A DNA stretch of 64,000 nucleotides from an uncultured Latescibacterota bacterium. GTDB lineage: Bacteria > Latescibacterota > UBA2968. The position numbers and the translations under genes are program-made. The notes beneath the pieces were generated by a model. The model did not search any database, was not told where the DNA came from, and worked only from the letters and a program-made list of their open reading frames with translations. Below, in pieces: positions 1 through 64,000 of this stretch. Location of the stretch: contig OY282377.1 in NCBI GenBank assembly GCA_958295785.1, forward strand, positions 5,458,896 through 5,522,895. The letters are read 5' to 3'. Every line of letters begins with the position of its first letter. Within the stretch, counting starts at the first letter, position 1.

Positions 1-1
1 G

Positions 2-97
2 AATTTTGAGATCGCGCATTATCGGCATGTCATTGCCCACGAAAAACGAATAGCCGATTTAGAGGCGGTGGTCGGCAGGCCGATAAGCGCGGATTAG
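2..97 (+). CDS. C-terminal end of a TolC/CusC-type outer-membrane efflux protein (partial)
   Basis: The window opens inside a reading frame that gives 31 residues (starting NFEIAHYRHVIAHEKRIADL) and ends at a TAG at 95-97. The tail reads as the last helix of a TolC-family outer-membrane factor, where an alternating polar/hydrophobic helix ends in a short Leu/Gly motif (LEAVVGR). The stop codon overlaps the ribosome binding site of the adaptor gene that follows, so the two are co-transcribed and probably translationally coupled. The position directly before CusB- and CusA-like genes supports the outer-membrane channel role. Only the tail is visible, so family assignment rests mostly on context. 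Confidence 0.6.
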   Translation, partial: NFEIAHYRHVIAHEKRIADLEAVVGRPISAD

Positions 98-107
98 GAG
101 GTGAAAA

Positions 108-1457
108 ATGAAATACGTCATTCCAATTGCGACATTGATCGCGGGCTTTGCCGGCGGGGTCTGGATCGCGGGCGATACGCACACAGAGCAGGCGCAGGCA
201 GAGAAGACGTATATTTGCCCGATGCACCCCACGGTGGTATCCGACAAACCTGGCACCTGCCCCATCTGCAACATGGATTTGGTGGCAAAAGAAATGGACA
301 GCGGGCACAGTCATGAAGCGCGTCAGGATAGCGAGACATATATTTGTCCGATGCACCCCACGGTGGTGTCGGACAAGCCGGGCACTTGCCCGATCTGCGG
401 CATGGATTTGGTCAAAAAGGAGGGCGACACATCGCCCTCACAAAACGGGCAGGTGCAGATTGATCCCACTGTGGTTCAAAATATCGGCGTGAAGACCATC
501 GTTGTGAAACAACAGCCCTTGAAGCACACCGTGCGCGCGTTGGGCCGGGTGGATTACGACGAGACGCGGATCATGGACGTGAACAGCAAGATCGCCGGAT
601 GGGTTGAACAGTTGTACGTGGATTATACGGGTCAATGGGTGAAAAAGGGGCAGCCCTTGCTCGCGCTTTACAGCCCTGAACTGGTCGCGGCGCAAGAGGA
701 GTATTTGACGGCGTTGGATTACGCGGCGAGAATGCGCGAGAGCGCGGGGCGAGACGTGGCGCGAAATGCCGCCGATCTGCTTTCCGCTGCGCGGCAAAGG
801 TTGTTGTACTGGGATATTTCAGCGGATCAGATTGCCGCGTTGGAAAAGACGCGACAGGTGGGGCGAACCATGCCCATTTTGGCGCCTCGGGCCGGCATCG
901 TGACGCACAAAGACGTGCTGGAAGGCGCGTACATCGGCGCGGGGCAACACCTGTATCGCATCGCGGATTTGTCGGTGGTGTGGATTTACGCAGATGTGTA
1001 CGAATACGAAATGTCGTGGCTTTCCAAAGGGCAACGCGCAGAGGTGACACTCATGTATTTGCCGGGCGAGCGATTCGATGGCAAAGTGGATTACGTTTTT
1101 CCCTTTATGAATCAAAAGACGCGCACGGTTCAAGTGCGGATGGCCTTTGACAATACCGATGGCGCGCTCAAACCCGATATGTATGCCGATGTGGTGATTC
1201 GCCCGGAAGTGGCGGGCAAGGCCATTGTGGTACCCGCTCAGGCGGTGATCCATTCGGGAACGCGCAGAGTCGTCATCATCGCGCATGGCAAGGGCAAATT
1301 TGAACCGCACGAGATTCGCACAGGCGTCGAGACCGAAGATGGCTACGAGGTGCTCACCGGCCTAAACCCGGGCGACCAAATCGTCACCGCCGCACAATTC
1401 TTGATCGATTCCGAAAGCAATTTGAGAGCTGCATTGGCGGGGTTTGAAGGCGGGTGA
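108..1457 (+). CDS. cusB: Periplasmic adaptor (membrane fusion protein) of a Cu/Ag RND efflux pump, with two heavy-metal-binding modules
   Basis: 449 residues. An N-terminal hydrophobic segment (about residues 3-21) serves as signal or anchor. Two near-identical heavy-metal-binding modules follow, at about residues 35-59 and 78-102, each with the CPMHP...GTCPIC pattern. The remainder is a typical adaptor: beta-barrel and lipoyl halves around an alpha-helical hairpin (about residues 130-310, with the VEQLYVDYTGQWVKKGQPL lipoyl segment), then a membrane-proximal domain. The family links the inner-membrane RND pump to the outer-membrane channel and can pass Cu(I)/Ag(I) to the pump. A strong AGGAGGTG lies 5 bases before the ATG. 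Most CusB-like adaptors carry one such module or none, so the duplication is unusual. Confidence 0.93.
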   Translation: MKYVIPIATLIAGFAGGVWIAGDTHTEQAQAEKTYICPMHPTVVSDKPGTCPICNMDLVAKEMDSGHSHEARQDSETYICPMHPTVVSDKPGTCPICGMDLVKKEGDTSPSQNGQVQIDPTVVQNIGVKTIVVKQQPLKHTVRALGRVDYDETRIMDVNSKIAGWVEQLYVDYTGQWVKKGQPLLALYSPELVAAQEEYLTALDYAARMRESAGRDVARNAADLLSAARQRLLYWDISADQIAALEKTRQVGRTMPILAPRAGIVTHKDVLEGAYIGAGQHLYRIADLSVVWIYADVYEYEMSWLSKGQRAEVTLMYLPGERFDGKVDYVFPFMNQKTRTVQVRMAFDNTDGALKPDMYADVVIRPEVAGKAIVVPAQAVIHSGTRRVVIIAHGKGKFEPHEIRTGVETEDGYEVLTGLNPGDQIVTAAQFLIDSESNLRAALAGFEGG

Positions 1458-1486
1458 GAGGGGAGACGTAAGAGGGAAGATGCGAG

Positions 1487-1711
1487 GATAGAAACGTAGG
1501 GGCGATGCCCTTGTGCTCGCCCAAAGATACAAGAGGTAAAAGGCAAAAAACACAAGTCACTGGATTACTTACGTTATGACGAAGATGCAAGGACAGGCAC
1601 GGGGGCCTGTCCCTACGGATGCTCGGGGCCTGGTCGCGGCTCGCTTGTTTCGCTGATCGTTGACCGCTGACTGCTGACTGCTAACTGCTAACTGCTAACT
1701 GCTGACTACTG
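1487..1711. repeat. Intergenic repeat cluster: two REP-like palindromes and a CTGACTGCT-type short tandem repeat
   Basis: The 256-base gap between the adaptor and pump genes holds no gene. It contains two GC-rich palindromic units of the type GTAGGGGCGATGCCC...GGGCG (about 1495-1525 and 1592-1618). From about 1656 to 1711 runs a stretch of near-repeats of CTGACTGCTAACTGCT. The same two repeat types recur in other gaps of this window. No ribosome binding site precedes the next ATG, so this gap may separate translation of the two genes. Confidence 0.7.
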
Positions 1712-1713
1712 CC

Positions 1714-4700
1714 ATGTTAAACCAAATCATTCAAGCGAGTGTGGAGAATCGTTTTTTGGTGGTGATCGCCACGGTGATGGTGATCGGCTGGGGCGTGTAT
1801 GCCATGGTGAACACGCCGCTGGATGCGATTCCCGATTTGTCGGACGTGCAGGTGATCGCGTTCACCGAATACCCGGGGCAGGCGCCGCAGGTGGTGGAAG
1901 ATCAAGTGACCTATCCGCTGACGACTGCGATGCTGTCTGTGCCTTATGCCAAGACCGTGAGGGGGTATTCGTTTTTTGGCCTGTCTTATGTCTATGTGAT
2001 TTTTGAGGATGGCACGGACATGTATTGGGCGCGCAGCCGGGTGTTGGAATACCTCAATGCCGCGTCCGGCAGATTGCCGAGCGGGGTCACGCCATCGCTG
2101 GGCCCCGATGCGACCGGCGTGGGTTGGGTCTATCAATACACGGTGTTGGACACCACGGGCACGCGCGATTTGTCGGAATTGCGCTCCATTCAAGACTGGT
2201 ATTTGCGCTACGAATTGAGCAGCGTGCAGGGCGTTGCGGAAGTGGCGTCCGTCGGGGGATTTGTCAAACAGTATCAAGTCGTGGTGGATCCCAATCGCCT
2301 GCTGGCCTACAACATCCCGTTGCAGAAGGTTCGGACGGCAATTCAGCGCAGCAACAACGACGTGGGCGGGCGTCTGGTCGAACTGGCCGAGACGGAATTT
2401 ATGGTGCGCGGCTTGGGCTACATCCGCTCTGTGGCGGACATTGAGCACATCGCGCTCGGCGTGGATGACAAGGGCACGCCCATTCGCGTCAAAGACATTG
2501 CGACCGTGCAAGTAGGCCCCGAACTCAGGCGGGGCTTGGCCGAGTGGAATGGCGAAGGGGAAGTGGTCGGCGGCATCGTGGTCATGCGCTACGGGGAAAA
2601 CGCCCTCAAAGTGATCGAGCGGGTCAAACAAAAAGTCGAGATGCTCAAACCCGGCCTGCCCCAAGGCGTGGTTATCATCCCCAATTACGACCGCTCCGCG
2701 CTGATCTTGCGCGCAGTTGATCACTTGCAACAAAAGCTGATAGAAGAAATCGCGGTCGTGGCCGTGGTGTGCATGGTCTTCCTCCTGCATTTTCGCAGCG
2801 CGTTTGTCGCGGTGTTCACCTTGCCGATGGGGATATTGATCGCGTTCATCGCCATGCACCATCAAGGGGTTAACTCGAATATCATGTCGCTCGGCGGCAT
2901 TGCCATTGCCATTGGGGCGATGGTGGATGCCGCCATTGTGATGATCGAAAACGCCCACAAGCATATCGAGCGCGACGCCGGAAAAAAGTCGCACGCCGAA
3001 ATGATCATCGCCGCGTCGAAAGAGGTGGGGCCTTCGCTGTTCTTTTCCCTGTTGATCATCGCGCTGTCGTTTTTGCCGGTCTTTTCCCTTGAGGCGCAGG
3101 AAGGCCGGCTGTTCAAACCGCTCGCGTACACCAAAACTTATGCGATGGCGGCAGCGGCATGTTTGGCGATTACCATCGTGCCGGTGCTGATGACCTTTTT
3201 CGTGCGCGGCAAAATTCGGGCTGAATCAAAAAATCCCGTCAGCCGCGCCCTGATTTTTCTCTATCGGCCATTGATCGCTTGGGTGTTGCAAAATCGGGTG
3301 CTGACAGTGGTGTTGGGCTGCATCGCGTTATTTGTGACCCTGTTTCCCTTTCGAGAACTGGTCGCGTCTCGCTTTGCAGACCGTCCGCAGAGCTTGACCT
3401 ATAAGGCACTGGTGAAATTGGACGCGCTGTTTCCCATCGAAAAAATCGGATCGGAATTTATGCCTCCCCTATACGAGGGCGATTTGCTGTACATGCCCAC
3501 CACATTGCCGGGCGTGTCGATTACCCGAGCGCGGGCCTTGTTGCAACAGACCGATAAAATCATTCGCACCTTTCCGGAAGTCAAACACGTATTTGGCAAA
3601 ATTGGGCGGGCAGAGACCGCGACCGACCCGGCGCCGCTGTCGATGATCGAGACGACGATTATGCTCAAACCCGAGTCCGAGTGGCGCGAAGACATGACGC
3701 CTCAGAAGTTGATTCGAGAACTGGACCGCGCTGTAAAATTTCCGGGGTTGACCAATGCGTGGACCATGCCGATCAAGACGCGCATCGACATGCTCTCGAC
3801 CGGCATTAAAACGCCCGTGGGCATCAAGGTCGTGGGGGATGACCTCGACACCTTGCAGGCGTTGGGCGAGAAAATCGAGGCTGTGATGCGCGGTCTGCCC
3901 GGCACGTTGAGCGCGTTTGCCGAGCGCGTTGCCGGCGGCAATTATCTGGATTTTGAGATCGACAGACGAGTTGTTGCGCGCTATGGATTGACGCTTGGGG
4001 ATGTGCAGGATGTCATTGTGTCGGCATTGGGCGGGCTGAACATCACGCATACCGTAGAGGGCTTGGCGCGCTACCCGGTGAATTTGCGCTACGGCCGGGA
4101 GTTGCGCGACAATTTGCCCGCGCTGCGGCGCGTGTTGGTGCCCACGCCGACGGGCGCGCAGATTCCCCTGGGGCAATTGACCGAACTTCACATTCGCAAA
4201 GGGCCATCGGGTATTAAGAGCGAGAATGCGCGCTTAAATGCGTGGATATATGTCGATATTGAAGATGTGGATGTGGGAACTTATGTCGAGAAGGCGCGAC
4301 AGGCGGTCTTGGAGCAAGTGCCCATGCCGCCGGGCTATACTACAATCTGGAGCGGTCAGTACGAATATATGCTGCGCGCCGAGAAAAAGCTGAAGGTCAT
4401 GGTGCCCGCCACGCTCGCGATTATTTTTTTTCTGTTGTATCTCAATTTCAAAAATGTGACTGAGTGCTTGATCGTGATGCTGTCGCTGCCTTTTGCACTG
4501 GTCGGCGGGATATGGTTGCTGTATATTTTGAATTACGATATGAGCATTGCCGTGGGGGTTGGGTTTATCGCGCTTTTGGGATTGGCCGCCGAGACTGGGG
4601 TGGTGATGCTGATTTATCTGAATCAGGCGTATGAGCATATCAAACGCGAAAAAGGGAGGGCATTGACGCGGGCAGACTTGACGCGGGCCGCGATGTCTGG

Positions 4701-4911
4701 CGCGGTAGAACGGGTGCGCCCCAAGTTGATGACGGTGGCTTCGACAATGGTGGGGTTGTTGCCCATTATGTGGTCAACGGGCACGGGTTCCGAGGCGATG
4801 AAACGCATTGCCGCGCCGATGGTGGGCGGGATGGTCTCATCCACGATCTTGACGCTCTTGGTCATTCCAGCGATTTACGCGCTGTGGCGGGAAAGGCGAA
4901 TAGGCGAATAG
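1714..4911 (+). CDS. cusA: CusA/CzcA-family heavy-metal RND efflux pump, Cu(I)/Ag(I) type
   Basis: 1065 residues, the usual length for an HME-RND pump of the inner membrane. It exports metal ions in exchange for protons in complex with the adaptor and outer-membrane channel. Transmembrane helix 4 carries the proton-relay motif GAMVDAAIVMIENAHK. The three methionines that bind Cu(I)/Ag(I) in E. coli CusA are present with the same spacing: M594 (DLLYMPTTLPG), M644 (PLSMIETTI) and M693 (RIDMLSTG). This points to monovalent copper or silver rather than Zn/Co/Cd. The ATG at 1714 has no visible Shine-Dalgarno sequence; it follows a repeat stretch directly. Confidence 0.95.
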   Translation: MLNQIIQASVENRFLVVIATVMVIGWGVYAMVNTPLDAIPDLSDVQVIAFTEYPGQAPQVVEDQVTYPLTTAMLSVPYAKTVRGYSFFGLSYVYVIFEDGTDMYWARSRVLEYLNAASGRLPSGVTPSLGPDATGVGWVYQYTVLDTTGTRDLSELRSIQDWYLRYELSSVQGVAEVASVGGFVKQYQVVVDPNRLLAYNIPLQKVRTAIQRSNNDVGGRLVELAETEFMVRGLGYIRSVADIEHIALGVDDKGTPIRVKDIATVQVGPELRRGLAEWNGEGEVVGGIVVMRYGENALKVIERVKQKVEMLKPGLPQGVVIIPNYDRSALILRAVDHLQQKLIEEIAVVAVVCMVFLLHFRSAFVAVFTLPMGILIAFIAMHHQGVNSNIMSLGGIAIAIGAMVDAAIVMIENAHKHIERDAGKKSHAEMIIAASKEVGPSLFFSLLIIALSFLPVFSLEAQEGRLFKPLAYTKTYAMAAAACLAITIVPVLMTFFVRGKIRAESKNPVSRALIFLYRPLIAWVLQNRVLTVVLGCIALFVTLFPFRELVASRFADRPQSLTYKALVKLDALFPIEKIGSEFMPPLYEGDLLYMPTTLPGVSITRARALLQQTDKIIRTFPEVKHVFGKIGRAETATDPAPLSMIETTIMLKPESEWREDMTPQKLIRELDRAVKFPGLTNAWTMPIKTRIDMLSTGIKTPVGIKVVGDDLDTLQALGEKIEAVMRGLPGTLSAFAERVAGGNYLDFEIDRRVVARYGLTLGDVQDVIVSALGGLNITHTVEGLARYPVNLRYGRELRDNLPALRRVLVPTPTGAQIPLGQLTELHIRKGPSGIKSENARLNAWIYVDIEDVDVGTYVEKARQAVLEQVPMPPGYTTIWSGQYEYMLRAEKKLKVMVPATLAIIFFLLYLNFKNVTECLIVMLSLPFALVGGIWLLYILNYDMSIAVGVGFIALLGLAAETGVVMLIYLNQAYEHIKREKGRALTRADLTRAAMSGAVERVRPKLMTVASTMVGLLPIMWSTGTGSEAMKRIAAPMVGGMVSSTILTLLVIPAIYALWRERRIGE

Positions 4912-4916
4912 ACGAA

Positions 4917-4945
4917 TCGTAGGGACAGGCCCCCGTGCCTGTCCG
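4917..4945. repeat. REP-like palindrome
   Basis: GTAGGGACAGGCCCCCGTGC followed by CTGTCC just after the cusA stop. It is a GC-rich imperfect palindrome of the same family as the unit near 1592-1618. The rest of the gap to 5113 shows a partial GTGGTCAG repeat and no gene. Confidence 0.6.
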
Positions 4946-5113
4946 AATCAGTGGTCAGCCCTCGCCCACCAACCCCAAAACCCGCCGCATTTCGTTGATG
5001 AACTGCTACGCAGTGTACTCCCCGTTCTGCTGATTCGTTGATTCGCTGATTTGTGGGGACGGGACGAGGGATGGGTCATCGTTCGTTTTGAGACAATTTT
5101 TAGGAGGTGAGTT

Positions 5114-5476
5114 ATGAAGTTTCGTATTTTCGCATTGTTGTCCGTGTTTGTCATCGCTACAGGGGTGGCGAATTGGATCGGCTGTTCGGCAAAGTCGGAA
5201 GCGACAACGGTTGAAGTCAAGTTGCCAACGTTGCAATGTGCGGTTTGTGTCAACACTGTGGAAACGGCGGTGAAACAGGTCGATGGCGTGCAAAGCGTGA
5301 GCGTCGATCTGAATGCCAAGACCGCGAAGGTGACGTTTGACGCCGAGTTGACCAGCGTTCCCGCTTTGGAGAAGGCGATAGTCCAGTCGGGGTATGCGGC
5401 CAACGACACCAAGGCCGATTCCACGGCCTATCAGCAATTGCCCAGTTGCTGCAAGGTGCCCGACGCGGCACAGTAG
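5114..5476 (+). CDS. Small exported heavy-metal-associated (HMA) domain protein
   Basis: 120 residues. An N-terminal hydrophobic stretch (residues 3-23) ends near WIGC at residue 24; this could be a lipoprotein site, although the residue at -3 is not typical. An HMA fold follows with metal-binding CAVC (C42, C45) in place of the usual MxCxxC and the VDGVQSVSVDL strand typical of MerP/CopZ proteins. A CC pair lies near the C terminus. It probably captures copper or silver in the periplasm for the upstream efflux pump. A strong AGGAGGTG precedes the ATG. It is the last gene of the efflux cluster, followed by a terminator. Confidence 0.85.
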   Translation: MKFRIFALLSVFVIATGVANWIGCSAKSEATTVEVKLPTLQCAVCVNTVETAVKQVDGVQSVSVDLNAKTAKVTFDAELTSVPALEKAIVQSGYAANDTKADSTAYQQLPSCCKVPDAAQ

Positions 5477-5505
5477 ATGCCCGTGAAACCGCAGATTTTT
5501 ACACG

Positions 5506-5537
5506 CCCCGGATGCTTTTGATAGATCCGGGGTTTTT
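5506..5537 (+). terminator. Rho-independent terminator of the efflux operon
   Basis: CCCCGGAT at 5506-5513 pairs with ATCCGGGG at 5525-5532, loop 11 bases, followed by TTTTT. It lies 30 bases after the HMA gene. Confidence 0.85.
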
Positions 5538-5707
5538 GGTCGAGATAGGTTTCGGCGCAACAAATCCAAGAGGCGTAAAGTACGAGACAGCCGGGAGGGT
5601 TTGCGAGCCAGTTGTGCCTTGAATTATCCTCAAGTGGTGGGTATATTCGAAACAACTCAAAATCATCTGCGGTACTCGTTGCCCAATTTCAATCAGAGAA
5701 TGAGAAA

Positions 5708-7081
5708 ATGGATGCCCGACCTTTGGCTATGAGTCTCTTTGCGGGTGCCGGTGGTTGCTCTTTGGGATTCAAACGCGCTGGCTATCGCATTCTCTATGCG
5801 TTAGATATAGACGAAAATGCCGTGGAAACTTACAGGCATAATTTCCCCGATACCCGATGTGAAGTGGCGGATATTATGTCTTGTGATTTTGAAAAATTGC
5901 TCAAAAATTTGAGCTTAAAAACAGGTGAGTTGGATGTTCTTATCGGCGGTCCTCCGTGTCAGGGGTTTAGCACGGCAGGGATGCGATTTTGGGATGACCC
6001 GAGAAATGGCTTGTTAAAGCATTACGTCAACGCCTTAGCGGTCTTGCGACCCAAATGGTTTGTTATGGAAAATGTTGAGGGCCTACTTACGGCCAAAGGT
6101 GGGATATATGTCTGTGAAGCGGCAAATGCCTTTATCAACTTGGGATATTCGATAAGAATTGATAAAATATATGCACAAGAATACGGGATACCGCAAAGGC
6201 GAAAGAGAGCTTTGGTGATTGGAAATAGGTTGGGAATGGAATTTAATTTGCCAGAACCCCTGATACCTGTCCACGGTCGCATTTTTAAGCATTCCGATAT
6301 CACGCTGAGGCACGCGATAGAGGGGCTTCCCGCGCCAACGCTGGACAAGCATAAACCCGTTAGCTATCAGGGCAAGCCCAAACACGAGTGGGAAGAACAA
6401 CTGCGAGACAGAAATGAGAAGTTATACGATCACTTTACTTTTAAAATAGAAGGTATCCAACTCGAAAGAATTACAAATTTGAAACCCGGTCAGTCGATGA
6501 AGGATCTGCCAGAATCGCTTCATCACGAATCCTTTAGCCGAAGAGCAAATCGGCGTGTTATGGATGGAACGCCCACAGAAAAAAGGGGCGGCGCGCCCTC
6601 GGGCATTAAGCGACTGATTTTTGACGAACCCAGTTTGACCATAACAGGTGCTGCGATAAGGGAATTTATACACCCGGAAGCCAATCGTCCATTAACTTTG
6701 CGCGAATGTGCGCGCATACAAACATTTCCCGATTGGTTCAGATTCAAGGGAAACGCTTCAGAGCGAATCAAACAGATCGGAAATGCAATTCCTCCTTTAT
6801 TGGCGCAGATTTTTGCCGTGCATTTACGGGTTCATTATGGTTTTGACAATGTTGGACGCAATGTGCCGGGAAAATTATTTGCACATACTTTAACAAAAGC
6901 AACTGCGATGAGTCCGGCACTTGCAAAAACAGATCTGATGCTTTGGGGATTGTACAAAAAACAAATCCCCAACACAGTCTTTTTGGATGATGGTCATGGC
7001 GAGTATTACAATTCAAAATTTACTTTCAGAATGCAAGGTTCACGGCAGTGGCGATGCTCAGGTTACTCTAAAAAGTTCTGA
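5708..7081 (+). CDS. Type II DNA cytosine-5 methyltransferase (Dcm-like)
   Basis: 457 residues from the ATG at 5708; an ATG at 5612 is in frame but would add non-conserved residues before motif I. The m5C motifs occur in order: FAGAGGCSLGF (I, residues 11-21), GGPPCQGFS with catalytic Cys84 (IV), MENVEGL (VI), QRRKRALVIG (VIII), an Arg-rich target-recognition region, LRECARIQTFP (IX) and QIGNAIPP (X). It methylates cytosine in a short target, protecting DNA from the partner nuclease. About 80 residues extend beyond motif X, and the last 95 bases overlap the nuclease gene in another frame. The AT content is higher than in neighbouring genes, which suggests acquisition by transfer. The target is not readable from sequence. 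Confidence 0.93.
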   Translation: MDARPLAMSLFAGAGGCSLGFKRAGYRILYALDIDENAVETYRHNFPDTRCEVADIMSCDFEKLLKNLSLKTGELDVLIGGPPCQGFSTAGMRFWDDPRNGLLKHYVNALAVLRPKWFVMENVEGLLTAKGGIYVCEAANAFINLGYSIRIDKIYAQEYGIPQRRKRALVIGNRLGMEFNLPEPLIPVHGRIFKHSDITLRHAIEGLPAPTLDKHKPVSYQGKPKHEWEEQLRDRNEKLYDHFTFKIEGIQLERITNLKPGQSMKDLPESLHHESFSRRANRRVMDGTPTEKRGGAPSGIKRLIFDEPSLTITGAAIREFIHPEANRPLTLRECARIQTFPDWFRFKGNASERIKQIGNAIPPLLAQIFAVHLRVHYGFDNVGRNVPGKLFAHTLTKATAMSPALAKTDLMLWGLYKKQIPNTVFLDDGHGEYYNSKFTFRMQGSRQWRCSGYSKKF

Positions 7082-7904
7082 ACTATATGCGTTATTTTGC
7101 ATCAGCTTATGTGATTTAGGATGGGATTTCAATGACATTGAGGATATTGGGAAACCCGATGATGACTATTTTGAGATTCCCATGAAATGGTTCAATGAAC
7201 TTCAACTTCCACATGCCACGCCAAAAATCCTTTTAGATGTTCTGGAGAGGGCCTGTGCAATCAATACAGATTTCGGACTATACGCAAAAAATCTCTGTGC
7301 ATTGCATCGGAGACGAGTAAAATATCAACGCATCCTCTCTTCTCAACCCTTGCCGCAGGTGGATCAAATAGCCCCTCGATCTTTGTTGGAATATGGCGGA
7401 TGCGATAATGAGTTGTTATCGGGATGGATGTCGTGGCGAAAATGGATCTATGATATAGACAATCGCGCTGCTCAGGAAACTGGATATCTGTTTGAACCCG
7501 TGTTGGCGAGTTGTCTGGGAGGGACGCCCATTGGTGCGAAAAATTCACCTGTCAAGCTCGTTGATGGCAATGGGAAACAGACATCGAGAGGCAGACAAGT
7601 CGATTGTTTGGTGGCAGGAGAAAACCTCATTTATGAATTTAAGATGCGCGTTACAATTGCCGCAAGTGGACAAGGTCGCTTCGGCGAAGAGCTATCATTT
7701 TCGCATGAATGTCGGATAGCGGGGTTTAGACCCATTCTCCTCGTGCTTGATCCGACTCCTTCACCGAAACGCGATGAACTGAAAGCCGCTTTTGAAAAGG
7801 CGTCTGGCTCATCGTATATTGGGGATGCAGCATGGGAGCATGTCCGTGAAAAATCCGGAGAATTTTGTCTATGTTTGTGCAAAAATATATCCGACCGCCC
7901 ATAG
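6987..7904 (+). CDS. Type II restriction endonuclease, ApaLI-like
   Basis: 305 residues if started at 6987; ATGs at 6990 and 6996 are equally possible. The gene overlaps the methylase end by 95 bases. A PD-(D/E)xK-type core is visible in the C-terminal half: RQVDCLVAGENLIYEFKMR supplies D and ExK, followed by AASGQGRFGEE and the FRPILLVLDPT strand. From memory this block resembles ApaLI-family nucleases (GTGCAC), which pair with m5C methylases, and that fits the neighbour. The family name is a recollection and needs a profile search. Low GC matches the methylase and differs from flanking genes. Confidence 0.65.
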   Translation: MMVMASITIQNLLSECKVHGSGDAQVTLKSSELYALFCISLCDLGWDFNDIEDIGKPDDDYFEIPMKWFNELQLPHATPKILLDVLERACAINTDFGLYAKNLCALHRRRVKYQRILSSQPLPQVDQIAPRSLLEYGGCDNELLSGWMSWRKWIYDIDNRAAQETGYLFEPVLASCLGGTPIGAKNSPVKLVDGNGKQTSRGRQVDCLVAGENLIYEFKMRVTIAASGQGRFGEELSFSHECRIAGFRPILLVLDPTPSPKRDELKAAFEKASGSSYIGDAAWEHVREKSGEFCLCLCKNISDRP

Positions 7905-8101
7905 AATCGCTTGAGAATACGCATCAAAACACGCCACCTGATTTGTATTTGAAATGGCGGAATCGTTCCGTTTTGATACGATCAGCATCGGGTGAGTATT
8001 TCATAGAGCGAAATGCAAATCTAGATCAGTAACTGACGTCGTGCTTGCGCGTGTGCCGAAGGAAATCACGCAAATCAGTAGCCTTCAAAAAGGAGAACAC
8101 G

Positions 8102-9106
8102 ATGGCCCTTGCAATGACCGAGCAGCAAGAGCGAGATTTTGAGGAAAAGGGATTTATTGTTCTCGAGGATTTTTTTGATCGGGACGAAGTGCATCGGCTC
8201 TTGCGGGCGATTGACGAGGTGGCAGAGCGGGTTCGAGCGGCCAAGGGTTTGGGCCCCGACGATCCGTTTGCCGTGCGAAATGCCTTGTCGCAGCACGAGG
8301 CATTTCTCGATTTGATCGATCACCCGCGCATGTTGCCTTTTGTGGTGGATGCGATTGGGTGGAATATCCAGATCCGAACCACGCATTTGGATTATCGACC
8401 GCCGTATCCCGAAGGCATGACGCCAGGCGATGTGGGAATTGGCAAAGGCGCGGATCAGGAGGCTGGGTATCGCAATATCGCGTGGCATCCCGATTTGGCG
8501 AGCGATATGCTGTTTCTGGCGCCATCGCTCGACGGGCGGCTTCCGTTTATGGAAATCAAGGTTTTTTACGTGCTCTACGACATGACCGGATCCAATTGCG
8601 GCAATCTGTGGTTGGTGCCGGGTAGCCATAAGCGCAAGCCCGAAGAATTGCGCGAATCCGGGCGCGTGGTCAGCCCCGAAGAAGCGGTGGAACTCAAGTT
8701 GTGCGCCGGGTCTGCCGTGTTGTGGCGAACAGCGGTTTGGCACTGCGTGGGGCCCAATTTGTCGCGGAAAACGCGGAAAATCATGCATGTGGGATATAAT
8801 TACCGATGGTTGCGTCCAACGGATTATATCACACAGGAAGCAGCACTCATCGAGCGCAGTTCGCCCATTCGGCGTCAGTTGTTGGGCGCGCTGGCATTGG
8901 GCGGGGATCCGCTTGGCCCGGAGCCCGATTTTCACCCCTCGTCGCAATACTGGCTCACAAAAAATTGGGATGATATTCCGCTGCGCGCATGGGCACAAGC
9001 GCGAGATGTGATCCGCGAAGGACACGAAGAAACGCGGAGGGATACAACAGTTATCCAAGCAGAGCCGGAGGCCAGATCGGGCTGTGAAACGAGAGGCACG
9101 CGCTGA
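8102..9106 (+). CDS. Phytanoyl-CoA dioxygenase (PhyH) family protein
   Basis: 334 residues from the ATG at 8102, preceded by AAAAAGGAG with ideal spacing; the longer frame from 8045 lacks this. It is a Fe(II)/2-oxoglutarate-dependent oxygenase fold. The metal triad is visible as H129-P-D131 (AWHPDLASD) and a distal His214 (AVWHCVG). Basic residues around 223-227 (RKTRK) could bind 2-oxoglutarate. The substrate is unknown; PhyH paralogues are often expanded in uncultured marine bacteria. It stands alone between the restriction pair and a long interspersed repeat. Confidence 0.87.
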   Translation: MALAMTEQQERDFEEKGFIVLEDFFDRDEVHRLLRAIDEVAERVRAAKGLGPDDPFAVRNALSQHEAFLDLIDHPRMLPFVVDAIGWNIQIRTTHLDYRPPYPEGMTPGDVGIGKGADQEAGYRNIAWHPDLASDMLFLAPSLDGRLPFMEIKVFYVLYDMTGSNCGNLWLVPGSHKRKPEELRESGRVVSPEEAVELKLCAGSAVLWRTAVWHCVGPNLSRKTRKIMHVGYNYRWLRPTDYITQEAALIERSSPIRRQLLGALALGGDPLGPEPDFHPSSQYWLTKNWDDIPLRAWAQARDVIREGHEETRRDTTVIQAEPEARSGCETRGTR

Positions 9107-9195
9107 AGAGATGTCAGTCAGAAACGCAGGGGCGTATACCCTCAAGGCATGTTTTTAGTCGGTGCAGGGGGCAGTATCGCGTTTAGAAGCTATCT

Positions 9196-9644
9196 TATAC
9201 CAATTTGATTTTTATTTTTCCGTATCCTGCCTCCCATCAGGGATGAATGAGGATGGGGAAAAGACTTACGTAAAGCGTTTGGTTCTGCCTCCATGTGGGT
9301 TGCCTTTGATGCGTTGGCTACGCCTGTGCCTACGGCGTGCGGCGACCGACTTTTTTTCAACAGCAAAAAAAAGTAGGCAAAAAATGCCGCTCTCAAACGC
9401 CAAGGGGCTGGCACAGCGCAAATCGCTTTGCGGGTCGCACAACATGCGTTGGCCTGCAAGGTGGGTTGCAAAATGGCTGTGGGTTGCGAGACGGCCTTGC
9501 GCGCTGTGCGCGATGGCTTTGTCTGATGGTCTTTTGGGATGGCCTGGTTGCCATGGCTTCTTTGAATGACTGCGTAAGGTCAAGGGGATCGCTTGCTGGC
9601 AACATAGCGCATCATATCAGGTCAACAGAAAATCAATTTAGTAT
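9196..9644 (+). repeat. Long interspersed repeat, copy 1 (inverted relative to copies 2 and 3)
   Basis: About 450 bases that match, in reverse orientation, the repeats at 37087-37570 and 49214-49682. The ends are ATACCAATTTG at 9197 and the inverse of AAATTGATTTTCTGTTGACC at about 9616-9644. All copies share a poly-A/poly-T patch, a CAGCGCGCAAGGCCGTCTCG core and the AACAGGCATTCC-like outer part in varying degree. Open frames run through it but are not conserved between copies: a poly-A run has 8 A here and 7 in copies 2 and 3. I treat it as non-coding mobile or repetitive DNA. The gap 9107-9195 holds only a REP-like piece. Confidence 0.8.
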
Positions 9645-9677
9645 TAAAACTAAAGATGACCTATCCCCCTCCAAAAC

Positions 9678-9713
9678 AAAAGGGTCACGGTGTATACGTA
9701 CCGTGACCCTTTT
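9678..9713. terminator. Bidirectional terminator hairpin
   Basis: AAAAGGGTCACGGT at 9678-9691 pairs with ACCGTGACCCTTTT at 9700-9713, a 14-bp perfect stem with an 8-base loop and A/T tracts on both sides. It lies 24 bases past the end of the minus-strand ABC operon. Confidence 0.88.
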
Positions 9714-9736
9714 CCGTTCGCTATGTGCCTGAGCGT

Positions 9737-10408
9737 CTATTCCTCGTCCCCCGCTTTGGTGGAATCCATCGCCGCAGGCGCGGGGATGGACGGGGTCTCG
9801 CTGGTCGTAGGTTTGCCCGATGCAGAAGAATCCGGCGGATCGCCGGTCGCAGATGTTCCTGACGCAGAGGAATCCGTGGGCGCGGGTTTGGGTGGTTTCT
9901 CGCCCCAGAAGGTCGCGTCTGTACTGACCTGATAGACGATGCTTTGATCCGTCAAATACACCTCTGGCCCCTCGCCGATACGCACGTAATTGCGTGCCCA
10001 ATCCGTGCTCGACCTGCCGAATACCGCGTGGGTCTGCAACTCGCCTTTTGCATCGTACACTTTGACGTGCGTGCCTGCCGAATCATCCACAGCGTATTTG
10101 GCCCAATTATCGGCGTTTCGCGTCATCATGGTCTCGCGGCTCACCTTCAGCACCTGATCGAACAGGGCCGTCAACCGGTGGTCGCGCACCTTCAGGGTAT
10201 CGTGCCCCACAATGGTCCACGCGAGATCCTTCTTCTCGAGGGTCAAACTATCGCCCGCCGCGATCATTTCAACCGCGTAAATCCCATCTGTCTGATCGGG
10301 AAACACCGCGCCCGAGGGCGTTGCGTACCCGCTTTCGCGCACCTGCAACAGCGCGTAAATCCCCAGCAGCACCGCAATGCCGATGAGCAGCCATTTCAGA
10401 TTACTCAT
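9737..10408 (-). CDS. DUF4340 domain protein, last gene of a gliding-type ABC operon
   Basis: 223 residues from the ATG at 10408, chosen because GGAGGG precedes it and the conserved start is MSNLKWLL. One N-terminal membrane anchor (residues 5-21) is followed by an extracytoplasmic DUF4340-like beta-rich region (to about 165), then a low-complexity Pro/Ser/Thr tail with two near-repeats of DSSASG. DUF4340 proteins usually follow GldG-like genes in exporter operons, and their function is not established. The start ATGAGTAA overlaps the GldG stop by 8 bases, so translation is coupled. A second DUF4340 gene lies at 61034-62383. Confidence 0.82.
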   Translation of the reverse strand: MSNLKWLLIGIAVLLGIYALLQVRESGYATPSGAVFPDQTDGIYAVEMIAAGDSLTLEKKDLAWTIVGHDTLKVRDHRLTALFDQVLKVSRETMMTRNADNWAKYAVDDSAGTHVKVYDAKGELQTHAVFGRSSTDWARNYVRIGEGPEVYLTDQSIVYQVSTDATFWGEKPPKPAPTDSSASGTSATGDPPDSSASGKPTTSETPSIPAPAAMDSTKAGDEE

Positions 10409-11903
10409 AAAGTCCCTCCAATCGCTTTGCACGCGCGGCCTCGCGCCACCACTGGAACAGGCCATAGCCCATCACCAGCAGCGCGGGCAGCGCGATATTG
10501 ATCGTCTTCAGGGTGGTTCGGGTCGCATCAGCCACAGTTTGCAACGGGCGCGTCGTAATCTCGCGCGAACGCAACGCCACCAAATCCCGATCCCCAATCA
10601 GCACATCCACGGCATTCATCGCAAAAATCCCATTGGACGGCACTTGCCCGCCCCCGCTGTCGAGCAGAAAATCGGATGTGGAAACCAGCACCAGTTGGCT
10701 CATCGCGTTTTCCAAACTGTCCGAAACCGCCGTGGCGTACACGCCCACCACCTTGCCCGGTTCGTTGAGGGATTGAAACGCCTGATTCTGAAGCGGGTTG
10801 AGATTGATAAATCCGGCCGCCGCGCCCGAATGATCAGACGTGACCAACAGGGGCGCGGTCATGCGCGTGGAATCGGCACTGTCGTAGATGATCTCGCTGG
10901 AAAACAGCATCTGCACCTGCTCTAAGCCCGCGACGATCTCGTGGTCCGGGAATGTTTGCAGCACTGGAAAGAAGGGATATTCCACAGCCGAATTAAAGCG
11001 CAAAAACCCGCGCTGTTGCGACACGGTGATCGTGCCACAAATCCTGTCCATCACCAAATTGTCGGCCAGGCTCACGCCAAAGGGTTCGAGCACCTCAAAG
11101 ATATTCGACCGGATCGGCATCCCTTGTTGCGTCTGAAGGTCGCCATTGACCTTGCTTTGCGTCAAAAACAGATTGCCCCCCCGGTTGATATAGCTCTTCA
11201 ACGCGCCGAGCGCGTCTTCGGATAGGGAATCGACAACCCCATTGACGATCAGCAACTCGATATCCCCGGGCACGCCCGCGCTGAGATAGACCGAGCGCAC
11301 GTCGTAGGCTTCGCGCAACTTCACGCTGATTCGCTCCATCGCAGGCGCGGCAGGCCCCACCGTTGCTATCCCGACCACAGCGCGGTTTTCATCCACCAAT
11401 TTCTTGATGCGGGTCGTGATCTCGTATTCCAAGCCCGTGGTCGTCTGGATAACCGGCAACACCTCCCGCTCGTCTCCGTAGAGCAGCACCATCCCCATAT
11501 AGACGCGCTTGACCTCGAACTTGTCGTTTTCGAGCACCTGCAACTGCACGGGTTGAATGCCGGATTTTTGCGCGTCGAGGGCCAGGGTTTCATCGTCGTC
11601 CGGCATGTAAAACTCAAACCGGAAATTGCCATCTGAATACGCGGCGTATTCCTCCAAAATATCCTGCAAATACCGCCGCGTGTTGCCGTATTGCCCGGGC
11701 AAATTTTCGGAAAAATAAACCTTGGCGGTCAACAGATCATCCACCTTGCCGAGCATCGCTTGGCTCGAAGACGACAGGGAATAAATCCGATTCTCCGTCA
11801 AATCGAGACGAAAGAAAAAACCGCGGGAAACCATGTTGCCGATCACCACGAGCGCGATGGCAATGAGAATAAAAAGCACAAACCCCTTTTTAGAATCGTT
11901 CAC
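10401..11903 (-). CDS. GldG-like ABC-type auxiliary protein
   Basis: 500 residues from a GTG at 11903. I chose this start because a perfect GGAGGTGA lies 5 bases before it; that site overlaps the stop codon of the permease gene. It has one N-terminal transmembrane segment (residues 8-26), the family signature FRLDLTENRIYSLS, a large extracytoplasmic domain with a GIATVG...DIELLIVNG Rossmann-like part, and a C-terminal transmembrane helix (about 475-492) ending in a short basic tail. GldG-type proteins pair with GldA/GldF ABC subunits; in Bacteroidetes they are linked to gliding and secretion, elsewhere the role is unclear. Confidence 0.87.
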   Translation of the reverse strand: MNDSKKGFVLFILIAIALVVIGNMVSRGFFFRLDLTENRIYSLSSSSQAMLGKVDDLLTAKVYFSENLPGQYGNTRRYLQDILEEYAAYSDGNFRFEFYMPDDDETLALDAQKSGIQPVQLQVLENDKFEVKRVYMGMVLLYGDEREVLPVIQTTTGLEYEITTRIKKLVDENRAVVGIATVGPAAPAMERISVKLREAYDVRSVYLSAGVPGDIELLIVNGVVDSLSEDALGALKSYINRGGNLFLTQSKVNGDLQTQQGMPIRSNIFEVLEPFGVSLADNLVMDRICGTITVSQQRGFLRFNSAVEYPFFPVLQTFPDHEIVAGLEQVQMLFSSEIIYDSADSTRMTAPLLVTSDHSGAAAGFINLNPLQNQAFQSLNEPGKVVGVYATAVSDSLENAMSQLVLVSTSDFLLDSGGGQVPSNGIFAMNAVDVLIGDRDLVALRSREITTRPLQTVADATRTTLKTINIALPALLVMGYGLFQWWREAARAKRLEGLYE

Positions 11904-11908
11904 GGGTA

Positions 11909-12622
11909 TCACCTCCACTTCCGCATATCAATAACGCGCACTGTCAGCGACAAAAACAACCAGATCAAGGACCCGAAATACACGAGATTGCGCGAATCGA
12001 CAACCCCGCGCGCCAGGTTGGACAAGTGGTAATCCACAGCCATAAATTGAACCGCGCCCGCCAGGGCCACCGGCACAAAAATCAGCAACTTGTCGAAGAG
12101 ATAAAACACCAACACAACCACCGCCGCGAGAATAAATGACACGACCTGATTATCCGTCAAACTGCTCGTGAACGTGCCAATCGCCGCGTAAAACGCGCCC
12201 ACCAGCGCGAGTCCCAAATACCCGCAGAGCACCCCGCCGTAGTCGATATGGCTGCCCACGAGCAACAAGGTCACGAAATGCACCAGCGTAAAGCCCAGCC
12301 CGGCCAGCACCAGCGTAATGGCCGACAAGTACTTCCCCATCACGAGTTCGGAATTTTTGATCGGCAACGTGGTCATCAATTCGTACGTGCCCGAACTCTT
12401 TTCGCGTGCGATCAACCCCATGGTCACCGCGGGCACAAAAATCAGCAAAATCATCGGCGTGATATTAAACAGCGCGCGCATATCGGACTGGCCAAACAAA
12501 AAGAACGTATTGCTGAAGAAATAGCCGTTGAACAGCGCGAAAAACACCAGAAAAATATAGGCCATCGGGCTTCTGAAATACGCGCTGACCTCCTTGCGAT
12601 AAATCGCCATTGCATTACGCAT
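11909..12622 (-). CDS. ABC-2 type permease, GldF-like
   Basis: 237 residues with about six hydrophobic segments. The ABC-2 signature TMGLIAREKSSGTYELMTTLP lies after the second helix at about residues 66-87 (motif core REKSSGTYELM). It is the membrane subunit working with the ATPase encoded upstream; the genes overlap by 8 bases. The stop codon lies inside the Shine-Dalgarno sequence of the GldG-like gene, which implies coupling. Substrate unknown. Confidence 0.9.
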   Translation of the reverse strand: MRNAMAIYRKEVSAYFRSPMAYIFLVFFALFNGYFFSNTFFLFGQSDMRALFNITPMILLIFVPAVTMGLIAREKSSGTYELMTTLPIKNSELVMGKYLSAITLVLAGLGFTLVHFVTLLLVGSHIDYGGVLCGYLGLALVGAFYAAIGTFTSSLTDNQVVSFILAAVVVLVFYLFDKLLIFVPVALAGAVQFMAVDYHLSNLARGVVDSRNLVYFGSLIWLFLSLTVRVIDMRKWR

Positions 12623-13559
12623 GGCCCCCTCCTTCCCCGGTCAGGCCGCGGAACACATCTTCCAAATGCACCTGGTGTTGCGTCATCTCCAAAATGGCCC
12701 AGCCGCTGTTTTTGGCGTACTCAAAAATCGCCTCGCGCGGATCGACTTCGCGGGTGTATTCTATCGACAAAACACTGCGGCCATCCACCGCTTGCGCGTC
12801 TGCAACTTCGATTTCATCGATGTTGCGGGCAAGCCCGGCGATACTCGCCTCATCGGCGTATTTCACATCGAGGGTCAGTTGCGTGCGCCCCTGAAATCCC
12901 GACATCAATTCCCGACTCGTGCCATTGGCGACGATCTCGCCGTGATCGATAATGACGATGCGATCCACAGTGGCTTCGATCTCCTGCAAGATATGGCTGG
13001 AGATGATCAACATCTTGTGCTGCCCGAGTTCTCGAATTAGGTTGCGAATCTCCACAATCTGATTGGGATCCAGCCCCGAGACCGGCTCGTCGAAAATCAG
13101 CACTCTGGGATCGTGCAAAATCGCAGCCGATATCCCGATGCGCTGTTTGTACCCCTTTGAACACGCGGAAATCGGCAGGTGAATCACCTCGCGCAAACCG
13201 CATTGATCGACCACGCGATCCAAAGCCGTTTTGAATGCTTCGGGCGACATGCCGCGAATTTGAGATGTAAATTCGAGATAATCGTAAACCCGCATTTCCC
13301 CGTACAGGGGATTCATTTCGGGCAAATAGCCGATCTGCTGGCGAATCGCCAGCGAATGCGCTTGAATATTCAGGTCATCCATAAAGACATTGCCGGCACT
13401 GGGCGCCAAATAGCCCGTCATAACTTTCAATGTCGTGGATTTGCCCGCGCCATTCGCCCCCAAGAATCCGACGATTTCTCCGTCGTCGATCTCAAAGTCA
13501 ATGCCCTTAAGTGCCTGAAAGTCACCGTAGTATTTTTTCAGATTCTCAACTCGGATCAT
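12615..13559 (-). CDS. ABC transporter ATP-binding protein, GldA-like
   Basis: 314 residues. Walker A GANGAGKST (about 34-42), a Q-loop region, a diverged signature segment CSKGYKQRIGISAAIL where classical ABC proteins have LSGGQ, Walker B RVLIFDEPVSGLDP, and the switch His in ISSHIL. The C-terminal ~90 residues resemble the DUF4162-type extension found in GldA/NatA-like ATPases. It is the first gene of a four-gene minus-strand operon (ATPase, permease, GldG-like, DUF4340). AGGAGG lies upstream of the ATG. Confidence 0.92.
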   Translation of the reverse strand: MIRVENLKKYYGDFQALKGIDFEIDDGEIVGFLGANGAGKSTTLKVMTGYLAPSAGNVFMDDLNIQAHSLAIRQQIGYLPEMNPLYGEMRVYDYLEFTSQIRGMSPEAFKTALDRVVDQCGLREVIHLPISACSKGYKQRIGISAAILHDPRVLIFDEPVSGLDPNQIVEIRNLIRELGQHKMLIISSHILQEIEATVDRIVIIDHGEIVANGTSRELMSGFQGRTQLTLDVKYADEASIAGLARNIDEIEVADAQAVDGRSVLSIEYTREVDPREAIFEYAKNSGWAILEMTQHQVHLEDVFRGLTGEGGGHA

Positions 13560-13668
13560 TGCAGAATTAACCTCCTGTGAGTGAAAGTGAGAGGGAAGAA
13601 GTGAGAGGGTCAGCGGTCAGCACTTGTCTCTTCAGGCGGGCACGGGGCCACGCCCTCCAACGCGCCTT

Positions 13669-14037
13669 TCACCCTCGTTCATCCGTGTTCATCTGGGGTT
13701 GCTTTTGCCTTTCCCTTCTCGTGTCTTGCGATTTTTTTCGTTTTTTTAGCCAGCGTTTGATCGATTGAGGCGTTTCACCGCTTTTTTGTCCTGCCAATAG
13801 GGTTTCAAGCCCAATATGCTCGTCGAGGCCATCCCAGGCAATGCCCTCACCCTGACCCATCAACCGATAGGCATTGCGTTCTTTCTCTGTTCCGTGATAC
13901 AAACGCGGAAACCAGTTGATCGGCACTTTGAGGTACCGCCCATCGTGAATGGAAACAGTAAAGTGGGTTTTAGAAAACCGAACGCCGCCGACGAAATGTT
14001 CGTAATCCGTCTCGTATTTCGGGTTTTTCACAGCCAT
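13669..14037 (-). CDS. DUF2442 domain protein
   Basis: 122 residues from the ATG at 14037, one base after the stop of the DUF4160 frame, with GGAG in the preceding gene's last codons. Residues 1-75 match the DUF2442 pattern (HFTVSIHDGRYLKVPINWFPRL, seen in pieces) and the tail is Lys/Arg rich. The last codons (QPQMNTDERG) come from a dispersed CCTCGTTCATCCGTGTTCAT repeat, so the original C terminus may have been replaced. DUF2442 often sits with DUF4160 in small two-gene units resembling toxin-antitoxin modules; the activity is unproven. Confidence 0.75.
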   Translation of the reverse strand: MAVKNPKYETDYEHFVGGVRFSKTHFTVSIHDGRYLKVPINWFPRLYHGTEKERNAYRLMGQGEGIAWDGLDEHIGLETLLAGQKSGETPQSIKRWLKKRKKSQDTRRERQKQPQMNTDERG

Positions 14038-14038
14038 T

Positions 14039-14282
14039 TTAATTTTCTCCGCCAAATTGTTCATACCACTTTTGCAAAAGCAGGTCTCGGTTATCCTCAA
14101 CCATATTTTTTATTTTGTTGAGTTCATGGTTTCTGTAACCGCCATTTTTTGCCAATGCCACGGGCAGCAGCCAAAACTCGGCAGAACGACCCGTATGCTC
14201 AACGTGAATATGAGGGGCGTTCTCTGCCATCTACACTCCAAAAGAGAAACAAATACGACCCAATTCTCAACGCTACTGGCAT
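14039..14282 (-). pseudogene. DUF4160 gene split by a one-base frameshift
   Basis: The frame starting at 14282 gives MPVALRIGSYLFLFWSVDG and runs out of register at a GGGG run (plus strand 14214-14217). The downstream frame continues APHIHVEHTGRSAEFWLLPV to the stop at 14039. Removing one base from that run joins them into one ~80-residue protein with the DUF4160 layout: an N-terminal MPV.LRIG strand, a P-H-x-H core, and a C-terminal HELNKIKNMVEDN helix. The join lengths match the family exactly. It could be a real mutation or a sequencing error in a homopolymer. It is the partner of the DUF2442 gene directly downstream. Confidence 0.72.
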
Positions 14283-14385
14283 AGCTTTTCCGCCCTTTCC
14301 AAAGCCCAAAACTTAAACAAGTTCCCGAAAAAAAATCAAGTAAAAAAGACGAGATGGAAGTTTAGCCACAAAAGGCGAGCGGTGT

Positions 14386-14427
14386 GTGTAGGGCCGATGC
14401 CCCCGTGCTCGTCCAAAAATACAAGAG
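14386..14427. repeat. REP-like palindrome
   Basis: GTAGGGCCGATGCCCCCGTG followed by CTCGTCC and ATACAAGAGGC, the same unit and trailing ATACAAGAGG seen near 1530. The gap 14283-14508 otherwise shows only TCTTCGCGTTTCTTC-type dispersed repeat and no gene. Confidence 0.6.
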
Positions 14428-14508
14428 GCAAGTCGCCATTAGCCCTCGCCTCTCTTCGCGTTTCTTCGTGGATCCCCCTCTCTCGTCTTCCCTCTTGCGT
14501 CTCCCCGC

Positions 14509-15258
14509 TTACATCCCGTAAATCCGTCCCAAATTTTCCCCAAAGATCTGGGCTTCTGCCTCGTCGCCCAGTTCCAACCGCTGGATCGCTCGTTTGACTT
14601 GAATCGGGCGATATTCCGGAAAATTCGACCCGAACACCACGCGCTCTGCGCCCAATTCATCCACAGCTCGTTTGACCTCGCGGGGCACGGTTTCTTCGGG
14701 GTTATTCGCCCACAACTTGTGAAATCGCAAAATCGTGGTGCCCAAATACACATCGGGGCATTGCTTGCACACTTCAAGGGCAGCGTCAAACCCATCTGGA
14801 AATCCCATGTGATCCATGATGATCGGCACATCGGGCACTTGCTCGGCCACGCGCCCAACGCGCTCCGCGCTGCAATTGTCGCGCCCAGAATGGATCGACA
14901 CCACAATCCCCATATCTCGTGCGGCCTCGACAAATGGAATGACCATTGGATCATCCACATTGTAGTTGTGAACCGCGCCCATCAGCTTGATGCCCCGCGC
15001 CCCGCGATCCACATAGTCCTTCATCGCCGCAATGCCTTCTTCGCCGAGACGCGGATCCATAAGCGGGCAGGGCAACAGCCGGGGATGCCCCGCTGTCTTG
15101 TCGAGCAACCCGTCATTGTCCGGAACGGGTTTGGTCTGAGGCATTACCACCGCCATCTCAAACCCGGCTTCGGCCTCGCATTCGAGCAAGGCATCTACTG
15201 TGATCGGGTGGCCGTACCAATCATCGGTCAAATACGCTTCAAAATCTGCGGTGATCAT
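14509..15258 (-). CDS. Amidohydrolase-family (TIM barrel) protein with altered metal-site residues
   Basis: 249 residues from the second of two adjacent ATGs (15258), which sits five bases after AAGGAG. Barrel strands are recognisable: GARGIKLMGAVHNY, VSIHSGRDN, PIIMDHMG and the final VVFGSNFPEYRP. In amidohydrolase-2 enzymes the N terminus carries D-x-H-x-H and the last strand GSDxP with a catalytic Asp. Here the N terminus reads MITADFEAYL with no HxH, and the Asp is Asn (GSNFP). Other His residues (SIHSG, MDHMG) remain. It may use a reduced metal site or be non-hydrolytic. Confidence 0.75.
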   Translation of the reverse strand: MITADFEAYLTDDWYGHPITVDALLECEAEAGFEMAVVMPQTKPVPDNDGLLDKTAGHPRLLPCPLMDPRLGEEGIAAMKDYVDRGARGIKLMGAVHNYNVDDPMVIPFVEAARDMGIVVSIHSGRDNCSAERVGRVAEQVPDVPIIMDHMGFPDGFDAALEVCKQCPDVYLGTTILRFHKLWANNPEETVPREVKRAVDELGAERVVFGSNFPEYRPIQVKRAIQRLELGDEAEAQIFGENLGRIYGM

Positions 15259-15326
15259 CATTTCTCCTTTCTGCGAATCGGCGCAACGGGCTAGCACATC
15301 TGTATCCACTAATACCAACTATTTGT

Positions 15327-17084
15327 CTATTCGTCCAGCCGAACATCCACGGGTGGCATCTCCAAAATCTGCCGTTGTTGTCCCATCAGGCGTGCAAAGC
15401 GGAAAACCGGTTGCAATTCTGCGGCGAGTTTGATCAGCGCATCGCCATGGCCCAACGTGCGGATCAGCCCTTTTTCCAAGATCATGTCGATCAGCGTCTT
15501 TTCCTCGGGAAATACCTTGAGGTGAAGCGGGGCATCGGCCTCCAATTTCAATGCCTCTCGCACGAGGCGCATCGCGGTTTTCATGCCGCCCAACTCATCG
15601 ACCAAGCCGCGCGCCTTTGCGTCCTCCCCGGTCCACACGCGGCCCTTTGCCACCGCGTGGACATCGGCTTGTGACATGCCGCGCCCTTCGCCCACTTTGG
15701 TCGTAAAATCTTCGTAAATGCGATCTAACCACGTCTGAAATTTCGCCCATTGCTCGGGCGTAAACTCCGCGCCCGACCCCCAGATCAGCGCGTTGTCCCC
15801 CTCTTGCACCTCGTCCCACGTAATGCCCAGGCGTTTCCAAAATTCAGTGGTGACGAACTTGCCGCCCACCACGCCAATGGAGCCGGTCAAGGTGCCGGGT
15901 TGCGCCACGATCTTATCGGCGTTCATCGCCACAAAATAGCCCCCGGATCCAGCGACATTGCCCATCGAGGCAATGACGGGCTTCTCGGCCTGCTTCGCCT
16001 TGGCAACCTCGCGCCAGATCGCATCTGAAGCCACGTAAGACCCGCCCGGCGAGTCAATGCGAAACAAAATGGCGCGCACATCCTCATCCTTGACAGCCGA
16101 GCGAAATGCTTTTGTGAGCGTGTTCGCGCCCATTGTCGTGGAGGCATACGCCGGATCGTAGTTGCTCTTGCCGCGATGCACGGCCCCGATGCCGTAGATC
16201 AGCGCCACCGTCGTCCCTTCACCATACAGGTCGTCCGTGCGTTTGAGATACTCCCCCACACTTAAAAATTCGGTCTCTTTGCCCCATTCGCGCTTGATCA
16301 ACTCGCGCACCTCGTCCCAATACGCCAAGCTATCCACCAGGCCTTCGGCAAGCGCGGACGCGCCCATAAACGGGCCGCGATTGATGATCTCGCGCACCGC
16401 TTCGGGCGTTGTTACCCGCGTGCGCGAAATGCCCAAGACCATCTGATTGGTCATGGATTTCAAAAGTGCCGCGCTCGCCTCGCGGTGCGCGTCTGTAAAC
16501 TCGGTTTCGGTGAACAGATTCATCGCATTTTTATATTCGTGCCGGTGATCCATCTGCACGCCGATCCCCAGCGAATCCAATGCCCCTTTGACAAAGGGAT
16601 GTTCCATCGCCAACCCGGTCAACCCCACATCGCCCGAGGGTTGCAGGAAAATGCGATCAAATGCCGTCGCCAGATAATATCCCCCATTGCCAGAGCCGAG
16701 TTCGCCAAATGTTTCGGCAAAAATCGCCGTGGGTTTGCCGCTTTTTTCAAACGACAGAACCGCGTCTCTGATTTCTTGCACTTGTGCAAAGCCCATCGGC
16801 GCGCCGCCGCCTTGCGCCAGCAGGCCCACAACGCGGTCGTCCGTCGCCGCCATGTCCAATGCCCCCACCACATCGCGCAGTATGAGCACGTCATCTGCCA
16901 GCAGCTTTGCAAATGGGTCGTCGGGCACATGCTCTGCGACCCATTGCTCCAGATTGATCGTCAAAATCACCTGGTCGGGCACGGGTTCTTCGCCCGACTG
17001 CAACGCCAGAACAATGATCAAGACCGTCAGCACGACCACAATTCCGCCAATCCACGCCAAAATTCGACCGATGCGCCTCCGCAT
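15327..17084 (-). CDS. sppA: Signal peptide peptidase SppA, long (67K) type
   Basis: 585 residues, the double-domain length of the E. coli type. One N-terminal membrane anchor (residues 10-29). The N-terminal domain carries the Lys base within HRHEYKNAMNLF (K185), the C-terminal domain the Ser nucleophile in VAGSGGYFVAM (S380), as in the E. coli Lys209/Ser409 arrangement. It degrades cleaved signal peptides in the membrane. AGGAGGTAT precedes the ATG closely. It is on the same strand as the amidohydrolase, with a 68-base gap. Confidence 0.93.
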   Translation of the reverse strand: MRRRIGRILAWIGGIVVVLTVLIIVLALQSGEEPVPDQVILTINLEQWVAEHVPDDPFAKLLADDVLILRDVVGALDMAATDDRVVGLLAQGGGAPMGFAQVQEIRDAVLSFEKSGKPTAIFAETFGELGSGNGGYYLATAFDRIFLQPSGDVGLTGLAMEHPFVKGALDSLGIGVQMDHRHEYKNAMNLFTETEFTDAHREASAALLKSMTNQMVLGISRTRVTTPEAVREIINRGPFMGASALAEGLVDSLAYWDEVRELIKREWGKETEFLSVGEYLKRTDDLYGEGTTVALIYGIGAVHRGKSNYDPAYASTTMGANTLTKAFRSAVKDEDVRAILFRIDSPGGSYVASDAIWREVAKAKQAEKPVIASMGNVAGSGGYFVAMNADKIVAQPGTLTGSIGVVGGKFVTTEFWKRLGITWDEVQEGDNALIWGSGAEFTPEQWAKFQTWLDRIYEDFTTKVGEGRGMSQADVHAVAKGRVWTGEDAKARGLVDELGGMKTAMRLVREALKLEADAPLHLKVFPEEKTLIDMILEKGLIRTLGHGDALIKLAAELQPVFRFARLMGQQRQILEMPPVDVRLDE

Positions 17085-17282
17085 AAATACCTCCTGATAA
17101 CAAAATAAACCGCGAAAAGGATGTGTTTTGTCAGGAGTCTAAATTAGCGACTCGCGGGCGATTATTCAACAGAAAAATCGCAGTTGTCAGTACGAGCCCC
17201 AAGCAGTCAGTAAAACAAACTCGCAAGGGTGAAGCGGGGGAATGGATAGATGAACGCTGACCGCATCAGGAGAAAAAAAAAG

Positions 17283-17317
17283 AAAACGCCCCAGCATCGA
17301 AAATACCGAGGCGTTTT
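17283..17317 (-). terminator. Terminator after the DUF1854/ABC cluster
   Basis: AAAACGCC at 17283-17290 pairs with GGCGTTTT at 17310-17317; on the minus strand a long T-rich tract follows. It lies 78 bases beyond the DUF1854 stop. The gap 17085-17394 otherwise holds no gene. Confidence 0.75.
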
Positions 17318-17394
17318 GTGTACCGAGTAAATCCAACTTCAGGAAGTAATGAGAAAAATATTGCGAAACGCTTTTGGCGGATCGGCATCTGCGT

Positions 17395-17928
17395 TCACAC
17401 CACCGACTCCAACAACCCCTGACTGCGGCGGTCGAGGGCTTTGATGTCGGGCACTTCAAAGCGGTTGCCATCCACATCAAAAATCATGACTCGCGTATCG
17501 CCCAACCACTGCGCGTTTTCGGCCACGGACTTGGCGACAAAATCCCGGCTGCCCCGGTCCGTATCCACGGTCCAATACGTCACGCCGTACTCGTTTTGCA
17601 ATGCCTCGATCTTCTGGATTTCCGCGGTCAAGTACCGCTTGTCCAGTTCCTCATGCACCAGGGGCCGACTCTCTTCGGGCAATTCGGACAGGTCTTTGAC
17701 CGTACAAATCGCTTCGTCCTTGCTGTCCAGAATGGAAAAATAGCGATTTGGCTCGGTCAACGGCGCAGCCCGAACCACTTTCACGCGGGTGTAGGAGCGA
17801 TCCCCTTCAATCGTCATCCGCAAAATCCATTCCGGCTCTTTGAACAACCGAATTTTGCGCGGATCTACCGATTCGGGATGCGCCATCTCAATCGGTATCG
17901 GCTTCCAGTCCTCTGTTTTTTCCGTCAT
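17395..17928 (-). CDS. DUF1854 family protein
   Basis: 177 residues from the ATG at 17928, preceded by AGGTGAGGA. A predicted beta-rich soluble protein with recognisable segments WILRMTIEGDRSYTRVKVVR, PNRYFSILDSKDEAI and the C-terminal ALDRRSQGLLESVV. From memory, DUF1854 genes occur beside exporters with an N-terminal extension like the two upstream here, and in some bacteria both are annotated as associated with cyanophycin metabolism. No cyanophycin synthetase is in this window, so that role is not supported here. It probably works with the two ABC proteins. Confidence 0.8.
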   Translation of the reverse strand: MTEKTEDWKPIPIEMAHPESVDPRKIRLFKEPEWILRMTIEGDRSYTRVKVVRAAPLTEPNRYFSILDSKDEAICTVKDLSELPEESRPLVHEELDKRYLTAEIQKIEALQNEYGVTYWTVDTDRGSRDFVAKSVAENAQWLGDTRVMIFDVDGNRFEVPDIKALDRRSQGLLESVV

Positions 17929-17947
17929 ATTCCTCACCTTTTGAAAC

Positions 17948-18030
17948 GGGCGAGCACGGGGCATCGCCCCTACACACCGCTCGTCTTGTATCTTTCATTT
18001 TCGGGCGAGCACGGGGGCCGCGCCCCTGCG
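17948..18030. repeat. Two REP-like palindromes
   Basis: GGGCGAGCACGGGGCATCGC at 17948 (ending CCCTAC) and GGGCGAGCACGGGGGCCGCG at 18003 (ending CCCCTGCG). In the first, GGGCGA pairs with TCGCCC. A CTTGTATCTTTC spacer links them. They lie between DUF1854 and the first ABC gene. Confidence 0.7.
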
Positions 18031-18048
18031 TTTCTGTCCTCGCTTCTT

Positions 18049-20328
18049 TCATTCCGTTTCCATTCCCACCGCGGTCATGAAGATATCCAGCGTGGTTTCT
18101 TGTTGCGTCTTGACCAAGCGGTAGAAAATGCCCTGTCGATCCATCAACTCCCGATGGGTGCCGACCTCGGCGATATTGCCCTCGTCGATCACCACGAGCC
18201 GATCCGCGCTGCGAAGGGTTGACAGGCGGTGGGCGATGGCAAATGTCGTGCGGCCTTGGACCAAGCGCGCGATAGCCGCTTGGATCTTCTTCTCGGTCGG
18301 CGTATCCAGCGAAGACGTGGCCTCGTCGAGAATGAGAATGCGCGGATTGTGCAAAATCGCCCGCGCGATAGACACGCGCTGTTTTTCGCCGCCGGACAAA
18401 CGCCCGCCGCGTTCTCCCACGCGCATATCGTAGCCATCGGGTTTTTTGACGATAAACTCGTGCGCTTCGGCGGCCATGGCCGCGCGCATCACCTCGGAGA
18501 ATGTCGCGTCGGGTTTGCCATACGCGATGTTTTCCGCAATCGTGCCGTCAAACAAAAAGGGATCTTGATGCACCATGCCAATTTGGGATCGCAAATCGCG
18601 CAAATTGACATCGGTCATGGGCACGCCATCTATCAACAACCGCCCGCGGTCCGGGTCGTAGAACCGGCACACCATGTTGATCAGCGTGGATTTTCCAGAT
18701 CCGGACTTGCCCACCAGCCCGATCATCTCGCCCGCCTTCACCTCCAAATCCACCCCCTTGAGCACGGGCTTGCCGGGGTCATAGCCAAACACCACGGACT
18801 CGAACGTCAAATGGCCCTCAATGCGCGGCACGCGCACGGCATCGGGTTTTTGATACGGCTCGGGTTCGGAATCGATCACCTCAAACACGCGCTGCGCCCC
18901 GGCAAATGCGCGCAGAATATAACTGTAAAAATCGCCAAACCAGCGCAGGGGTTGGTACAACATCCACAAATAACTGATGAACGCCATCAACGCGCCCAAA
19001 GTCAACTCGCCGCCCAGAATTTGCCGCCCGCCAAAATACCACACAAAAAACACCCCTGTGTTCATCAACAAATTGGTCACGGTCCAAAACACAAACCACA
19101 CCCGTTCGCCTCGGGTATCCACGTCGCGCAGGTCTTCGCTGTAGCGGTCAAACCGCGTGCTCTCCCGCGCTTCCTGTGCAAATGCCTTCACCACGCGAAT
19201 GCCGTGAATCGACTCGTTCAACTGCGCCGACAGCCTGCCCCACTTGCCCGACCACTGCGTCCAAAACATCATGATGCGATACCATATCTTCGTTCCGGCC
19301 AGCACGATCAGCGGAATGGGCGCGAGTACAAACAGCGTGAGTTCCCAGTTCATCCACAGCAAAAAGCCCACAATCCCGACAAATAACAACGTGTTGGAAA
19401 ACACGAAATAAAAATCATGAGTCATGATCTCTTCCAGGCGATCCGTATCATTGGTCATGCGAGACGTGAGCGCGCCCACTTTGCGGCGGTCGTAAAAGCG
19501 AATGGGCAACAACTGAAACGCTCGGTAGAGATCTTCGCGCAAATCCCCAATCGCACGCAAGCCCAGGGGGCGGCTCAACATCTCCATCACCACATCGGCG
19601 CACCAGATCAGCACGCGCATGACGATCAACCCCAAAATCAACAACCCCAACCGACTGAGGCGATCCTCTGACGCGATCAATGGAATCTCGACCGCGGCCC
19701 AACCCGGCGACAACACCCCGTCGATCGCGTATTGCGTCACCTTGGGCGGCAGCAGGGCCAAACACGCGCTGATCAAGGTCATCGCAATCGTCGTCACCAA
19801 GCGCACGGGGTACGCGGCTATATAGCGCGCAATGCGCCGAAACGTCTGCCACTTTTTTAAACACGCGGCGCAAACCCCGTCTTTTTCCGGCAAGCGGCGG
19901 CCACACTGATCGCAGTGCGTCTGCTCCAAGGCCGTGGGCAAGGACAGGGGCTCGTCGTCTTTCAACTGCCGAATCCCATCGGCCACCTCGGCGAACTTGG
20001 CGGTGAGGGACCGCGAATACGGCACATGGATCCCCGGCCCATCCTTGTGCGTCAACGCCAGCGTGCCCATGCCGACGCGCTCTTCCACGTTCGCGTCTGC
20101 CACTTCGCCAAGGGGCATCGACCGCGCGCCATCCGCGCCGGATTCGGGAATCACCAGCACCTGCCTGTCTGTCACCACCACCCACTGCGGGTTGTAATTC
20201 AGCGACGCATCCAAATCCGTTGCCACCTGCATCAGCACGGTCTCGCCATTGGGCGTCGCCGCGTGCAACTTTTCGGCGACGGATGGCGGGAGTTCTTCGA
20301 TAAATGGCTTTCCCAATAGGTGATTCAT
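18049..20328 (-). CDS. ABC exporter (fused membrane and ATPase domains) with N-terminal extension and zinc ribbon
   Basis: 759 residues from the ATG at 20328, with AGAGGT upstream; the frame before it is not conserved. Layout: an N-terminal ~115-residue beta-rich domain (PQWVVVTDRQVLVIPESG), a C-x2-C...C-x2-C zinc ribbon (CDQCGRRLPEKDGVCAAC), six transmembrane helices of an exporter, and an ATPase with Walker A GLVGKSGSGKST, signature LSGGEKQRVS and Walker B ILILDEATSSLD. The next gene upstream encodes a homologue of the same layout, so they probably form a heterodimer. The extension and ribbon are unlike standard MsbA-type exporters. Substrate unknown. Confidence 0.9.
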   Translation of the reverse strand: MNHLLGKPFIEELPPSVAEKLHAATPNGETVLMQVATDLDASLNYNPQWVVVTDRQVLVIPESGADGARSMPLGEVADANVEERVGMGTLALTHKDGPGIHVPYSRSLTAKFAEVADGIRQLKDDEPLSLPTALEQTHCDQCGRRLPEKDGVCAACLKKWQTFRRIARYIAAYPVRLVTTIAMTLISACLALLPPKVTQYAIDGVLSPGWAAVEIPLIASEDRLSRLGLLILGLIVMRVLIWCADVVMEMLSRPLGLRAIGDLREDLYRAFQLLPIRFYDRRKVGALTSRMTNDTDRLEEIMTHDFYFVFSNTLLFVGIVGFLLWMNWELTLFVLAPIPLIVLAGTKIWYRIMMFWTQWSGKWGRLSAQLNESIHGIRVVKAFAQEARESTRFDRYSEDLRDVDTRGERVWFVFWTVTNLLMNTGVFFVWYFGGRQILGGELTLGALMAFISYLWMLYQPLRWFGDFYSYILRAFAGAQRVFEVIDSEPEPYQKPDAVRVPRIEGHLTFESVVFGYDPGKPVLKGVDLEVKAGEMIGLVGKSGSGKSTLINMVCRFYDPDRGRLLIDGVPMTDVNLRDLRSQIGMVHQDPFLFDGTIAENIAYGKPDATFSEVMRAAMAAEAHEFIVKKPDGYDMRVGERGGRLSGGEKQRVSIARAILHNPRILILDEATSSLDTPTEKKIQAAIARLVQGRTTFAIAHRLSTLRSADRLVVIDEGNIAEVGTHRELMDRQGIFYRLVKTQQETTLDIFMTAVGMETE

Positions 20329-20365
20329 GCGAACCTCTAGAAAGTGAGAAGGCCGTCCCTCTCCC

Positions 20366-22588
20366 CTACTCCCTAATCGCAATAATCTGCGAAATCTCTT
20401 CTTGCAACTGCACCAATTTGTAAAACGCGCCTTGTTTTTCGAGCAACTCGCGGTGCGTGCCCATCTCCACAACGCGCCCGGCATCCATCACCGCCAGCCG
20501 ATCCGCATTGTGCAGGGTCGATAAGCGGTGGGCAATGGCAAATGTCGTGCGCCCCGCGACCAAGCGGCTGATCGCGTCTTGAATGCGTTTTTCCGTCTGC
20601 ACATCGACAGAAGACGTGGCCTCGTCCAAAATCAGAATGCGCGGATCGTGCAAAATCGCCCGCGCAATGGACACGCGCTGCCGTTCACCGCCCGAAAGCG
20701 ATTCCCCGCGCTCGCCGATCACCGTGTCGTATCCATCCGGCTTTGTCACGATAAAATCGTGCGCGTACGCGGCCTTGGCCGCCCGCATGATCTCCTCAAA
20801 TGTCGCGCCCGGCTTGCCATAGCCGATGTTTTCGCCAATCGTGCCGGAAAACAAAAACGGCTCTTGCAACACAATGCCGATCCGCGACCGCAAATCCTCC
20901 AGCCGAATATCGCGCACATTCACGCCATCCACCTCAATGCTGCCGCGATCCACGTCGTAAAAATGGCAAATCAGATTCACCGTCGTGGTCTTGCCCACGC
21001 CGGATTTGCCCACCAACCCGATCATCTCGCCCGGTTTGACATCCAAATTGATCTCGTGCAACACGGGCTTGCTCTTGTCGTATCCAAACGTGACGTCCTT
21101 AAATGTGACGCGACCTTCGATATGGGGCATGGGCACGGCATTGGGATTGTGATACGCTTCGGTCGGCGTGTCGATAATTTCAAAAATGCGCTCGGCGCCG
21201 GCAACGGCGCGCGTCATCCACGAATTGACCATCCCAAACCACTCCAACGGCCCGTAGAGCAGCATCATATAGCTGTAAAACGCCATCAACGTGCCCAAGG
21301 TCAACTCCCCGTCGATCACCTCCAACCCGCCGTAATACCACACGATCAGCACCCCAGACGCGGTGAACAGGGTCATGGTCTTGTAAAAAATGCCCCGATT
21401 GACTTCGGTGGCAATGCCGATGCGCGTCAATTTGTCGTTGCGCCTTTTGAACACGCCGATCTCCTGCTTTTCCTGTGCAAACGCCTTGACCACGCGAATG
21501 CCCGTGAGCGCTTCGTTGACCCGCGCCATGGTTTCGGACCAGGACTGCATCCAGCGCGTGAAAAATTTCCGCATCCGCCGGTAAAACGCATATCCCCAAA
21601 TCATGATCAGAGGCACGGGAATCAGCACCAGAATTGCCAGCGACCAACTCATCATCAGCAACGCGATGAGGATGCCCACCAACATCAGGGCCTCGATTGC
21701 CAAATAGGGCAAGCCATCCACCAAAAATTGTTGCAAGCGATTGCTGTCCCTCGTCACGCGCGACATCACCGCGCCCACTTGTCGCTTGTCGTAAAACTGC
21801 AACGACAGCAATTCCAAACGCCGGTAGAGTTGGCTGCGGATATCCGCTGTCACCCGCGCAGAGAGCCAGGTCACGGTCCAACCGTGCGCCCATTCCGCGC
21901 CCCAAGTCAACAAGCGGATGCCCACCAGTGCCATGACGAGCAAGCCGAGCAACTCGAATCGGTCGTCGAGTGGCACCTCTGTGCCTTCGGGCAAAATCAG
22001 CACGTCATCGACAATGCGCTTGGTGACATAAGGCGGGATCAACTCGGCAACCGTCGCCACAATCGACGCGAATGCCAGCACGAGCGCGCGCACTTTGTAG
22101 GGCTTCAAATACGATGCAATGCGCCCCAATGTCGCCCATTTGTTCAAACACGCCGGGCATATCCCATTTTTCTCTGGCAACAGCCGACCACACTTTTCAC
22201 AGGTTGTGCGATCCAAATTCGCATTGATGAAAAGTTCTTGCGCTTTGCGGAGTTGCTCGATCCCCCGCGTGGTCTCCGAAAACTTTTGCGCCTGCGTCAT
22301 CGAATAGGGCACATGAACGGTTGGCCCCTTTTTCCGGTGAATTTCCAAACGCGCACCGCCGACCAGGCCCTCGGTTCGCGCCAGTTCAAGTTCGGAAAAC
22401 GGAATGTCTTGCACCGCGCCATTTTGCTGCACCAACACGCGATTGCCCGTGACCACCACCCACTGCGTGCCGAAATCGCCCTTTTCATCCAAATCGGCCT
22501 GCACGCGAATGAGCTCATCTTCCCCTTCGGGCAATGCGCGCCGCAACGCCTCCAACGTTTCATCCGCACTGTCCAACAACCGATCCAT
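20366..22588 (-). CDS. ABC exporter, second half of the pair, with N-terminal extension and zinc ribbon
   Basis: 740 residues. It has the same order of parts as its neighbour: an N-terminal domain with TQWVVVTGNRVLVQQNGAVQ, a zinc ribbon (CEKCGRLLPEKNGICPAC), six transmembrane helices, then ATPase motifs GLVGKSGVGKTT, LSGGERQRVS and ILILDEATSSVD. Both ATPase sites keep the catalytic Glu after the Walker B Asp. GAAGGTGATG precedes the ATG. The 37-base gap to the next gene implies one transcript with the second ABC gene and DUF1854. Confidence 0.9.
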   Translation of the reverse strand: MDRLLDSADETLEALRRALPEGEDELIRVQADLDEKGDFGTQWVVVTGNRVLVQQNGAVQDIPFSELELARTEGLVGGARLEIHRKKGPTVHVPYSMTQAQKFSETTRGIEQLRKAQELFINANLDRTTCEKCGRLLPEKNGICPACLNKWATLGRIASYLKPYKVRALVLAFASIVATVAELIPPYVTKRIVDDVLILPEGTEVPLDDRFELLGLLVMALVGIRLLTWGAEWAHGWTVTWLSARVTADIRSQLYRRLELLSLQFYDKRQVGAVMSRVTRDSNRLQQFLVDGLPYLAIEALMLVGILIALLMMSWSLAILVLIPVPLIMIWGYAFYRRMRKFFTRWMQSWSETMARVNEALTGIRVVKAFAQEKQEIGVFKRRNDKLTRIGIATEVNRGIFYKTMTLFTASGVLIVWYYGGLEVIDGELTLGTLMAFYSYMMLLYGPLEWFGMVNSWMTRAVAGAERIFEIIDTPTEAYHNPNAVPMPHIEGRVTFKDVTFGYDKSKPVLHEINLDVKPGEMIGLVGKSGVGKTTTVNLICHFYDVDRGSIEVDGVNVRDIRLEDLRSRIGIVLQEPFLFSGTIGENIGYGKPGATFEEIMRAAKAAYAHDFIVTKPDGYDTVIGERGESLSGGERQRVSIARAILHDPRILILDEATSSVDVQTEKRIQDAISRLVAGRTTFAIAHRLSTLHNADRLAVMDAGRVVEMGTHRELLEKQGAFYKLVQLQEEISQIIAIRE

Positions 22589-22620
22589 CGTTCATCACCT
22601 TCGTTATACGGGTGGGGTTT

Positions 22621-22745
22621 GGGCGGGCACTGGGGCCACGGCCCCGCGTTTTTATTTTTGCATCTTGTATCTTCGGGCGAGCACGGGGGCATCGCCCCTA
22701 CACACCTCTTGCATCTTTGGGCGGGCACAGGGGCCGCGCCCTACG
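22621..22745. repeat. Cluster of three REP-like palindromes
   Basis: Units start at 22621 (GGGCGGGCACTGGGGCCACG), 22675 (CGGGCGAGCACGGGGGCATC) and 22719 (GGGCGGGCACAGGGGCCGCG), each ending in a CGCCC or GCCCC arm. CATCTTGTATCTT-like spacers lie between. The tail of the gap (22760-22850) is a CGCAATCCGCGTCATCCGCG-type dispersed repeat. No gene. Confidence 0.7.
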
Positions 22746-22854
22746 TTTTTGTGGGGTTGGTTTTCGCCTTTCATCCGCGCAATCCGCGTCATCCGCGTCA
22801 TCCGCGATCCATCTTTCTTCGCGTTTCTCAGTGTCCTTAGTGGGGCATGCACGC

Positions 22855-23580
22855 TCATTCAGACAAAGACCGCGCAACAAGGGTTTCACACATCCAGCAC
22901 CGCACATCAATCTCTTTGCCCGCTATCGCCACGGCGCCCACATATCCGCCGCCCGGATCGAGATGCCGAAGCGTCCAATTTGCTGGCGTATCCTCCAAAT
23001 CGACATCGCCATTTTTCGATGCGCGGGCAAGCCCTGTGCCCACGGCTTTGAGATATGCCTCTTTGCGCGTCCAGCACTGAAAAAAAGCCCGTTGCTGTTC
23101 TGCTTGCGGCAACGCGCACAACCGCTCGTATTCGCGGGGTGCAAAAAAGCGTTTTGCAATGCGTTTCATCCGCCTGACCGCGCGACTGCAATGCTCGACA
23201 TCTACCCCAATTTTTCTGCACAGCGAAACGCCGATGAGCGCGAGGCCCGCCGAGTGGCTCAAATTGAATTTCAATTCGGTTTCGTCCCAAGGCGATGCCA
23301 ACATGGGCTTGCCGTATTCGCCGTAACAAAACGCCAATTCCCCCGGCGCGCAACCCACGTACTTGCCGAGAATCACGCGCAAACTCCCACGCGCTGCAAC
23401 AAAACGCGCCCGATCTCGCGCAACGCGAACCCCCTCGGCGCGTTCGCGCTCTGCTGTGGACAGGGTTTCGACCAAGACTTGATCGCAAAGCGTTTTGCGT
23501 TTCAAATCCACCGCCCAGACATGCGCTGCATTCGATTTTGCCACGGGCGATGCGGGCGGGTGATGCCATGTGGTGATCAT
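22855..23580 (-). CDS. 4'-phosphopantetheinyl transferase, Sfp type
   Basis: 241 residues, the usual Sfp length. Conserved parts: FNLSHSAGLALIGVS, IGVDVEHCSR (Mg-binding D and E) and FFQCWTRKEAYLKAVGTGL (WxxKEAxxKxxGxGL). The enzyme transfers phosphopantetheine from CoA to carrier proteins of fatty acid, polyketide or peptide synthesis. No carrier protein or synthetase gene is in the window, so it may act in trans. No clear Shine-Dalgarno precedes the ATG; the upstream gap is repeat-derived. Confidence 0.9.
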   Translation of the reverse strand: MITTWHHPPASPVAKSNAAHVWAVDLKRKTLCDQVLVETLSTAERERAEGVRVARDRARFVAARGSLRVILGKYVGCAPGELAFCYGEYGKPMLASPWDETELKFNLSHSAGLALIGVSLCRKIGVDVEHCSRAVRRMKRIAKRFFAPREYERLCALPQAEQQRAFFQCWTRKEAYLKAVGTGLARASKNGDVDLEDTPANWTLRHLDPGGGYVGAVAIAGKEIDVRCWMCETLVARSLSE

Positions 23581-23773
23581 GTTGTCAGCGGTCAGTGGTC
23601 AGTCCCCGTCCAGCCATTCCAAAATGAGGCGTAGTGGCGCGGCCTCTGTGCCCGCCCGATGATCCAAAAATCAGGGGGCAGGAGCCCATCCCCATCGGTT
23701 TTCCCTTTCGCGTCGTGAACGTGTCTGGACAGCGACACGTTGAAAACCGCTCCGCGTTTTTCGCAGTGGTGCT

Positions 23774-24982
23774 TTACCGTTGCCCCAAACACGCCTCGTA
23801 GGTCTCAAAGCGTTCCCCTTCGGACTCTTCGGGATCGACCAACTTGAGCCACATCCCCTGGTCCTTTTTTTGCCCGCTCAACTGTCTGCGGCTGCCCAAA
23901 TTGGCGGGGTTCGCGCCGTGCCAAACCACATCCCCATCTTGCAAAAAGATAAATTCGTTCCGATAGCGGTCGATGATATCCCGCTGCCGATCTCGGTAGT
24001 GCAGGGCCTGCTCGCAGGTGGTGCGGCGCCAGCTTTCCACAATTTCCTCGCTGTCTGTTTGCTCTGAATCAAACTCGGCCAAAGGCCCTGGCACCTCGCT
24101 CTCAAAATCAATTTCACTCAGATCGACCGTGCCAAAACCGCGCTTGGCCGCAATTAACAGGTGGTTGCGATCCCGGCGAAACGGCGGGGTCGGCCAATCA
24201 GACGAGGGGTTATGCCCCATCAAATAGGCCGCACACGCATCTGTCGCGGTCACCTGGTCGCCCGCGATTAGGGCATTGCAGACGCGCCCCTGCCCGCCCC
24301 ATTCTCTGCCCCATTGCCCGGTGAGTGCATCTAAGATGTTCAAACTCGGTCGCGCGATCAATCCCAAATCGGGCAACACATAAGACAGGCGGATAAAGTG
24401 ATGATAATAGGTTCGCACGCGGCCGTGTGGCAACGTAATCGGCGGCAGGCCAAAAAGGTTTTTCATGCACAGGGTGATCCCCATAAACAGATGATTCTTC
24501 ATCTTGGCCACAGAAACCACCTCGGCACCTTCAAAACACGCGCTGAGCGTATAGCGATCAAACATGCACCCCCCGCCCGGCACCTCATACATGGCGAAAG
24601 GCGGCGCGTTTGAATCGACAAATGCCACGTCGTATTCTTTCAAGATATGCGCGTAGTTGAAATCGCCACCCATCAGATGTTCGTGCGTATAGGGGTTGGT
24701 ATCCGTCGCAATGAGGTCGGCGCGGGTTCGCTCCCGCAACAACCGCAAAACAGCGCGTGCGACCATGTCGTCGACCAACTCGCGCCGTCGCCCCATGTAG
24801 TAGATGATGCGGCTGTGCGGCTTCATCATATTGAACTTGATCACAATCCGCTCGGCTTTTTCCAACTTCGCCCATGACCGGTGCAATGGGTCTGTGATGC
24901 GGCGCAACGTCTGGTAGATTTCCTCCTCTGATGCCCGCCAACTGCAATGCGCCGTGCGAACTTTGTAATTCTTCTCTGCCAT
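23774..24982 (-). CDS. DUF362 family protein
   Basis: 402 residues from the ATG at 24982, with GAGGTCG before it. DUF362 hallmarks: RIVIKFNMM, DLIATDTNPYTHEH, VSVAKMKNHLFMGITLCMKNLFGLPP, and ALIAGDQVTATDACAAYLMG. The family lacks a clear biochemical role; some members carry ferredoxin domains, but none is present here. No signal peptide is obvious. The gap 23581-23773 contains a GGTCAGTGGTCAG repeat and a CAGGGGGCAGGAGCCC palindrome but no credible gene. Confidence 0.83.
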   Translation of the reverse strand: MAEKNYKVRTAHCSWRASEEEIYQTLRRITDPLHRSWAKLEKAERIVIKFNMMKPHSRIIYYMGRRRELVDDMVARAVLRLLRERTRADLIATDTNPYTHEHLMGGDFNYAHILKEYDVAFVDSNAPPFAMYEVPGGGCMFDRYTLSACFEGAEVVSVAKMKNHLFMGITLCMKNLFGLPPITLPHGRVRTYYHHFIRLSYVLPDLGLIARPSLNILDALTGQWGREWGGQGRVCNALIAGDQVTATDACAAYLMGHNPSSDWPTPPFRRDRNHLLIAAKRGFGTVDLSEIDFESEVPGPLAEFDSEQTDSEEIVESWRRTTCEQALHYRDRQRDIIDRYRNEFIFLQDGDVVWHGANPANLGSRRQLSGQKKDQGMWLKLVDPEESEGERFETYEACLGQR

Positions 24983-25165
24983 TTCGACCTCAATGAATAA
25001 ATGAGATGATCCCAAAACCGCAGAAGTGTACCAATAAATCCAAAAAATGAAAAGCGAAAACTGGAAATGCCCATTGACACCACCGCAAACCGCAGTACAT
25101 TCACCTCAACCGCATTCCGTTCCCATTCCAACGGGACAGGCAACACACAACAGAAAGGCGCAACC

Positions 25166-25471
25166 ATGAAGAACCTGTCATACATCCTGGTGCTCGCAAC
25201 ACTCCTCGTTTCCTGCTCCGATTTTGGAGAAGAAGCATTGGCGGATGTGAAAAACGGTGACAAGTGGGGGTATATCAACCCGAAAGGCAAGTTCGTTATC
25301 AACCCGCAATTTGATGGTGCGTGGTCTTTTTCAGAAGGACTGGCGCTTATGAATATCGGTGGCAAGCCTGATCGTCATAAAATCGTCGGTGGCAAGTATG
25401 GGTATATCAACCCGAAAGGCGAGATCGTTATCAATCCGCAATTTGTCCATGCGGGGCCTTTTTCCAAATGA
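25166..25471 (+). CDS. Short WG-repeat lipoprotein, apparently truncated
   Basis: 101 residues from the ATG at 25166. The signal peptide ends in the lipobox LVSC (Cys17). Two WG-type repeats follow: GDKWGYINPKGKFVINPQF and GKYGYINPKGEIVINPQF. The third unit breaks off at HAGPFSK, right where the cassette-array sequence begins (terminator at 25506). WG-repeat proteins usually have many more units, so this looks like a gene cut by rearrangement at the array edge. The function of WG repeats is unknown. Confidence 0.75.
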   Translation: MKNLSYILVLATLLVSCSDFGEEALADVKNGDKWGYINPKGKFVINPQFDGAWSFSEGLALMNIGGKPDRHKIVGGKYGYINPKGEIVINPQFVHAGPFSK

Positions 25472-25505
25472 TTAAAATGATCTTTGAGGTTAGTGAATAA
25501 AACAA

Positions 25506-25542
25506 GCCCCATCTGAAATCGCTTGTGCGACTCAGATGGGGC
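25506..25542 (-). terminator. Array terminator hairpin T1
   Basis: GCCCCATCTGA pairs with TCAGATGGGGC, an 11-bp perfect stem around AATCGCTTGTGCGAC. On the minus strand it is followed by TTGTTTTATT. It lies 38 bases past the stop of coiled-coil gene A. The same hairpin recurs at 26155, 28366 and 30594. Confidence 0.85.
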
Positions 25543-25579
25543 GATGTTTTGTTGGCTCAAAGGCGAATGGCAATCGCGC

Positions 25580-26038
25580 TTACCCTTTCATGTAGGTCAA
25601 TATACCGAGAATGATAACCGCAACCGCGATGACCAAAGACAGCCATTTGATGGTTTGTCCCTCCACGCGGTTAATATCATTTTTCAAGTTGGTCTCTACG
25701 CGGTTAATATCATTTTTCAGGTTGGTCTCCACGCGGTTGATGTCCTCCTTTAAGCTGGTCTCCACGCGGCGAATATTGTTCTCTACTTGTTTGATGTCCT
25801 CCTTCAAGCCAGTCTCCACGCGGCGAATATTGGTCTCCACGCGGTTAAAGCCTTCGTTCATCAAGTTAACCAGGTGCTCGAAACGGTCAATCGCTTGAGC
25901 TTCTACGCGGCGAATATCCTTCGCGTTCTGTTTGACGCGGTCGCCAAATGCAACGCCATTTTTCTCGATAGCAATGAGCCGCTGATCCTGTTCGGCGATT
26001 TTCTGCTCGTGTTGCGCGATCTTCTCTGCATCTGTCAT
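25580..26038 (-). CDS. Tail-anchored hendecad-repeat coiled-coil protein, copy A
   Basis: 152 residues, almost wholly alpha-helical. Residues 1-65 form a conserved N-terminal helix (MTDAEKIAQHEQKIAEQDQR, then NLMNEGFN). Then come 7- and 11-residue units beginning RVE or QVE (RVETNLKNDIN twice in a row). The C-terminal membrane segment is WLSLVIAVAVIILGILTYMK. The layout recalls phage XhlA-type proteins and Borrelia Bdr proteins, but no phage genes are nearby. AAGGAG precedes the ATG and a promoter-like element lies at 26089-26117. Paralogues occur at 27844 and 30668, with a fragment at 26229. Function unknown. Confidence 0.8.
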   Translation of the reverse strand: MTDAEKIAQHEQKIAEQDQRLIAIEKNGVAFGDRVKQNAKDIRRVEAQAIDRFEHLVNLMNEGFNRVETNIRRVETGLKEDIKQVENNIRRVETSLKEDINRVETNLKNDINRVETNLKNDINRVEGQTIKWLSLVIAVAVIILGILTYMKG

Positions 26039-26088
26039 GGCAAATCTCCTTGTGGGAAGTGGGGTTGAACCGCTCGGTTGTTCTAATA

Positions 26089-26117
26089 AGATTACGCAAA
26101 ACCGATGTTCAAAGCAA
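26089..26117 (-). promoter_or_regulatory. Shared array promoter, in front of coiled-coil copy A
   Basis: On the minus strand: TTGCTT (26112-26117), 17 bases, TAATCT (26089-26094). The surrounding ~100 bases are conserved upstream of four genes in the array, and the 17-base spacing is kept in all four. The promoter role is inferred from the conserved spacing and position. Confidence 0.6.
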
Positions 26118-26154
26118 GGTCAAATTTCGCTTGATCGGATAGGAAAAGAAAAAA

Positions 26155-26191
26155 GCCCCATCTGAAATCGCTTGCGCGACTCGGATGGGGC
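26155..26191 (-). terminator. Array terminator hairpin T2
   Basis: GCCCCATCTGA with TCGGATGGGGC (one G-T type mismatch). On the minus strand a TTTTTTCTTTTCC tract follows. It lies 37 bases after the stop of the coiled-coil fragment at 26229 and directly upstream of the promoter of copy A. Confidence 0.85.
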
Positions 26192-26228
26192 GTTGGTTTG
26201 ATGACTCAAAGGCGAATGGCAATCGCGC

Positions 26229-26370
26229 TTACCCTTTGATATAAGTCAATATACCGAGAATGATAACCGCAACCGCGATGACCAAAGACAGCCATTTGAT
26301 GGTTTGTCCCTCCACGCGGTTGATGTCGTTCTTCAAGTTGGTCTCTACGCGGTTAATATCATTTTTCAAG
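26229..26370 (-). pseudogene. 3' fragment of a fourth coiled-coil gene
   Basis: Read on the minus strand from 26370 the sequence gives LKNDINRVETNLKNDINRVE, then the same C-terminal membrane segment as copies A-C ending in LTYIKG and TAA at 26229. The 5' two thirds are missing: the match stops at 26370, where the DUF2779 coding sequence begins. The DUF2779 stop codon (26359-26361) lies inside this fragment. This shows that a foreign gene was inserted into, or recombined with, a coiled-coil gene. Confidence 0.85.
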
Positions 26371-27768
26371 GTTGAGGAGAGCACAGTACAATTTAACCAT
26401 TGCATAAGTATCTAACTCGCAGTATTCCAACAGAGCATTGCGTATTGCTAATCGATTACTACCCGTCGCATTCAGCATGACAAACCATTGTTCCATCGCC
26501 TGCATACCGTCCTGCACTTCAAGATTTTCGTATGAGAGATGAGGACACATAACTGGCAACACCTTTTTTATAGAGGTTGATCCGCAAAACCTGGCGTCAA
26601 TATACGCTTCCTTAAAGATGTCCTCCAGATCAAATATCCTCCTATTAATGTCCTCCAAATGGTCGCGATACTCAGGAAACAACTTTCCCATCTCACAATT
26701 GCGCGACTTCTCAAACTGTGCATGCCACACAATGACAGAGCCAACAGAGCCAACACTATCACACAAAGCATGCAATACATCTTTCACACCGCACAGGGTA
26801 AGGGTCTTACTCAAATAATCTTTATGCTCCAATGACCCGTTTTCATGAAGAATGTGCAGAGAAAACTGAAACGGGATATGCTGCCATGGTTTTGTATCAG
26901 GCATTTTGGGCACTGCACTACTTGCGGTTTCATAGTCCAAAAAATACAGCGGAAAAACGAGCGTATTTAGCATATCGGCGATAGGCTCCTTCTGCACAAT
27001 TGGTTCCCCTGTCCTGGCGGAATGCACTTGAGCAGACTGTTTAGCATTCAACGTAATATCCTGAGGAATACTTTCCAACCTCTTAATATCCTGATTAAGA
27101 AGTATCCGAAGTTTGCTTTCGCTAATCCTTGTCAATTCCCACACGGAATTTTCTTGAGGGATACAGTTAAAGTGCTTAAACGCATCGCAGTGATTTGATC
27201 GTGTTTTCCCGTAGCACTCGCAACCTCTTTCATCAATCGCATCTTCGGACAATAACGTGAGGGCACCGACTATCTCAGCGCGTGTTTCCGCCTCACAATT
27301 CCGAACTTTTCGAGTGACACAAACTTTTTGTAATAATTGATGCGGATCAACTGTCGCGCCGCGTACGTAGTTGGCATTGACATGAATGATGAATACATTA
27401 CGAACCGACAAGCCGGAATCTTCTGATGCAATCGTCTGAAAACAGGCATCCTTAATATGATTGTCTTTTATATTTGTGGACGATTTCACTTCATAGAGGT
27501 TATAGGTACCGTCATGGTTTTTCTCCAACACATCAACATAGGTGGACATGCCCTCATCGGTACGCAAGGGGCACTGAAAACACACCTGTGGTGATGTATT
27601 ACCCAGAAACAACGGCTGAGTATATGTTTCAACCTCATACCCATCAGTCCTTAAAGAGTGATCGAGTTTTTTGTAGTTTCGATATACCTCTGGCTTATGA
27701 TTCTTCAACCACAGCGACTTAGGGCACTGTAGATAGAGCATAAAATCTGTTTTGGTGAGATCGGGCAC
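26359..27768 (-). CDS. DUF2779 protein: Cas4-like PD-(D/E)xK region plus DEDD-like exonuclease region
   Basis: 469 residues. N-terminal half: KTDFMLYLQCPKSLWL and DGTYNLYEVKSST (the ExK of a PD-(D/E)xK nuclease) with cysteines at LQCP and CECYGKTRSNHCDAFKHFNC, which could ligate an Fe-S cluster as in Cas4/AddB. C-terminal half: FPLYFLDYETASSAVP (DxE), IVWHAQFEKSR and LLEYCELDTYAMV (D) form a DEDD-type exonuclease pattern. DUF2779 proteins are known but poorly characterised. AT-rich compared with neighbours. It sits 75 bases after coiled-coil copy B, and its last codons and stop are borrowed from a coiled-coil fragment. Confidence 0.78.
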   Translation of the reverse strand: MPDLTKTDFMLYLQCPKSLWLKNHKPEVYRNYKKLDHSLRTDGYEVETYTQPLFLGNTSPQVCFQCPLRTDEGMSTYVDVLEKNHDGTYNLYEVKSSTNIKDNHIKDACFQTIASEDSGLSVRNVFIIHVNANYVRGATVDPHQLLQKVCVTRKVRNCEAETRAEIVGALTLLSEDAIDERGCECYGKTRSNHCDAFKHFNCIPQENSVWELTRISESKLRILLNQDIKRLESIPQDITLNAKQSAQVHSARTGEPIVQKEPIADMLNTLVFPLYFLDYETASSAVPKMPDTKPWQHIPFQFSLHILHENGSLEHKDYLSKTLTLCGVKDVLHALCDSVGSVGSVIVWHAQFEKSRNCEMGKLFPEYRDHLEDINRRIFDLEDIFKEAYIDARFCGSTSIKKVLPVMCPHLSYENLEVQDGMQAMEQWFVMLNATGSNRLAIRNALLEYCELDTYAMVKLYCALLNLEK

Positions 27769-27843
27769 TTAAACCCCCTTGTTTAACTGTGATTTGTCTT
27801 TGGACTTGGATCGCGTTTGTAGGCGTCTAAAAGCAATCGCGCC

Positions 27844-28248
27844 TTACCCTTTCATGTAGGTCAATATACCGAGAATGATAACCGCAACCGCGATGACCAA
27901 AGACAGCCATTTGATGGTTTGTCCCTCCACGCGGTTGATGTCGTTCTTCAAGTTGTTCTCTACGCGGTTAATATCATTTTTCAAGTTGTTCTCTACGCGA
28001 TTGATGTCCTCCTTCAAGCCGGTCTCCACGCGGCGAATATTGTTCTCCACGCGGTTAAAGCCTTCGTTCATCAGGTTGACCAGGTGCTCAAAGCGGTCAA
28101 TCGCTTGAGCTTCTACGCGGCGAATGTCTTTCGCATTCTGCTTGACTTGATCGCCGACTACTGCCCCATTCTTCTCCATAGCAATGAGCCGCTGATCCTG
28201 TTCGGCGATTTTCTGCTCGTGTTGCGTGATCTTCTCTGCATCCGTCAT
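27844..28248 (-). CDS. Tail-anchored hendecad-repeat coiled-coil protein, copy B
   Basis: 134 residues. The N-terminal ~65 residues and the C-terminal membrane segment are nearly identical to copy A. The middle differs in unit number: one 7-residue unit (RVENNIR), then RVETGLKEDIN and RVENNLKNDIN twice. Each 11-residue unit is 33 bases long, so length varies by whole units. It has its own copy of the shared promoter segment (28300-28328) and AAAGGAG before the ATG. The DUF2779 gene follows 75 bases downstream with no terminator between, so the two are probably co-transcribed. Confidence 0.8.
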   Translation of the reverse strand: MTDAEKITQHEQKIAEQDQRLIAMEKNGAVVGDQVKQNAKDIRRVEAQAIDRFEHLVNLMNEGFNRVENNIRRVETGLKEDINRVENNLKNDINRVENNLKNDINRVEGQTIKWLSLVIAVAVIILGILTYMKG

Positions 28249-28299
28249 GGCAAATCTCCTTTTGGAAAGTTGAGTTGAACCGCTCGGTTGTTCTGAATA

Positions 28300-28328
28300 A
28301 GATTACGCAAAATCGATATTCAAAGCAA
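28300..28328 (-). promoter_or_regulatory. Shared array promoter, in front of coiled-coil copy B
   Basis: Minus strand TTGCTT (28323-28328), 17 bases, TAATCT (28300-28305). Same context as the elements at 26089, 30528 and 31122. Confidence 0.6.
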
Positions 28329-28365
28329 GGTCGAATTTCGCTTGATTGGATATGAAGCTAAAAAA

Positions 28366-28402
28366 GCCCCATCTGAAATCGCTTGTGCGACTCGGATGGG
28401 GC
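28366..28402 (-). terminator. Array terminator hairpin T3
   Basis: GCCCCATCTGA and TCGGATGGGGC stem, then TTTTTTAGC on the minus strand. It lies 27 bases after the stop of the first Cas2-like gene. Confidence 0.85.
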
Positions 28403-28428
28403 GTTGGTTTGATGGCTCGGTTGATTGA

Positions 28429-28746
28429 TTAGTCGAGTTGCGAAAGCAAGCGCAACTTGTTGAGGCGGGTTACATCTTGCGACAGGATGCCTTCCAGCCA
28501 TTCGTCGGAAGAGCAGTTGACGTATTGCCACGCCGCTTCATCGCCGGACCTGACGACGAAAAGACGGCTCCCATCGGGGAGGTATTCGCTCAAGTGATCG
28601 CGAATCATGTGAGCACTATATTCGGTCAATACTGCCCATGTCGAATCGGTAATACGCGCCCAAGCCCCATAGCTTTGGATGGCCTCGTGGAGGGCATTGT
28701 AATCACCTCCCCAAGCCATGTCGTAAGAGATGATGTAGGTTTCCAT
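28429..28746 (-). CDS. Cas2-like (SinR-type) small ferredoxin-fold protein 1
   Basis: 105 residues. The start METYIISYDMA...DYNALHEAIQSYG is the beta1-alpha1 pattern of Cas2/VapD-like proteins with the conserved Asp after YIISY. WARITDSTWAVLTEYSA and SRLFVVRSGDEAAWQYV form the remaining strands. Such proteins are often auto-annotated as SinR or Cas2; stand-alone forms have no established role. AAGGAT precedes the ATG. Immediately upstream lies a broken copy of the array terminator (28758-28790, one arm missing), not a promoter, so it may depend on read-through from upstream array genes. There is no cas1 gene and no CRISPR array here. Confidence 0.72.
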   Translation of the reverse strand: METYIISYDMAWGGDYNALHEAIQSYGAWARITDSTWAVLTEYSAHMIRDHLSEYLPDGSRLFVVRSGDEAAWQYVNCSSDEWLEGILSQDVTRLNKLRLLSQLD

Positions 28747-28842
28747 GGCGGTTTATCCTTTTGAAATTGCTTGCGCGACTTCGGATGGGGCGTTGGTTTG
28801 ATGGCCCAAAGGCGCGTCACGTCGGGTTCATTGCCTTAGAAG

Positions 28843-29810
28843 CCCTAACATAAAGAGTTGACTTGGATTTGTGAGAGGCCGACTTTAAGAAGCCCTAACA
28901 TAAAGAAAGTAAGCGTCTGAAACAGATGAGTGAACAGCCGATGGAGAGGAACGCCTCATGGATGTCCGCTCTGCGCTCGTCGCGCACCCGCAGTCTGCGG
29001 AACTGCCGGAGCCAGGCCAGCGTCCGCTCAACGACCCAGCGGTACACGCCCAACCCGCTGCCATGCTCTGTACCCCGTCGGGCGATCACCGGCGAGATGT
29101 GGCGTGCGCGCAGGGCCTTCCGGTGTGCCCTCGAGTCATAGGCACGGTCTGCATACAGCCGTTGGGGTCTGCGGCGCGGACGACCGCGTTTGCCTCTGAC
29201 CGCGGGCACAGCGTCCACCAAGGGCAACCATTGCGTCACATCATGCCGGTTCGCCCCAGTCACAATCGCGGCCAGAGGCACCCCGTTGGCATCGGTGATC
29301 ACATGATGCTTACTCCCGGGCTTGCGGTGGTCTGTGGGATTGGGGCCGGTTTTTCCCCCCAGCGCCTACCGCACGCAGGGAGGCGCTGTCCACGCAGGCA
29401 CGAGACCAATCCAGGCCGTCGGCCGCTCGCAGTTTGGACAACAGCAGATGATGAAGCCGCTCCCACACGCCGGCTTCATGCCATTCCTTCAGACGACGCC
29501 AGCAGGTCATCCCGGAACCACACCCCATCTCTTGGGGCAACTGCTCCCATGGGATGCCGCTCTTCAGGACAAATAGAATGCCGGTCAATGCCTTGCGGTC
29601 GTCAATGCGCTTCCGTCCGGGGTAGCGGAATCGTCTCGGCTTGGGAACCGGCAAAAGGGGTTGGACCTTTTCCCAGAGTTCATCGCTCACCAAGGGGTTG
29701 GACATCTGTCCCTCCTCGCCCGATAAAGATGCCGGGCATGGACGTTGTAAGGGTTGGGCTGAGAAGAAAATCGGCCTCTCACAAATCCATGTCAACCCTT
29801 TTTGTTAGGG
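28843..29810 (-). mobile_element. IS5-family insertion sequence
   Basis: 968 bases bounded by inverted ends: CCCTAACATAAAGAGTTGAC at 28843 and, inverted, CCCTAACAAAAAGGGTTGAC ending at 29810. Both ends continue TGGATTTGTGAGAGGCCGA. No clear target duplication is seen. The left end is partly duplicated: CCCTAACATAAAGA appears again at 28893, 50 bases inside, and the transposase stop codon falls in that second copy. The element lies four bases after the stop of the two-TM gene and splits the array. Confidence 0.88.
28895..29705 (-). CDS. IS5-family transposase, two frames joined by a probable -1 frameshift
   Basis: The first frame starts at 29705 (MSNPLVSDELWEKVQPLLP, GGAGGG upstream) and carries the first catalytic Asp in CVDSASLRAVGAGGK. 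The second frame ends at 28895 and carries Asp in YADRAYDS and Glu in YRWVVERTLAWL. A GGGGGGAAAAAC run (29349-29360) sits where the frames overlap; slipping back one base gives GKTGPNPTDHRKPGSKHH, the expected IS5 sequence. This is the usual two-ORF frameshift arrangement of the IS427-type group, so the element may be active. Confidence 0.87.
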
Positions 29811-29814
29811 ACTC

Positions 29815-30234
29815 TTATTCTCCACCCTTATCTCGACCAATTGGTTTCACTGCTTTGTCAAATCTGTGCTCGATCTTTTTGATCAATGGATCAATTGACC
29901 GCCGATCACGCCACCACAAACACATCAATACAATGCCGATGATGAAACCGACAGTGACAATCACGGTAAACACAATAAAGATGCGAGAGTCTATATTTGT
30001 CGTGAGCAGTGCGATGAGAAATGAGCAACTAATGGACAATAGCGCGATGCCAAAGTTTAGGAAAAGATTCGCAGGCATTCCTTTTTTTAGGTTATCCCAT
30101 TCGTAGTCTGTAATTTCACACACCAACAGCGAATCGACAGTGCCGCGCCGAATCTCGATGTATCTTTTGCCGTTGTTTTCCGCTTGGGGGGCTATCTTCA
30201 GATGGGGACATTCTAAAGGCTCCTTTTTAGCCAT
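29815..30234 (-). CDS. Hypothetical two-TM membrane protein in the array
   Basis: 139 residues. An N-terminal soluble part (residues 1-55, with CPHLKIAPQ and RYIEIRRGTVDSLLVCEI), two adjacent transmembrane helices (about 58-80 and 85-108, the second ending in WWRDRR), and a short charged tail. No family recognised. Its start overlaps the end of the second Cas2-like gene by 22 bases, so the two form one transcription unit from the promoter at 30528. The IS5 element follows the stop codon directly. Lower GC than the flanking core genes. Confidence 0.65.
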   Translation of the reverse strand: MAKKEPLECPHLKIAPQAENNGKRYIEIRRGTVDSLLVCEITDYEWDNLKKGMPANLFLNFGIALLSISCSFLIALLTTNIDSRIFIVFTVIVTVGFIIGIVLMCLWWRDRRSIDPLIKKIEHRFDKAVKPIGRDKGGE

Positions 30235-30476
30235 TCACTGCGACAGAAGACATTTCGCCAAGCCGCTTCAATACCTGACTTTACGACAATAAGACAGCTT
30301 TTTTTTGGAAGGTATTCGCCCAAGTGATCACGCACCTTTTTGGCATTGTCCTCGGTCACTACCGCCCATGTCGAATCGGTAATACGCGCCCAAGTCCCGT
30401 AGCTTTGGATGGCCTCGTGGAGATCGTCATAATCGCCCCTCTCGGCCATATCGTAAGAGATGATGTAAGTTTGCAT
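30213..30476 (-). CDS. Cas2-like (SinR-type) small ferredoxin-fold protein 2
   Basis: 87 residues and clearly paralogous to the protein at 28429: MQTYIISYDMAERGDYDDLH, then AIQSYGTWARITDSTWAV and SCLIVVKSGIEAAWRNV. GGGAGA precedes the ATG and the shared array promoter lies at 30528-30556. It is shorter than copy 1 because the C-terminal part differs. It is followed by the two-TM gene with a 22-base overlap. No enzymatic activity can be claimed; some Cas2/VapD relatives are RNases. Confidence 0.72.
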   Translation of the reverse strand: MQTYIISYDMAERGDYDDLHEAIQSYGTWARITDSTWAVVTEDNAKKVRDHLGEYLPKKSCLIVVKSGIEAAWRNVFCRSEWLKRSL

Positions 30477-30527
30477 CGCAATTTCTCCCTGTAGGCAGTT
30501 GGGTTAAATTTTTCGATTGTCCTGATG

Positions 30528-30556
30528 AGATTACGCAAAACCGATATTCAAATCAA
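30528..30556 (-). promoter_or_regulatory. Shared array promoter, in front of Cas2-like gene 2
   Basis: Minus strand TTGATT (30551-30556), 17 bases, TAATCT (30528-30533). The same ~100-base segment precedes the coiled-coil genes, so it is attached to an unrelated gene here. Confidence 0.62.
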
Positions 30557-30593
30557 GGTCGAATTTCGCTTGATCGGATAGGAAAAGAAAAAA

Positions 30594-30630
30594 GCCCCAT
30601 CTGAAATCGCTTGTGCGACTCGGATGGGGC
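30594..30630 (-). terminator. Array terminator hairpin T4
   Basis: GCCCCATCTGA and TCGGATGGGGC stem followed on the minus strand by TTTTTTCTTTTCC. It lies 37 bases beyond coiled-coil copy C and just upstream of the promoter at 30528. Confidence 0.85.
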
Positions 30631-30667
30631 GTTGGTTTGATGACTCAAAGGCGAATGGCAATCGCGC

Positions 30668-31072
30668 TTATCCTTTCATGTAGGTCAATATACCGAGAAT
30701 GATAACCGCAACCGCGATGACCAAAGACAGCCATTTGATGGTTTGTCCCTCCACGCGGTTGATGTCGTTCTTCAAGTTGGTCTCTACGCGGTTGATGTCC
30801 TCCTTTAAGCCAGTCTCCCCGCGGTTGATGTCCTCCTTTAAGCCAGTCTCCCCGCGGCGAATATTGTTCTCCACGCGGTTAAAGCCTTCGTTCATCAGGT
30901 TAACCAGGTGCTTGAAACGGTCAATCGCTTGACCTTCTACGCGGCAAATATCCTTCGCGTTCTGCTTGACTTGATCGCCGACTACTGCCCCATTTTTCTC
31001 CATAGCAATGAGCCGCTGATCCAGTTCGGCGATTTTCTGCTCGTGTTGCGCGATCTTCTCTGCATCCGTCAT
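30668..31072 (-). CDS. Tail-anchored hendecad-repeat coiled-coil protein, copy C
   Basis: 134 residues from the ATG at 31072; 20 more in-frame residues upstream lie in the conserved leader and are not part of the family start (MTDAEKIAQHEQ). N-terminal helix and C-terminal membrane segment as in copies A and B. The middle holds RVENNIR, two identical RGETGLKEDIN units and one RVETNLKNDIN. The two RGE units share a V-to-G change, which shows one unit was copied from the other. Promoter at 31122-31150; terminator T4 follows. Confidence 0.8.
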   Translation of the reverse strand: MTDAEKIAQHEQKIAELDQRLIAMEKNGAVVGDQVKQNAKDICRVEGQAIDRFKHLVNLMNEGFNRVENNIRRGETGLKEDINRGETGLKEDINRVETNLKNDINRVEGQTIKWLSLVIAVAVIILGILTYMKG

Positions 31073-31121
31073 GGCAAACCTCTTTGTGGAAGTGGGGTTG
31101 AACCGCTTGATTGTTCTGATA

Positions 31122-31150
31122 AGATTACGCAAAATCCATCCTCAAATCAA
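31122..31150 (-). promoter_or_regulatory. Shared array promoter, in front of coiled-coil copy C
   Basis: Minus strand TTGATT (31145-31150), 17 bases, TAATCT (31122-31127). The conserved segment ends soon beyond the -35 box, marking the right edge of the array. Confidence 0.58.
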
Positions 31151-31283
31151 GCGCGATTTTCCATTTTCATTTTTTTTTTTGACCCGTACCTTTACCAATA
31201 CCGATACCTTAAAGAATGCAGTGCCCATCTCCAAAATTGCCTTATCCATCTGCGTTTATCTGCGTTTATCTGTGGTTGCTTTT

Positions 31284-32960
31284 ATGATCGCCGGATTCAT
31301 CTCTCAATCGCCTCTTGGCCCACGCGAACTCGCTCGGGTGCTCAATCGCATGGCAGACAGCCTCGTCACGAGCGCGGATCAAAAAGCGAGTCGCATCCTT
31401 GTTGGCCCACACATAGCGGGTATCGCGTTTGCCCCAGATGGCAAATCGCCAACTTGTGAGACGCCAGCCATTGCTTGGCTCGACGGCGAATTTTACAACC
31501 GCTCGGGCATCGCGACCTCGGATGCCGAGTTCTTCGCTCGGGCCGCGATGGGCGGGCGCGAAGTGTTGAACCCCTTGGATGGCATTTTTGCCGGCGTGGT
31601 TTTCGACCCGCGCAAACGCGAATTGCACATCGCAACCGACCGATACGGCTTGCGGCCGCTCTACTACACGCGCTTGGGCAATCGCATTGCTTGGGCGTCT
31701 CAAACCAAAGCCTTTCTCGGGTTGCCCGATTTCTCGCTGACCATCGACCCCATTGCCCGCGCCATCTTTCTCGCCATCGGACAATTGCCCGCGGATCGCA
31801 CATGGCTTGCGGGCGTCCTACCCGTGCCGCCGGCAACCCGCATGACCTTTCGCCTCGCAGATGGTCGCCTCGCGCAACAGACATACTGGGCATGGGATGA
31901 AATCACCCCTATCGCAGGCGAACCACGCGAATTGGCACGCGAACTGGGAACGCGGTTTCGCGCTGCTGTCGAACGGCGAACCACGCGGCAAACCGGCCTC
32001 ACCCTCAGCGGCGGGTTGGACTCGCGCGCCATCCTCGCGGCCATGCCCCACGCGCCCAAAACCTTCACGTTCGGCCATCCCAACAGCGCGGATGTTCGCA
32101 TTGCGGCCCGCGCTGCATCCGCAAAAAACGCGCCCCACGAGGTATTGCCCCTGCGCGATCAAAATTGGCTCTTGCCCAGACTTCCCGGCGTGTGGTGGAC
32201 CGATGGCGCGCTCGACTTGCTGCACATGCACGGCATCGAACACCTCAAACGCCAGCGAGTTGCGTACCGCATCTGCCTCAATGGCGCTGGGGGAGACGGT
32301 CTGGCCGGCGCAGGCCACCTGTTTCACCTTCGGGATTTCGCCGCGTACCTAAAAAACAAACTCCACATTGCGGCCGATCACGCCGTCATCCACCACCTTG
32401 AAACCGCATTTCAAAGGGCGGGGTCTGCACACGCTTTTTACATTGATTGGCGCGTGCGCGGGTTCACCATTCACGGCCCTCGCATGGGCCTTTTTGAGGG
32501 GATCGAATACCGCTTGCCCTTCTTTGACAATCGCGTGCAGGAATTGCTCTATGCCATCCCCCTGCGACAAAAAGCCAACAACCGCCTCTACAAACGCATG
32601 TTGCTCCAGACCTTTCCCAACTATTTCAAAAACATTCCATGGCAGGCAACGGGATTTCCCATCTCCTATCCATCTTGGGCCATCAAACCCCTGCGGCGCG
32701 TCGCCCGATTGCGAAGCCGAGTCTCTTTTGCCGATTACGCAAATTGGTTGCGCCAACCGCCCGGCAAAAATTTGGGCGATCACCTTCTCGGTGACGCACG
32801 CGGCATCGCCGACCTTTGGCATCGCCACCTCGCGGGCGAAGACCACACCGCCATTTTGGGCCGCCACTTGACCCTCGAACTCTATCTTCGCCAACTTTTC
32901 AACGGCAAATACCGCACAGTAGAAGAAGCGGCTGAGTTGTTGAAAGAGAGATGGGGATGA
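31284..32960 (+). CDS. Asparagine-synthetase-like protein lacking the N-terminal Cys
   Basis: 558 residues from the ATG at 31284. The N-terminal ~190 residues have the class II glutaminase-like fold (AWLDGEFYN, DGIFAGVVFDPRKRELHIATDR, YGLRPLYY). The protein begins MIAGF, not MCG, so the glutaminase nucleophile is absent. The C-terminal synthetase domain keeps the PP-loop SGGLDS (242-247) and NGAGGDGLAG. Relatives without Cys include beta-lactam synthetase and lasso-peptide cyclases, which adenylate a carboxylate and close an amide; the actual product here is unknown. No Shine-Dalgarno is visible; the upstream bases are a CTGCGTTTATCTG dispersed repeat. The gap to TamB (32961-33094) holds nothing recognisable. 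Confidence 0.82.
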   Translation: MIAGFISQSPLGPRELARVLNRMADSLVTSADQKASRILVGPHIAGIAFAPDGKSPTCETPAIAWLDGEFYNRSGIATSDAEFFARAAMGGREVLNPLDGIFAGVVFDPRKRELHIATDRYGLRPLYYTRLGNRIAWASQTKAFLGLPDFSLTIDPIARAIFLAIGQLPADRTWLAGVLPVPPATRMTFRLADGRLAQQTYWAWDEITPIAGEPRELARELGTRFRAAVERRTTRQTGLTLSGGLDSRAILAAMPHAPKTFTFGHPNSADVRIAARAASAKNAPHEVLPLRDQNWLLPRLPGVWWTDGALDLLHMHGIEHLKRQRVAYRICLNGAGGDGLAGAGHLFHLRDFAAYLKNKLHIAADHAVIHHLETAFQRAGSAHAFYIDWRVRGFTIHGPRMGLFEGIEYRLPFFDNRVQELLYAIPLRQKANNRLYKRMLLQTFPNYFKNIPWQATGFPISYPSWAIKPLRRVARLRSRVSFADYANWLRQPPGKNLGDHLLGDARGIADLWHRHLAGEDHTAILGRHLTLELYLRQLFNGKYRTVEEAAELLKERWG

Positions 32961-33094
32961 CTGGGGATTTTGGAGAAGGGAAATGCACGGGAGGAAGGAA
33001 CGGAAGGTGGGAGACACACGCGAAGCGGATGGATGGCAGAGCTGCGCCGATATTCGGCCAGCCCATGTCATTTTTGCTTTTTCGATTTCACAAT

Positions 33095-36000
33095 TTACCA
33101 TTCCTTCTTCCAAAACAACCCGACTGATTCTCGCGTCCGCCGGTTTTTTGTATCTTCATCCACCTCAACCACCTGGCCGGCCTCAAATGTCACGCCCGGC
33201 AACACTTCAAACTCCATCGCCACTTCGTAAGCCGTGCTCGAAATGTCGCGTGTATAACTCATAAAAAGCCGCTCGCCAATGTACTTGCCCAACCGAACCC
33301 GCGAAATATTGCCTTCGCCCATATCGACCTCCACCAGATCCAGATTCAGTTTTTGCCCGAGGCGTTGTCCCAAGCGATTTGCAGCAACGCCCAAAACGAG
33401 ATCCAGCGTGCCCCCGCGGGAAAACTTAAACCCGCTGACCGACCTGCCCGTCAGCAACAGCGCGACCATATCCCCCATATCCCCTTCCAACTGCGGCTCG
33501 CTCGCGAACGCGACCTGCGGATGCGCCAGCGTGCCGCCCACTGTCACAAAAATATCGACCGGCTCGGCCTGTGCGCCCTCTGCAATCACCGTGCGTACGC
33601 GCGTCTCTGCGCGGATATTCAGATCGGGATTCCCGTCGGGCCTGCCCTGAAACTGAATCTCGCCCCGCGTGATCCGCAAGCGGCGGTTTTGCAAAATGTA
33701 GTTGCCCCTGCGGCTCGCCAGCGCGCCGTAAATACGCAGGCCGCCGCGATCTTTGATCACATCGCCATCCCCCACAATTTCCACCTCAAAGGTCGGGTCG
33801 CGCACCCACACCTGTCGCTCGGCAGACACTTGCACATGCAGGGCCAAATTTTTTAGAAAATCCGATTCGTTGCTCGGCATTTCGAGCAATTCCGCCAAGC
33901 GAATCTCGGCCTGTTTCACAGCGAGTTTGCCCGCAATTTTCGCGCTTTTTGGCGTGCCTGTAAATCGCAAGTGCCCATCTGTCACCAGTTGAAGTTCGCG
34001 CCACGCAACGGGTTCAAATGCGTTTAGTCGCACCGATATATCCCACCTGCTCGGATAAAACCCATCGAGCGTCACGTCGCCAGATAGATTTGCCGAAGGC
34101 CCAACCGCAAAGCTGTCGATCTGAATTTTGCCACCTCCGACCACGGCCCGCCCAGAAACGGGTGCGTAAGCGCGATTGAGATCGGGCAGATCGATTGCGC
34201 CATCTTTGAGCTCGATCACCCCGCGAATATCGGGATCATCAAAACGCCCCCGCGCGTCCAAGTCCAGCGACAGCCCCCCGGAAATCCCCTCAGACGCATC
34301 GAAAAGCGCGTTCAAAGCCGTGTTGACCCCCAAGCCCTCAGATCGCTCTATCCCCGCCAATTTTGTTTTTTCATCGGCGACATCCAAAAGTGTGCGAAGC
34401 GCGATCTCCTCCGACTGTACGCGCAGGTGCATCTCCCCTGTTTCCGACAGGGGAAAACTGACCATCAGTTCCAGCACCTCGTTTTCATTTGGCACGACCC
34501 GCGCCTCCACGAGCAACCTGCCATTGCCATAAGACATCTCTGCGGTGGCATCGCCAAATCTCACGCCCATGACTTTCGCATTTGCAAGCGCGAAGCTGCC
34601 AAAAACGAGCGGATCGGTCAGGGTGCCGGCAAAAATCATGTCGCCATCGAGAATGCCGCCAGAACCCGAAACGCCCGCCACAAACGCCCACGGGCGCAAA
34701 TCCAAATTTTTCAACACCACTTCCACAGTTGCCTGAAAATCCCGCTGATCCCGCGCGACTAGGCGGCCCGCCGGCCCGGAAAGTGCCAACTGCCCGATTT
34801 GAACGCCCCGAACCGGCGAATACGCAAATCGAATCGGGCCTTCGTTGTTCAATTCCACCTCATCGACCCGAATGTGCAGGGAATCCACCGCCACTTGAAA
34901 ACGATCATCAGCCTGTTGCACGCGCCCCCAAAAAAAGACTTGGTCAGTCGCCAGCGCGTCATTGCCCAATAAAAACGAGGTTTCGCCGCGTGTATGCACC
35001 GCGTCGAGAAATACCGATTGCAACGCCCGTTCGCCCGAAACCAAGCTGTCGATTCGCAGCATCACAGCGCCCGAATCGGGGCGCGTCCACCGCGTATCGA
35101 GCGCGACGTTCCGCATTGCAATGCCCGCAACGGAGAGGCTATCCGCCGCGCCTTGTGCGGAAAAACCGGGCGCGTCCAATGTTCCCGACAAATCGCCCGA
35201 CAGCGACGCGGCGCCGGACAGATCAACGCCGACCACCTCGCCCACGGCCGCCAACTGCGAAACCTCCATTTGCCACTCGCCAGTCAAATTCATATCGCGC
35301 AAATCGGCGCGACCCTCGGCGGAAAACGCGCCCGCCGCGCCCGACATATCCGTGTGAAATTCGGATACCCCCGCGGAATCGACCGAAGCGGCCAGGCGAA
35401 AGCGATCTGTTGCGGCATTGCCCGCGATCTCGCCGGTCAACGCCACGGACAACGCGCGGCCCACAATGCCATCGACACGGCCCGCGGCTGTCAGGGAATC
35501 GCCCCACCTGTCCGTCCCCATCAAATCGGGCAACGCGACCTCTGCGCGGAGGCTGCCCACAACCGCGGGTTTGGGGCCAGCAGAGTCTGTGAGGACGCGC
35601 TCGATGTCGATCTGCACCTGCCCATTGCCCGTAAGGTGCGTTCCCCAATGCGGCAACCGCGCCGCGAAGTGATCGATAAAAACGCGCTGATCGGCGTATT
35701 TGACCTCGAGGGTCGCGTCTCGTATGTCGCCATCCGGCATTTGCACTTTGTCCACCGCAAGGCCCACGCGCCACGCATCATCGCGCCCAATGTCGATGCG
35801 CCCAGTCGCTCGCCCGACATTTTGGGGCATGCCGGGAAAATGTCCAATGTGCAAATCGCGGAATCGCAGTGCCCAGTCGCCGCGCCAATCTGCCCATCGC
35901 GCTCGCCCATCGCCTTTTATCTCGCCGCTCGACCCGCCCACAGCGATCTGCACGCGGAACAGGCCATCTGCCGCATCGCCGGCAAAACGCACGGAATCAA

Positions 36001-37012
36001 ACCGCGCTTCTCCCACTTGCACGCGCTGAAAAACGCCCTCAACCCCGCCTTCGCGCACGCCCGAGGAATCGATCCAGAGGTTGCCCATCCCTTTCAGAGC
36101 AAACCCGACCGCGTATTCCAAGGGGACGCCCCACTTGGACAGATCATCCACTGCGACATCGAAAACCGCATCGCCGCGCAGGTCAAACGGCGCGACGCTC
36201 AAGATGCCATTCAATTTTATGGAATCGGATATTCCGCTTTCCAGAATCGCTTCAGCGACCAGGGAATTCAGCCCGCCCTTCGCGCTGCCGCGCAACCGCA
36301 CTGCGCGTTTTGGCAGGTTGCCAACCCCCCTGATATCCGCCAGCCACAGAGAATCCGCTTCGATGCCGATATCCAATACGGGAGCGTCCAATTGCCGCAC
36401 CGTGCCACTGAGCAAAACGCGGGAATTATGGGTGTGCAGCGCCACCTCGTCCAACTGCAAGTCGCCCCCCTGCAACGCGGCAATGCCCGACAGATGGGTC
36501 ACCTCCAGCGGCGGGTCAAACTGCACGGATCGAAAACGCTTCAAAACCGCGCGGTAGCCCGATCCATCTGCAAATAGCGCGCCCGTCAGCGCGATATCGC
36601 GCACATGCGTGCCATCCACCACGACATCGGCATCCGCGATCTCCAGCGAGTCGATATTCACATCCACAGGCAAGGAAACCTGCGGAAACGCGGACTTTTC
36701 GCCCGAAGCATCGATATGCACCTCTGCCCCTGATATTTTTAGCCGATGCACAGTCGCCCGCCCGATCAGCAAACCCCAGATATTGTACGCCACATCGAGC
36801 GTATCCACCTGTGCCCAGTCGCCAATCCGCACATCCACCGCACGCCAATCGCGCAGCGGATTGCCCCGAATCTCGCCGACTTGCAGAACGCGCGGCGCCA
36901 ATCCGCGCAAAACACCGTTGGCATAGCCCCCTGCGAGCAGCATCAGCGTTCCAGCCAGCACAATGCCTGTTCCAACGGCGACGCAGATCGATTTTTTCAT
37001 TCGCGAGGTCAT
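33095..37012 (-). CDS. tamB: TamB-like translocation and assembly protein (DUF490)
   Basis: 1305 residues, typical TamB/YtfN size. N-terminal signal anchor (MKKSICVAVG to about residue 30), then a very long beta-helical AsmA-like region with repeated amphipathic strands, and a C-terminal DUF490 domain (GGTLAHPQVAFAS, LLTGRSVSGF, LGKYIGERLFMSYTRDIS). It spans the periplasm, and the family moves lipids or outer-membrane proteins between membranes together with a BamA-type barrel, which is not in the window. AGGAG lies seven bases before the ATG at 37012. A second ATG is at 37000. Confidence 0.9.
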   Translation of the reverse strand: MTSRMKKSICVAVGTGIVLAGTLMLLAGGYANGVLRGLAPRVLQVGEIRGNPLRDWRAVDVRIGDWAQVDTLDVAYNIWGLLIGRATVHRLKISGAEVHIDASGEKSAFPQVSLPVDVNIDSLEIADADVVVDGTHVRDIALTGALFADGSGYRAVLKRFRSVQFDPPLEVTHLSGIAALQGGDLQLDEVALHTHNSRVLLSGTVRQLDAPVLDIGIEADSLWLADIRGVGNLPKRAVRLRGSAKGGLNSLVAEAILESGISDSIKLNGILSVAPFDLRGDAVFDVAVDDLSKWGVPLEYAVGFALKGMGNLWIDSSGVREGGVEGVFQRVQVGEARFDSVRFAGDAADGLFRVQIAVGGSSGEIKGDGRARWADWRGDWALRFRDLHIGHFPGMPQNVGRATGRIDIGRDDAWRVGLAVDKVQMPDGDIRDATLEVKYADQRVFIDHFAARLPHWGTHLTGNGQVQIDIERVLTDSAGPKPAVVGSLRAEVALPDLMGTDRWGDSLTAAGRVDGIVGRALSVALTGEIAGNAATDRFRLAASVDSAGVSEFHTDMSGAAGAFSAEGRADLRDMNLTGEWQMEVSQLAAVGEVVGVDLSGAASLSGDLSGTLDAPGFSAQGAADSLSVAGIAMRNVALDTRWTRPDSGAVMLRIDSLVSGERALQSVFLDAVHTRGETSFLLGNDALATDQVFFWGRVQQADDRFQVAVDSLHIRVDEVELNNEGPIRFAYSPVRGVQIGQLALSGPAGRLVARDQRDFQATVEVVLKNLDLRPWAFVAGVSGSGGILDGDMIFAGTLTDPLVFGSFALANAKVMGVRFGDATAEMSYGNGRLLVEARVVPNENEVLELMVSFPLSETGEMHLRVQSEEIALRTLLDVADEKTKLAGIERSEGLGVNTALNALFDASEGISGGLSLDLDARGRFDDPDIRGVIELKDGAIDLPDLNRAYAPVSGRAVVGGGKIQIDSFAVGPSANLSGDVTLDGFYPSRWDISVRLNAFEPVAWRELQLVTDGHLRFTGTPKSAKIAGKLAVKQAEIRLAELLEMPSNESDFLKNLALHVQVSAERQVWVRDPTFEVEIVGDGDVIKDRGGLRIYGALASRRGNYILQNRRLRITRGEIQFQGRPDGNPDLNIRAETRVRTVIAEGAQAEPVDIFVTVGGTLAHPQVAFASEPQLEGDMGDMVALLLTGRSVSGFKFSRGGTLDLVLGVAANRLGQRLGQKLNLDLVEVDMGEGNISRVRLGKYIGERLFMSYTRDISSTAYEVAMEFEVLPGVTFEAGQVVEVDEDTKNRRTRESVGLFWKKEW

Positions 37013-37086
37013 TTTAGGCTCCTAAGCGATCAGTAGTCAGTCCGCCCGGACCATCATCCACCCGAAGGTGAGAGGCGAGACGTAAT

Positions 37087-37570
37087 ACTAAATTGATTTT
37101 CTGTTGGCCTGATGCGATATGCGACTCGCAAATGATTCCCTTGACCTTACGCAGTCATTCAGAGAAGCCATTGCAAGAATGCCATCGCAAAATACCATTC
37201 CAAAAAGCCATCGCGCACAGCGCGCAAGGCCGTCTCGCAACCCACATTCATCTTGCAACCCACCTTGCAGGCCAACGCAGGTCGTCCTATTACAAAAGCG
37301 ATTTGCGCTGTGCCAGCCTCTCGGCGCATGAGAGCGGCATTTTTGAACTGCTGGGGCAGTTGTACCCCGCTCGCCTACTTTTTTTGCTGTTGAAAAAAAG
37401 TCGGTCGCCGCACGCCGTAGGCACAGGCGTAGCCAACGCATCGAAGGCAACCCATGCGGAGGCAGAACCAAACGCTTGAGACGAGCAACGCATGTCTCTA
37501 CGGAATGTCTGTTCCTCATTCATCCCTGATGGGAGGCAGGATACGGACAACTTAAAAGCAAATTGGTATA
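37087..37570 (-). repeat. Long interspersed repeat, copy 2
   Basis: About 484 bases. The left end ACTAAATTGATTTTCTGTTG and right end CAAATTGGTATA match copies 1 and 3. It contains GCATTTTTGAACTGCTGGGG and the poly-T/poly-A patch. A 143-codon minus-strand frame runs through it, but its register is not kept in copy 1. The rest of the gap to 37732 shows no gene. Confidence 0.82.
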
Positions 37571-37732
37571 AGATGCAAGAAGGCCGCTCCAAGCCCCAAC
37601 TCCTCAAGCTCTCAGAAGCTGTTTTAAATCCCATTTCCACAAAATTCTTGCACGTTTTTTCGCTCTGTTATATGTTTTGACGTGACCTTGGCACATGTCT
37701 GTGCCCCGCTTTGAACCCTTTTGGAGGACGCA

Positions 37733-40372
37733 ATGGCGAACGAAAAGTACGTTTATTTTTTTGGCGATGGCAAGGCCGAAGGATCGGCGCAAATGCGGAA
37801 CTTGCTCGGTGGCAAGGGCGCGAATCTGGCAGAAATGTCGGGCTTGGGCATTCCCGTGCCGGCCGGATTTACCATTACCACCGAAGTTTGCACGTATTAT
37901 TACGCCCACGATAAAACCTATCCCCCCGCGCTTGAAGCACAGGTGATGGACAACCTCGCCGAGCTCGAGACTGTGATGGGCGGCAAATTCGGCGATGCGG
38001 CAAACCCGTTGCTCTTGTCTGTGCGGTCGGGCTCGCGCGTTTCCATGCCCGGCATGATGGAAACCGTGCTCAACCTGGGCCTCAACGACGCCATTACAGA
38101 AGGGATCATCGCCCGCACCGACAACCCGCGCTTTGGGTGGGATTCCTATCGCCGGTTTATTCAGACGTATGGCGATGTGGTGATGGGCGTGGCTGCCGAA
38201 GGCCGAGAGTTGGACCCCTTTGAAGTCGCCATTGATGAAGTCAAGGAAAAGCGCGGCATTAAAGACGACCTCGACCTGACAGTGGATGACCTCAAAACAC
38301 TGGTTGACATGTTCAAAGCCATTGTCCGAAAACGCACGGGGCAAAATTTTCCCACGGATCCGGTCGAACAACTCTGGGGTGGGATTGGCGCGGTGTTCGG
38401 CTCGTGGCAAGCAAATCGCGCGATTACCTATCGCCGGCTAAACGACATTCCCTCGGACTGGGGCACGGCGGTCAATGTGCAGGCGATGGTTTATGGCAAC
38501 ATGGGCGACGACTGCGCCACAGGGGTTGCATTTACCCGCGATCCCTCGACAGGTGAAAATGCGTTTTACGGCGAGTTTCTCACCAACGCGCAGGGCGAGG
38601 ATGTGGTCGCAGGCGTGCGGACGCCCGAGCCCGTGGCCAAAATGGCGCGCGAACTGCCCGGCGCGTATCGAACCCTCGAGGGCATTTATCAGACGCTGGA
38701 AAAGCACTACCGCGATATGCAAGATATCGAATTTACCGTGCAGCAGGGCAAATTGTGGATGTTGCAAACCCGCAATGGCAAGCGCACCGCTGCCGCTGCG
38801 GTCAAAATTGCCGTGGACATGGTCAGGGAGGGCTTGATTACCCAACGAGAAGCCGTGCAGCGCGTTGAACCGGGTCAACTCGACCAACTCCTGCATCCCA
38901 CCTTTGACCCAGAAGCCGAACGGCAGGTGCTGGCCGTGGGCTTGCCCGCGTCGCCGGGCGCGGCTTCGGGCAAAGTCGTTTTTCTGGCGGAAGAAGCCGA
39001 AGAAGAAGCCGCACAGGGCGAACGGGTTTTGTTGGTGCGCCTCGAGACGTCGCCCGAAGACATTGGGGGCATGAACGCCGCGCAGGGCATTCTCACGGCA
39101 CGCGGGGGCATGACCTCTCACGCCGCTGTGGTCGCACGCGGGATGGGCAAGTGCTGTGTGGCCGGTTGTGGCGATTTGGCAATCGATTACAAAGCGAATC
39201 AGTTTTCTGTTGGCGATGTGGTCGTCAAAGGCGGGGATTGGGTCTCGATAGACGGTTCGACGGGCGAAGTCATGCTCGGTCAAGTGCCCACGCAAGAGCC
39301 CGGACTCTCGGGCGATTTTGCCACCTTGATGGGCTGGGCAGACGAGTTTCGCAAACTCAATGTGCGTACCAACGCGGACACGCCGCACGATTCGGCGGTT
39401 GCACGCGAGTTTGGCGCCGAGGGCATTGGCCTGTGCCGCACCGAACACATGTTCTTTGAAGGCGACCGCATCAATATTGTGCGCGAAATGATTCTCGCCG
39501 ATGACGAAGCGGGTCGCCGCCGCGCCTTGAAAAAATTGTTGCCCATTCAGCGCGGTGATTTTGAGGGAATTTTCAATGCGATGGCCGGGTTGCCCGTGAC
39601 CATTCGCCTGCTCGACCCGCCCCTGCACGAGTTTTTGCCGCACGAGAGCGAGCAACAGCGCGAAATGGCGCGGCGTCTCGATACGTCGCTGCGCGTCATT
39701 CAAGACAAGGTCGAATCCCTCGATGAATTTAATCCCATGCTCGGGCATCGCGGTTGCAGGTTGGGCATCACCTATCCCGAAATTTACGAAATGCAGGCGC
39801 GCGCCATTTTGGAAGCCGCCGCGAACGTGGGATCCAAAGCCGTTCCCGAGATCATGATCCCCCTGGTTGGCGCGGTCAAAGAGTTCACCGAACTCAAGGC
39901 CATGACGGATCGCGTGGCCCGCGATGTGGCGAGAGAGACCGGCACCCACGTCTCGTATTTGGTGGGCACGATGATCGAAATCCCCCGCGCTGCCCTCACC
40001 GCCGCCGAAATTGCCGAACACGCACACTTTTTTTCGTTTGGCACCAACGATCTCACGCAAATGACTTATGGGTATTCGCGCGACGACGCGGGCAAATTCT
40101 TGGGCGAATACGTGGAGAAGGGCATTTTGGAAAACGATCCCTTCCAAACCCTCGACCAAACCGGCGTGGGGCAACTCGTCGAACTCGGCACGCAAAACGG
40201 CCGCCGCGCCCGCGCAGACCTCAAGGTGGGCATCTGCGGCGAACACGGCGGGGATCCGGCCTCGGTACACTTTTGCCACAACATTGGCATGGATTACGTG
40301 TCGTGCTCGCCCTTCCGCGTGCCCATCGCCCGCCTGGCCGCCGCGCACGCTGCACTATCAGACGAGACGTGA
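37733..40372 (+). CDS. ppdK: Pyruvate, phosphate dikinase
   Basis: 879 residues from the ATG at 37733 with GGAGG upstream. Three domains in order: an N-terminal nucleotide-binding part ([23 protein letters not shown] pieces, [15 protein letters not shown]), a central phosphohistidine domain with [15 protein letters not shown] (H463), and a C-terminal PEP/pyruvate barrel with GEHGGDP preceded by the catalytic Cys835. It interconverts pyruvate + ATP + Pi with PEP + AMP + PPi in the cytoplasm, for PPi-linked glycolysis or gluconeogenesis. It is a single-gene unit followed by a strong terminator. Confidence 0.97.
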
Positions 40373-40410
40373 ATGCGATAGACATTCTTTGCTGTTGCTC
40401 ATGTACCCTC

Positions 40411-40439
40411 AAAACCCACGCCTTTAAGGCGTGGGTTTT
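40411..40439 (+). terminator. Terminator of ppdK
   Basis: AAAACCCACGCC at 40411-40422 pairs with GGCGTGGGTTTT at 40428-40439 around a 5-base loop. It lies 38 bases after the stop. Confidence 0.9.
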
Positions 40440-40502
40440 AAATTTGACTTTTCGAGATTCGATAGTTATTTGGTCTCCGCGTGGATTAGTTGACATTTGG
40501 TT

Positions 40503-40652
40503 TCAAGGTGATGAGGGTGGCAGCAGACGCCACTGACCCGCCTCAATGAATCGTTTGCAGTCGGCTTCCTGTCCGACATAGGCGTGAGGGCATTCTCGCA
40601 CAAAGGCGAGAATTTTAGGCCAGTGTTTCGCAGGGATAGTAATTTTTGACAT
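40503..40652 (-). pseudogene. Remnant of an IS5-type transposase N terminus with internal deletion
   Basis: A 49-codon frame reads MSKITIPAKHWPKILAFVRE, continues CPHAYVGQEADCKRFIEAG and ends QWRLLPPSSP. It matches the N terminus of IS5-family OrfA proteins, where FIEA..LW...SGAQWRLLP is expected. About 8 residues between FIEA and GQWRLLP are missing. No inverted ends or C-terminal half remain. TTGACAATTG and TTGTTATTCT upstream could be an old promoter. It has no relation to the intact IS5 at 28843. Confidence 0.6.
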
Positions 40653-40690
40653 ACACACAGAATAACAAAAATATCTCAATTGTCAACACG

Positions 40691-40719
40691 ACCTAAATTG
40701 ATTTTCTGTTGGCCTGATG
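40691..40719 (+). repeat. Solo end of the long interspersed repeat
   Basis: TAAATTGATTTTCTGTTGGC followed by CTGATG, the same as the left end of copy 2 (37087-37114), without the body of the repeat. It lies just before the PhyH-HEAT gene. Confidence 0.75.
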
Positions 40720-40749
40720 GGTATAAGACAGCTTCATAGGAGGCAGACG

Positions 40750-42102
40750 ATGGACCTGAAATCTCATTTGTTGGATGACGATGCGATGTTGCATTTTATT
40801 GCGCGGGGGTTTTGCGTGGTCAAGACGCAGGTCGCGCCGCGCATTCACGCGCAGATCTTGGTCGATGCTGAACGGGCGATGGCACAGGGCAATCCGGGCA
40901 ATGATATTTTGCACGCCGCGCCGGGGTTGGATGAAGTTTTTGCCGACCCTGCGATGGTGGGCGCGCTGTCGAGCATTTTGGGCGATTCATATCAGATGCA
41001 CTGCCACAGGCATTGCCATCTCAATCGTGCGGGTTCAGAAGGCCGGCGGTTTCACCAAGACGGGTCGCCGCGGCGGTTTCAGGGATGGAGCCGGCCATGG
41101 CGGCGGCACCATCGCCCGCGCACTGTGATGGCGATTTATTACCCGCACGAAACGCCGATAGCGATGGGGCCGACCGGGGTGATTCCAGGAACGCAGTATT
41201 GCGGCGCGCAACTGGAAAATGCGTTTGCCTACGAGTTTCGTTTTGCGGTGGCAGAACCGGGCGATGTGTTGCTCGTGCATTTTGATTTGTGGCATCGAGT
41301 GTCCGATAATGTCAGTGATCGCGACCGATATATGATGAAATTTTTGTTTCAGCGCGCAGAAGAGCCGACCGCGCCGAGTTGGGCATCGCGTTTTGAGCCG
41401 GATTTTGACGCGCTCACAGACCGCCTAAAACCCGATCATCCGTCCGATGCGTTGTTGCATCATCCGCTCGCGTGGGAGTTTATGTGGCGCTGGTTGCGCG
41501 GTGCATCCCCACCCGAATGGGGCGATGACGCGCCGGTTTCCGTCGACGATGCGATGAGCAATTTGAACAGCGCAGATCCCGACGCAGTGCTCAATGCGAC
41601 CTACGCACTGGGGCGGTTGGGCAAGCGCGCTGTGCCCGCGTTGATGGATGTGTTGCTGGCGCGCGATGAAGACCTGCGCGAGCATGTGCCCGCGGCCCTG
41701 TCTGCCACGGGCGGTCATGCGGTTGGCGCGCTCGTCGATGCCTTGGCGCATTCGGATGATTGGGTGCGTGCAACGGCTGCCGATACCTTGGGCGATATCG
41801 GTTTGCCGGCCCTCGGCGCGTTGCCCGCGATTCGCCGCGCACTTTTGGATGAGTGCGATTGGGTGCGCCACAATGCAGCGCGTGCATTGGCAATTTGGGG
41901 CAAAGCCGCCGCAGTGGCCCGCGATGATTTGCTGGCCGCATTGAAAGACGCGGAGCCGTTTGTGGGCTTTAACGCGCTGACGGCACTGGCACACATGGAT
42001 TGTATTGATGCACGGGTGCTGCCGCTGCTAAAAGCAATGCAAGACCACGCGCACGGGCGATTGCGCTACCAAGTCCACGAGGTCTTGCGCCGGGTTGCCT
42101 GA
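40750..42102 (+). CDS. PhyH-type dioxygenase fused to a HEAT-repeat domain
   Basis: 450 residues from the ATG at 40750, with TAGGAGG eight bases before. The N-terminal ~230 residues form a phytanoyl-CoA dioxygenase domain with H102-Q-D104 (RFHQDGSP), a basic linker PRRFQGWSRPWRRHHRPRT and distal His182 (FDLWHRVSDN). Residues about 265-450 are HEAT/PBS-lyase-like repeats: LNATYALGRLGKRAVPALMD, AGGH-type units, DWVRATAADTLGDIG and DWVRHNAARALAIWG. The repeats could dock a partner protein that is the oxygenase substrate. I know of no characterised enzyme with this fusion; the role is open. Confidence 0.83.
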   Translation: MDLKSHLLDDDAMLHFIARGFCVVKTQVAPRIHAQILVDAERAMAQGNPGNDILHAAPGLDEVFADPAMVGALSSILGDSYQMHCHRHCHLNRAGSEGRRFHQDGSPRRFQGWSRPWRRHHRPRTVMAIYYPHETPIAMGPTGVIPGTQYCGAQLENAFAYEFRFAVAEPGDVLLVHFDLWHRVSDNVSDRDRYMMKFLFQRAEEPTAPSWASRFEPDFDALTDRLKPDHPSDALLHHPLAWEFMWRWLRGASPPEWGDDAPVSVDDAMSNLNSADPDAVLNATYALGRLGKRAVPALMDVLLARDEDLREHVPAALSATGGHAVGALVDALAHSDDWVRATAADTLGDIGLPALGALPAIRRALLDECDWVRHNAARALAIWGKAAAVARDDLLAALKDAEPFVGFNALTALAHMDCIDARVLPLLKAMQDHAHGRLRYQVHEVLRRVA

Positions 42103-42210
42103 CCGCCGTGCATGTTAAATAACGGATCGCGCCGCTGATGCCCGTTTATGAAGGCGATAGCGAGGAAATTGAATGGAATCGCGTTCTCGGGCCAGCCTTG
42201 GTGTAATGCT

Positions 42211-43263
42211 ATGAAAATTGCCGTTCTCATTTCCGGTGGTGTCGATAGTTCTGTGGCTTTGAGTTTGTTGAAAAACGAAGGCCACGATCTGACGGCATTT
42301 TACTTAAAAGTGTGGCTCGAAGACGAACGCGCTTTTGCGGGGGATTGTCCCTGGGAGATCGACCTGAAATTTGTGCGGGCCGTGTGCGAACAACTCGATG
42401 TGCCGCTTAAAGTGATCCCTCTGCAAGCGGAGTATCTCGACCGGGTGGTGGCCTACGCGCTGGATGAATTGCGCGCGGGGCGCACCCCAAGTCCAGATAT
42501 TTTTTGCAACCAGCGGATCAAGTTCGGCGCGTTTTTCGATCATATTGACCGCAGTTATGAAAAAGTGGCAACCGGGCATTACGCACAGATTGCAGCGCGC
42601 AATGGGGGTTTTCAATTGAAACGCGCGCCCGATCCGGTCAAGGATCAGACGTATTTTTTGTCGGGCCTGCACCAAGCGCAGATCGCGCATGCCCTGTTTC
42701 CCATTGGACATTTGACAAAGCCCGAGGTGCGCGCATTGGCGCGGGATTTCGATTTGCCCAATCGAGCGCGGAAAGACAGTCAGGGAATCTGTTTTTTGGG
42801 CAAGATCAGGTATGCGGATTTTATCGCCTTTCACTTGGGCGATAAAACAGGCGATATTATCGACCGGGAAACAGGGCGAATTTTGGGGCGACATCGCGGC
42901 TATTATTACTATACCATCGGGCAGCGGTATGGCCTGGGCTTGGGCGGGGGGCCGTGGTATGTGGTGGAAAAAGATGTGGCGAACAATGTCATTTTTGTAT
43001 CCCACGCCACGCGGTATGCAGATGCGTCACGAGATCGTTTTGTGGTGGCAAATCCCAATTGGATTGCAGAACCACCGGACAAGACAACCTTGCAATTAAA
43101 ACTGCGCCACGGGCCAGCGTTGATCGGCTGTACAATTACACACGCGGACAACAACCGATTGTCTGTCACCCTTGCAAAAAAAGACTCGGGCATTGCGCCC
43201 GGTCAATTTGCCGTGTTTTACGATGGCGATGTCTGTCTGGGCAGTGCGGTGATTGATACTTGA
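42211..43263 (+). CDS. mnmA: tRNA-specific 2-thiouridylase MnmA
   Basis: 350 residues from the ATG at 42211; the upstream in-frame ATG at 42148 adds residues before the conserved MKIAVLISGG. PP-loop SGGVDSS at 8-14; catalytic cysteines C99 (FCNQRIKF) and C194 (GICFLG); the TGHYA motif and the DQTYFLSGL motif are present. It thiolates U34 of tRNA Lys/Glu/Gln using a persulfide relay. It lacks a strong ribosome binding site. It is unusual only in being slightly short at the N terminus. Confidence 0.95.
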   Translation: MKIAVLISGGVDSSVALSLLKNEGHDLTAFYLKVWLEDERAFAGDCPWEIDLKFVRAVCEQLDVPLKVIPLQAEYLDRVVAYALDELRAGRTPSPDIFCNQRIKFGAFFDHIDRSYEKVATGHYAQIAARNGGFQLKRAPDPVKDQTYFLSGLHQAQIAHALFPIGHLTKPEVRALARDFDLPNRARKDSQGICFLGKIRYADFIAFHLGDKTGDIIDRETGRILGRHRGYYYYTIGQRYGLGLGGGPWYVVEKDVANNVIFVSHATRYADASRDRFVVANPNWIAEPPDKTTLQLKLRHGPALIGCTITHADNNRLSVTLAKKDSGIAPGQFAVFYDGDVCLGSAVIDT

Positions 43264-43278
43264 GAGGTAATACCAATT

Positions 43279-44368
43279 AGGACTTACGCATGCTGAGTTA
43301 AAAAAGGGTGCAATTCCGTAAAATTTATCACTTTGAGGAGGTGTCAATGCGCCACCCGACGCGTTTGGATGACTGTCAGTATCTGCTTAGCCGTCCCCTC
43401 AACGATACCCTGACCCCTTTCGCCGACCATAGCGAAGGGTTCAGTCATGATAGGATCAACCGCTATCTCGCCGGTGCGCGTATCCCACCCCGCTTGGTGT
43501 GGGAACACGTCAAGGACCACATCGCGCTGACGCCTGAAGGCGATGTGATCTTTGATGACCCGGTTTTAGACAAGCGACACGCGCGCAAGATCGCGTTAGT
43601 GCGTCGTCAATATAGCGGCAACGCCCAAGGCGTCATCAATGGCATCGGGGGGGTCACATGTGTCTATGTCAATCCGCAACAGGATCGGTTCTGGCTGATT
43701 GACTATCGGATTTATGACCCGCAAGGCGATGGCAAAACCAAATTGGATCCTCTCAAGGACATGCGCTCTGTGTGGGTCTATCAGAAGTGCCTTCCTTTTA
43801 CCGGGGTCTTGATGGACAGTTGGTATGCGACCAAAACGGTCATGTTACACAGAGAGCAGATGCAAAAAACCTATTCTTGTCCCCTCAAGACGAACCGGCG
43901 CGTGGACGATTCGGCAGGCACAACCCCCTACCAGCGCGTAGATAGCTTAACTTGGACTCAAGCGCAACGCAAACAAGGCAAGCCAATTAAAATCAGAGGG
44001 TTCCCCAAAGACCACAAAGTGAAATTATTCCGGGTGGCGTCTGCTGATAGACGCACGGCGTATGTCGTGACTAACGACCATGCTCAAAACGATTCTTCAG
44101 GGGTACAACAGGTGTGTCACCAAAGATGGAAAATTGAGCCATTTCACCGCGAAGTCAAACAAGTGACCGGGCTTGAAAAGTGTCCATGTCGGTTGGCACG
44201 CATTGTACGAAATCATATTGGGTGTGCGATGTTAGTTTGGATAAGACTCGAGCAGGTGGCCTATCAAACAGGACAAACCATTTATCAAGTCAAATACCGG
44301 GGGCTGGCTGACTTCTTGAGACAACAACTCAAAGCACCTCATATTCCAATGGAGATTGCGTAAGTCCT
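43279..44368 (+). mobile_element. IS701-family insertion sequence, copy 1 (intact)
   Basis: About 1090 bases with inverted ends AGGACTTACGCA at 43279 and TGCGTAAGTCCT ending at 44368. The left flank is ATACCAATT, which is also the end motif of the long interspersed repeat. The same element, with the same length, lies inverted at 48124-49213. Confidence 0.88.
43347..44363 (+). CDS. IS701-family DDE transposase
   Basis: 338 residues from the ATG at 43347 with GAGGAGG upstream. DDE residues: Asp in VIFDDPVLDKRH, Asp in GVLMDSWYATK, Glu in WKIEPFHREVKQ. Other family segments are RRQYSGNAQG and DYRIYDPQGDGKTKLD. The reading frame is uninterrupted here, whereas copy 2 has two nonsense codons. It is probably the active source of this element in the region. 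Confidence 0.92.
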   Translation: MRHPTRLDDCQYLLSRPLNDTLTPFADHSEGFSHDRINRYLAGARIPPRLVWEHVKDHIALTPEGDVIFDDPVLDKRHARKIALVRRQYSGNAQGVINGIGGVTCVYVNPQQDRFWLIDYRIYDPQGDGKTKLDPLKDMRSVWVYQKCLPFTGVLMDSWYATKTVMLHREQMQKTYSCPLKTNRRVDDSAGTTPYQRVDSLTWTQAQRKQGKPIKIRGFPKDHKVKLFRVASADRRTAYVVTNDHAQNDSSGVQQVCHQRWKIEPFHREVKQVTGLEKCPCRLARIVRNHIGCAMLVWIRLEQVAYQTGQTIYQVKYRGLADFLRQQLKAPHIPMEIA

Positions 44369-44512
44369 AATGGATAGACGGGATAGACGGGATTCGACCA
44401 ATCCTGGGCATCGCGTGTATCCATGTTTTTTTTGCACAGGGGAAGGAATGGGAAGGAGAATCGCAATGGCCGATATATCTTTTTTTCCCATAATTGACAG
44501 GAGGTCATCACC

Positions 44513-44875
44513 GTGACAAAGGTAGCAATTTTGCCTATACCAACCGACCGAGGCGCGCTCTCCTATCATGCTATAGCTGGGACGAGATATGCTCTGGGCA
44601 AAACAGCAGGGGAGGCGTTGGATGCCCTCACAGCGCAGTTATCAGAGGACGATACCAGTACACTGGTCATTATGCAAAGTCTGCGCCCAGACCCCTTCTT
44701 CACCTCTGCTCAGCAAGAGCGACTGGTGGTGTTGATGGCGCGCTGGCGAACCGTGAGAGACCGAGGCGATACCCTGCCTATTGATGAGCAGATTGAACTG
44801 GAGACACTGGTCGAAGCAGAGTTGCGCGCATCCTCGGCTCGGACTGCCGCCCTTACGGACAAGTTGGCGCGATGA
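44513..44875 (+). CDS. Small partner protein of an HNH endonuclease
   Basis: 120 residues from a GTG at 44513, strongly supported by GGAGGTCATCACC upstream. Mostly helical; segments ALSYHAIAGTRYALGKTAGEA, LVIMQSLRPDPFFT and a Glu/Leu-rich helix ELETLVEAELR. No catalytic motif. It ends in ATGA overlap with the HNH gene, so the two are made together. Similar small proteins precede HNH genes in cyanobacteria, as I recall. The pair sits between two IS scars, suggesting transfer. Confidence 0.7.
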   Translation: MTKVAILPIPTDRGALSYHAIAGTRYALGKTAGEALDALTAQLSEDDTSTLVIMQSLRPDPFFTSAQQERLVVLMARWRTVRDRGDTLPIDEQIELETLVEAELRASSARTAALTDKLAR

Positions 44876-45240
44876 ATCCGCACTATACCCAAGTGGCACT
44901 TCGCGCCGTACATCGTTGTGAATATTGCCATGCACCGGAAGCCGTGTTCAATTTTCCAATGGAGGTTGAACACATCGTGCCTGTCTCCCGTGGCGGCGAT
45001 GATAGCACCGAAAACTGGGCCTTGGCCTGTCGTGCCTGCAATCTCTATAAAGCCACACACGTCAATGGTAGGGACCCCGAGACTCGGGCAGTGGTCCGTT
45101 TGTTTCATCCACGGCAAGACCGGTGGAGAGATCATTTTCACGTGACCGAGCGCGGAGAAATTGTGGGTAGAACGCCGTTTGGACGGGCAACAGTGGTGTG
45201 CTTGAGGATGAATAGTGCAGCACAAGTCACAGCGCGGTAG
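44872..45240 (+). CDS. HNH endonuclease
   Basis: 122 residues. Zinc ribbon and HNH core: CEYCHAPE, then VEHIVPVSRGGDDSTENWALAC, CRACN and the final LYKATH. The His of EHI, the Asn of TENWA and the Cys pairs are all present, so it should be an active nuclease. The start overlaps the stop of the partner gene (ATGA). Such small HNH proteins may be homing, phage-derived or defence nucleases; nothing here decides between these. Confidence 0.87.
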   Translation: MNPHYTQVALRAVHRCEYCHAPEAVFNFPMEVEHIVPVSRGGDDSTENWALACRACNLYKATHVNGRDPETRAVVRLFHPRQDRWRDHFHVTERGEIVGRTPFGRATVVCLRMNSAAQVTAR

Positions 45241-45325
45241 CAATGGATGCGGCTCGACCTTTTTCCTTAAATGAAGCATCGCCATTCCCAAGAGATGTTT
45301 CTATGTTTCTAAAAGACTGCGAACA

Positions 45326-45676
45326 TCATTCCACAAAATCCGAAGACAAGACGCCTTTGTAAGCCGCGTGCGTTTCGGGGTTGCTGTACATTCGCATGCC
45401 ATAGCCCGCGATGCCAAAGCCCTGCGCCATCCAAAAAGACAGCGCGTTTGGATTGTCTCGGCGCACATTGAGGTCTAATTGCCGAATGCCCTTCTCGTCG
45501 AAATGGACAAATAGCCAGTCCACAATTTTTGCCCCATACCCTCTGCGCCTGTGTTCCGAAAAAATGTAAAAGTCGTGAACACGAGCACGCCCGCCTTCAA
45601 TTTCAAAAGACACAAACCCAATCGGCTGTCCCTCTATCAGTGCCCAATGGGGATGCCGATTGCCGCCCGCCCAAGT
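45326..45676 (-). pseudogene. GNAT N-acetyltransferase gene, 5' end lost to insertion
   Basis: The C-terminal part of a GNAT fold reads HWALIEGQPIGFVSFEIEGG, then HRRRGYGAKIVDWLF (acetyl-CoA-binding RRxGxG), LDLNVRRDNPNALSFWMAQGF and a tail. The frame is open upstream to 45676, where it meets the target duplication of the IS1595 element and, before that, the IS701 end. The N-terminal strands are missing and I find no trace of them beyond the insertions. An ATG at 45613 gives a 95-residue frame that would not make a full domain. Confidence 0.8.
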
Positions 45677-45755
45677 AAATTAGGGGAATTATATACTTGC
45701 CAACCCTAAATTTTCTTGTTATATTTATACAAGTTACGAATTAACAAGGGGGTGT

Positions 45756-46700
45756 ATGATGGCAAAGCAGCTTAGTTTCGTCGCGTTCACACAGAAGTTT
45801 GCCACGCCTGAAGCGTGTATTTTGCACCTTGAAAAGATACGCTTTAAGGATGGCGAGTCTTGTCCGCATTGTAGGAGTATGGGAAAAATCTATCGTCGTT
45901 CTGATTTGGCGTATAGGTGCTCGGATTGTGGGCGTAATTTTCATATGATTTACGGAACGATGTTTGGCGCGTCTAAAATCAAGATGTTGCCTAAATGGTT
46001 CGCGGCAATATGGATTGAAACGAACCACTCAAAAGGTATTTCAAGCGTTCAGTTGGCTAAAATGATCGGTACAACGCAAAAGACCGCTTGGTTTATGCGT
46101 CAAAGAATACGAAACGCTTTTGGCAACAAAGACGATGATGATGATGGTTTTCTGTCTGGTATCGTTGAAATTGATGAAACCTCCATCGGTGGCAAAGAAA
46201 AGAACAAACATAAATCCAAAAAGTTGAATGCGGGTCGCGGAACAGTAGGTAAATCGGTTGCTTTCGGAATGCGGGAAAAAGGTGAAGATGGTGAGGCAAT
46301 GGCGGTTCATGTACAGGATGCAAAAGGGGCAACATGACACGATCAGATGTTGAACCAGGTCTTGACGGGCGCAACTATTCATGCAGACGAGAACCGCGCA
46401 TACGGCGCATTGAGGGATGATTACGAAGGGGAACAAATCAATCATTCTGCCGACGAATATGAACGCGATGGTGTCCATACGAACGCCATTGAGAGTTTGT
46501 GGGCACGGGTTAAGCGTGTCTATATGGGTATTCATCACCACGGGTCAGACAAACACATGTAAAAGTACCTGAATGCTTGCGTGTTTCGCATCACTCGAAA
46601 AAAGGTTGATACCTTAAGTCGTGTTGATGAGATGTTGAATAGGGCGATGGGCGCCCGGTTGACTTACAAGCAACTTATAGCCAGTGAGGGGGTTGCATGA
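45756..46700 (+). pseudogene. IS1595-type (ISXO2-like) transposase with two in-frame stops
   Basis: One continuous frame of 314 codons is broken by TGA at 46335 and TAA at 46560. N-terminal zinc ribbon CPHCRSMGKIYRRSDLAYRC with CSDCG, then the ISXO2-like DDE domain: VEIDETSIGGKEKNKH (first Asp), IHADENRAYG (second), HTNAIESLWARVKR (Asn/Glu) and HHHGSDKHM, ending FRITRKKVDTLS...ASEGVA. The two stops probably inactivate it. The 200 bases to the IS630 edge hold no recognisable gene. Confidence 0.85.
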
Positions 46701-46898
46701 ACAACCTTTATGGCACAGGCGAGCGATATGGAAGTCAACGGGAAATGTTATCCACGCATGCAAATGTGATCCGTTCCTGAAAGACGCGAAGGAAAACGTT
46801 TTGAAACGCCAGATGTTAGGGGCAGGCGTGCCGAAAATCAGAGGGCGCTTGCATTCAACACCAAAAACCCGTGATTACTTTAACAAGAAGATTTAGTA

Positions 46899-48088
46899 CT
46901 ATGTAAATTAAGTTATTCTAAGTTTTGAATTGTCTGGATAAACGCGTTGATAATGGGTATTCATCTTGTCTCTGGCCTTGGGCAAAGTGAACTGCCAATT
47001 CAAGGGGATGCCCTTGGCCTCCCGCTCCTGAAAGAAGGCCAAAACTTCCCGGCGCAGTTCCGCCTGCGTCGCGATGCGCCTATTCAAACATCCTCGCGCC
47101 AGAGCCGAAAATTCGATCTCGATCATGTTGAGCCAACTCGCCGACTTGGGAGTAAAGAAGAACTCAAACTTCTGCGCGAGGGCAAACGCCTCATCGGCTG
47201 GCAAGTAACGATAGAAGGCATGGCGGGTATGCGTATTGAGATTGTCTTGCACCAAGCGGATTTTCTCCGCTTGTGGCCAATGCTGTGTCAGGGCCTGACA
47301 AAAGTGGGTGTATTCCTTCATCGTGCGCCGGGGATAGATTTCGGCAAGCCGTTTGCCGGTTAAAGGCTCAATGGCAGCCAACAGCGCACGCGAGCCGTGT
47401 TTGGTATAGGCATAATGTTCTTTGGTCACTTGGCCTGTTGTCAGGGGCAAGGGATCCAGGACTTGTCCGATGAGAAAACAAGGACGTTCATCAAAGCAGA
47501 CCACAGGAACGTTGGGATCATAAGGTTGGTCATACAGCCAAAGCAAGGCTTCCATGCGTGCGAGAAAGGACGCATCCACTTTGCTGATACACCAGGTTTT
47601 CTTCAAGTGGGGCTTCAATTCGTTTTTTTTAGAATCGTCTTGACATGCGTGTGTGAGAGATGCTCACAATAGCCCAATTCCACGCACTGATCCGCCAAGA
47701 GGCGCAACGTCCATCTGCCATGGCCTGCCGGGGGGGTTGAACAGGCCAAGGCGGTGATTTGGGCCCGTTGCTTGCCGGTCATCTCCACCGGGCGTCCTGG
47801 CCGCGGGGCATCTTTGAGGCCATCCAAGCCGAGGGTGCGGTATTTCTTTGCCCAATTGCTCAGGGTCTGCCCGGTCATGCCGAGGGTTTGAGCCACTTGG
47901 GTGTAGGTTTTGCCTCGGTTGAGTTCAAGCAAGCCCAAGGCGCGTTTGTAGATTCGGGCTTTTTGGTCGCCTTTGGTGATCAAGGCGGTCAAAGTATCTC
48001 GGTCTGTGGGGGTGAGTTGGACGTGTTGTTTGGGCATGCGAACGCCTCCTTGAAACAATTGAAATTCCAAATTATTTAATTTACGGAG
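46899..48088 (-). mobile_element. IS630-family element nested in the IS1595 element
   Basis: Ends CTATGTAAATTAAGTTATTC at 46899 and, inverted, CTCCGTAAATTAAATAATTT ending at 48088, flanked by the TA dinucleotide (46897-46898, 48089-48090) typical of IS630/Tc1. Length 1190 bases. The insertion lies between the IS1595 transposase and its right end. Confidence 0.87.
46908..48037 (-). CDS. IS630-family transposase, two frames joined by a -1 frameshift on A8
   Basis: The first frame starts at 48037 (MPKQHVQLTPTDRDTLTALI, AAGGAGG upstream) and holds the helix-turn-helix TYTQVAQTLGMTGQTLSNWA. The second frame ends at 46908 and holds the DDE triad: VCFDERPC, LVQDNLNTH and MIEIEFSALAR. The two frames overlap at AAAAAAAAC (47622-47630 region); reading back one base gives ILKKNELKPHLKKTW without a stop. 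This is the usual programmed frameshift of IS630 elements, so it is likely functional. Confidence 0.87.
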
Positions 48089-48123
48089 TATTTAGGGTTG
48101 GCAAGTATATAATTCCCTAAATT

Positions 48124-49213
48124 AGGACTTACGCAATCTCCATTGGAATATGAGGTGCTTTGAGTTGTTGTCTCAAGAAGTCAGCCACCCCCCGGTATTT
48201 GACTTGATAAATGGTTTGTCCTGTTTGATAGGCCACCTGCGCGAGTCGAATCCAAACGAACATCGCACACCCACTATGATTTCGTACCATGCGTGCCAAC
48301 CGACATTGACACTTTTCAAGCCCGGTCACCTGTTTGACTTCGCGGTGAAATGGCTCAATTTTCCATCGCCTGTGACACACCTGTTGTACCCCTGAAGAAT
48401 CGTTTTGAGCATGGTCGTTGGTCACGACATACGCCGTGCGTCTATCAGAAGACGCCCCCCGGAATCATTTCACTTTGTGGTCTTTGGGAAACCCTCTGAT
48501 TTTAATTAGCTTGCCTTGTTTGCGTTGCGCTTGAGTCCAAGTTAAGCTATCTACGCGCTGGTAGGGGGTTGTGCCTGCCGAATCGTCCACGCGCCGGTTC
48601 GTCTTGAGGGGACAAGAATAGGTTTTTTGCATCTGCTCTCTGTGTAACATGACCGTTTTGGTCGCATACCCACTGTCCATCAAGACCCCGGTAAAAGGGA
48701 GGCCCTTCTGATAGACCAACGCAGAGAGCATGTCCTTGAGATGATCCAATTTGGTTTTGCCATCGCCTTGCGGGTCATAAATCCGATAGTCAATCAGCCA
48801 GAACCGATCCTGTTGCGGATTGACATAGACACATGTGACCACCCCGATGCCGTTGATGACGCCTTGGGCGTTGCCGCTATATTGACGACGCACTCACGCG
48901 ATCTTGCGTGCGTGTCGCTTGTCTAAAACCGGGTCATCAAAGATCACATCGCCTTTGGGCGTCAACGCGATGGGGGCTTTGACGTGTTCCCACACCAAGC
49001 GGGGGGGGATACGCTCACCGGCGAGATAGCGGTTGATCCTATCATGACTGAACCCTTCGCTGTGGTCGGCGAAAGGGGTCAGGGTATCGTTGAGGGGACT
49101 GCTAAGCAGATACTGACAGTAATCCAAACGCGTCGGTTGGCGCATTGACACCTCCTCAAAGTGATAAATTTTACGGAATTGCACCCTTTTTTATCTCAGC
49201 ATGCGTAAGTTCT
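48124..49213 (-). mobile_element. IS701-family insertion sequence, copy 2 (decayed)
   Basis: Same length as copy 1. Ends AGGACTTACGCA at 48124 and TGCGTAAGTTCT ending at 49213; the latter has one change (C to T) from copy 1. The right flank is AACCAATTTG, the start of interspersed repeat copy 3. The left flank adjoins the IS1595 target duplication. Confidence 0.88.
48129..49145 (-). pseudogene. IS701 transposase with two TGA codons at former TTA codons
   Basis: Collinear with the intact copy at 43347-44363 and in one frame throughout. Two nonsense codons interrupt it: TGA at 48894-48896 (copy 1 has TTA, Leu, before VRRQYSG) and TGA at 48465-48467 (copy 1 has TTA in KVKLFRVA). Otherwise only scattered substitutions. 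The start is MRQPTRLDYCQYL at 49145. It may be moved in trans by the intact copy, since both ends remain. Confidence 0.9.
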
Positions 49214-49682
49214 AACCAATTTGAATTTCTATTGACCTGATGCGCTATGTTGCCAGCAAATGATTCCCTTGACGTTACGCAGGCATTCAGAGAAGCCATT
49301 GCAACCAGGCCATCACAAAAAACCATCCGACAAAACCATCGCGCACAGCGCGCAAGGCCGTCTCGCAACCAACCTCTATTTTGCAACCTACCTTGCAGGC
49401 CAACGCATGTCGTGTATGCAACGAAGCGGTTTGCGCTGTGCAAGCCTCTCGGCTCATGAGAGCGGCATTTTTGAACTGCTGGGGCAGTTGTACCCCGCTC
49501 GCCTACTTTTTTTGCTGTTGAAAAAAAGTAGGTCGCCGGAGGCATCAAAGGCAACAAACGATGCTGTAGGGCCAAACGCTTGAGACGAGCAACGCCTGAG
49601 TGCTACGGAACGCCTGTTCCTCATTTCTCATTCCTCCCTGATGGGAGGCAGGATACGGACAACTTGAAAGCAAATTGGTATA
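49214..49682 (-). repeat. Long interspersed repeat, copy 3
   Basis: About 470 bases in the same orientation as copy 2. The left end AACCAATTTGAATTTCTATT abuts IS701 copy 2; the right end is CAAATTGGTATA. The shared central GAACTGCTGGGGCAGTTGTA palindromic part and the poly-T/poly-A patch are present. A 134-codon minus frame crosses it but is not conserved as a protein start or end. Confidence 0.82.
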
Positions 49683-49683
49683 A

Positions 49684-49712
49684 TACCAATTTGATTTTCT
49701 ATTGACCTGATG
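49684..49712 (+). repeat. Second, solo end of the long interspersed repeat
   Basis: TACCAATTTGATTTTCTATT followed by GACCTGATG begins immediately after copy 3, then the match is lost. It may be the start of a deleted fourth copy. The remaining bases to the MFS gene at 49882 show no feature. Confidence 0.72.
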
Positions 49713-49881
49713 CGATATGTTGACAGCAATTATGCAACTTATCACACGAATTGCGAATTGGGGTGGCGTGGGGCATTCTTAATTCCCAACGGACGTTACG
49801 CATTACGTCAACAATGATAATAGCGGAATTGCCGTTGTACTACGAGAACAGGTTTGAATCAGCAATATCGAGTGTATATAG

Positions 49882-51090
49882 ATGTCCCACCACAAACCGA
49901 CCATCATTGTATTTTGCAGTGCCCTCATCGTGTTCATCAGCATGGGCATTCGCCAATCCTTTGGCCTTTTTTTGACGCCGATCAGCCGAGACCTCGGCAT
50001 TGGGCGCGAAGTTTTTAGCCTTGCTATCGCGTGGCAAAACCTCATTTTCGGCCTGCCCGTATTGGGCATTGTCGCCGATTATTTTGGGCCGCGATGGGTC
50101 GTTGCTGGCGGCGCGTTGCTCTATGCGATTTGTTTTTATTTGTTGTCTTCAATCAGCACGCCTTTGGGCCTTTATACCGTGCTCGGCGCGCTGATGGGCA
50201 TTGCACTGAGCAGCATTTCTTATGTCGTGATCCTCGGCGCGGTCGCTCGGATCGTGCCCCCGAAAAAACGCGCCTCGCGGTTTGGGCTTATCACTGCGGC
50301 TGGTTCTTTTGGCACTTTCGCGCTCGTGCCCGGGGTGCAATGGCTCCTCTCTCACTTTGGATGGCAATCTTCATTTGCTTTTATCGCGCTGATCGCGGGC
50401 GCGATTGCTTTTTTGTGCGTGGGGATTCCGCAGGGTGCCAGCGCGCAAAATCGGCATTCAAATGCCGAACCCGGCGGCCTGCTTCACGCATTGCTTCAGG
50501 CGCGCGCCCATTCGGGATATTGGTTGCTCAATGCGGGGTTCTTTGTGTGTGGATTTCACGTCGCATTTATCGCCACTCATCTGCCCGCATTTCTGACCGA
50601 TCACGGCCTTTCAAAAATGGCTGGCGCGACTGCGTTATCCCTCATTGGCCTGTTCAACATTTTTGGATCCTATCTCTCGGGCGTACTCGGCGACCGATAT
50701 CGCAAAAAGTACCTGTTGAGTTTGCTCTATTTGGGGCGCGCCCTCGTCATCGGCGGATTCCTCGTCGTCCCCGTTACCACCACCTCTGCCCTGGTGTTTG
50801 GCGGGTTTATTGGGTTTTTATGGCTCGCGACCGTTCCCCTGACCAGCGGCACGGTCGCGCAGATTTTTGGGTCGCGCTATCTCTCCACCCTGTACGGCAT
50901 TGTCTTTTTTAGCCATCAGATCGGCAGTTTTGCAGGCGTGTGGCTGGCAGGGCGCATGTATGACGCCACGGGTTCTTACGACATCATCTGGATCGCCGCC
51001 ATTCTTTTGAGCCTGACATCATCGCTCGTCCATCTGCCCATTGCCGACAAACCCGTTCAAAGGCGCGAACCCGTTGGGGCTTTTTCATGA
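49882..51090 (+). CDS. Major facilitator superfamily transporter
   Basis: 402 residues with about 12 hydrophobic helices. The first loop carries a weak MFS motif (GIVADYFGPRWV) and the middle loop a matching GVLGDRYRKKYLL. This resembles oxalate/formate or monocarboxylate antiporter-like MFS proteins (helix 1 MGIRQSFGLFLTPIS). The final codons overlap the acetate-kinase-like gene (ATGA), so the two are coupled, which favours a small carboxylate as substrate. No clear Shine-Dalgarno at the ATG. Confidence 0.88.
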   Translation: MSHHKPTIIVFCSALIVFISMGIRQSFGLFLTPISRDLGIGREVFSLAIAWQNLIFGLPVLGIVADYFGPRWVVAGGALLYAICFYLLSSISTPLGLYTVLGALMGIALSSISYVVILGAVARIVPPKKRASRFGLITAAGSFGTFALVPGVQWLLSHFGWQSSFAFIALIAGAIAFLCVGIPQGASAQNRHSNAEPGGLLHALLQARAHSGYWLLNAGFFVCGFHVAFIATHLPAFLTDHGLSKMAGATALSLIGLFNIFGSYLSGVLGDRYRKKYLLSLLYLGRALVIGGFLVVPVTTTSALVFGGFIGFLWLATVPLTSGTVAQIFGSRYLSTLYGIVFFSHQIGSFAGVWLAGRMYDATGSYDIIWIAAILLSLTSSLVHLPIADKPVQRREPVGAFS

Positions 51091-52283
51091 AAATTCTCAT
51101 TGCAAATGCCGGCTCCACGTCATTCAAATACCGCCTGTTTGACATGACCGATGAGTCGGTCCTCGCCGAAGGGCGTCTCGAGCGGATTGGCGATGCGAGG
51201 TCGCCGGTTGCCCATCGCATGGGCGAATGTGCGGTTGAGACCGAACAGTATTTGCCTGACTATGCTTCTGCTGTGCGCGATGTGATCTCCCGTCTCACAG
51301 ACGCCCGCACCGGCGTACTCGCGGATCTGTCTGACCTCCACGCGGTCGGGTTCAAAACCGTTCACCTGCGCGGCAAAGCGGGTACGCATCTCCTCACCGA
51401 GGAGATTTTGCAGCGCATGGCGGATTACAACGCCCTCGCGCCGGCGCACAACCCGCCCTATATCCAAGCCATTCGCATTTTCGCCCAACGCTATCCCAAC
51501 CTGCCCCTCATTGGCCTTTTTGAATCCGCGTTTCACAATACCATCCCCGACTACGCCTATATTTACGGCGTGCCCTACGAATGGTACGAAAAATACGGGG
51601 TTCGCAAATACGGGTTTCACGGCGCGTCCCATCGCTATGTTGCCCAACGCGCGGCGCAATTGCTTGACCGAGAGGATTTGCGCCTCGTGTCTTGCCATCT
51701 CGGAGGAAGTGCCTCCCTGTGCGCGGTTCGCAACGGGCAATCTATTGACACGTCTATGGGCTTCTCGCCGCAACACGGCATTGTCAACAGCACGCGCATT
51801 GGAACTATTGACGCATTTATTCTTCCTTATATTATGGAGCGCGAAAATCTGTCCATCCGCGAAATGGAGCGCATCCTATCTGAAGAAAGCGGTTTGCTCG
51901 GGATTTCGGGCATCAGCGGGGATGTGCGCGACCTTGAAGCCGCGGCTCAACAGGGGCATGACCGCGCCCGCCTCGCGCTCGAAGCGTTTTGTTATGGCAT
52001 TAAAAAAGAGATCGGCGCGTGCGCGGCAGCACTCGGCGGCCTCGACGCGATAGCATTTGCAGGCGGCATTGGCGAACGCGGCGCGACTGTGCGCCAGCGC
52101 ATTTGCACGGGCCTCGAATACCTAGGGGTTCACCTCGACAAAACCGCAAATGCCAATCCGCCCTCAGAGGGCGCGATCTCAACGCCCGACAGCGAGGTCG
52201 CCATTCTGATCATTCAAACCGACGAAGAGCGCATCGTCGCCCGCGCAGCAGTTGAATATTTGCAAAATGCGAAAAATTTATGA
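51087..52283 (+). CDS. Acetate/propionate kinase-like protein with altered active-site residues
   Basis: 398 residues with the acetate kinase fold: LIANAGSTSFKYRLF (Asn7), LAPAHNPPYIQAI, GLFESAFHNTIPDYAYIYG, KYGFHGASHRYVA, VSCHLGGSASLC, and a C-terminal AFAGGIGERGATVRQ. Compared with characterised AckA, the catalytic Asp in FDTAFH is Glu (FESAFH), VGHRVVHGG is VGFKTVHLRG (Arg to Lys), HLGNGSS is HLGGSAS, and TRSGDxDP is TRIGTIDA. It probably phosphorylates a different carboxylate. ATGA overlaps link it to the MFS gene before and the nuclease pseudogene after. Confidence 0.83.
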   Translation: MKILIANAGSTSFKYRLFDMTDESVLAEGRLERIGDARSPVAHRMGECAVETEQYLPDYASAVRDVISRLTDARTGVLADLSDLHAVGFKTVHLRGKAGTHLLTEEILQRMADYNALAPAHNPPYIQAIRIFAQRYPNLPLIGLFESAFHNTIPDYAYIYGVPYEWYEKYGVRKYGFHGASHRYVAQRAAQLLDREDLRLVSCHLGGSASLCAVRNGQSIDTSMGFSPQHGIVNSTRIGTIDAFILPYIMERENLSIREMERILSEESGLLGISGISGDVRDLEAAAQQGHDRARLALEAFCYGIKKEIGACAAALGGLDAIAFAGGIGERGATVRQRICTGLEYLGVHLDKTANANPPSEGAISTPDSEVAILIIQTDEERIVARAAVEYLQNAKNL

Positions 52284-53352
52284 CTCAAATCTATAAAGAC
52301 GAGATTGCGCGCCTAATCCAAATCGCGCCGTTTGAGATCGATACCGACGTGCAACTCACCGGTCGCCCTCCCACCTTGGCGAGTTCCCAGTTTCTGACAA
52401 ATAAGGAACAAGGCGACTAGGCCGAACAGATCGTATTTCGCGCAATCAACGAATACTCTCAGGAATACTGTGCGGTCAAATATGGCAGAACGGATAGCTT
52501 GGCGGCTGGCGACCCTAGATTCGCCAATTTTTACGCTTCCTATCAGGACGAACTAAATGATATTGGAAAGAAGCCGGATATTCTCGTTTATAGGCGACCT
52601 GATCTGCCTGCAACGGGTGGTTGTGACTTGGACGATGATGAATTTGTCCAGAAAGCGGTGGCGGCTATAGAAGTTCGTTCCAGTAGTTTTTTGGCGAATC
52701 GATATTTAGCATTTATGAAGAATAGAACGCGAGAGGCAGAGTCCGAATGCGAGAAAATACAACAACTTATCCTTGAGGAACCGTACTCAAGCCTGCTTTC
52801 TGAAAGGATGCCCGAACTCCATGAGATGATGCGAACGGCGACCTTAGACACATTTCGAGAGTTGGATTTCAGACTGCGAAGTTGGTATTCAACGCCGGAC
52901 TTAAGAAAACTGAGCAAACTCTTGAAATCGCTCAAAGAGCAGATAAAAATTTTGCACAAACGCGATTATCTGAGTATCACGCCAAAGCTAGAAGACTTGG
53001 CACTCGTCAATCGCTGGATTCAACGTTTTGGAGTCAGGCATTATTACAGGTATTTTTTGATAAGGCATACATCATACCTTTCAAGGATATTTTGACAATC
53101 ACTTCAGATCCCCAAAATGAGGGAGTAGTTTTTTCTGTCGAACGGGATGTAAAAAATCAGGGCAAGACGACGATCAAGGTGAATGTTCGAGTTGGAAAAG
53201 AAATTTTGGGGAGAATAGATATGCCCGAACATCGTGCTGCACTCAAAGAATTGGATCGAGGACGCCTTTTGTTTTACGTGACTTTTCACGGAGGGCGCGG
53301 TTACCTCGATCTCGATGTCTTTTCTCAAGAGATTATTTGTGATGTCGCGTAA
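52280..53352 (+). pseudogene. Type II restriction endonuclease gene, broken by a nonsense codon and a frameshift (AccI-like)
   Basis: The frame opens at ATG 52280 (MTQIYKDEIARLIQIAPFEI). TAG at 52418 interrupts ...KEQGD-stop-AEQIVFRAI, where Trp (TGG) would fit. The frame continues with KPDILVYRRPDL and AAIEVRSSSFLANRY (a D...ExR/K-like core), then [21 protein letters not shown]. Near 53040-53060 the reading shifts: [17 protein letters not shown] and [20 protein letters not shown] are in another frame, to the TAA at 53352. Rejoined it is ~357 codons. From memory it resembles the AccI family, whose partner is an N6-adenine methylase as here. Confidence 0.78.
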
Positions 53353-54910
53353 TGCTACATATTTGGCGTGCGTTGGGGAGAAGCACCGCAGAGACTACGG
53401 GCAATTTTTTACGCATCCCGCAGTCGCCGACTTTATGGTCGGCTGGGCCTTGGAATCTGGAAAGAAGTCCATTTTTGATCCGGGCTTTGGCCTCGGTGCG
53501 TTTTTTGATGCCATAGAAGATAGGTCAGATATCCGGTTCAGTGGATGTGAAATCGATCCCAAAATTCTCGATTTTTGGAAATCTGCGACACAACGGAAAA
53601 TTGACTTTATTAAAAATGAGGACTATCTGCTCTCATGGGATAAGACATGCGAGAATATCGTGTGCAATCCTCCTTATATGCGGTTTCAAAAATTTCTAAA
53701 CCGCGATAAAGTTTTTAGGGTATTTCTCGACAAACTCGGTCTAAAACTGTCTGGCTATACAAATACTGCGTCTGCATTTCTGCTAAAATCGGTCTCGGAG
53801 ATCGGCAACGCTGGACGAGTCGCGTACATCATGCCGCTCGAATTTCTCAACACGGGATATGGGGCCATTGTCAAAAGGCGACTTATTGAAGATGGACACT
53901 TGGTCGCAATGATCAACTTTGAATGCGAAAAAGATATTTTTTCCGATGCGACGACTTCGGTGGGCATTGTCTTGTACGACGCATCGCGGTATCCTAAATA
54001 TGTAGATTTTCATGTGATTAAATCAATGGCGTCGCTGGCGACAATTCTCGATCAACCCCCAGTATCTCGCGTTGCCACATGCGAACTCGATCCCAATTCA
54101 AAGTGGCTACCGTACTTTCAATCAGATACGTTCTCTGTTAGGTCGGAAAAGACCGTTCCCTTGAATTATTTTGGACGGTTTAGCCGCGGGATTGCCACAG
54201 GTGCGAACGAGTTTTTTGTTCTTAGGCCATCTTTTGCCCAAAAGTTTGGGATTGAGAGTTCTGAAGTTATCCCGTGTATTGCGAAAAGTTCTCAGATCAA
54301 AAAGCCCGTATTTGAGGATGAAGATTGCGAAATGCTGATTAAAAACGACGTCCCCGTCCTACTCTTCAGCGCGAATATCAGCCCTTCCAAACAAGCTGCG
54401 CGTTATATTCAACAGGGAGAGCAAAAGGGCTATCACAAACGCTTTCTGACCAAAAGTAGAAATCCGTGGTACAAGACTGAACGCAGGGATCCCGCTCCGC
54501 TTCTCTTAGGCGTTTTTTCGCGCGGCGGGTACAAAATTATTCGCAACAAAAGCAATGCCCTAACTTTGACCTGCTTCCACGGATTTCAACCGAATCTTTT
54601 CGGTATGAAGTATCTCGATCATCTGTTTCTCTACCTCGCCTCGGACTCGGGACGGGCAATTATTTCCTTGTCGAAAAGAAAATACGGCGATGCGCTGGAC
54701 AAATTTGAACCCAATGACTTGAATGACGCGCTGGTGCCAAGTCCAAAAATATTGGACGCGCTTTCAAAAGACGAAGTAGGAAATGCCATTTTGCACACCA
54801 AAAAGACGGGACGCATTCCTGCGGAAATTGACGATTTTTTTGGAAAACTAAAAATTCCCAATGGGGCGATGGGTTTGCACTTTGGGCACCGAATTGAGGA
54901 GCACCCGTGA
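53342..54910 (+). CDS. N6-adenine DNA methyltransferase of a type II restriction system
   Basis: 522 residues from the ATG at 53342, inside the last codons of the nuclease gene. Motif I is [14 protein letters not shown], with SAM-binding GCEIDP next. The catalytic motif IV is CNPPYMRF. After the catalytic domain comes a target-recognition region (about 280-500) with [17 protein letters not shown] and [19 protein letters not shown], as in Eco57I/TaqI-class methylases. The gene is intact although its nuclease is broken. The order nuclease-methylase and the tight overlap suggest one transferred unit. It overlaps the next gene by GTGA. Confidence 0.92.
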
Positions 54911-56028
54911 AAATTACCGATATTCGCACGATTCCGCTTTTTGGGGAAACGCCGATGACCGGCTGGACGAACGAGCCTGGGCCGGATGAAAATATGCACA
55001 CGCTAATCGAGATCCAGACCGACGAGGGCATCAGCGGCATTGGAAGCGTTTTTACCAGCAAGGCATTGGTCGATGGGGCCATGGGGCTGTTGCGCCCCAA
55101 TCTCATGGGGGAAAACGCGCTGGAGCCCGAGCGCGTGTCTGAAAAATTGCACCAGATGACCTTCTGGCAGGGGCGCGGGGGTGCGGTCACGCATGCGATC
55201 AGCGGCATTGACATCGCGCTGTGGGATATTTTCGGCAAAGCGGTCGGGCAACCCGTTGGTCGCTTGCTCGGCGGGTATTACCGGGAGAAAATCAAACCCT
55301 ACGGATCGCTTCTCTTTGAAGATCCGGAAACATTTCCCAATACTTTGCAAAACGCGCTCGACCAGGGGTTTCGGGCGCTCAAGCTCGGTTGGGGGGCGTT
55401 TGGGCGCATCGACCGCCGCATGGATGAACGCTTGGTCAAAATCGCCCGAGACACCTGTGGGCCGGAGGTCGAACTCATGGTCGATGCGGGCGGCAGCGAT
55501 GCGTTTTGGCCGCACAATTACAAATGGGCGATAGAGACCGCCCGCATGCTCGGGGATTACGCTATCACATGGTTTGAAGAGGCCCTCCCGCCCGACGATA
55601 TCGAAGGCCATATCAAATTGCGCGAACATTCGCCCGTTCCCATCGCGGGGGGCGAAGTTTTCACCCGTCGCCAGAGCTTTATGCCGTGGATTGAACGCGG
55701 CGCGTATGACATCATCCAGCCCGATGTCACCAAAGTGGGGGGCATTTCTGAAGTGCGCCGCCTGATCTGGTATGCGTATGACCACAATGTTTTGGTCGTC
55801 ACGCACGGCTGGAATACCGCTATCGGCCTCGTCGCGGACCTCCACTTGGCGGCGGCGCACCCCATTGCGCGCTGGGTCGAATACATCACCCCATCGCCTT
55901 ATATCGAGGATATTGTCGCCACGCCGTTCACACTCGACGCAGATGGCTTGCTCGCCATTCCCACTGCGCCGGGCCTGGGCGTAGAGCTCGACTGGGATGC
56001 GGTGCGCCATTACGCGGGCAAAAAATAG
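54907..56028 (+). CDS. Enolase-superfamily protein, mandelate racemase subgroup
   Basis: 373 residues from a GTG at 54907. N-terminal capping domain, then a barrel with ALKLGWG (KxG-type base), MVDAGG (metal Asp), FEEALPPDD (metal Glu), IAGGEVFT (metal Glu), QPDVTKVGGISE (Asp of a His-Asp dyad) and THGWNTAIG (catalytic His). These place it among acid-sugar dehydratases or racemases of the mandelate racemase subgroup; the exact sugar acid cannot be read from sequence. It follows the methylase by a 4-base overlap although the functions are unrelated. Confidence 0.9.
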   Translation: MKITDIRTIPLFGETPMTGWTNEPGPDENMHTLIEIQTDEGISGIGSVFTSKALVDGAMGLLRPNLMGENALEPERVSEKLHQMTFWQGRGGAVTHAISGIDIALWDIFGKAVGQPVGRLLGGYYREKIKPYGSLLFEDPETFPNTLQNALDQGFRALKLGWGAFGRIDRRMDERLVKIARDTCGPEVELMVDAGGSDAFWPHNYKWAIETARMLGDYAITWFEEALPPDDIEGHIKLREHSPVPIAGGEVFTRRQSFMPWIERGAYDIIQPDVTKVGGISEVRRLIWYAYDHNVLVVTHGWNTAIGLVADLHLAAAHPIARWVEYITPSPYIEDIVATPFTLDADGLLAIPTAPGLGVELDWDAVRHYAGKK

Positions 56029-56042
56029 GGTGGGATAAAGTT

Positions 56043-57005
56043 ATGAGAACAGCCCTGATGAGTCTGATCGTCGCCGGCCTTTTATTGGGATGCGATTCGT
56101 CCCCAAAGACGGAAGATACGAACACAGCGGCGAAGGAATCCTTTAAGTTCCTCCTCGATTGGCAGGCAGAGCCGACGTATCTCGGCGTTTATCTCGCCAA
56201 AGCGCGGGGCGGCTTCACGCGCCTTGGCCTCGATGTGGAGATCGTGCAGTCTTGGGGAGCCAATGCCGCTGCATCTGCTGTGGCTGCGGGCGAATACGAG
56301 ATCGCCACCGCCTCAGGGGGCGCGACGGTGATTGCGAACAGCAATGGCGCGCGTTTGATTTCGACCGCGGTGCTGTATCCGCGCTTGCCCACGGCGATCT
56401 ACGGCCTCGCCGAGCAAGGCGTCAACGCGCCGGCGGATTTGGTCGGAAAGAAGGTGGGCGTCTATGCCGAGAGCATCAGCAAGAACGAGTTCGAGGCATT
56501 TTTGAAGATCACGGGCATTGCGGCGGAAGATATCGAACTCGTTTCGATCAGCGGTCCAAATATACCGATGTTGCTCGGCGGGCAAGTGGATGCGGTGCTG
56601 AACTACTTCGAGATGAGCCCGACCCGTCTCGCCCTTCAGCGAGAGACATTTCAACTTTTGCTGGACGAGTACGGGGTTAAGGGATATAGTTTGAACGTGA
56701 TCACCTCGGCAGAGACGTACGCACGCGAGCGCGAGTTGATCGACAATTTGACGGCTACGGTGCTGGACGCGTACCGCGCTGGTTGCGCGGATCAGCCAGC
56801 GGCGGTGCGGACATTTTTGGAAATTTTCCCAAAACAGGACGCCGAGTATGTGGAAAAGAGTTGGGCAAGCGTGTGCGCGTTTATCGGCGAGGACATCGGA
56901 CATCAGACCGCAGAAGGCTGGCAGACCACGATAGACCTCTATGGCAGCGTGGGCTTGCTCGGCGATACCCCGGTCACGCCCTCGGATATCCTGCCGCCGC
57001 AGTAG
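56043..57005 (+). CDS. NMT1/THI5-like substrate-binding lipoprotein
   Basis: 320 residues. Signal peptide with lipobox LLLGC (Cys17). The mature part begins with the family pattern FLLDWQAEPTYLGVYLAKARG and continues AANAGEY-like AAGEYEIATASGGATVI, then LVGKKVGVY. These proteins bind small cyclic or sulfonated compounds (thiamine precursors, nitrate, taurine-like) for ABC uptake. No permease or ATPase gene of that kind is adjacent. It could work with a distant transporter, or be a sensor. It lies 14 bases after the enolase-family gene. Confidence 0.85.
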   Translation: MRTALMSLIVAGLLLGCDSSPKTEDTNTAAKESFKFLLDWQAEPTYLGVYLAKARGGFTRLGLDVEIVQSWGANAAASAVAAGEYEIATASGGATVIANSNGARLISTAVLYPRLPTAIYGLAEQGVNAPADLVGKKVGVYAESISKNEFEAFLKITGIAAEDIELVSISGPNIPMLLGGQVDAVLNYFEMSPTRLALQRETFQLLLDEYGVKGYSLNVITSAETYARERELIDNLTATVLDAYRAGCADQPAAVRTFLEIFPKQDAEYVEKSWASVCAFIGEDIGHQTAEGWQTTIDLYGSVGLLGDTPVTPSDILPPQ

Positions 57006-57038
57006 TGCCGCGACTGTGTATTTTCGCCGGAGTTGACT

Positions 57039-57818
57039 ATGGCAGCTATTCAATCCCAACATCGCCCGGATCCGCGCGCCTGTGCGGTTGCCCGTGCGGT
57101 TGAGGAGGCAGTCCATCCGGATAGGGTTATCCTGTTTGGCTCTCGCGCCCGGGGCGACTTTAACGCGGATTCCGACATCGATTTGCTCATCGTCACCAGT
57201 TCCGATCAGTTGGGTCGGCGGGAATCTGAACGGAACCGAGCGGTGGCACATCGCAAAATTGAGGAAGTGTACGACCATTGGGTCGGCGTGGATTTGGTTC
57301 ACATGAGCGCGAATGCCTTTCGCTATGGTCGCCGGGCGCGCAACCATGTGGCGGGTCAGGCCGTGCGCGATGGCTATGACGCGAATGGAGACAAGGTGAA
57401 TTACGATAACCCAGAACCGACGAATTGGCCGGACATACGGCAGCGCATTGTCAATGCCGAACGGGAACTCCGCGTTTTGAATGATTTGGTAGAGGCCGAT
57501 TCTGCCCAAGAAGCCATTGGCTTTCACGCGCAACAGGCGATAGAGAACGCGCTGAAGGGTTGGATTTCCGCGCTGGATGCCGACTATGGAAACACCCACG
57601 ACTTATCCAAATTGATGGCGATAGTGCGCCGGCATCCCGGTGAACGTGAGACGCCCGCTGGCGAACAATTGATGTGGCTGACCGAGTATGCGGTCAAGTA
57701 TCGCTATGAGGGGGCGGTGGTGGAGATGGACGACCGCTTCGCGTTGCTCAAAGGCGTCACCGAGACCGTGCATGCCATCATCGCACGCATCCGGATGCTG
57801 ACCGGAACGAACGAATAG
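57039..57818 (+). CDS. Fused nucleotidyltransferase (MNT) and HEPN-like protein, tandem copy 1
   Basis: 259 residues from the ATG at 57039 (CCGGAG upstream). N-terminal MNT fold: FGSRARGDFNADSDIDLLIV with GS-x10-DxD (G34, S35, D46, D48) and a third acidic position in GVDLVHMS. The C-terminal half (about 140-255) is HEPN-like: AIGFHAQQAIENALKGWI, GNTHDLSKLMAIV and YAVKYRYEGAV. A clear Rx4-6H RNase motif is not visible in the HEPN part. In known MNT-HEPN modules the two are separate antitoxin and toxin genes; here one chain contains both. Two more copies follow. Confidence 0.87.
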   Translation: MAAIQSQHRPDPRACAVARAVEEAVHPDRVILFGSRARGDFNADSDIDLLIVTSSDQLGRRESERNRAVAHRKIEEVYDHWVGVDLVHMSANAFRYGRRARNHVAGQAVRDGYDANGDKVNYDNPEPTNWPDIRQRIVNAERELRVLNDLVEADSAQEAIGFHAQQAIENALKGWISALDADYGNTHDLSKLMAIVRRHPGERETPAGEQLMWLTEYAVKYRYEGAVVEMDDRFALLKGVTETVHAIIARIRMLTGTNE

Positions 57819-57854
57819 ATCGCGTGGATGCTAACTTGAGATCGGAAATTGACC

Positions 57855-58634
57855 ATGGTAGCTATTCAATCCCAACATCGTCCCGATCCGCGTGCTTGCG
57901 CGGTTGCCCGCGCGGTTGAGGAGGCGATTCATCCGGATAGGGTCATCCTGTTCGGCTCTCGCGCCCGAGGCGACTTTAGCGCGGATTCCGATATTGATTT
58001 GCTCATTATCACAGACTCTGAGCGGCGGGATAAGTGGGAATACGTGCGGAACCGAGCGGTGGCGCGTCGCAAGGTTGAGGAAGTGTACGACCATTGGATA
58101 GGCGTGGATTTGGTTCACATGAGCGCGGATGCGTTTCACTATGGTCGCCGGGCACGCAACCATGTGGCGGGTCAAGTTGTGCGCGATGGCTATGACGCGA
58201 ATGGAGACAAGGTGAACTACGACAATCCGGAGCCGAGCAATTTGCCCGATATACGACAGCGCATTGCAAACGCCGAGCGGGAATTCTCTGACTTGGAAAA
58301 GCTGATCGAAGTAAGCGGTTCCCAAGAAGCCATTGGCTTCCACGCGCAGCAGGCGATAGAGAACGCGCTGAAGGGTTGGATTTCCGCGCTGGATGCCGAC
58401 TATGGGAACACCCATGATTTGGGCGATTTGATGGCGATAGTGCGGCGGCATCTCCAAGAGAACGACACGCCTGCCGGTGAACAATTGATGTGGCTGACCG
58501 AGTATGCGGTCAAGTATCGCTATGAGGGGGCGGTGGTGGAGATGGACGACCGCTTCGCGTTGCTCGCCGGCGTCACCGAGACCGTGCAGGCCATCATCGC
58601 ACGCATTCGGATGCTGACCGGAACGAACGAATAG
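57855..58634 (+). CDS. Fused MNT-HEPN protein, tandem copy 2
   Basis: 259 residues, nearly identical to copies 1 and 3 over most of its length. It differs from copy 1 after the MNT core (DSERRDKWEYVRNRAVARRK instead of SSDQLGRRESERNRAVAHRK). In the linker before the HEPN part, EFSDLEKLIEVSGSQEA replaces ELRVLNDLVEADSAQEA. It shares the MNT variant with copy 3. A 36-base spacer from copy 1 contains GATCGCGTGGATGCTAACTT and CGGAA before the ATG. All MNT motif residues are intact. Confidence 0.87.
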   Translation: MVAIQSQHRPDPRACAVARAVEEAIHPDRVILFGSRARGDFSADSDIDLLIITDSERRDKWEYVRNRAVARRKVEEVYDHWIGVDLVHMSADAFHYGRRARNHVAGQVVRDGYDANGDKVNYDNPEPSNLPDIRQRIANAEREFSDLEKLIEVSGSQEAIGFHAQQAIENALKGWISALDADYGNTHDLGDLMAIVRRHLQENDTPAGEQLMWLTEYAVKYRYEGAVVEMDDRFALLAGVTETVQAIIARIRMLTGTNE

Positions 58635-58671
58635 ATCGCGTGGATGCTAACTTGAGATCGGAAAATTGACC

Positions 58672-59454
58672 ATGGCAGCTATTCAATCCCAACATCGCCC
58701 CGATCCGCGTGCTTGCGCGGTTGCCCGCGCGGTTGAGGAGGCGATTCATCCGGATAGGGTCATCCTGTTTGGCTCGCGTGCTCGGGGTGATTTTAGCGCG
58801 GATTCCGATATTGATTTGCTCATTATCACAGACTCTGAGCGGAGGGATAAGTGGGAATACGTGCGGAACAGTGCCGTGGCGCGTCGCAAGATTGAGGAAG
58901 TGTACGACCATTGGGTCGGCGTGGATTTGGTTCACATGAGCGAGGATGCGTTTCACTATGGTCGCCGGGCGCGCAACCATGTGGCGGGTCAAGTTGTGCG
59001 CGACGGCTTTGATGCGAATGGAGACAAGGTGAATTACGATAATCCAGAACCGACGAATTGGCCGGATGTATGGCAGCGCATTGCAAACGCCGAGCGTTAT
59101 CTCACTGACATGGAAGTTCTCGTTGAGGATTCCCGTTCTTCCCAAGAAGCCATTGGCTTTCACGCGCAACAGGCGATAGAGAACGCGCTGAAGGGTTGGA
59201 TTTCCGCGCTGGATGCCGACTATAGGAACATCCATGATTTGGGCGAGTTGATGGCGATAGTGCGCCGGCATCCCGGTGAACGTGAGACGCCCGCAGGCGA
59301 ACAACTGGCGTGGCTGACCGACTATGCGGTCAAGTATCGCTATGAGGGGGCGGTGGTGGACATGGACGACCGTTTCGCGTTGCTCGATGGCGTCACCGAG
59401 ACCGTGCATGCCATTGTTGCCCGCATCCGTGCGCTGACAGGGAGGGGTGAATAG
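58672..59454 (+). CDS. Fused MNT-HEPN protein, tandem copy 3
   Basis: 260 residues. MNT part as in copy 2; the linker is again different and one residue longer (YLTDMEVLVEDSRSSQEA). The end of the HEPN part shows a few changes (TDYAVKYRYEGAVVDMDD, RALTGRGE). The 37-base spacer from copy 2 is almost the same as that between 1 and 2, showing that the unit gene-plus-spacer was duplicated. A REP-like piece and a CGTTCATCTGTAG repeat follow the stop. Confidence 0.87.
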   Translation: MAAIQSQHRPDPRACAVARAVEEAIHPDRVILFGSRARGDFSADSDIDLLIITDSERRDKWEYVRNSAVARRKIEEVYDHWVGVDLVHMSEDAFHYGRRARNHVAGQVVRDGFDANGDKVNYDNPEPTNWPDVWQRIANAERYLTDMEVLVEDSRSSQEAIGFHAQQAIENALKGWISALDADYRNIHDLGELMAIVRRHPGERETPAGEQLAWLTDYAVKYRYEGAVVDMDDRFALLDGVTETVHAIVARIRALTGRGE

Positions 59455-59546
59455 GTTGGGTACGGGGGCACCGCCTCTACCTACTTACTCGCTTTTTATT
59501 TGCGTTCATCTGTAGATCGTTTTTTGCATTTTAATTGGATGGGTCT

Positions 59547-60935
59547 ATGTCCAAATTCTTCTCGCACCGAACCTTGAAATACGGCTCCAATGCCCTTGCG
59601 ATAGTGTTGATCGCGCTGGGCATTTTGGCGGTGGTCAATTTTTTGACCACGCGCTATCACGCGCGCTTTGACCTGACCGCACGCGGGCTTTATACCCTGT
59701 CGCCTAAGACAGTGTCGCTGTTGGAAAATTTGTCGGAAGATGTCAATGTCGTGGCGTTTTTTCGGGAGGCAGAACGGCGCGATTACGCGCACCTGCTCGA
59801 GCAATACGCCTATCATTCGCGGCGTTTTGCGTATCGGTTTGTCGATCCGGACAGAGAACCGATAGAGGCCAAGCGCTATGCTGTGACGCGGTATGGCGTT
59901 TCGGTGATCGAATACGGCAACAGAGAAGATCGCATTCGGGAAGCGTCCGAAAAGGCGTTGACCAATGCCATTGCGCGCTTGGCAAGCGAAGAGCGGCAGG
60001 TGGTCTATTTTGTGGGCGGGCACGATGAGGCGCATCCCGACGATCAATCGGAGACGGGATTTTCACAGGCGAAGCAGTTGCTCATCGAAGGCAACCACGA
60101 CGTGCGCCCATCCCTTGTGCTGGCGCAAATGCAGCGCGTGCCCAAAAACTGCGATGTGCTGATCGTCGCAGGGCCCAAACGCCCGTTTTTGCCCGCCGAG
60201 ATCGATGCTTTGGCGACCTATCTGGATCGAGGTGGCGCGGCGTTCTTTTTGTTGGATCCCCTCGTCACCACCGGGCTCGAGCCGCTGTTGCAAAAGTGGT
60301 CTGTTGGCCTGCGAGACGATTTTGTGGTGGATAAGAGCGATGTACTGCCGGGCGCGGATTTTTCGGTTCCCGTGACGACGCATTACAGCAAACACCCCAT
60401 TACGGATAGGCACTCGGGGTTGCAGACCTTTTATCCCCTGACCCGTTCGATGGTGCGCGTGGGATCTTTGCCTGGCTCAGAGGTTTCTTCACTGGTGCTG
60501 TCTTCGCCGCACAGTTGGAGCGAGACCAATTTGGACGCCCTCCGCGACAAAGACGCGGACGCGGTGAAATACACTTCTGGGGCCGACCGCCCGGGCCCGC
60601 TGTGGCTGGCGATGGTGGTCGAGGGGCCGGTGACGATTGCGGCAAAAGCCGGTGACGAGCGGCGCGGCGCACGGGCGCGTATGGTGGTTTTTGGCGATTC
60701 GGATTTTGCGAGCAACCGCTTTGTGGAAAAGGTGGGCAATGGCGATTTGTTTATGAATGCGACGAATTGGTTGCTCAGGGCACGCGATAAAATTACCATT
60801 CGGCCCAAGAGCACGCGCCATCGCCCGCTCACTTTGGGGCCGGGCGAAGAATTTTGGTTTCGGTGGGTGTATTGGCTGGCCCTGCCGGCCGTTCCCATTG
60901 TCGCAGGCGTACTGGTCTGGTGGCGGAGAAGGTGA
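59547..60935 (+). CDS. GldG-like ABC-type auxiliary protein, second copy
   Basis: 462 residues from the ATG at 59547; an in-frame TTG at 59535 is less likely. N-terminal membrane helix (about 14-34), the family signature ARFDLTARGLYTLSPKTV, then EERQVVYFVGGHDEAHPDD and PKNCDVLIVAGPKRPFLPAEI of the extracytoplasmic domain, and a C-terminal membrane helix ending VWWRRR. Unlike the set at 9.7-13.6 kb it has no ATPase or permease genes beside it; the MNT-HEPN array lies where they would be expected. It is followed by its own DUF4340 partner. Confidence 0.84.
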   Translation: MSKFFSHRTLKYGSNALAIVLIALGILAVVNFLTTRYHARFDLTARGLYTLSPKTVSLLENLSEDVNVVAFFREAERRDYAHLLEQYAYHSRRFAYRFVDPDREPIEAKRYAVTRYGVSVIEYGNREDRIREASEKALTNAIARLASEERQVVYFVGGHDEAHPDDQSETGFSQAKQLLIEGNHDVRPSLVLAQMQRVPKNCDVLIVAGPKRPFLPAEIDALATYLDRGGAAFFLLDPLVTTGLEPLLQKWSVGLRDDFVVDKSDVLPGADFSVPVTTHYSKHPITDRHSGLQTFYPLTRSMVRVGSLPGSEVSSLVLSSPHSWSETNLDALRDKDADAVKYTSGADRPGPLWLAMVVEGPVTIAAKAGDERRGARARMVVFGDSDFASNRFVEKVGNGDLFMNATNWLLRARDKITIRPKSTRHRPLTLGPGEEFWFRWVYWLALPAVPIVAGVLVWWRRR

Positions 60936-60948
60936 GACGGGAGATGCG

Positions 60949-60978
60949 AGGATAGAAACGTAGGGGCGCGGCCCCTTG
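60949..60978. repeat. REP-like palindrome followed by CTGACCACTGA repeat
   Basis: GATAGAAACGTAGGGGCGCG then GCCCCTTGG, the same unit as at 1487-1517. CTCTGACCACTGACCACTAA follows at about 60991-61015. It separates the GldG-like and DUF4340 genes. Confidence 0.65.
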
Positions 60979-61033
60979 GTATTACTTCTTACCTCTGACC
61001 ACTGACCACTAATCACTGATTTTGGGGGTAAGC

Positions 61034-62383
61034 ATGAAAATAACCGCGATTTTGGCGGTTTTGCTTTTGGGCTTGGTGGGCTTTGTACTTTTGGTTGAAC
61101 GCCCCAAAATGGCCGAGGAGCAACGCGCGATTGAGGCAAACAAGGCGTTTGTTGAAGTGGATCGGCATCGCGTTGCGCGGTTGACATTGACCAATGACTA
61201 CGGTCAATTTGTCGCTGAAAAACGCGGGAATGAGTGGGTGTTGGTCGCGCCGATAGAAGTGCCCGCGGATTGGATCGAATTTGAAGGCATGATCGAGATC
61301 GCGCAGATGGTCGAGCGCGGGCGGGTCGTGGTTGATCAAGGCGATTTTGAGGAGGTTGTCCTCGCGGATTTTGGGCTGGCGCCGCCTGTGGTTGCGGTGC
61401 GGTTTGAACCGCCATCGGGCGAACCCGTGGCGTTGTTTTTTGGCGATGATATTCCCTCGAAGCAGGCGTGCTATTTGATGTGGTCGGGCGGGAAGAAGAT
61501 CGTGTTGACGAAGAAGAAGTACCGCGCGCGGTTCAACCGGCCGCTGATGGCCTTGCGCGATACGCGGGCATTTCCCTTTGATCCGGACGAAGTGACGCGG
61601 GCATGCATCAAGACGCCGGAGCGGACTTACGAGGTGGTTCGGGATGGGCTGAACTGGCATCTCGTCGCGCCGATACAAGCGCGGGCAGACGAGCGCGAAG
61701 TGTTGAAGTTGTTGTCGCAGTTGAAAGACGAGCGCGTGGAGTCGTTTCACAAAGAAGTGGTGGATGACCCCGCTGTTTATGGGTTCGACAATCCGGATTA
61801 CGAGGTCGTGTTGCATCGGGGGAAAGACGATGTACCCCTGACGCTGGTGCTGGGCAAGCGCGCGTCTGACCAACGCCTGAAGCTGTGGTACGCGCAGGTG
61901 CTGGGCCGACCGCAGGTGTTTATCGTCGCGCAGTTTTTGGCGGAAGCCCTGGATCTGCCGCTGACGCAGTTGCGGTACAAGCGCGTGTTTGAGTTTGACA
62001 GGACCGGGGTTGACCGCGTGCGCTTGGCCTATCGAGACAGCGTGATCGATTGCACAAAGGACAGCGCGGGCGCGTGGGATGTGGTGATCGGAGATGAGCG
62101 CGTTGCCGATGCGGAGGTGGAGGATTTGATCGACCGGGTTCACAACTTGGTCGCGGCCGAATTTCTCGATCAGGCGGATAAATCGACAGGGCATTATGGC
62201 TTGGATGATCCCGCGTTGAAAATTTCGCTTTGGCGGGGCGACGCGTTGGTTCAAGAACTCGTCATTGGGCGGGCCGACAAGTTGTGGTACGGCAAGGTCA
62301 AAACATTTTCCGAAGTGGTTGTGTTGCCGCATTCGGCGATGGCGTGGTTGCAACTCAACTGGGCGACAAGAGAAGGAGCATAG
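61034..62383 (+). CDS. DUF4340 domain protein, second copy
   Basis: 449 residues from the ATG at 61034 (GGGGGTAAGC upstream). N-terminal membrane helix (MKITAILAVLLLGLVGFVLL), then tandem DUF4340-like beta-rich units: VARLTLTNDYGQFVAEKRG, NEWVLVAPIEVPADWIE, and a second set with TYEVVRDGLNWHLVAPIQAR. It is about twice the length of the paralogue at 9737 and keeps the full repeat set. Probably an extracytoplasmic partner of the GldG-like protein; function not established. Confidence 0.84.
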   Translation: MKITAILAVLLLGLVGFVLLVERPKMAEEQRAIEANKAFVEVDRHRVARLTLTNDYGQFVAEKRGNEWVLVAPIEVPADWIEFEGMIEIAQMVERGRVVVDQGDFEEVVLADFGLAPPVVAVRFEPPSGEPVALFFGDDIPSKQACYLMWSGGKKIVLTKKKYRARFNRPLMALRDTRAFPFDPDEVTRACIKTPERTYEVVRDGLNWHLVAPIQARADEREVLKLLSQLKDERVESFHKEVVDDPAVYGFDNPDYEVVLHRGKDDVPLTLVLGKRASDQRLKLWYAQVLGRPQVFIVAQFLAEALDLPLTQLRYKRVFEFDRTGVDRVRLAYRDSVIDCTKDSAGAWDVVIGDERVADAEVEDLIDRVHNLVAAEFLDQADKSTGHYGLDDPALKISLWRGDALVQELVIGRADKLWYGKVKTFSEVVVLPHSAMAWLQLNWATREGA

Positions 62384-62392
62384 CGGACGGCG

Positions 62393-63307
62393 ATGCGTGC
62401 GATTTTTTACTTTTTGATCGCGGTGGGGATACAAGCGGTTCCGGCGGGCGCGGCAGTGGAGTTTTTCACGGGGGTTGACCGCGATACATTGACTATTGGC
62501 GATCCCTTTGTGTTGCGCCTGCGCGTGCATCGCGGGGCCGATGACCGGGCGGAAATCGCATTTGGAAAAGACTTTCCCGGGCCATTTGAGATTCGGCACA
62601 CCGGCACGGTGGCAACAGAGCGACTCGAAGATGGGCGGATGCGGGAGACGCAAGACCTCATCATGGTCATTTATCAGGTGGGCGCGTTTGCGGTGCCACC
62701 GGTTGCCGTGCATTTTGTAGATGCCGCGGGCGATTCCGGAACGATAGCGTCGCAACCCATCGACATTTTGGTGCAAAGCGCGAGGCCCGAGGGCACGACG
62801 GATATCCGCGATGTGAAGCCCCCGGTCGCTGTGGATGTACAAATTCCCCTGTGGTTTTGGCTGGCGTGTGGCGGACTGATTTTGGTGATCTCGGGGGTGA
62901 TTTGGTACGTGTATCGCCGCAGGCGTCGGCCAAAGGCCGAGGCGCCGCCGCCACCTGTCAATTGGTTGGAAGAGTTGGACGAGGTCGGGCGGTTGGGGTT
63001 GCTGGAGCGGGAAAATTACCGGCAGTACTATTCCCTGCTGTCGTCTGTGTTGCGGCGTTGCTTGGAGGCCAAGACCCCGGTGCAAGCGGTGGAGCGCACG
63101 ACGTTTGAGATTGCGCGAGATTTGCAGGCCCAGGCAGTTGACGATCAGTTGGCGATAGAGATCGAGCGGTTTTTGAACGAGGCGGATCGGGTGAAGTTCG
63201 CCAAGTTCGCGCCGCACGAGGCGATGGCACGCGAGGCGATAGACGATGTGCGCGAGATTGTGAAAGTGCTGCTGACGCCTTCTGCACCACAGGAGGAGGC
63301 CGAGTGA
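62393..63307 (+). CDS. BatD-like membrane protein
   Basis: 304 residues. A signal peptide (to about residue 20), a beta-rich exported part (EFFTGVDRDTLTIGDPFVLR, IMVIYQVGAFAVPPVAV), one membrane helix (about 154-175, WFWLACGGLILVISGVIWYVY in parts), and a cytoplasmic helical tail with YYSLLSSVLRRCLEAKTPVQ, similar to DUF4381. Such proteins sit with MoxR, DUF58 and VWA genes in Bat (aerotolerance) operons. The stop overlaps the start of the VWA gene (TGATG). Confidence 0.75.
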   Translation: MRAIFYFLIAVGIQAVPAGAAVEFFTGVDRDTLTIGDPFVLRLRVHRGADDRAEIAFGKDFPGPFEIRHTGTVATERLEDGRMRETQDLIMVIYQVGAFAVPPVAVHFVDAAGDSGTIASQPIDILVQSARPEGTTDIRDVKPPVAVDVQIPLWFWLACGGLILVISGVIWYVYRRRRRPKAEAPPPPVNWLEELDEVGRLGLLERENYRQYYSLLSSVLRRCLEAKTPVQAVERTTFEIARDLQAQAVDDQLAIEIERFLNEADRVKFAKFAPHEAMAREAIDDVREIVKVLLTPSAPQEEAE

Positions 63308-64000
63308 TGCGGTTTGCCAATCCCGAGTGGCTGTTGCTGTTGCTGTTGATTCCCGTGCTCATCTACCGCTACATGGGGCGCGAAAAACGCAAGTCCGGGC
63401 GCATCCGGTTTTCCGATACGCGCATTTTGCGGCGGATTGGCCCGTCCCTGTCCCTGAGATTGCGGCACAGTTTGATCGCGTTGCGTTGCGTCGCGCTGGC
63501 CTTGCTCATCGCGGCGATGGCGCGGCCGCAGTCCGGGCGCGAGGGCCGGGAAATTTTGAGCCAAGGGATCGATATCGCGCTCGCCATTGATGTGTCGAGC
63601 AGCATGGAGGCCAAAGATTTGGCGAACCAACGCAAGACGCGCTTGGAGGTGTGCAAAGAGGTGGTGGCCCAATTTGCACAGGGCCGCGCCCACGACCGCT
63701 TGGGTCTCGTGGTCTTTGCCGCAGAAGCCTATACGCAATGCCCGCTCACGCTGGATTACGGGGTGTTTTTGAGTTTTCTCGACGGTGTCGAGATTGCCGA
63801 TAAAGACTGGGATGGCACCGCGATTGGGTTGGGGATCGCCACTGCCGTGAATCGGTTGCGCGACTCAGAGGCCAAGAGCAAGGTGATTATTTTGTTGACC
63901 GATGGGAAGAACAACCGCGGCGAGATCGATCCGATGACCGCCGCACGCGCCGCCGAGGCGGTGGGCATTCGCATTTACGCCATCGGCGCGGGCAGCGAGG
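63307..64000 (+). CDS. BatA-like von Willebrand factor A membrane protein (partial, cut by window end)
   Basis: The first 231 codons are visible. Two N-terminal membrane segments (residues about 7-20 and 57-75) frame a short basic loop. The VWA domain then begins with the MIDAS motif DVSSSME (IALAIDVSSSMEAKDL) and continues LGLVVFAAEAYTQCPLTLDY and VIILLTDGKNNRGEI. This is the BatA/BatB layout. The frame is open at the window edge. It is the last visible gene of a GldG-DUF4340-BatD-BatA series. Confidence 0.9.
   Translation, partial: MRFANPEWLLLLLLIPVLIYRYMGREKRKSGRIRFSDTRILRRIGPSLSLRLRHSLIALRCVALALLIAAMARPQSGREGREILSQGIDIALAIDVSSSMEAKDLANQRKTRLEVCKEVVAQFAQGRAHDRLGLVVFAAEAYTQCPLTLDYGVFLSFLDGVEIADKDWDGTAIGLGIATAVNRLRDSEAKSKVIILLTDGKNNRGEIDPMTAARAAEAVGIRIYAIGAGSE

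Follow-up and report, generated by a model that had tools for sequence, protein, structure and literature searches.

Tandem single-chain MNT-HEPN genes in an uncultured Latescibacterota bacterium: gene-conversion mosaics with a recurring two-version cassette

The window, meaning the whole stretch of 64,000 nucleotides analysed here, carries three consecutive plus-strand genes that each encode a nucleotidyltransferase (MNT) and a HEPN domain in one chain, arranged as follows.

57039..57818, plus strand: copy 1, fused MNT-HEPN gene, 259 aa, cassette type A (ORF and Pfam PF01909/PF05168)
57138..57182, plus strand: GSx10DxD nucleotidyltransferase motif of copy 1 (G34-D48); G34, S35, D46, D48 and D85 are invariant in the alignment of fused and split MNTs
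57819..57854, plus strand: spacer 1-2, 36 nt, differing from spacer 2-3 by one A in a poly-A run
57855..58634, plus strand: copy 2, fused MNT-HEPN gene, 259 aa, cassette type C (ORF, Pfam and AlphaFold2 models)
58635..58671, plus strand: spacer 2-3, 37 nt, with one extra A and otherwise the same as spacer 1-2
58672..59454, plus strand: copy 3, fused MNT-HEPN gene, 260 aa, cassette type B (ORF and Pfam)

All three reading frames started with ATG and were single and uninterrupted, and their lengths (259-260 codons) and spacers (36-37 bp) were those given in an earlier note on this DNA. A scan for promoters and terminators gave no signal above chance. The copies shared 85, 85 and 88% of their nucleotides in pairwise comparison (12-15% of nucleotides differ), with dS values of 0.31-0.43, dN values of 0.08-0.10, a dN/dS ratio of ~0.24 and one in-frame codon indel, which indicates purifying selection on every copy and argues against duplication of one gene during assembly. 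This divergence, together with the position of all three genes inside one 5.66-Mb contig, makes an assembly artefact, a worry raised in the earlier note, an unlikely source of the triplication.

Each protein matched PF01909 (NTP_transf_2, E = 2e-10 to 9e-10) and PF05168 (HEPN, E = 8e-13 to 2e-14) well above the Pfam cut-offs, so that the two halves read earlier from the letters are indeed a nucleotidyltransferase and a C-terminal HEPN domain in one chain. The nucleotidyltransferase active site, comprising GSx10DxD and a third Asp, was intact in all three copies, and in the HEPN half K173, H187, R222 and Y223 did not vary across an alignment with split HEPNs. The stretch FHAQQAIE was also invariant across the aligned HEPNs, but it had served as the search pattern for outside relatives, and its invariance among these is therefore by construction and not independent evidence. 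Q166 and E169 were present in all copies, while a motif search detected no R-x4-6-H (the RNase motif) in the HEPN half of any of them; split relatives generally lack this motif at the same place too, and its loss is thus not due to fusion. Judged by these sequence features, the HEPN half is of the Class II type (PF05168/PF01909, RX4HXY absent, conserved tyrosine; Yao 2020, PMC7641770). Class II pairs abound, especially among archaea, and the authors of that 2020 survey knew of no biochemical studies on them, for which reason the earlier note's model of a HEPN toxin AMPylated by its MNT, known for an RNase toxin, cannot simply be transferred.

Comparison with known systems placed the two-gene Class II pairs (COG2250/COG1708; PMC7641770, PMC2701414) as direct sequence relatives that share both domains and their order (MNT 5'), an intact GSx10DxD, the lack of RX4HXY and the conserved tyrosine; these are two neighbouring genes, whereas the window has one fused chain, three tandem paralogs and a diversified segment of HEPN alpha1. 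Type VII HepT/MntA systems (Class I; S. oneidensis, A. flos-aquae, L. pneumophila) share the MNT catalytic motif and the HEPN fold, but have RX4HXY and a DUF86/PF08780 HEPN in place of a PF05168 HEPN without that motif, and the MntA antitoxin profile NF047752 scored 33-34 bits against a cut-off of 60. The fusion itself is already known: HEPN-T domains of PF05168 fused to MNT are listed in Table 1 of Anantharaman 2013 (PMC3710099), where fused HEPNs were found usually to lose their RNase residues and those fused to MNT were judged mostly inactive substrate-binding or regulatory domains. AadA, ANT(4''), ANT(9), KNTase and LinB likewise carry a nucleotidyltransferase and a helical, HEPN-like C-domain on a single chain of ~250-265 aa, but no aminoglycoside or lincosamide nucleotidyltransferase family matched above its cut-off, and the domain placement appears to differ in our models; the ANT_9 profile gave about 19-21 bits against a cut-off of 340, with a weak match extending into the HEPN half. 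Hailong HalB is also a minimal nucleotidyltransferase with a helical C-domain, and its profile (NF051895) scored 31 bits against a cut-off of 190, matching 28 residues of the catalytic core only. The closest solved MNT by sequence was PDB 9xbd, for which no accompanying paper was found in the literature.

A homologue scan of one genome per species (84,980 species) yielded ~80 loci outside the phylum, with MNT and HEPN as two ORFs at 73 and fused at one (L028, Chloroflexi); the two ORFs overlapped at 69 of the 73, with the longest reading taken for each ORF, which overstates the true overlap. Within the window's class, fused genes were present in 15 of 47 genomes, mostly singly: eight genus-mates and G041 have one copy each, G015, G016, G017 and G046 have two each, G018 has decayed copies, and the window's genome has three. 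The two copies of G046 form a tandem pair, while those of genus g6 lie 3-29 kb apart. The earlier suggestion that three tandem fused copies are undescribed stands for three, although the pair in G046 shows that tandem arrangement is not confined to the window, and we found no description in the literature of tandem copies, gene conversion or a recurring cassette for MNT-fused HEPNs. The decayed copies of G018 are a type B copy with a frameshift and a fragment of the C-terminal part (L122 283-1061 and 3802-4086), and G006 retains an internally deleted remnant (L142 8250-8800). Searches with tblastn returned no phage or plasmid homologues, and viral contigs contained none. A split, overlapping MNT and HEPN pair of similar type is also encoded in the window's genome (L004 1447-2101).

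Some neighbourhoods of relatives drew attention. LRR-family genes adjoin or lie near the fused gene at several loci (L111 4658-7570, L117 9069-11993, L113 2938-6240, L121 10410-12788), at a distance of 12 bp in G041. We considered an LRR protein as a constant partner and rejected it: such genes are near the fused gene at about six of the other loci, but several of these are one inherited locus, the genomes concerned encode many LRR proteins, and the window cluster has no LRR gene nearby. In G046 the fused genes have a PF09820 AAA-ATPase-like gene upstream of them (L108 6397-7137), with a homologue in G041 (L117 12038-13807), where the LRR gene lies between the AAA-ATPase-like and fused genes.

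The genomic setting of the cluster comprises two insertions.

52263..54896, unstranded: second species-specific insertion, AccI-type restriction-modification genes, G+C 44-45%
56031..59536, unstranded: species-specific insertion with copies 1-3 and an NMT1-like solute-binding protein; G008 and G006 have its flanks directly joined
56043-57005: NMT1/THI5-like solute-binding protein, within this insertion alongside copies 1-3

An enolase-family gene and a GldG-like gene that directly abut in G008 and G006 are separated by 3.5 kb in the window, and the restriction-modification insertion lies ~1 kb upstream of the cluster insertion, beyond the enolase-family gene. Among 20 relatives searched at E 1e-60, none had a match to the solute-binding protein. 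The AccI-type endonuclease (52499-53352) is apparently frameshifted, its profile being matched over 75-263 in ORF 52499-53095 and over 262-355 in ORF 52882-53352 in another frame, beside a methyltransferase ORF (53315-54910) that is open throughout. The single copy of the genus-mates sits at another locus, at which the window's genome has none, and when the tree was rooted on L028, the copies of the window grouped with other genera and not with the genus-mates (96/96). Taken together, the insertion, the different locus in genus-mates and the tree make the three-copy cluster look acquired. The fused MNT-HEPN gene is an accessory module, inserted in the window's genome, scattered among relatives and decaying in some of them.

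The differences among the three copies are unevenly distributed. Sites at which two copies agree against the third fell into 48 runs where 95 were expected, with a longest run of 21, and none of 20,000 permutations gave a number as low; such long tracts are the mark of gene conversion, and the copies are thus gene-conversion mosaics. At codons 141-158, in contrast to this two-against-one pattern, all three copies differ, and 6 of the 10 sites at which the three differ from one another are located there. This variable segment, hereafter the cassette, occupies the following positions.

57459..57509, plus strand: variable cassette of copy 1, type A, aa 141-157, end of HEPN alpha1 and alpha1-alpha2 loop
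58275..58325, plus strand: variable cassette of copy 2, type C, aa 141-157
59092..59145, plus strand: variable cassette of copy 3, type B, aa 141-158

Two versions of the cassette recur in relatives, A (ERELxVLxxLVEA-xSAQ) and B (xRxLxDLEVLxExxRSSQ), and type C was seen only in copy 2 of the window's genome. Every genome with at least two intact copies had one A and one B, while the eight genus-mates had only type A and G041 only type B. Cassettes of the same type were about 0.8 identical across genomes, against 0.46-0.49 for the cassettes within genomes. When every 18-column window of the alignment was scanned, with the labels chosen freely in each, aa 141-158 was the strongest window in which cross-genome identity (0.79) exceeded within-genome identity (0.46), and outside the cassette the cross-genome excess never went above 0.03 (protein) or 0.00 (DNA). 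The two copies of G046 differ at 23 of 54 bases inside the cassette and at 19 of 708 outside. In a tree built without the cassette, copies grouped by lineage with 100/100 support for the window's genome (G000, three copies), G046 and genus g6, and a topology with type B as one clade was rejected (p-AU 5e-66). Since G015, G016 and G017 of genus g6 share one duplication in the tree, the A/B pattern has three independent occurrences, and these three (the window's genome, G046 and genus g6) are the only independent multi-copy lineages. By these comparisons of sequence, the cassette alone escapes homogenisation by gene conversion among copies.

For structure prediction two separate alignments were used, as a single full-length alignment misaligned the MNT rows; the two AlphaFold2 models (mean pLDDT 79.9 and 82.2) placed alpha1 at 130-152 and alpha2 at 157-178, with the cassette as the end of alpha1 plus the alpha1-alpha2 loop. 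Foldseek matched the single halves to MNT and HEPN structures, and the best whole-chain matches included AadA, ANT(4'') and KNTase, with TM-scores of 0.26-0.42, rmsd of 7-13 A and an uncertain inter-domain placement. The Legionella HEPN dimerises through alpha1, alpha2 and the Y-loop (Q21, A25, L28, L34 and others) and uses Q44/E47 with Mg instead of RX4H, mutations R98A and H103A having negligible effect (PMC11586414). Anchoring its Q44/E47 to Q166/E169 brings Q21, A25, L28 and L34 into the cassette, a two-residue anchor to a HEPN of another subfamily, from which we infer that the cassette may lie at the predicted HEPN dimer interface. The earlier idea that three copies could give mixed oligomers or redundancy is refined accordingly by the pattern itself: the copies are alike except at this predicted interface, which fits separate oligomers better than mixed ones.

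The reading we favour, though tentatively and at somewhat less than even likelihood, is a single-chain Class II HEPN/MNT module that transfers a nucleotide onto its HEPN half and whose paralogs sort themselves through the interface cassette. An intact pol-beta-type nucleotidyltransferase is joined by a short linker to a PF05168 HEPN devoid of the RNase motif, which in other bacteria is the next gene's product. Most likely the enzyme would nucleotidylate the HEPN half of its own chain or of a dimer partner, probably at the conserved tyrosine of the YAVxxRY motif. One protein would thereby serve as both effector and regulator. After duplication, gene conversion keeps the copies alike outside the 18-residue segment while selection would retain alternative cassettes (A, B and here also C) at the predicted homodimer interface, such that copies would dimerise with themselves and form separate units. 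We infer the nucleotidylation in cis or between subunits, the interface location, the self-sorting and any toxin-like effect from these patterns; the cassette probably controls which copy pairs with which.

The main rival is a role like that of antibiotic nucleotidyltransferases, in which a small molecule (an antibiotic or metabolite) would be modified, the HEPN half would bind the substrate, like its counterparts in AadA, ANT(4''), KNTase and LinB, the cassette would tune substrate choice and several copies would broaden the range. The whole-chain fold matches, the reach of the ANT(9) match into the HEPN half, the proposal that fused HEPNs become substrate-binding domains (Anantharaman 2013, PMC3710099) and the purifying selection on all copies agree with it, but the ANT(9) score of ~20 bits is far under the 340-bit cut-off, the low whole-chain TM-scores and high rmsd suggest that the domain placement does not match the ANTs, by sequence the closest relatives are MNT/HEPN pairs encoded by two genes and not ANTs, and no resistance gene was present among the neighbouring genes examined; we consider this role rather unlikely. 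Dosage could also explain ordinary recent duplicates with a fast-evolving surface or loop of no pairing role, for which the scattered distribution and decayed copies might speak; a merely fast segment, however, would not be expected to recur in the same two versions across lineages, and this explanation is the least probable of those considered.

The A and B cassettes might instead be complementary faces of an obligate hetero-oligomer, with multi-copy genomes building a mixed A/B(/C) complex. Such a complex would accord with the one A and one B in all three multi-copy lineages and the adjacency of copies in the window's genome and G046, but the genus-mates with A only and G041 with B only imply that each type can exist alone, and the genes of genus g6 lie apart, which leaves the hetero-oligomer improbable. 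About as improbable is an RNase toxin controlled in cis, in which the HEPN nuclease would act through a Q166/E169 metal site and the attached MNT would silence it by AMPylation: the Legionella precedent and the retention of both residues in all copies are consistent with it, but the invariance of FHAQQAIE among outside relatives is by construction, and nuclease activity of Class II HEPNs was not found described (PMC7641770).

Returning to the self-sorting single-chain module, the recurrence of cassettes within a homogenised background suggests a self-sorting code among paralogous single-chain modules. That such modules multiply in a genome in general, with a swappable interface segment recurring across genera as a pairing code that prevents cross-pairing, is a bolder extension that we regard as doubtful but possible. 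While MNT-HEPN fusion was already described, gene-conversion mosaics with a recurring two-version cassette are new. The single-chain form with its natural paralogs offers a convenient handle on the function of the Class II HEPN/MNT module, and the A/B cassette, recurring where the surrounding sequence is gene-converted, singles out residues likely to set specificity and leads to a prediction, open to direct test, of how near-identical copies of a module may coexist in one cell without interference.
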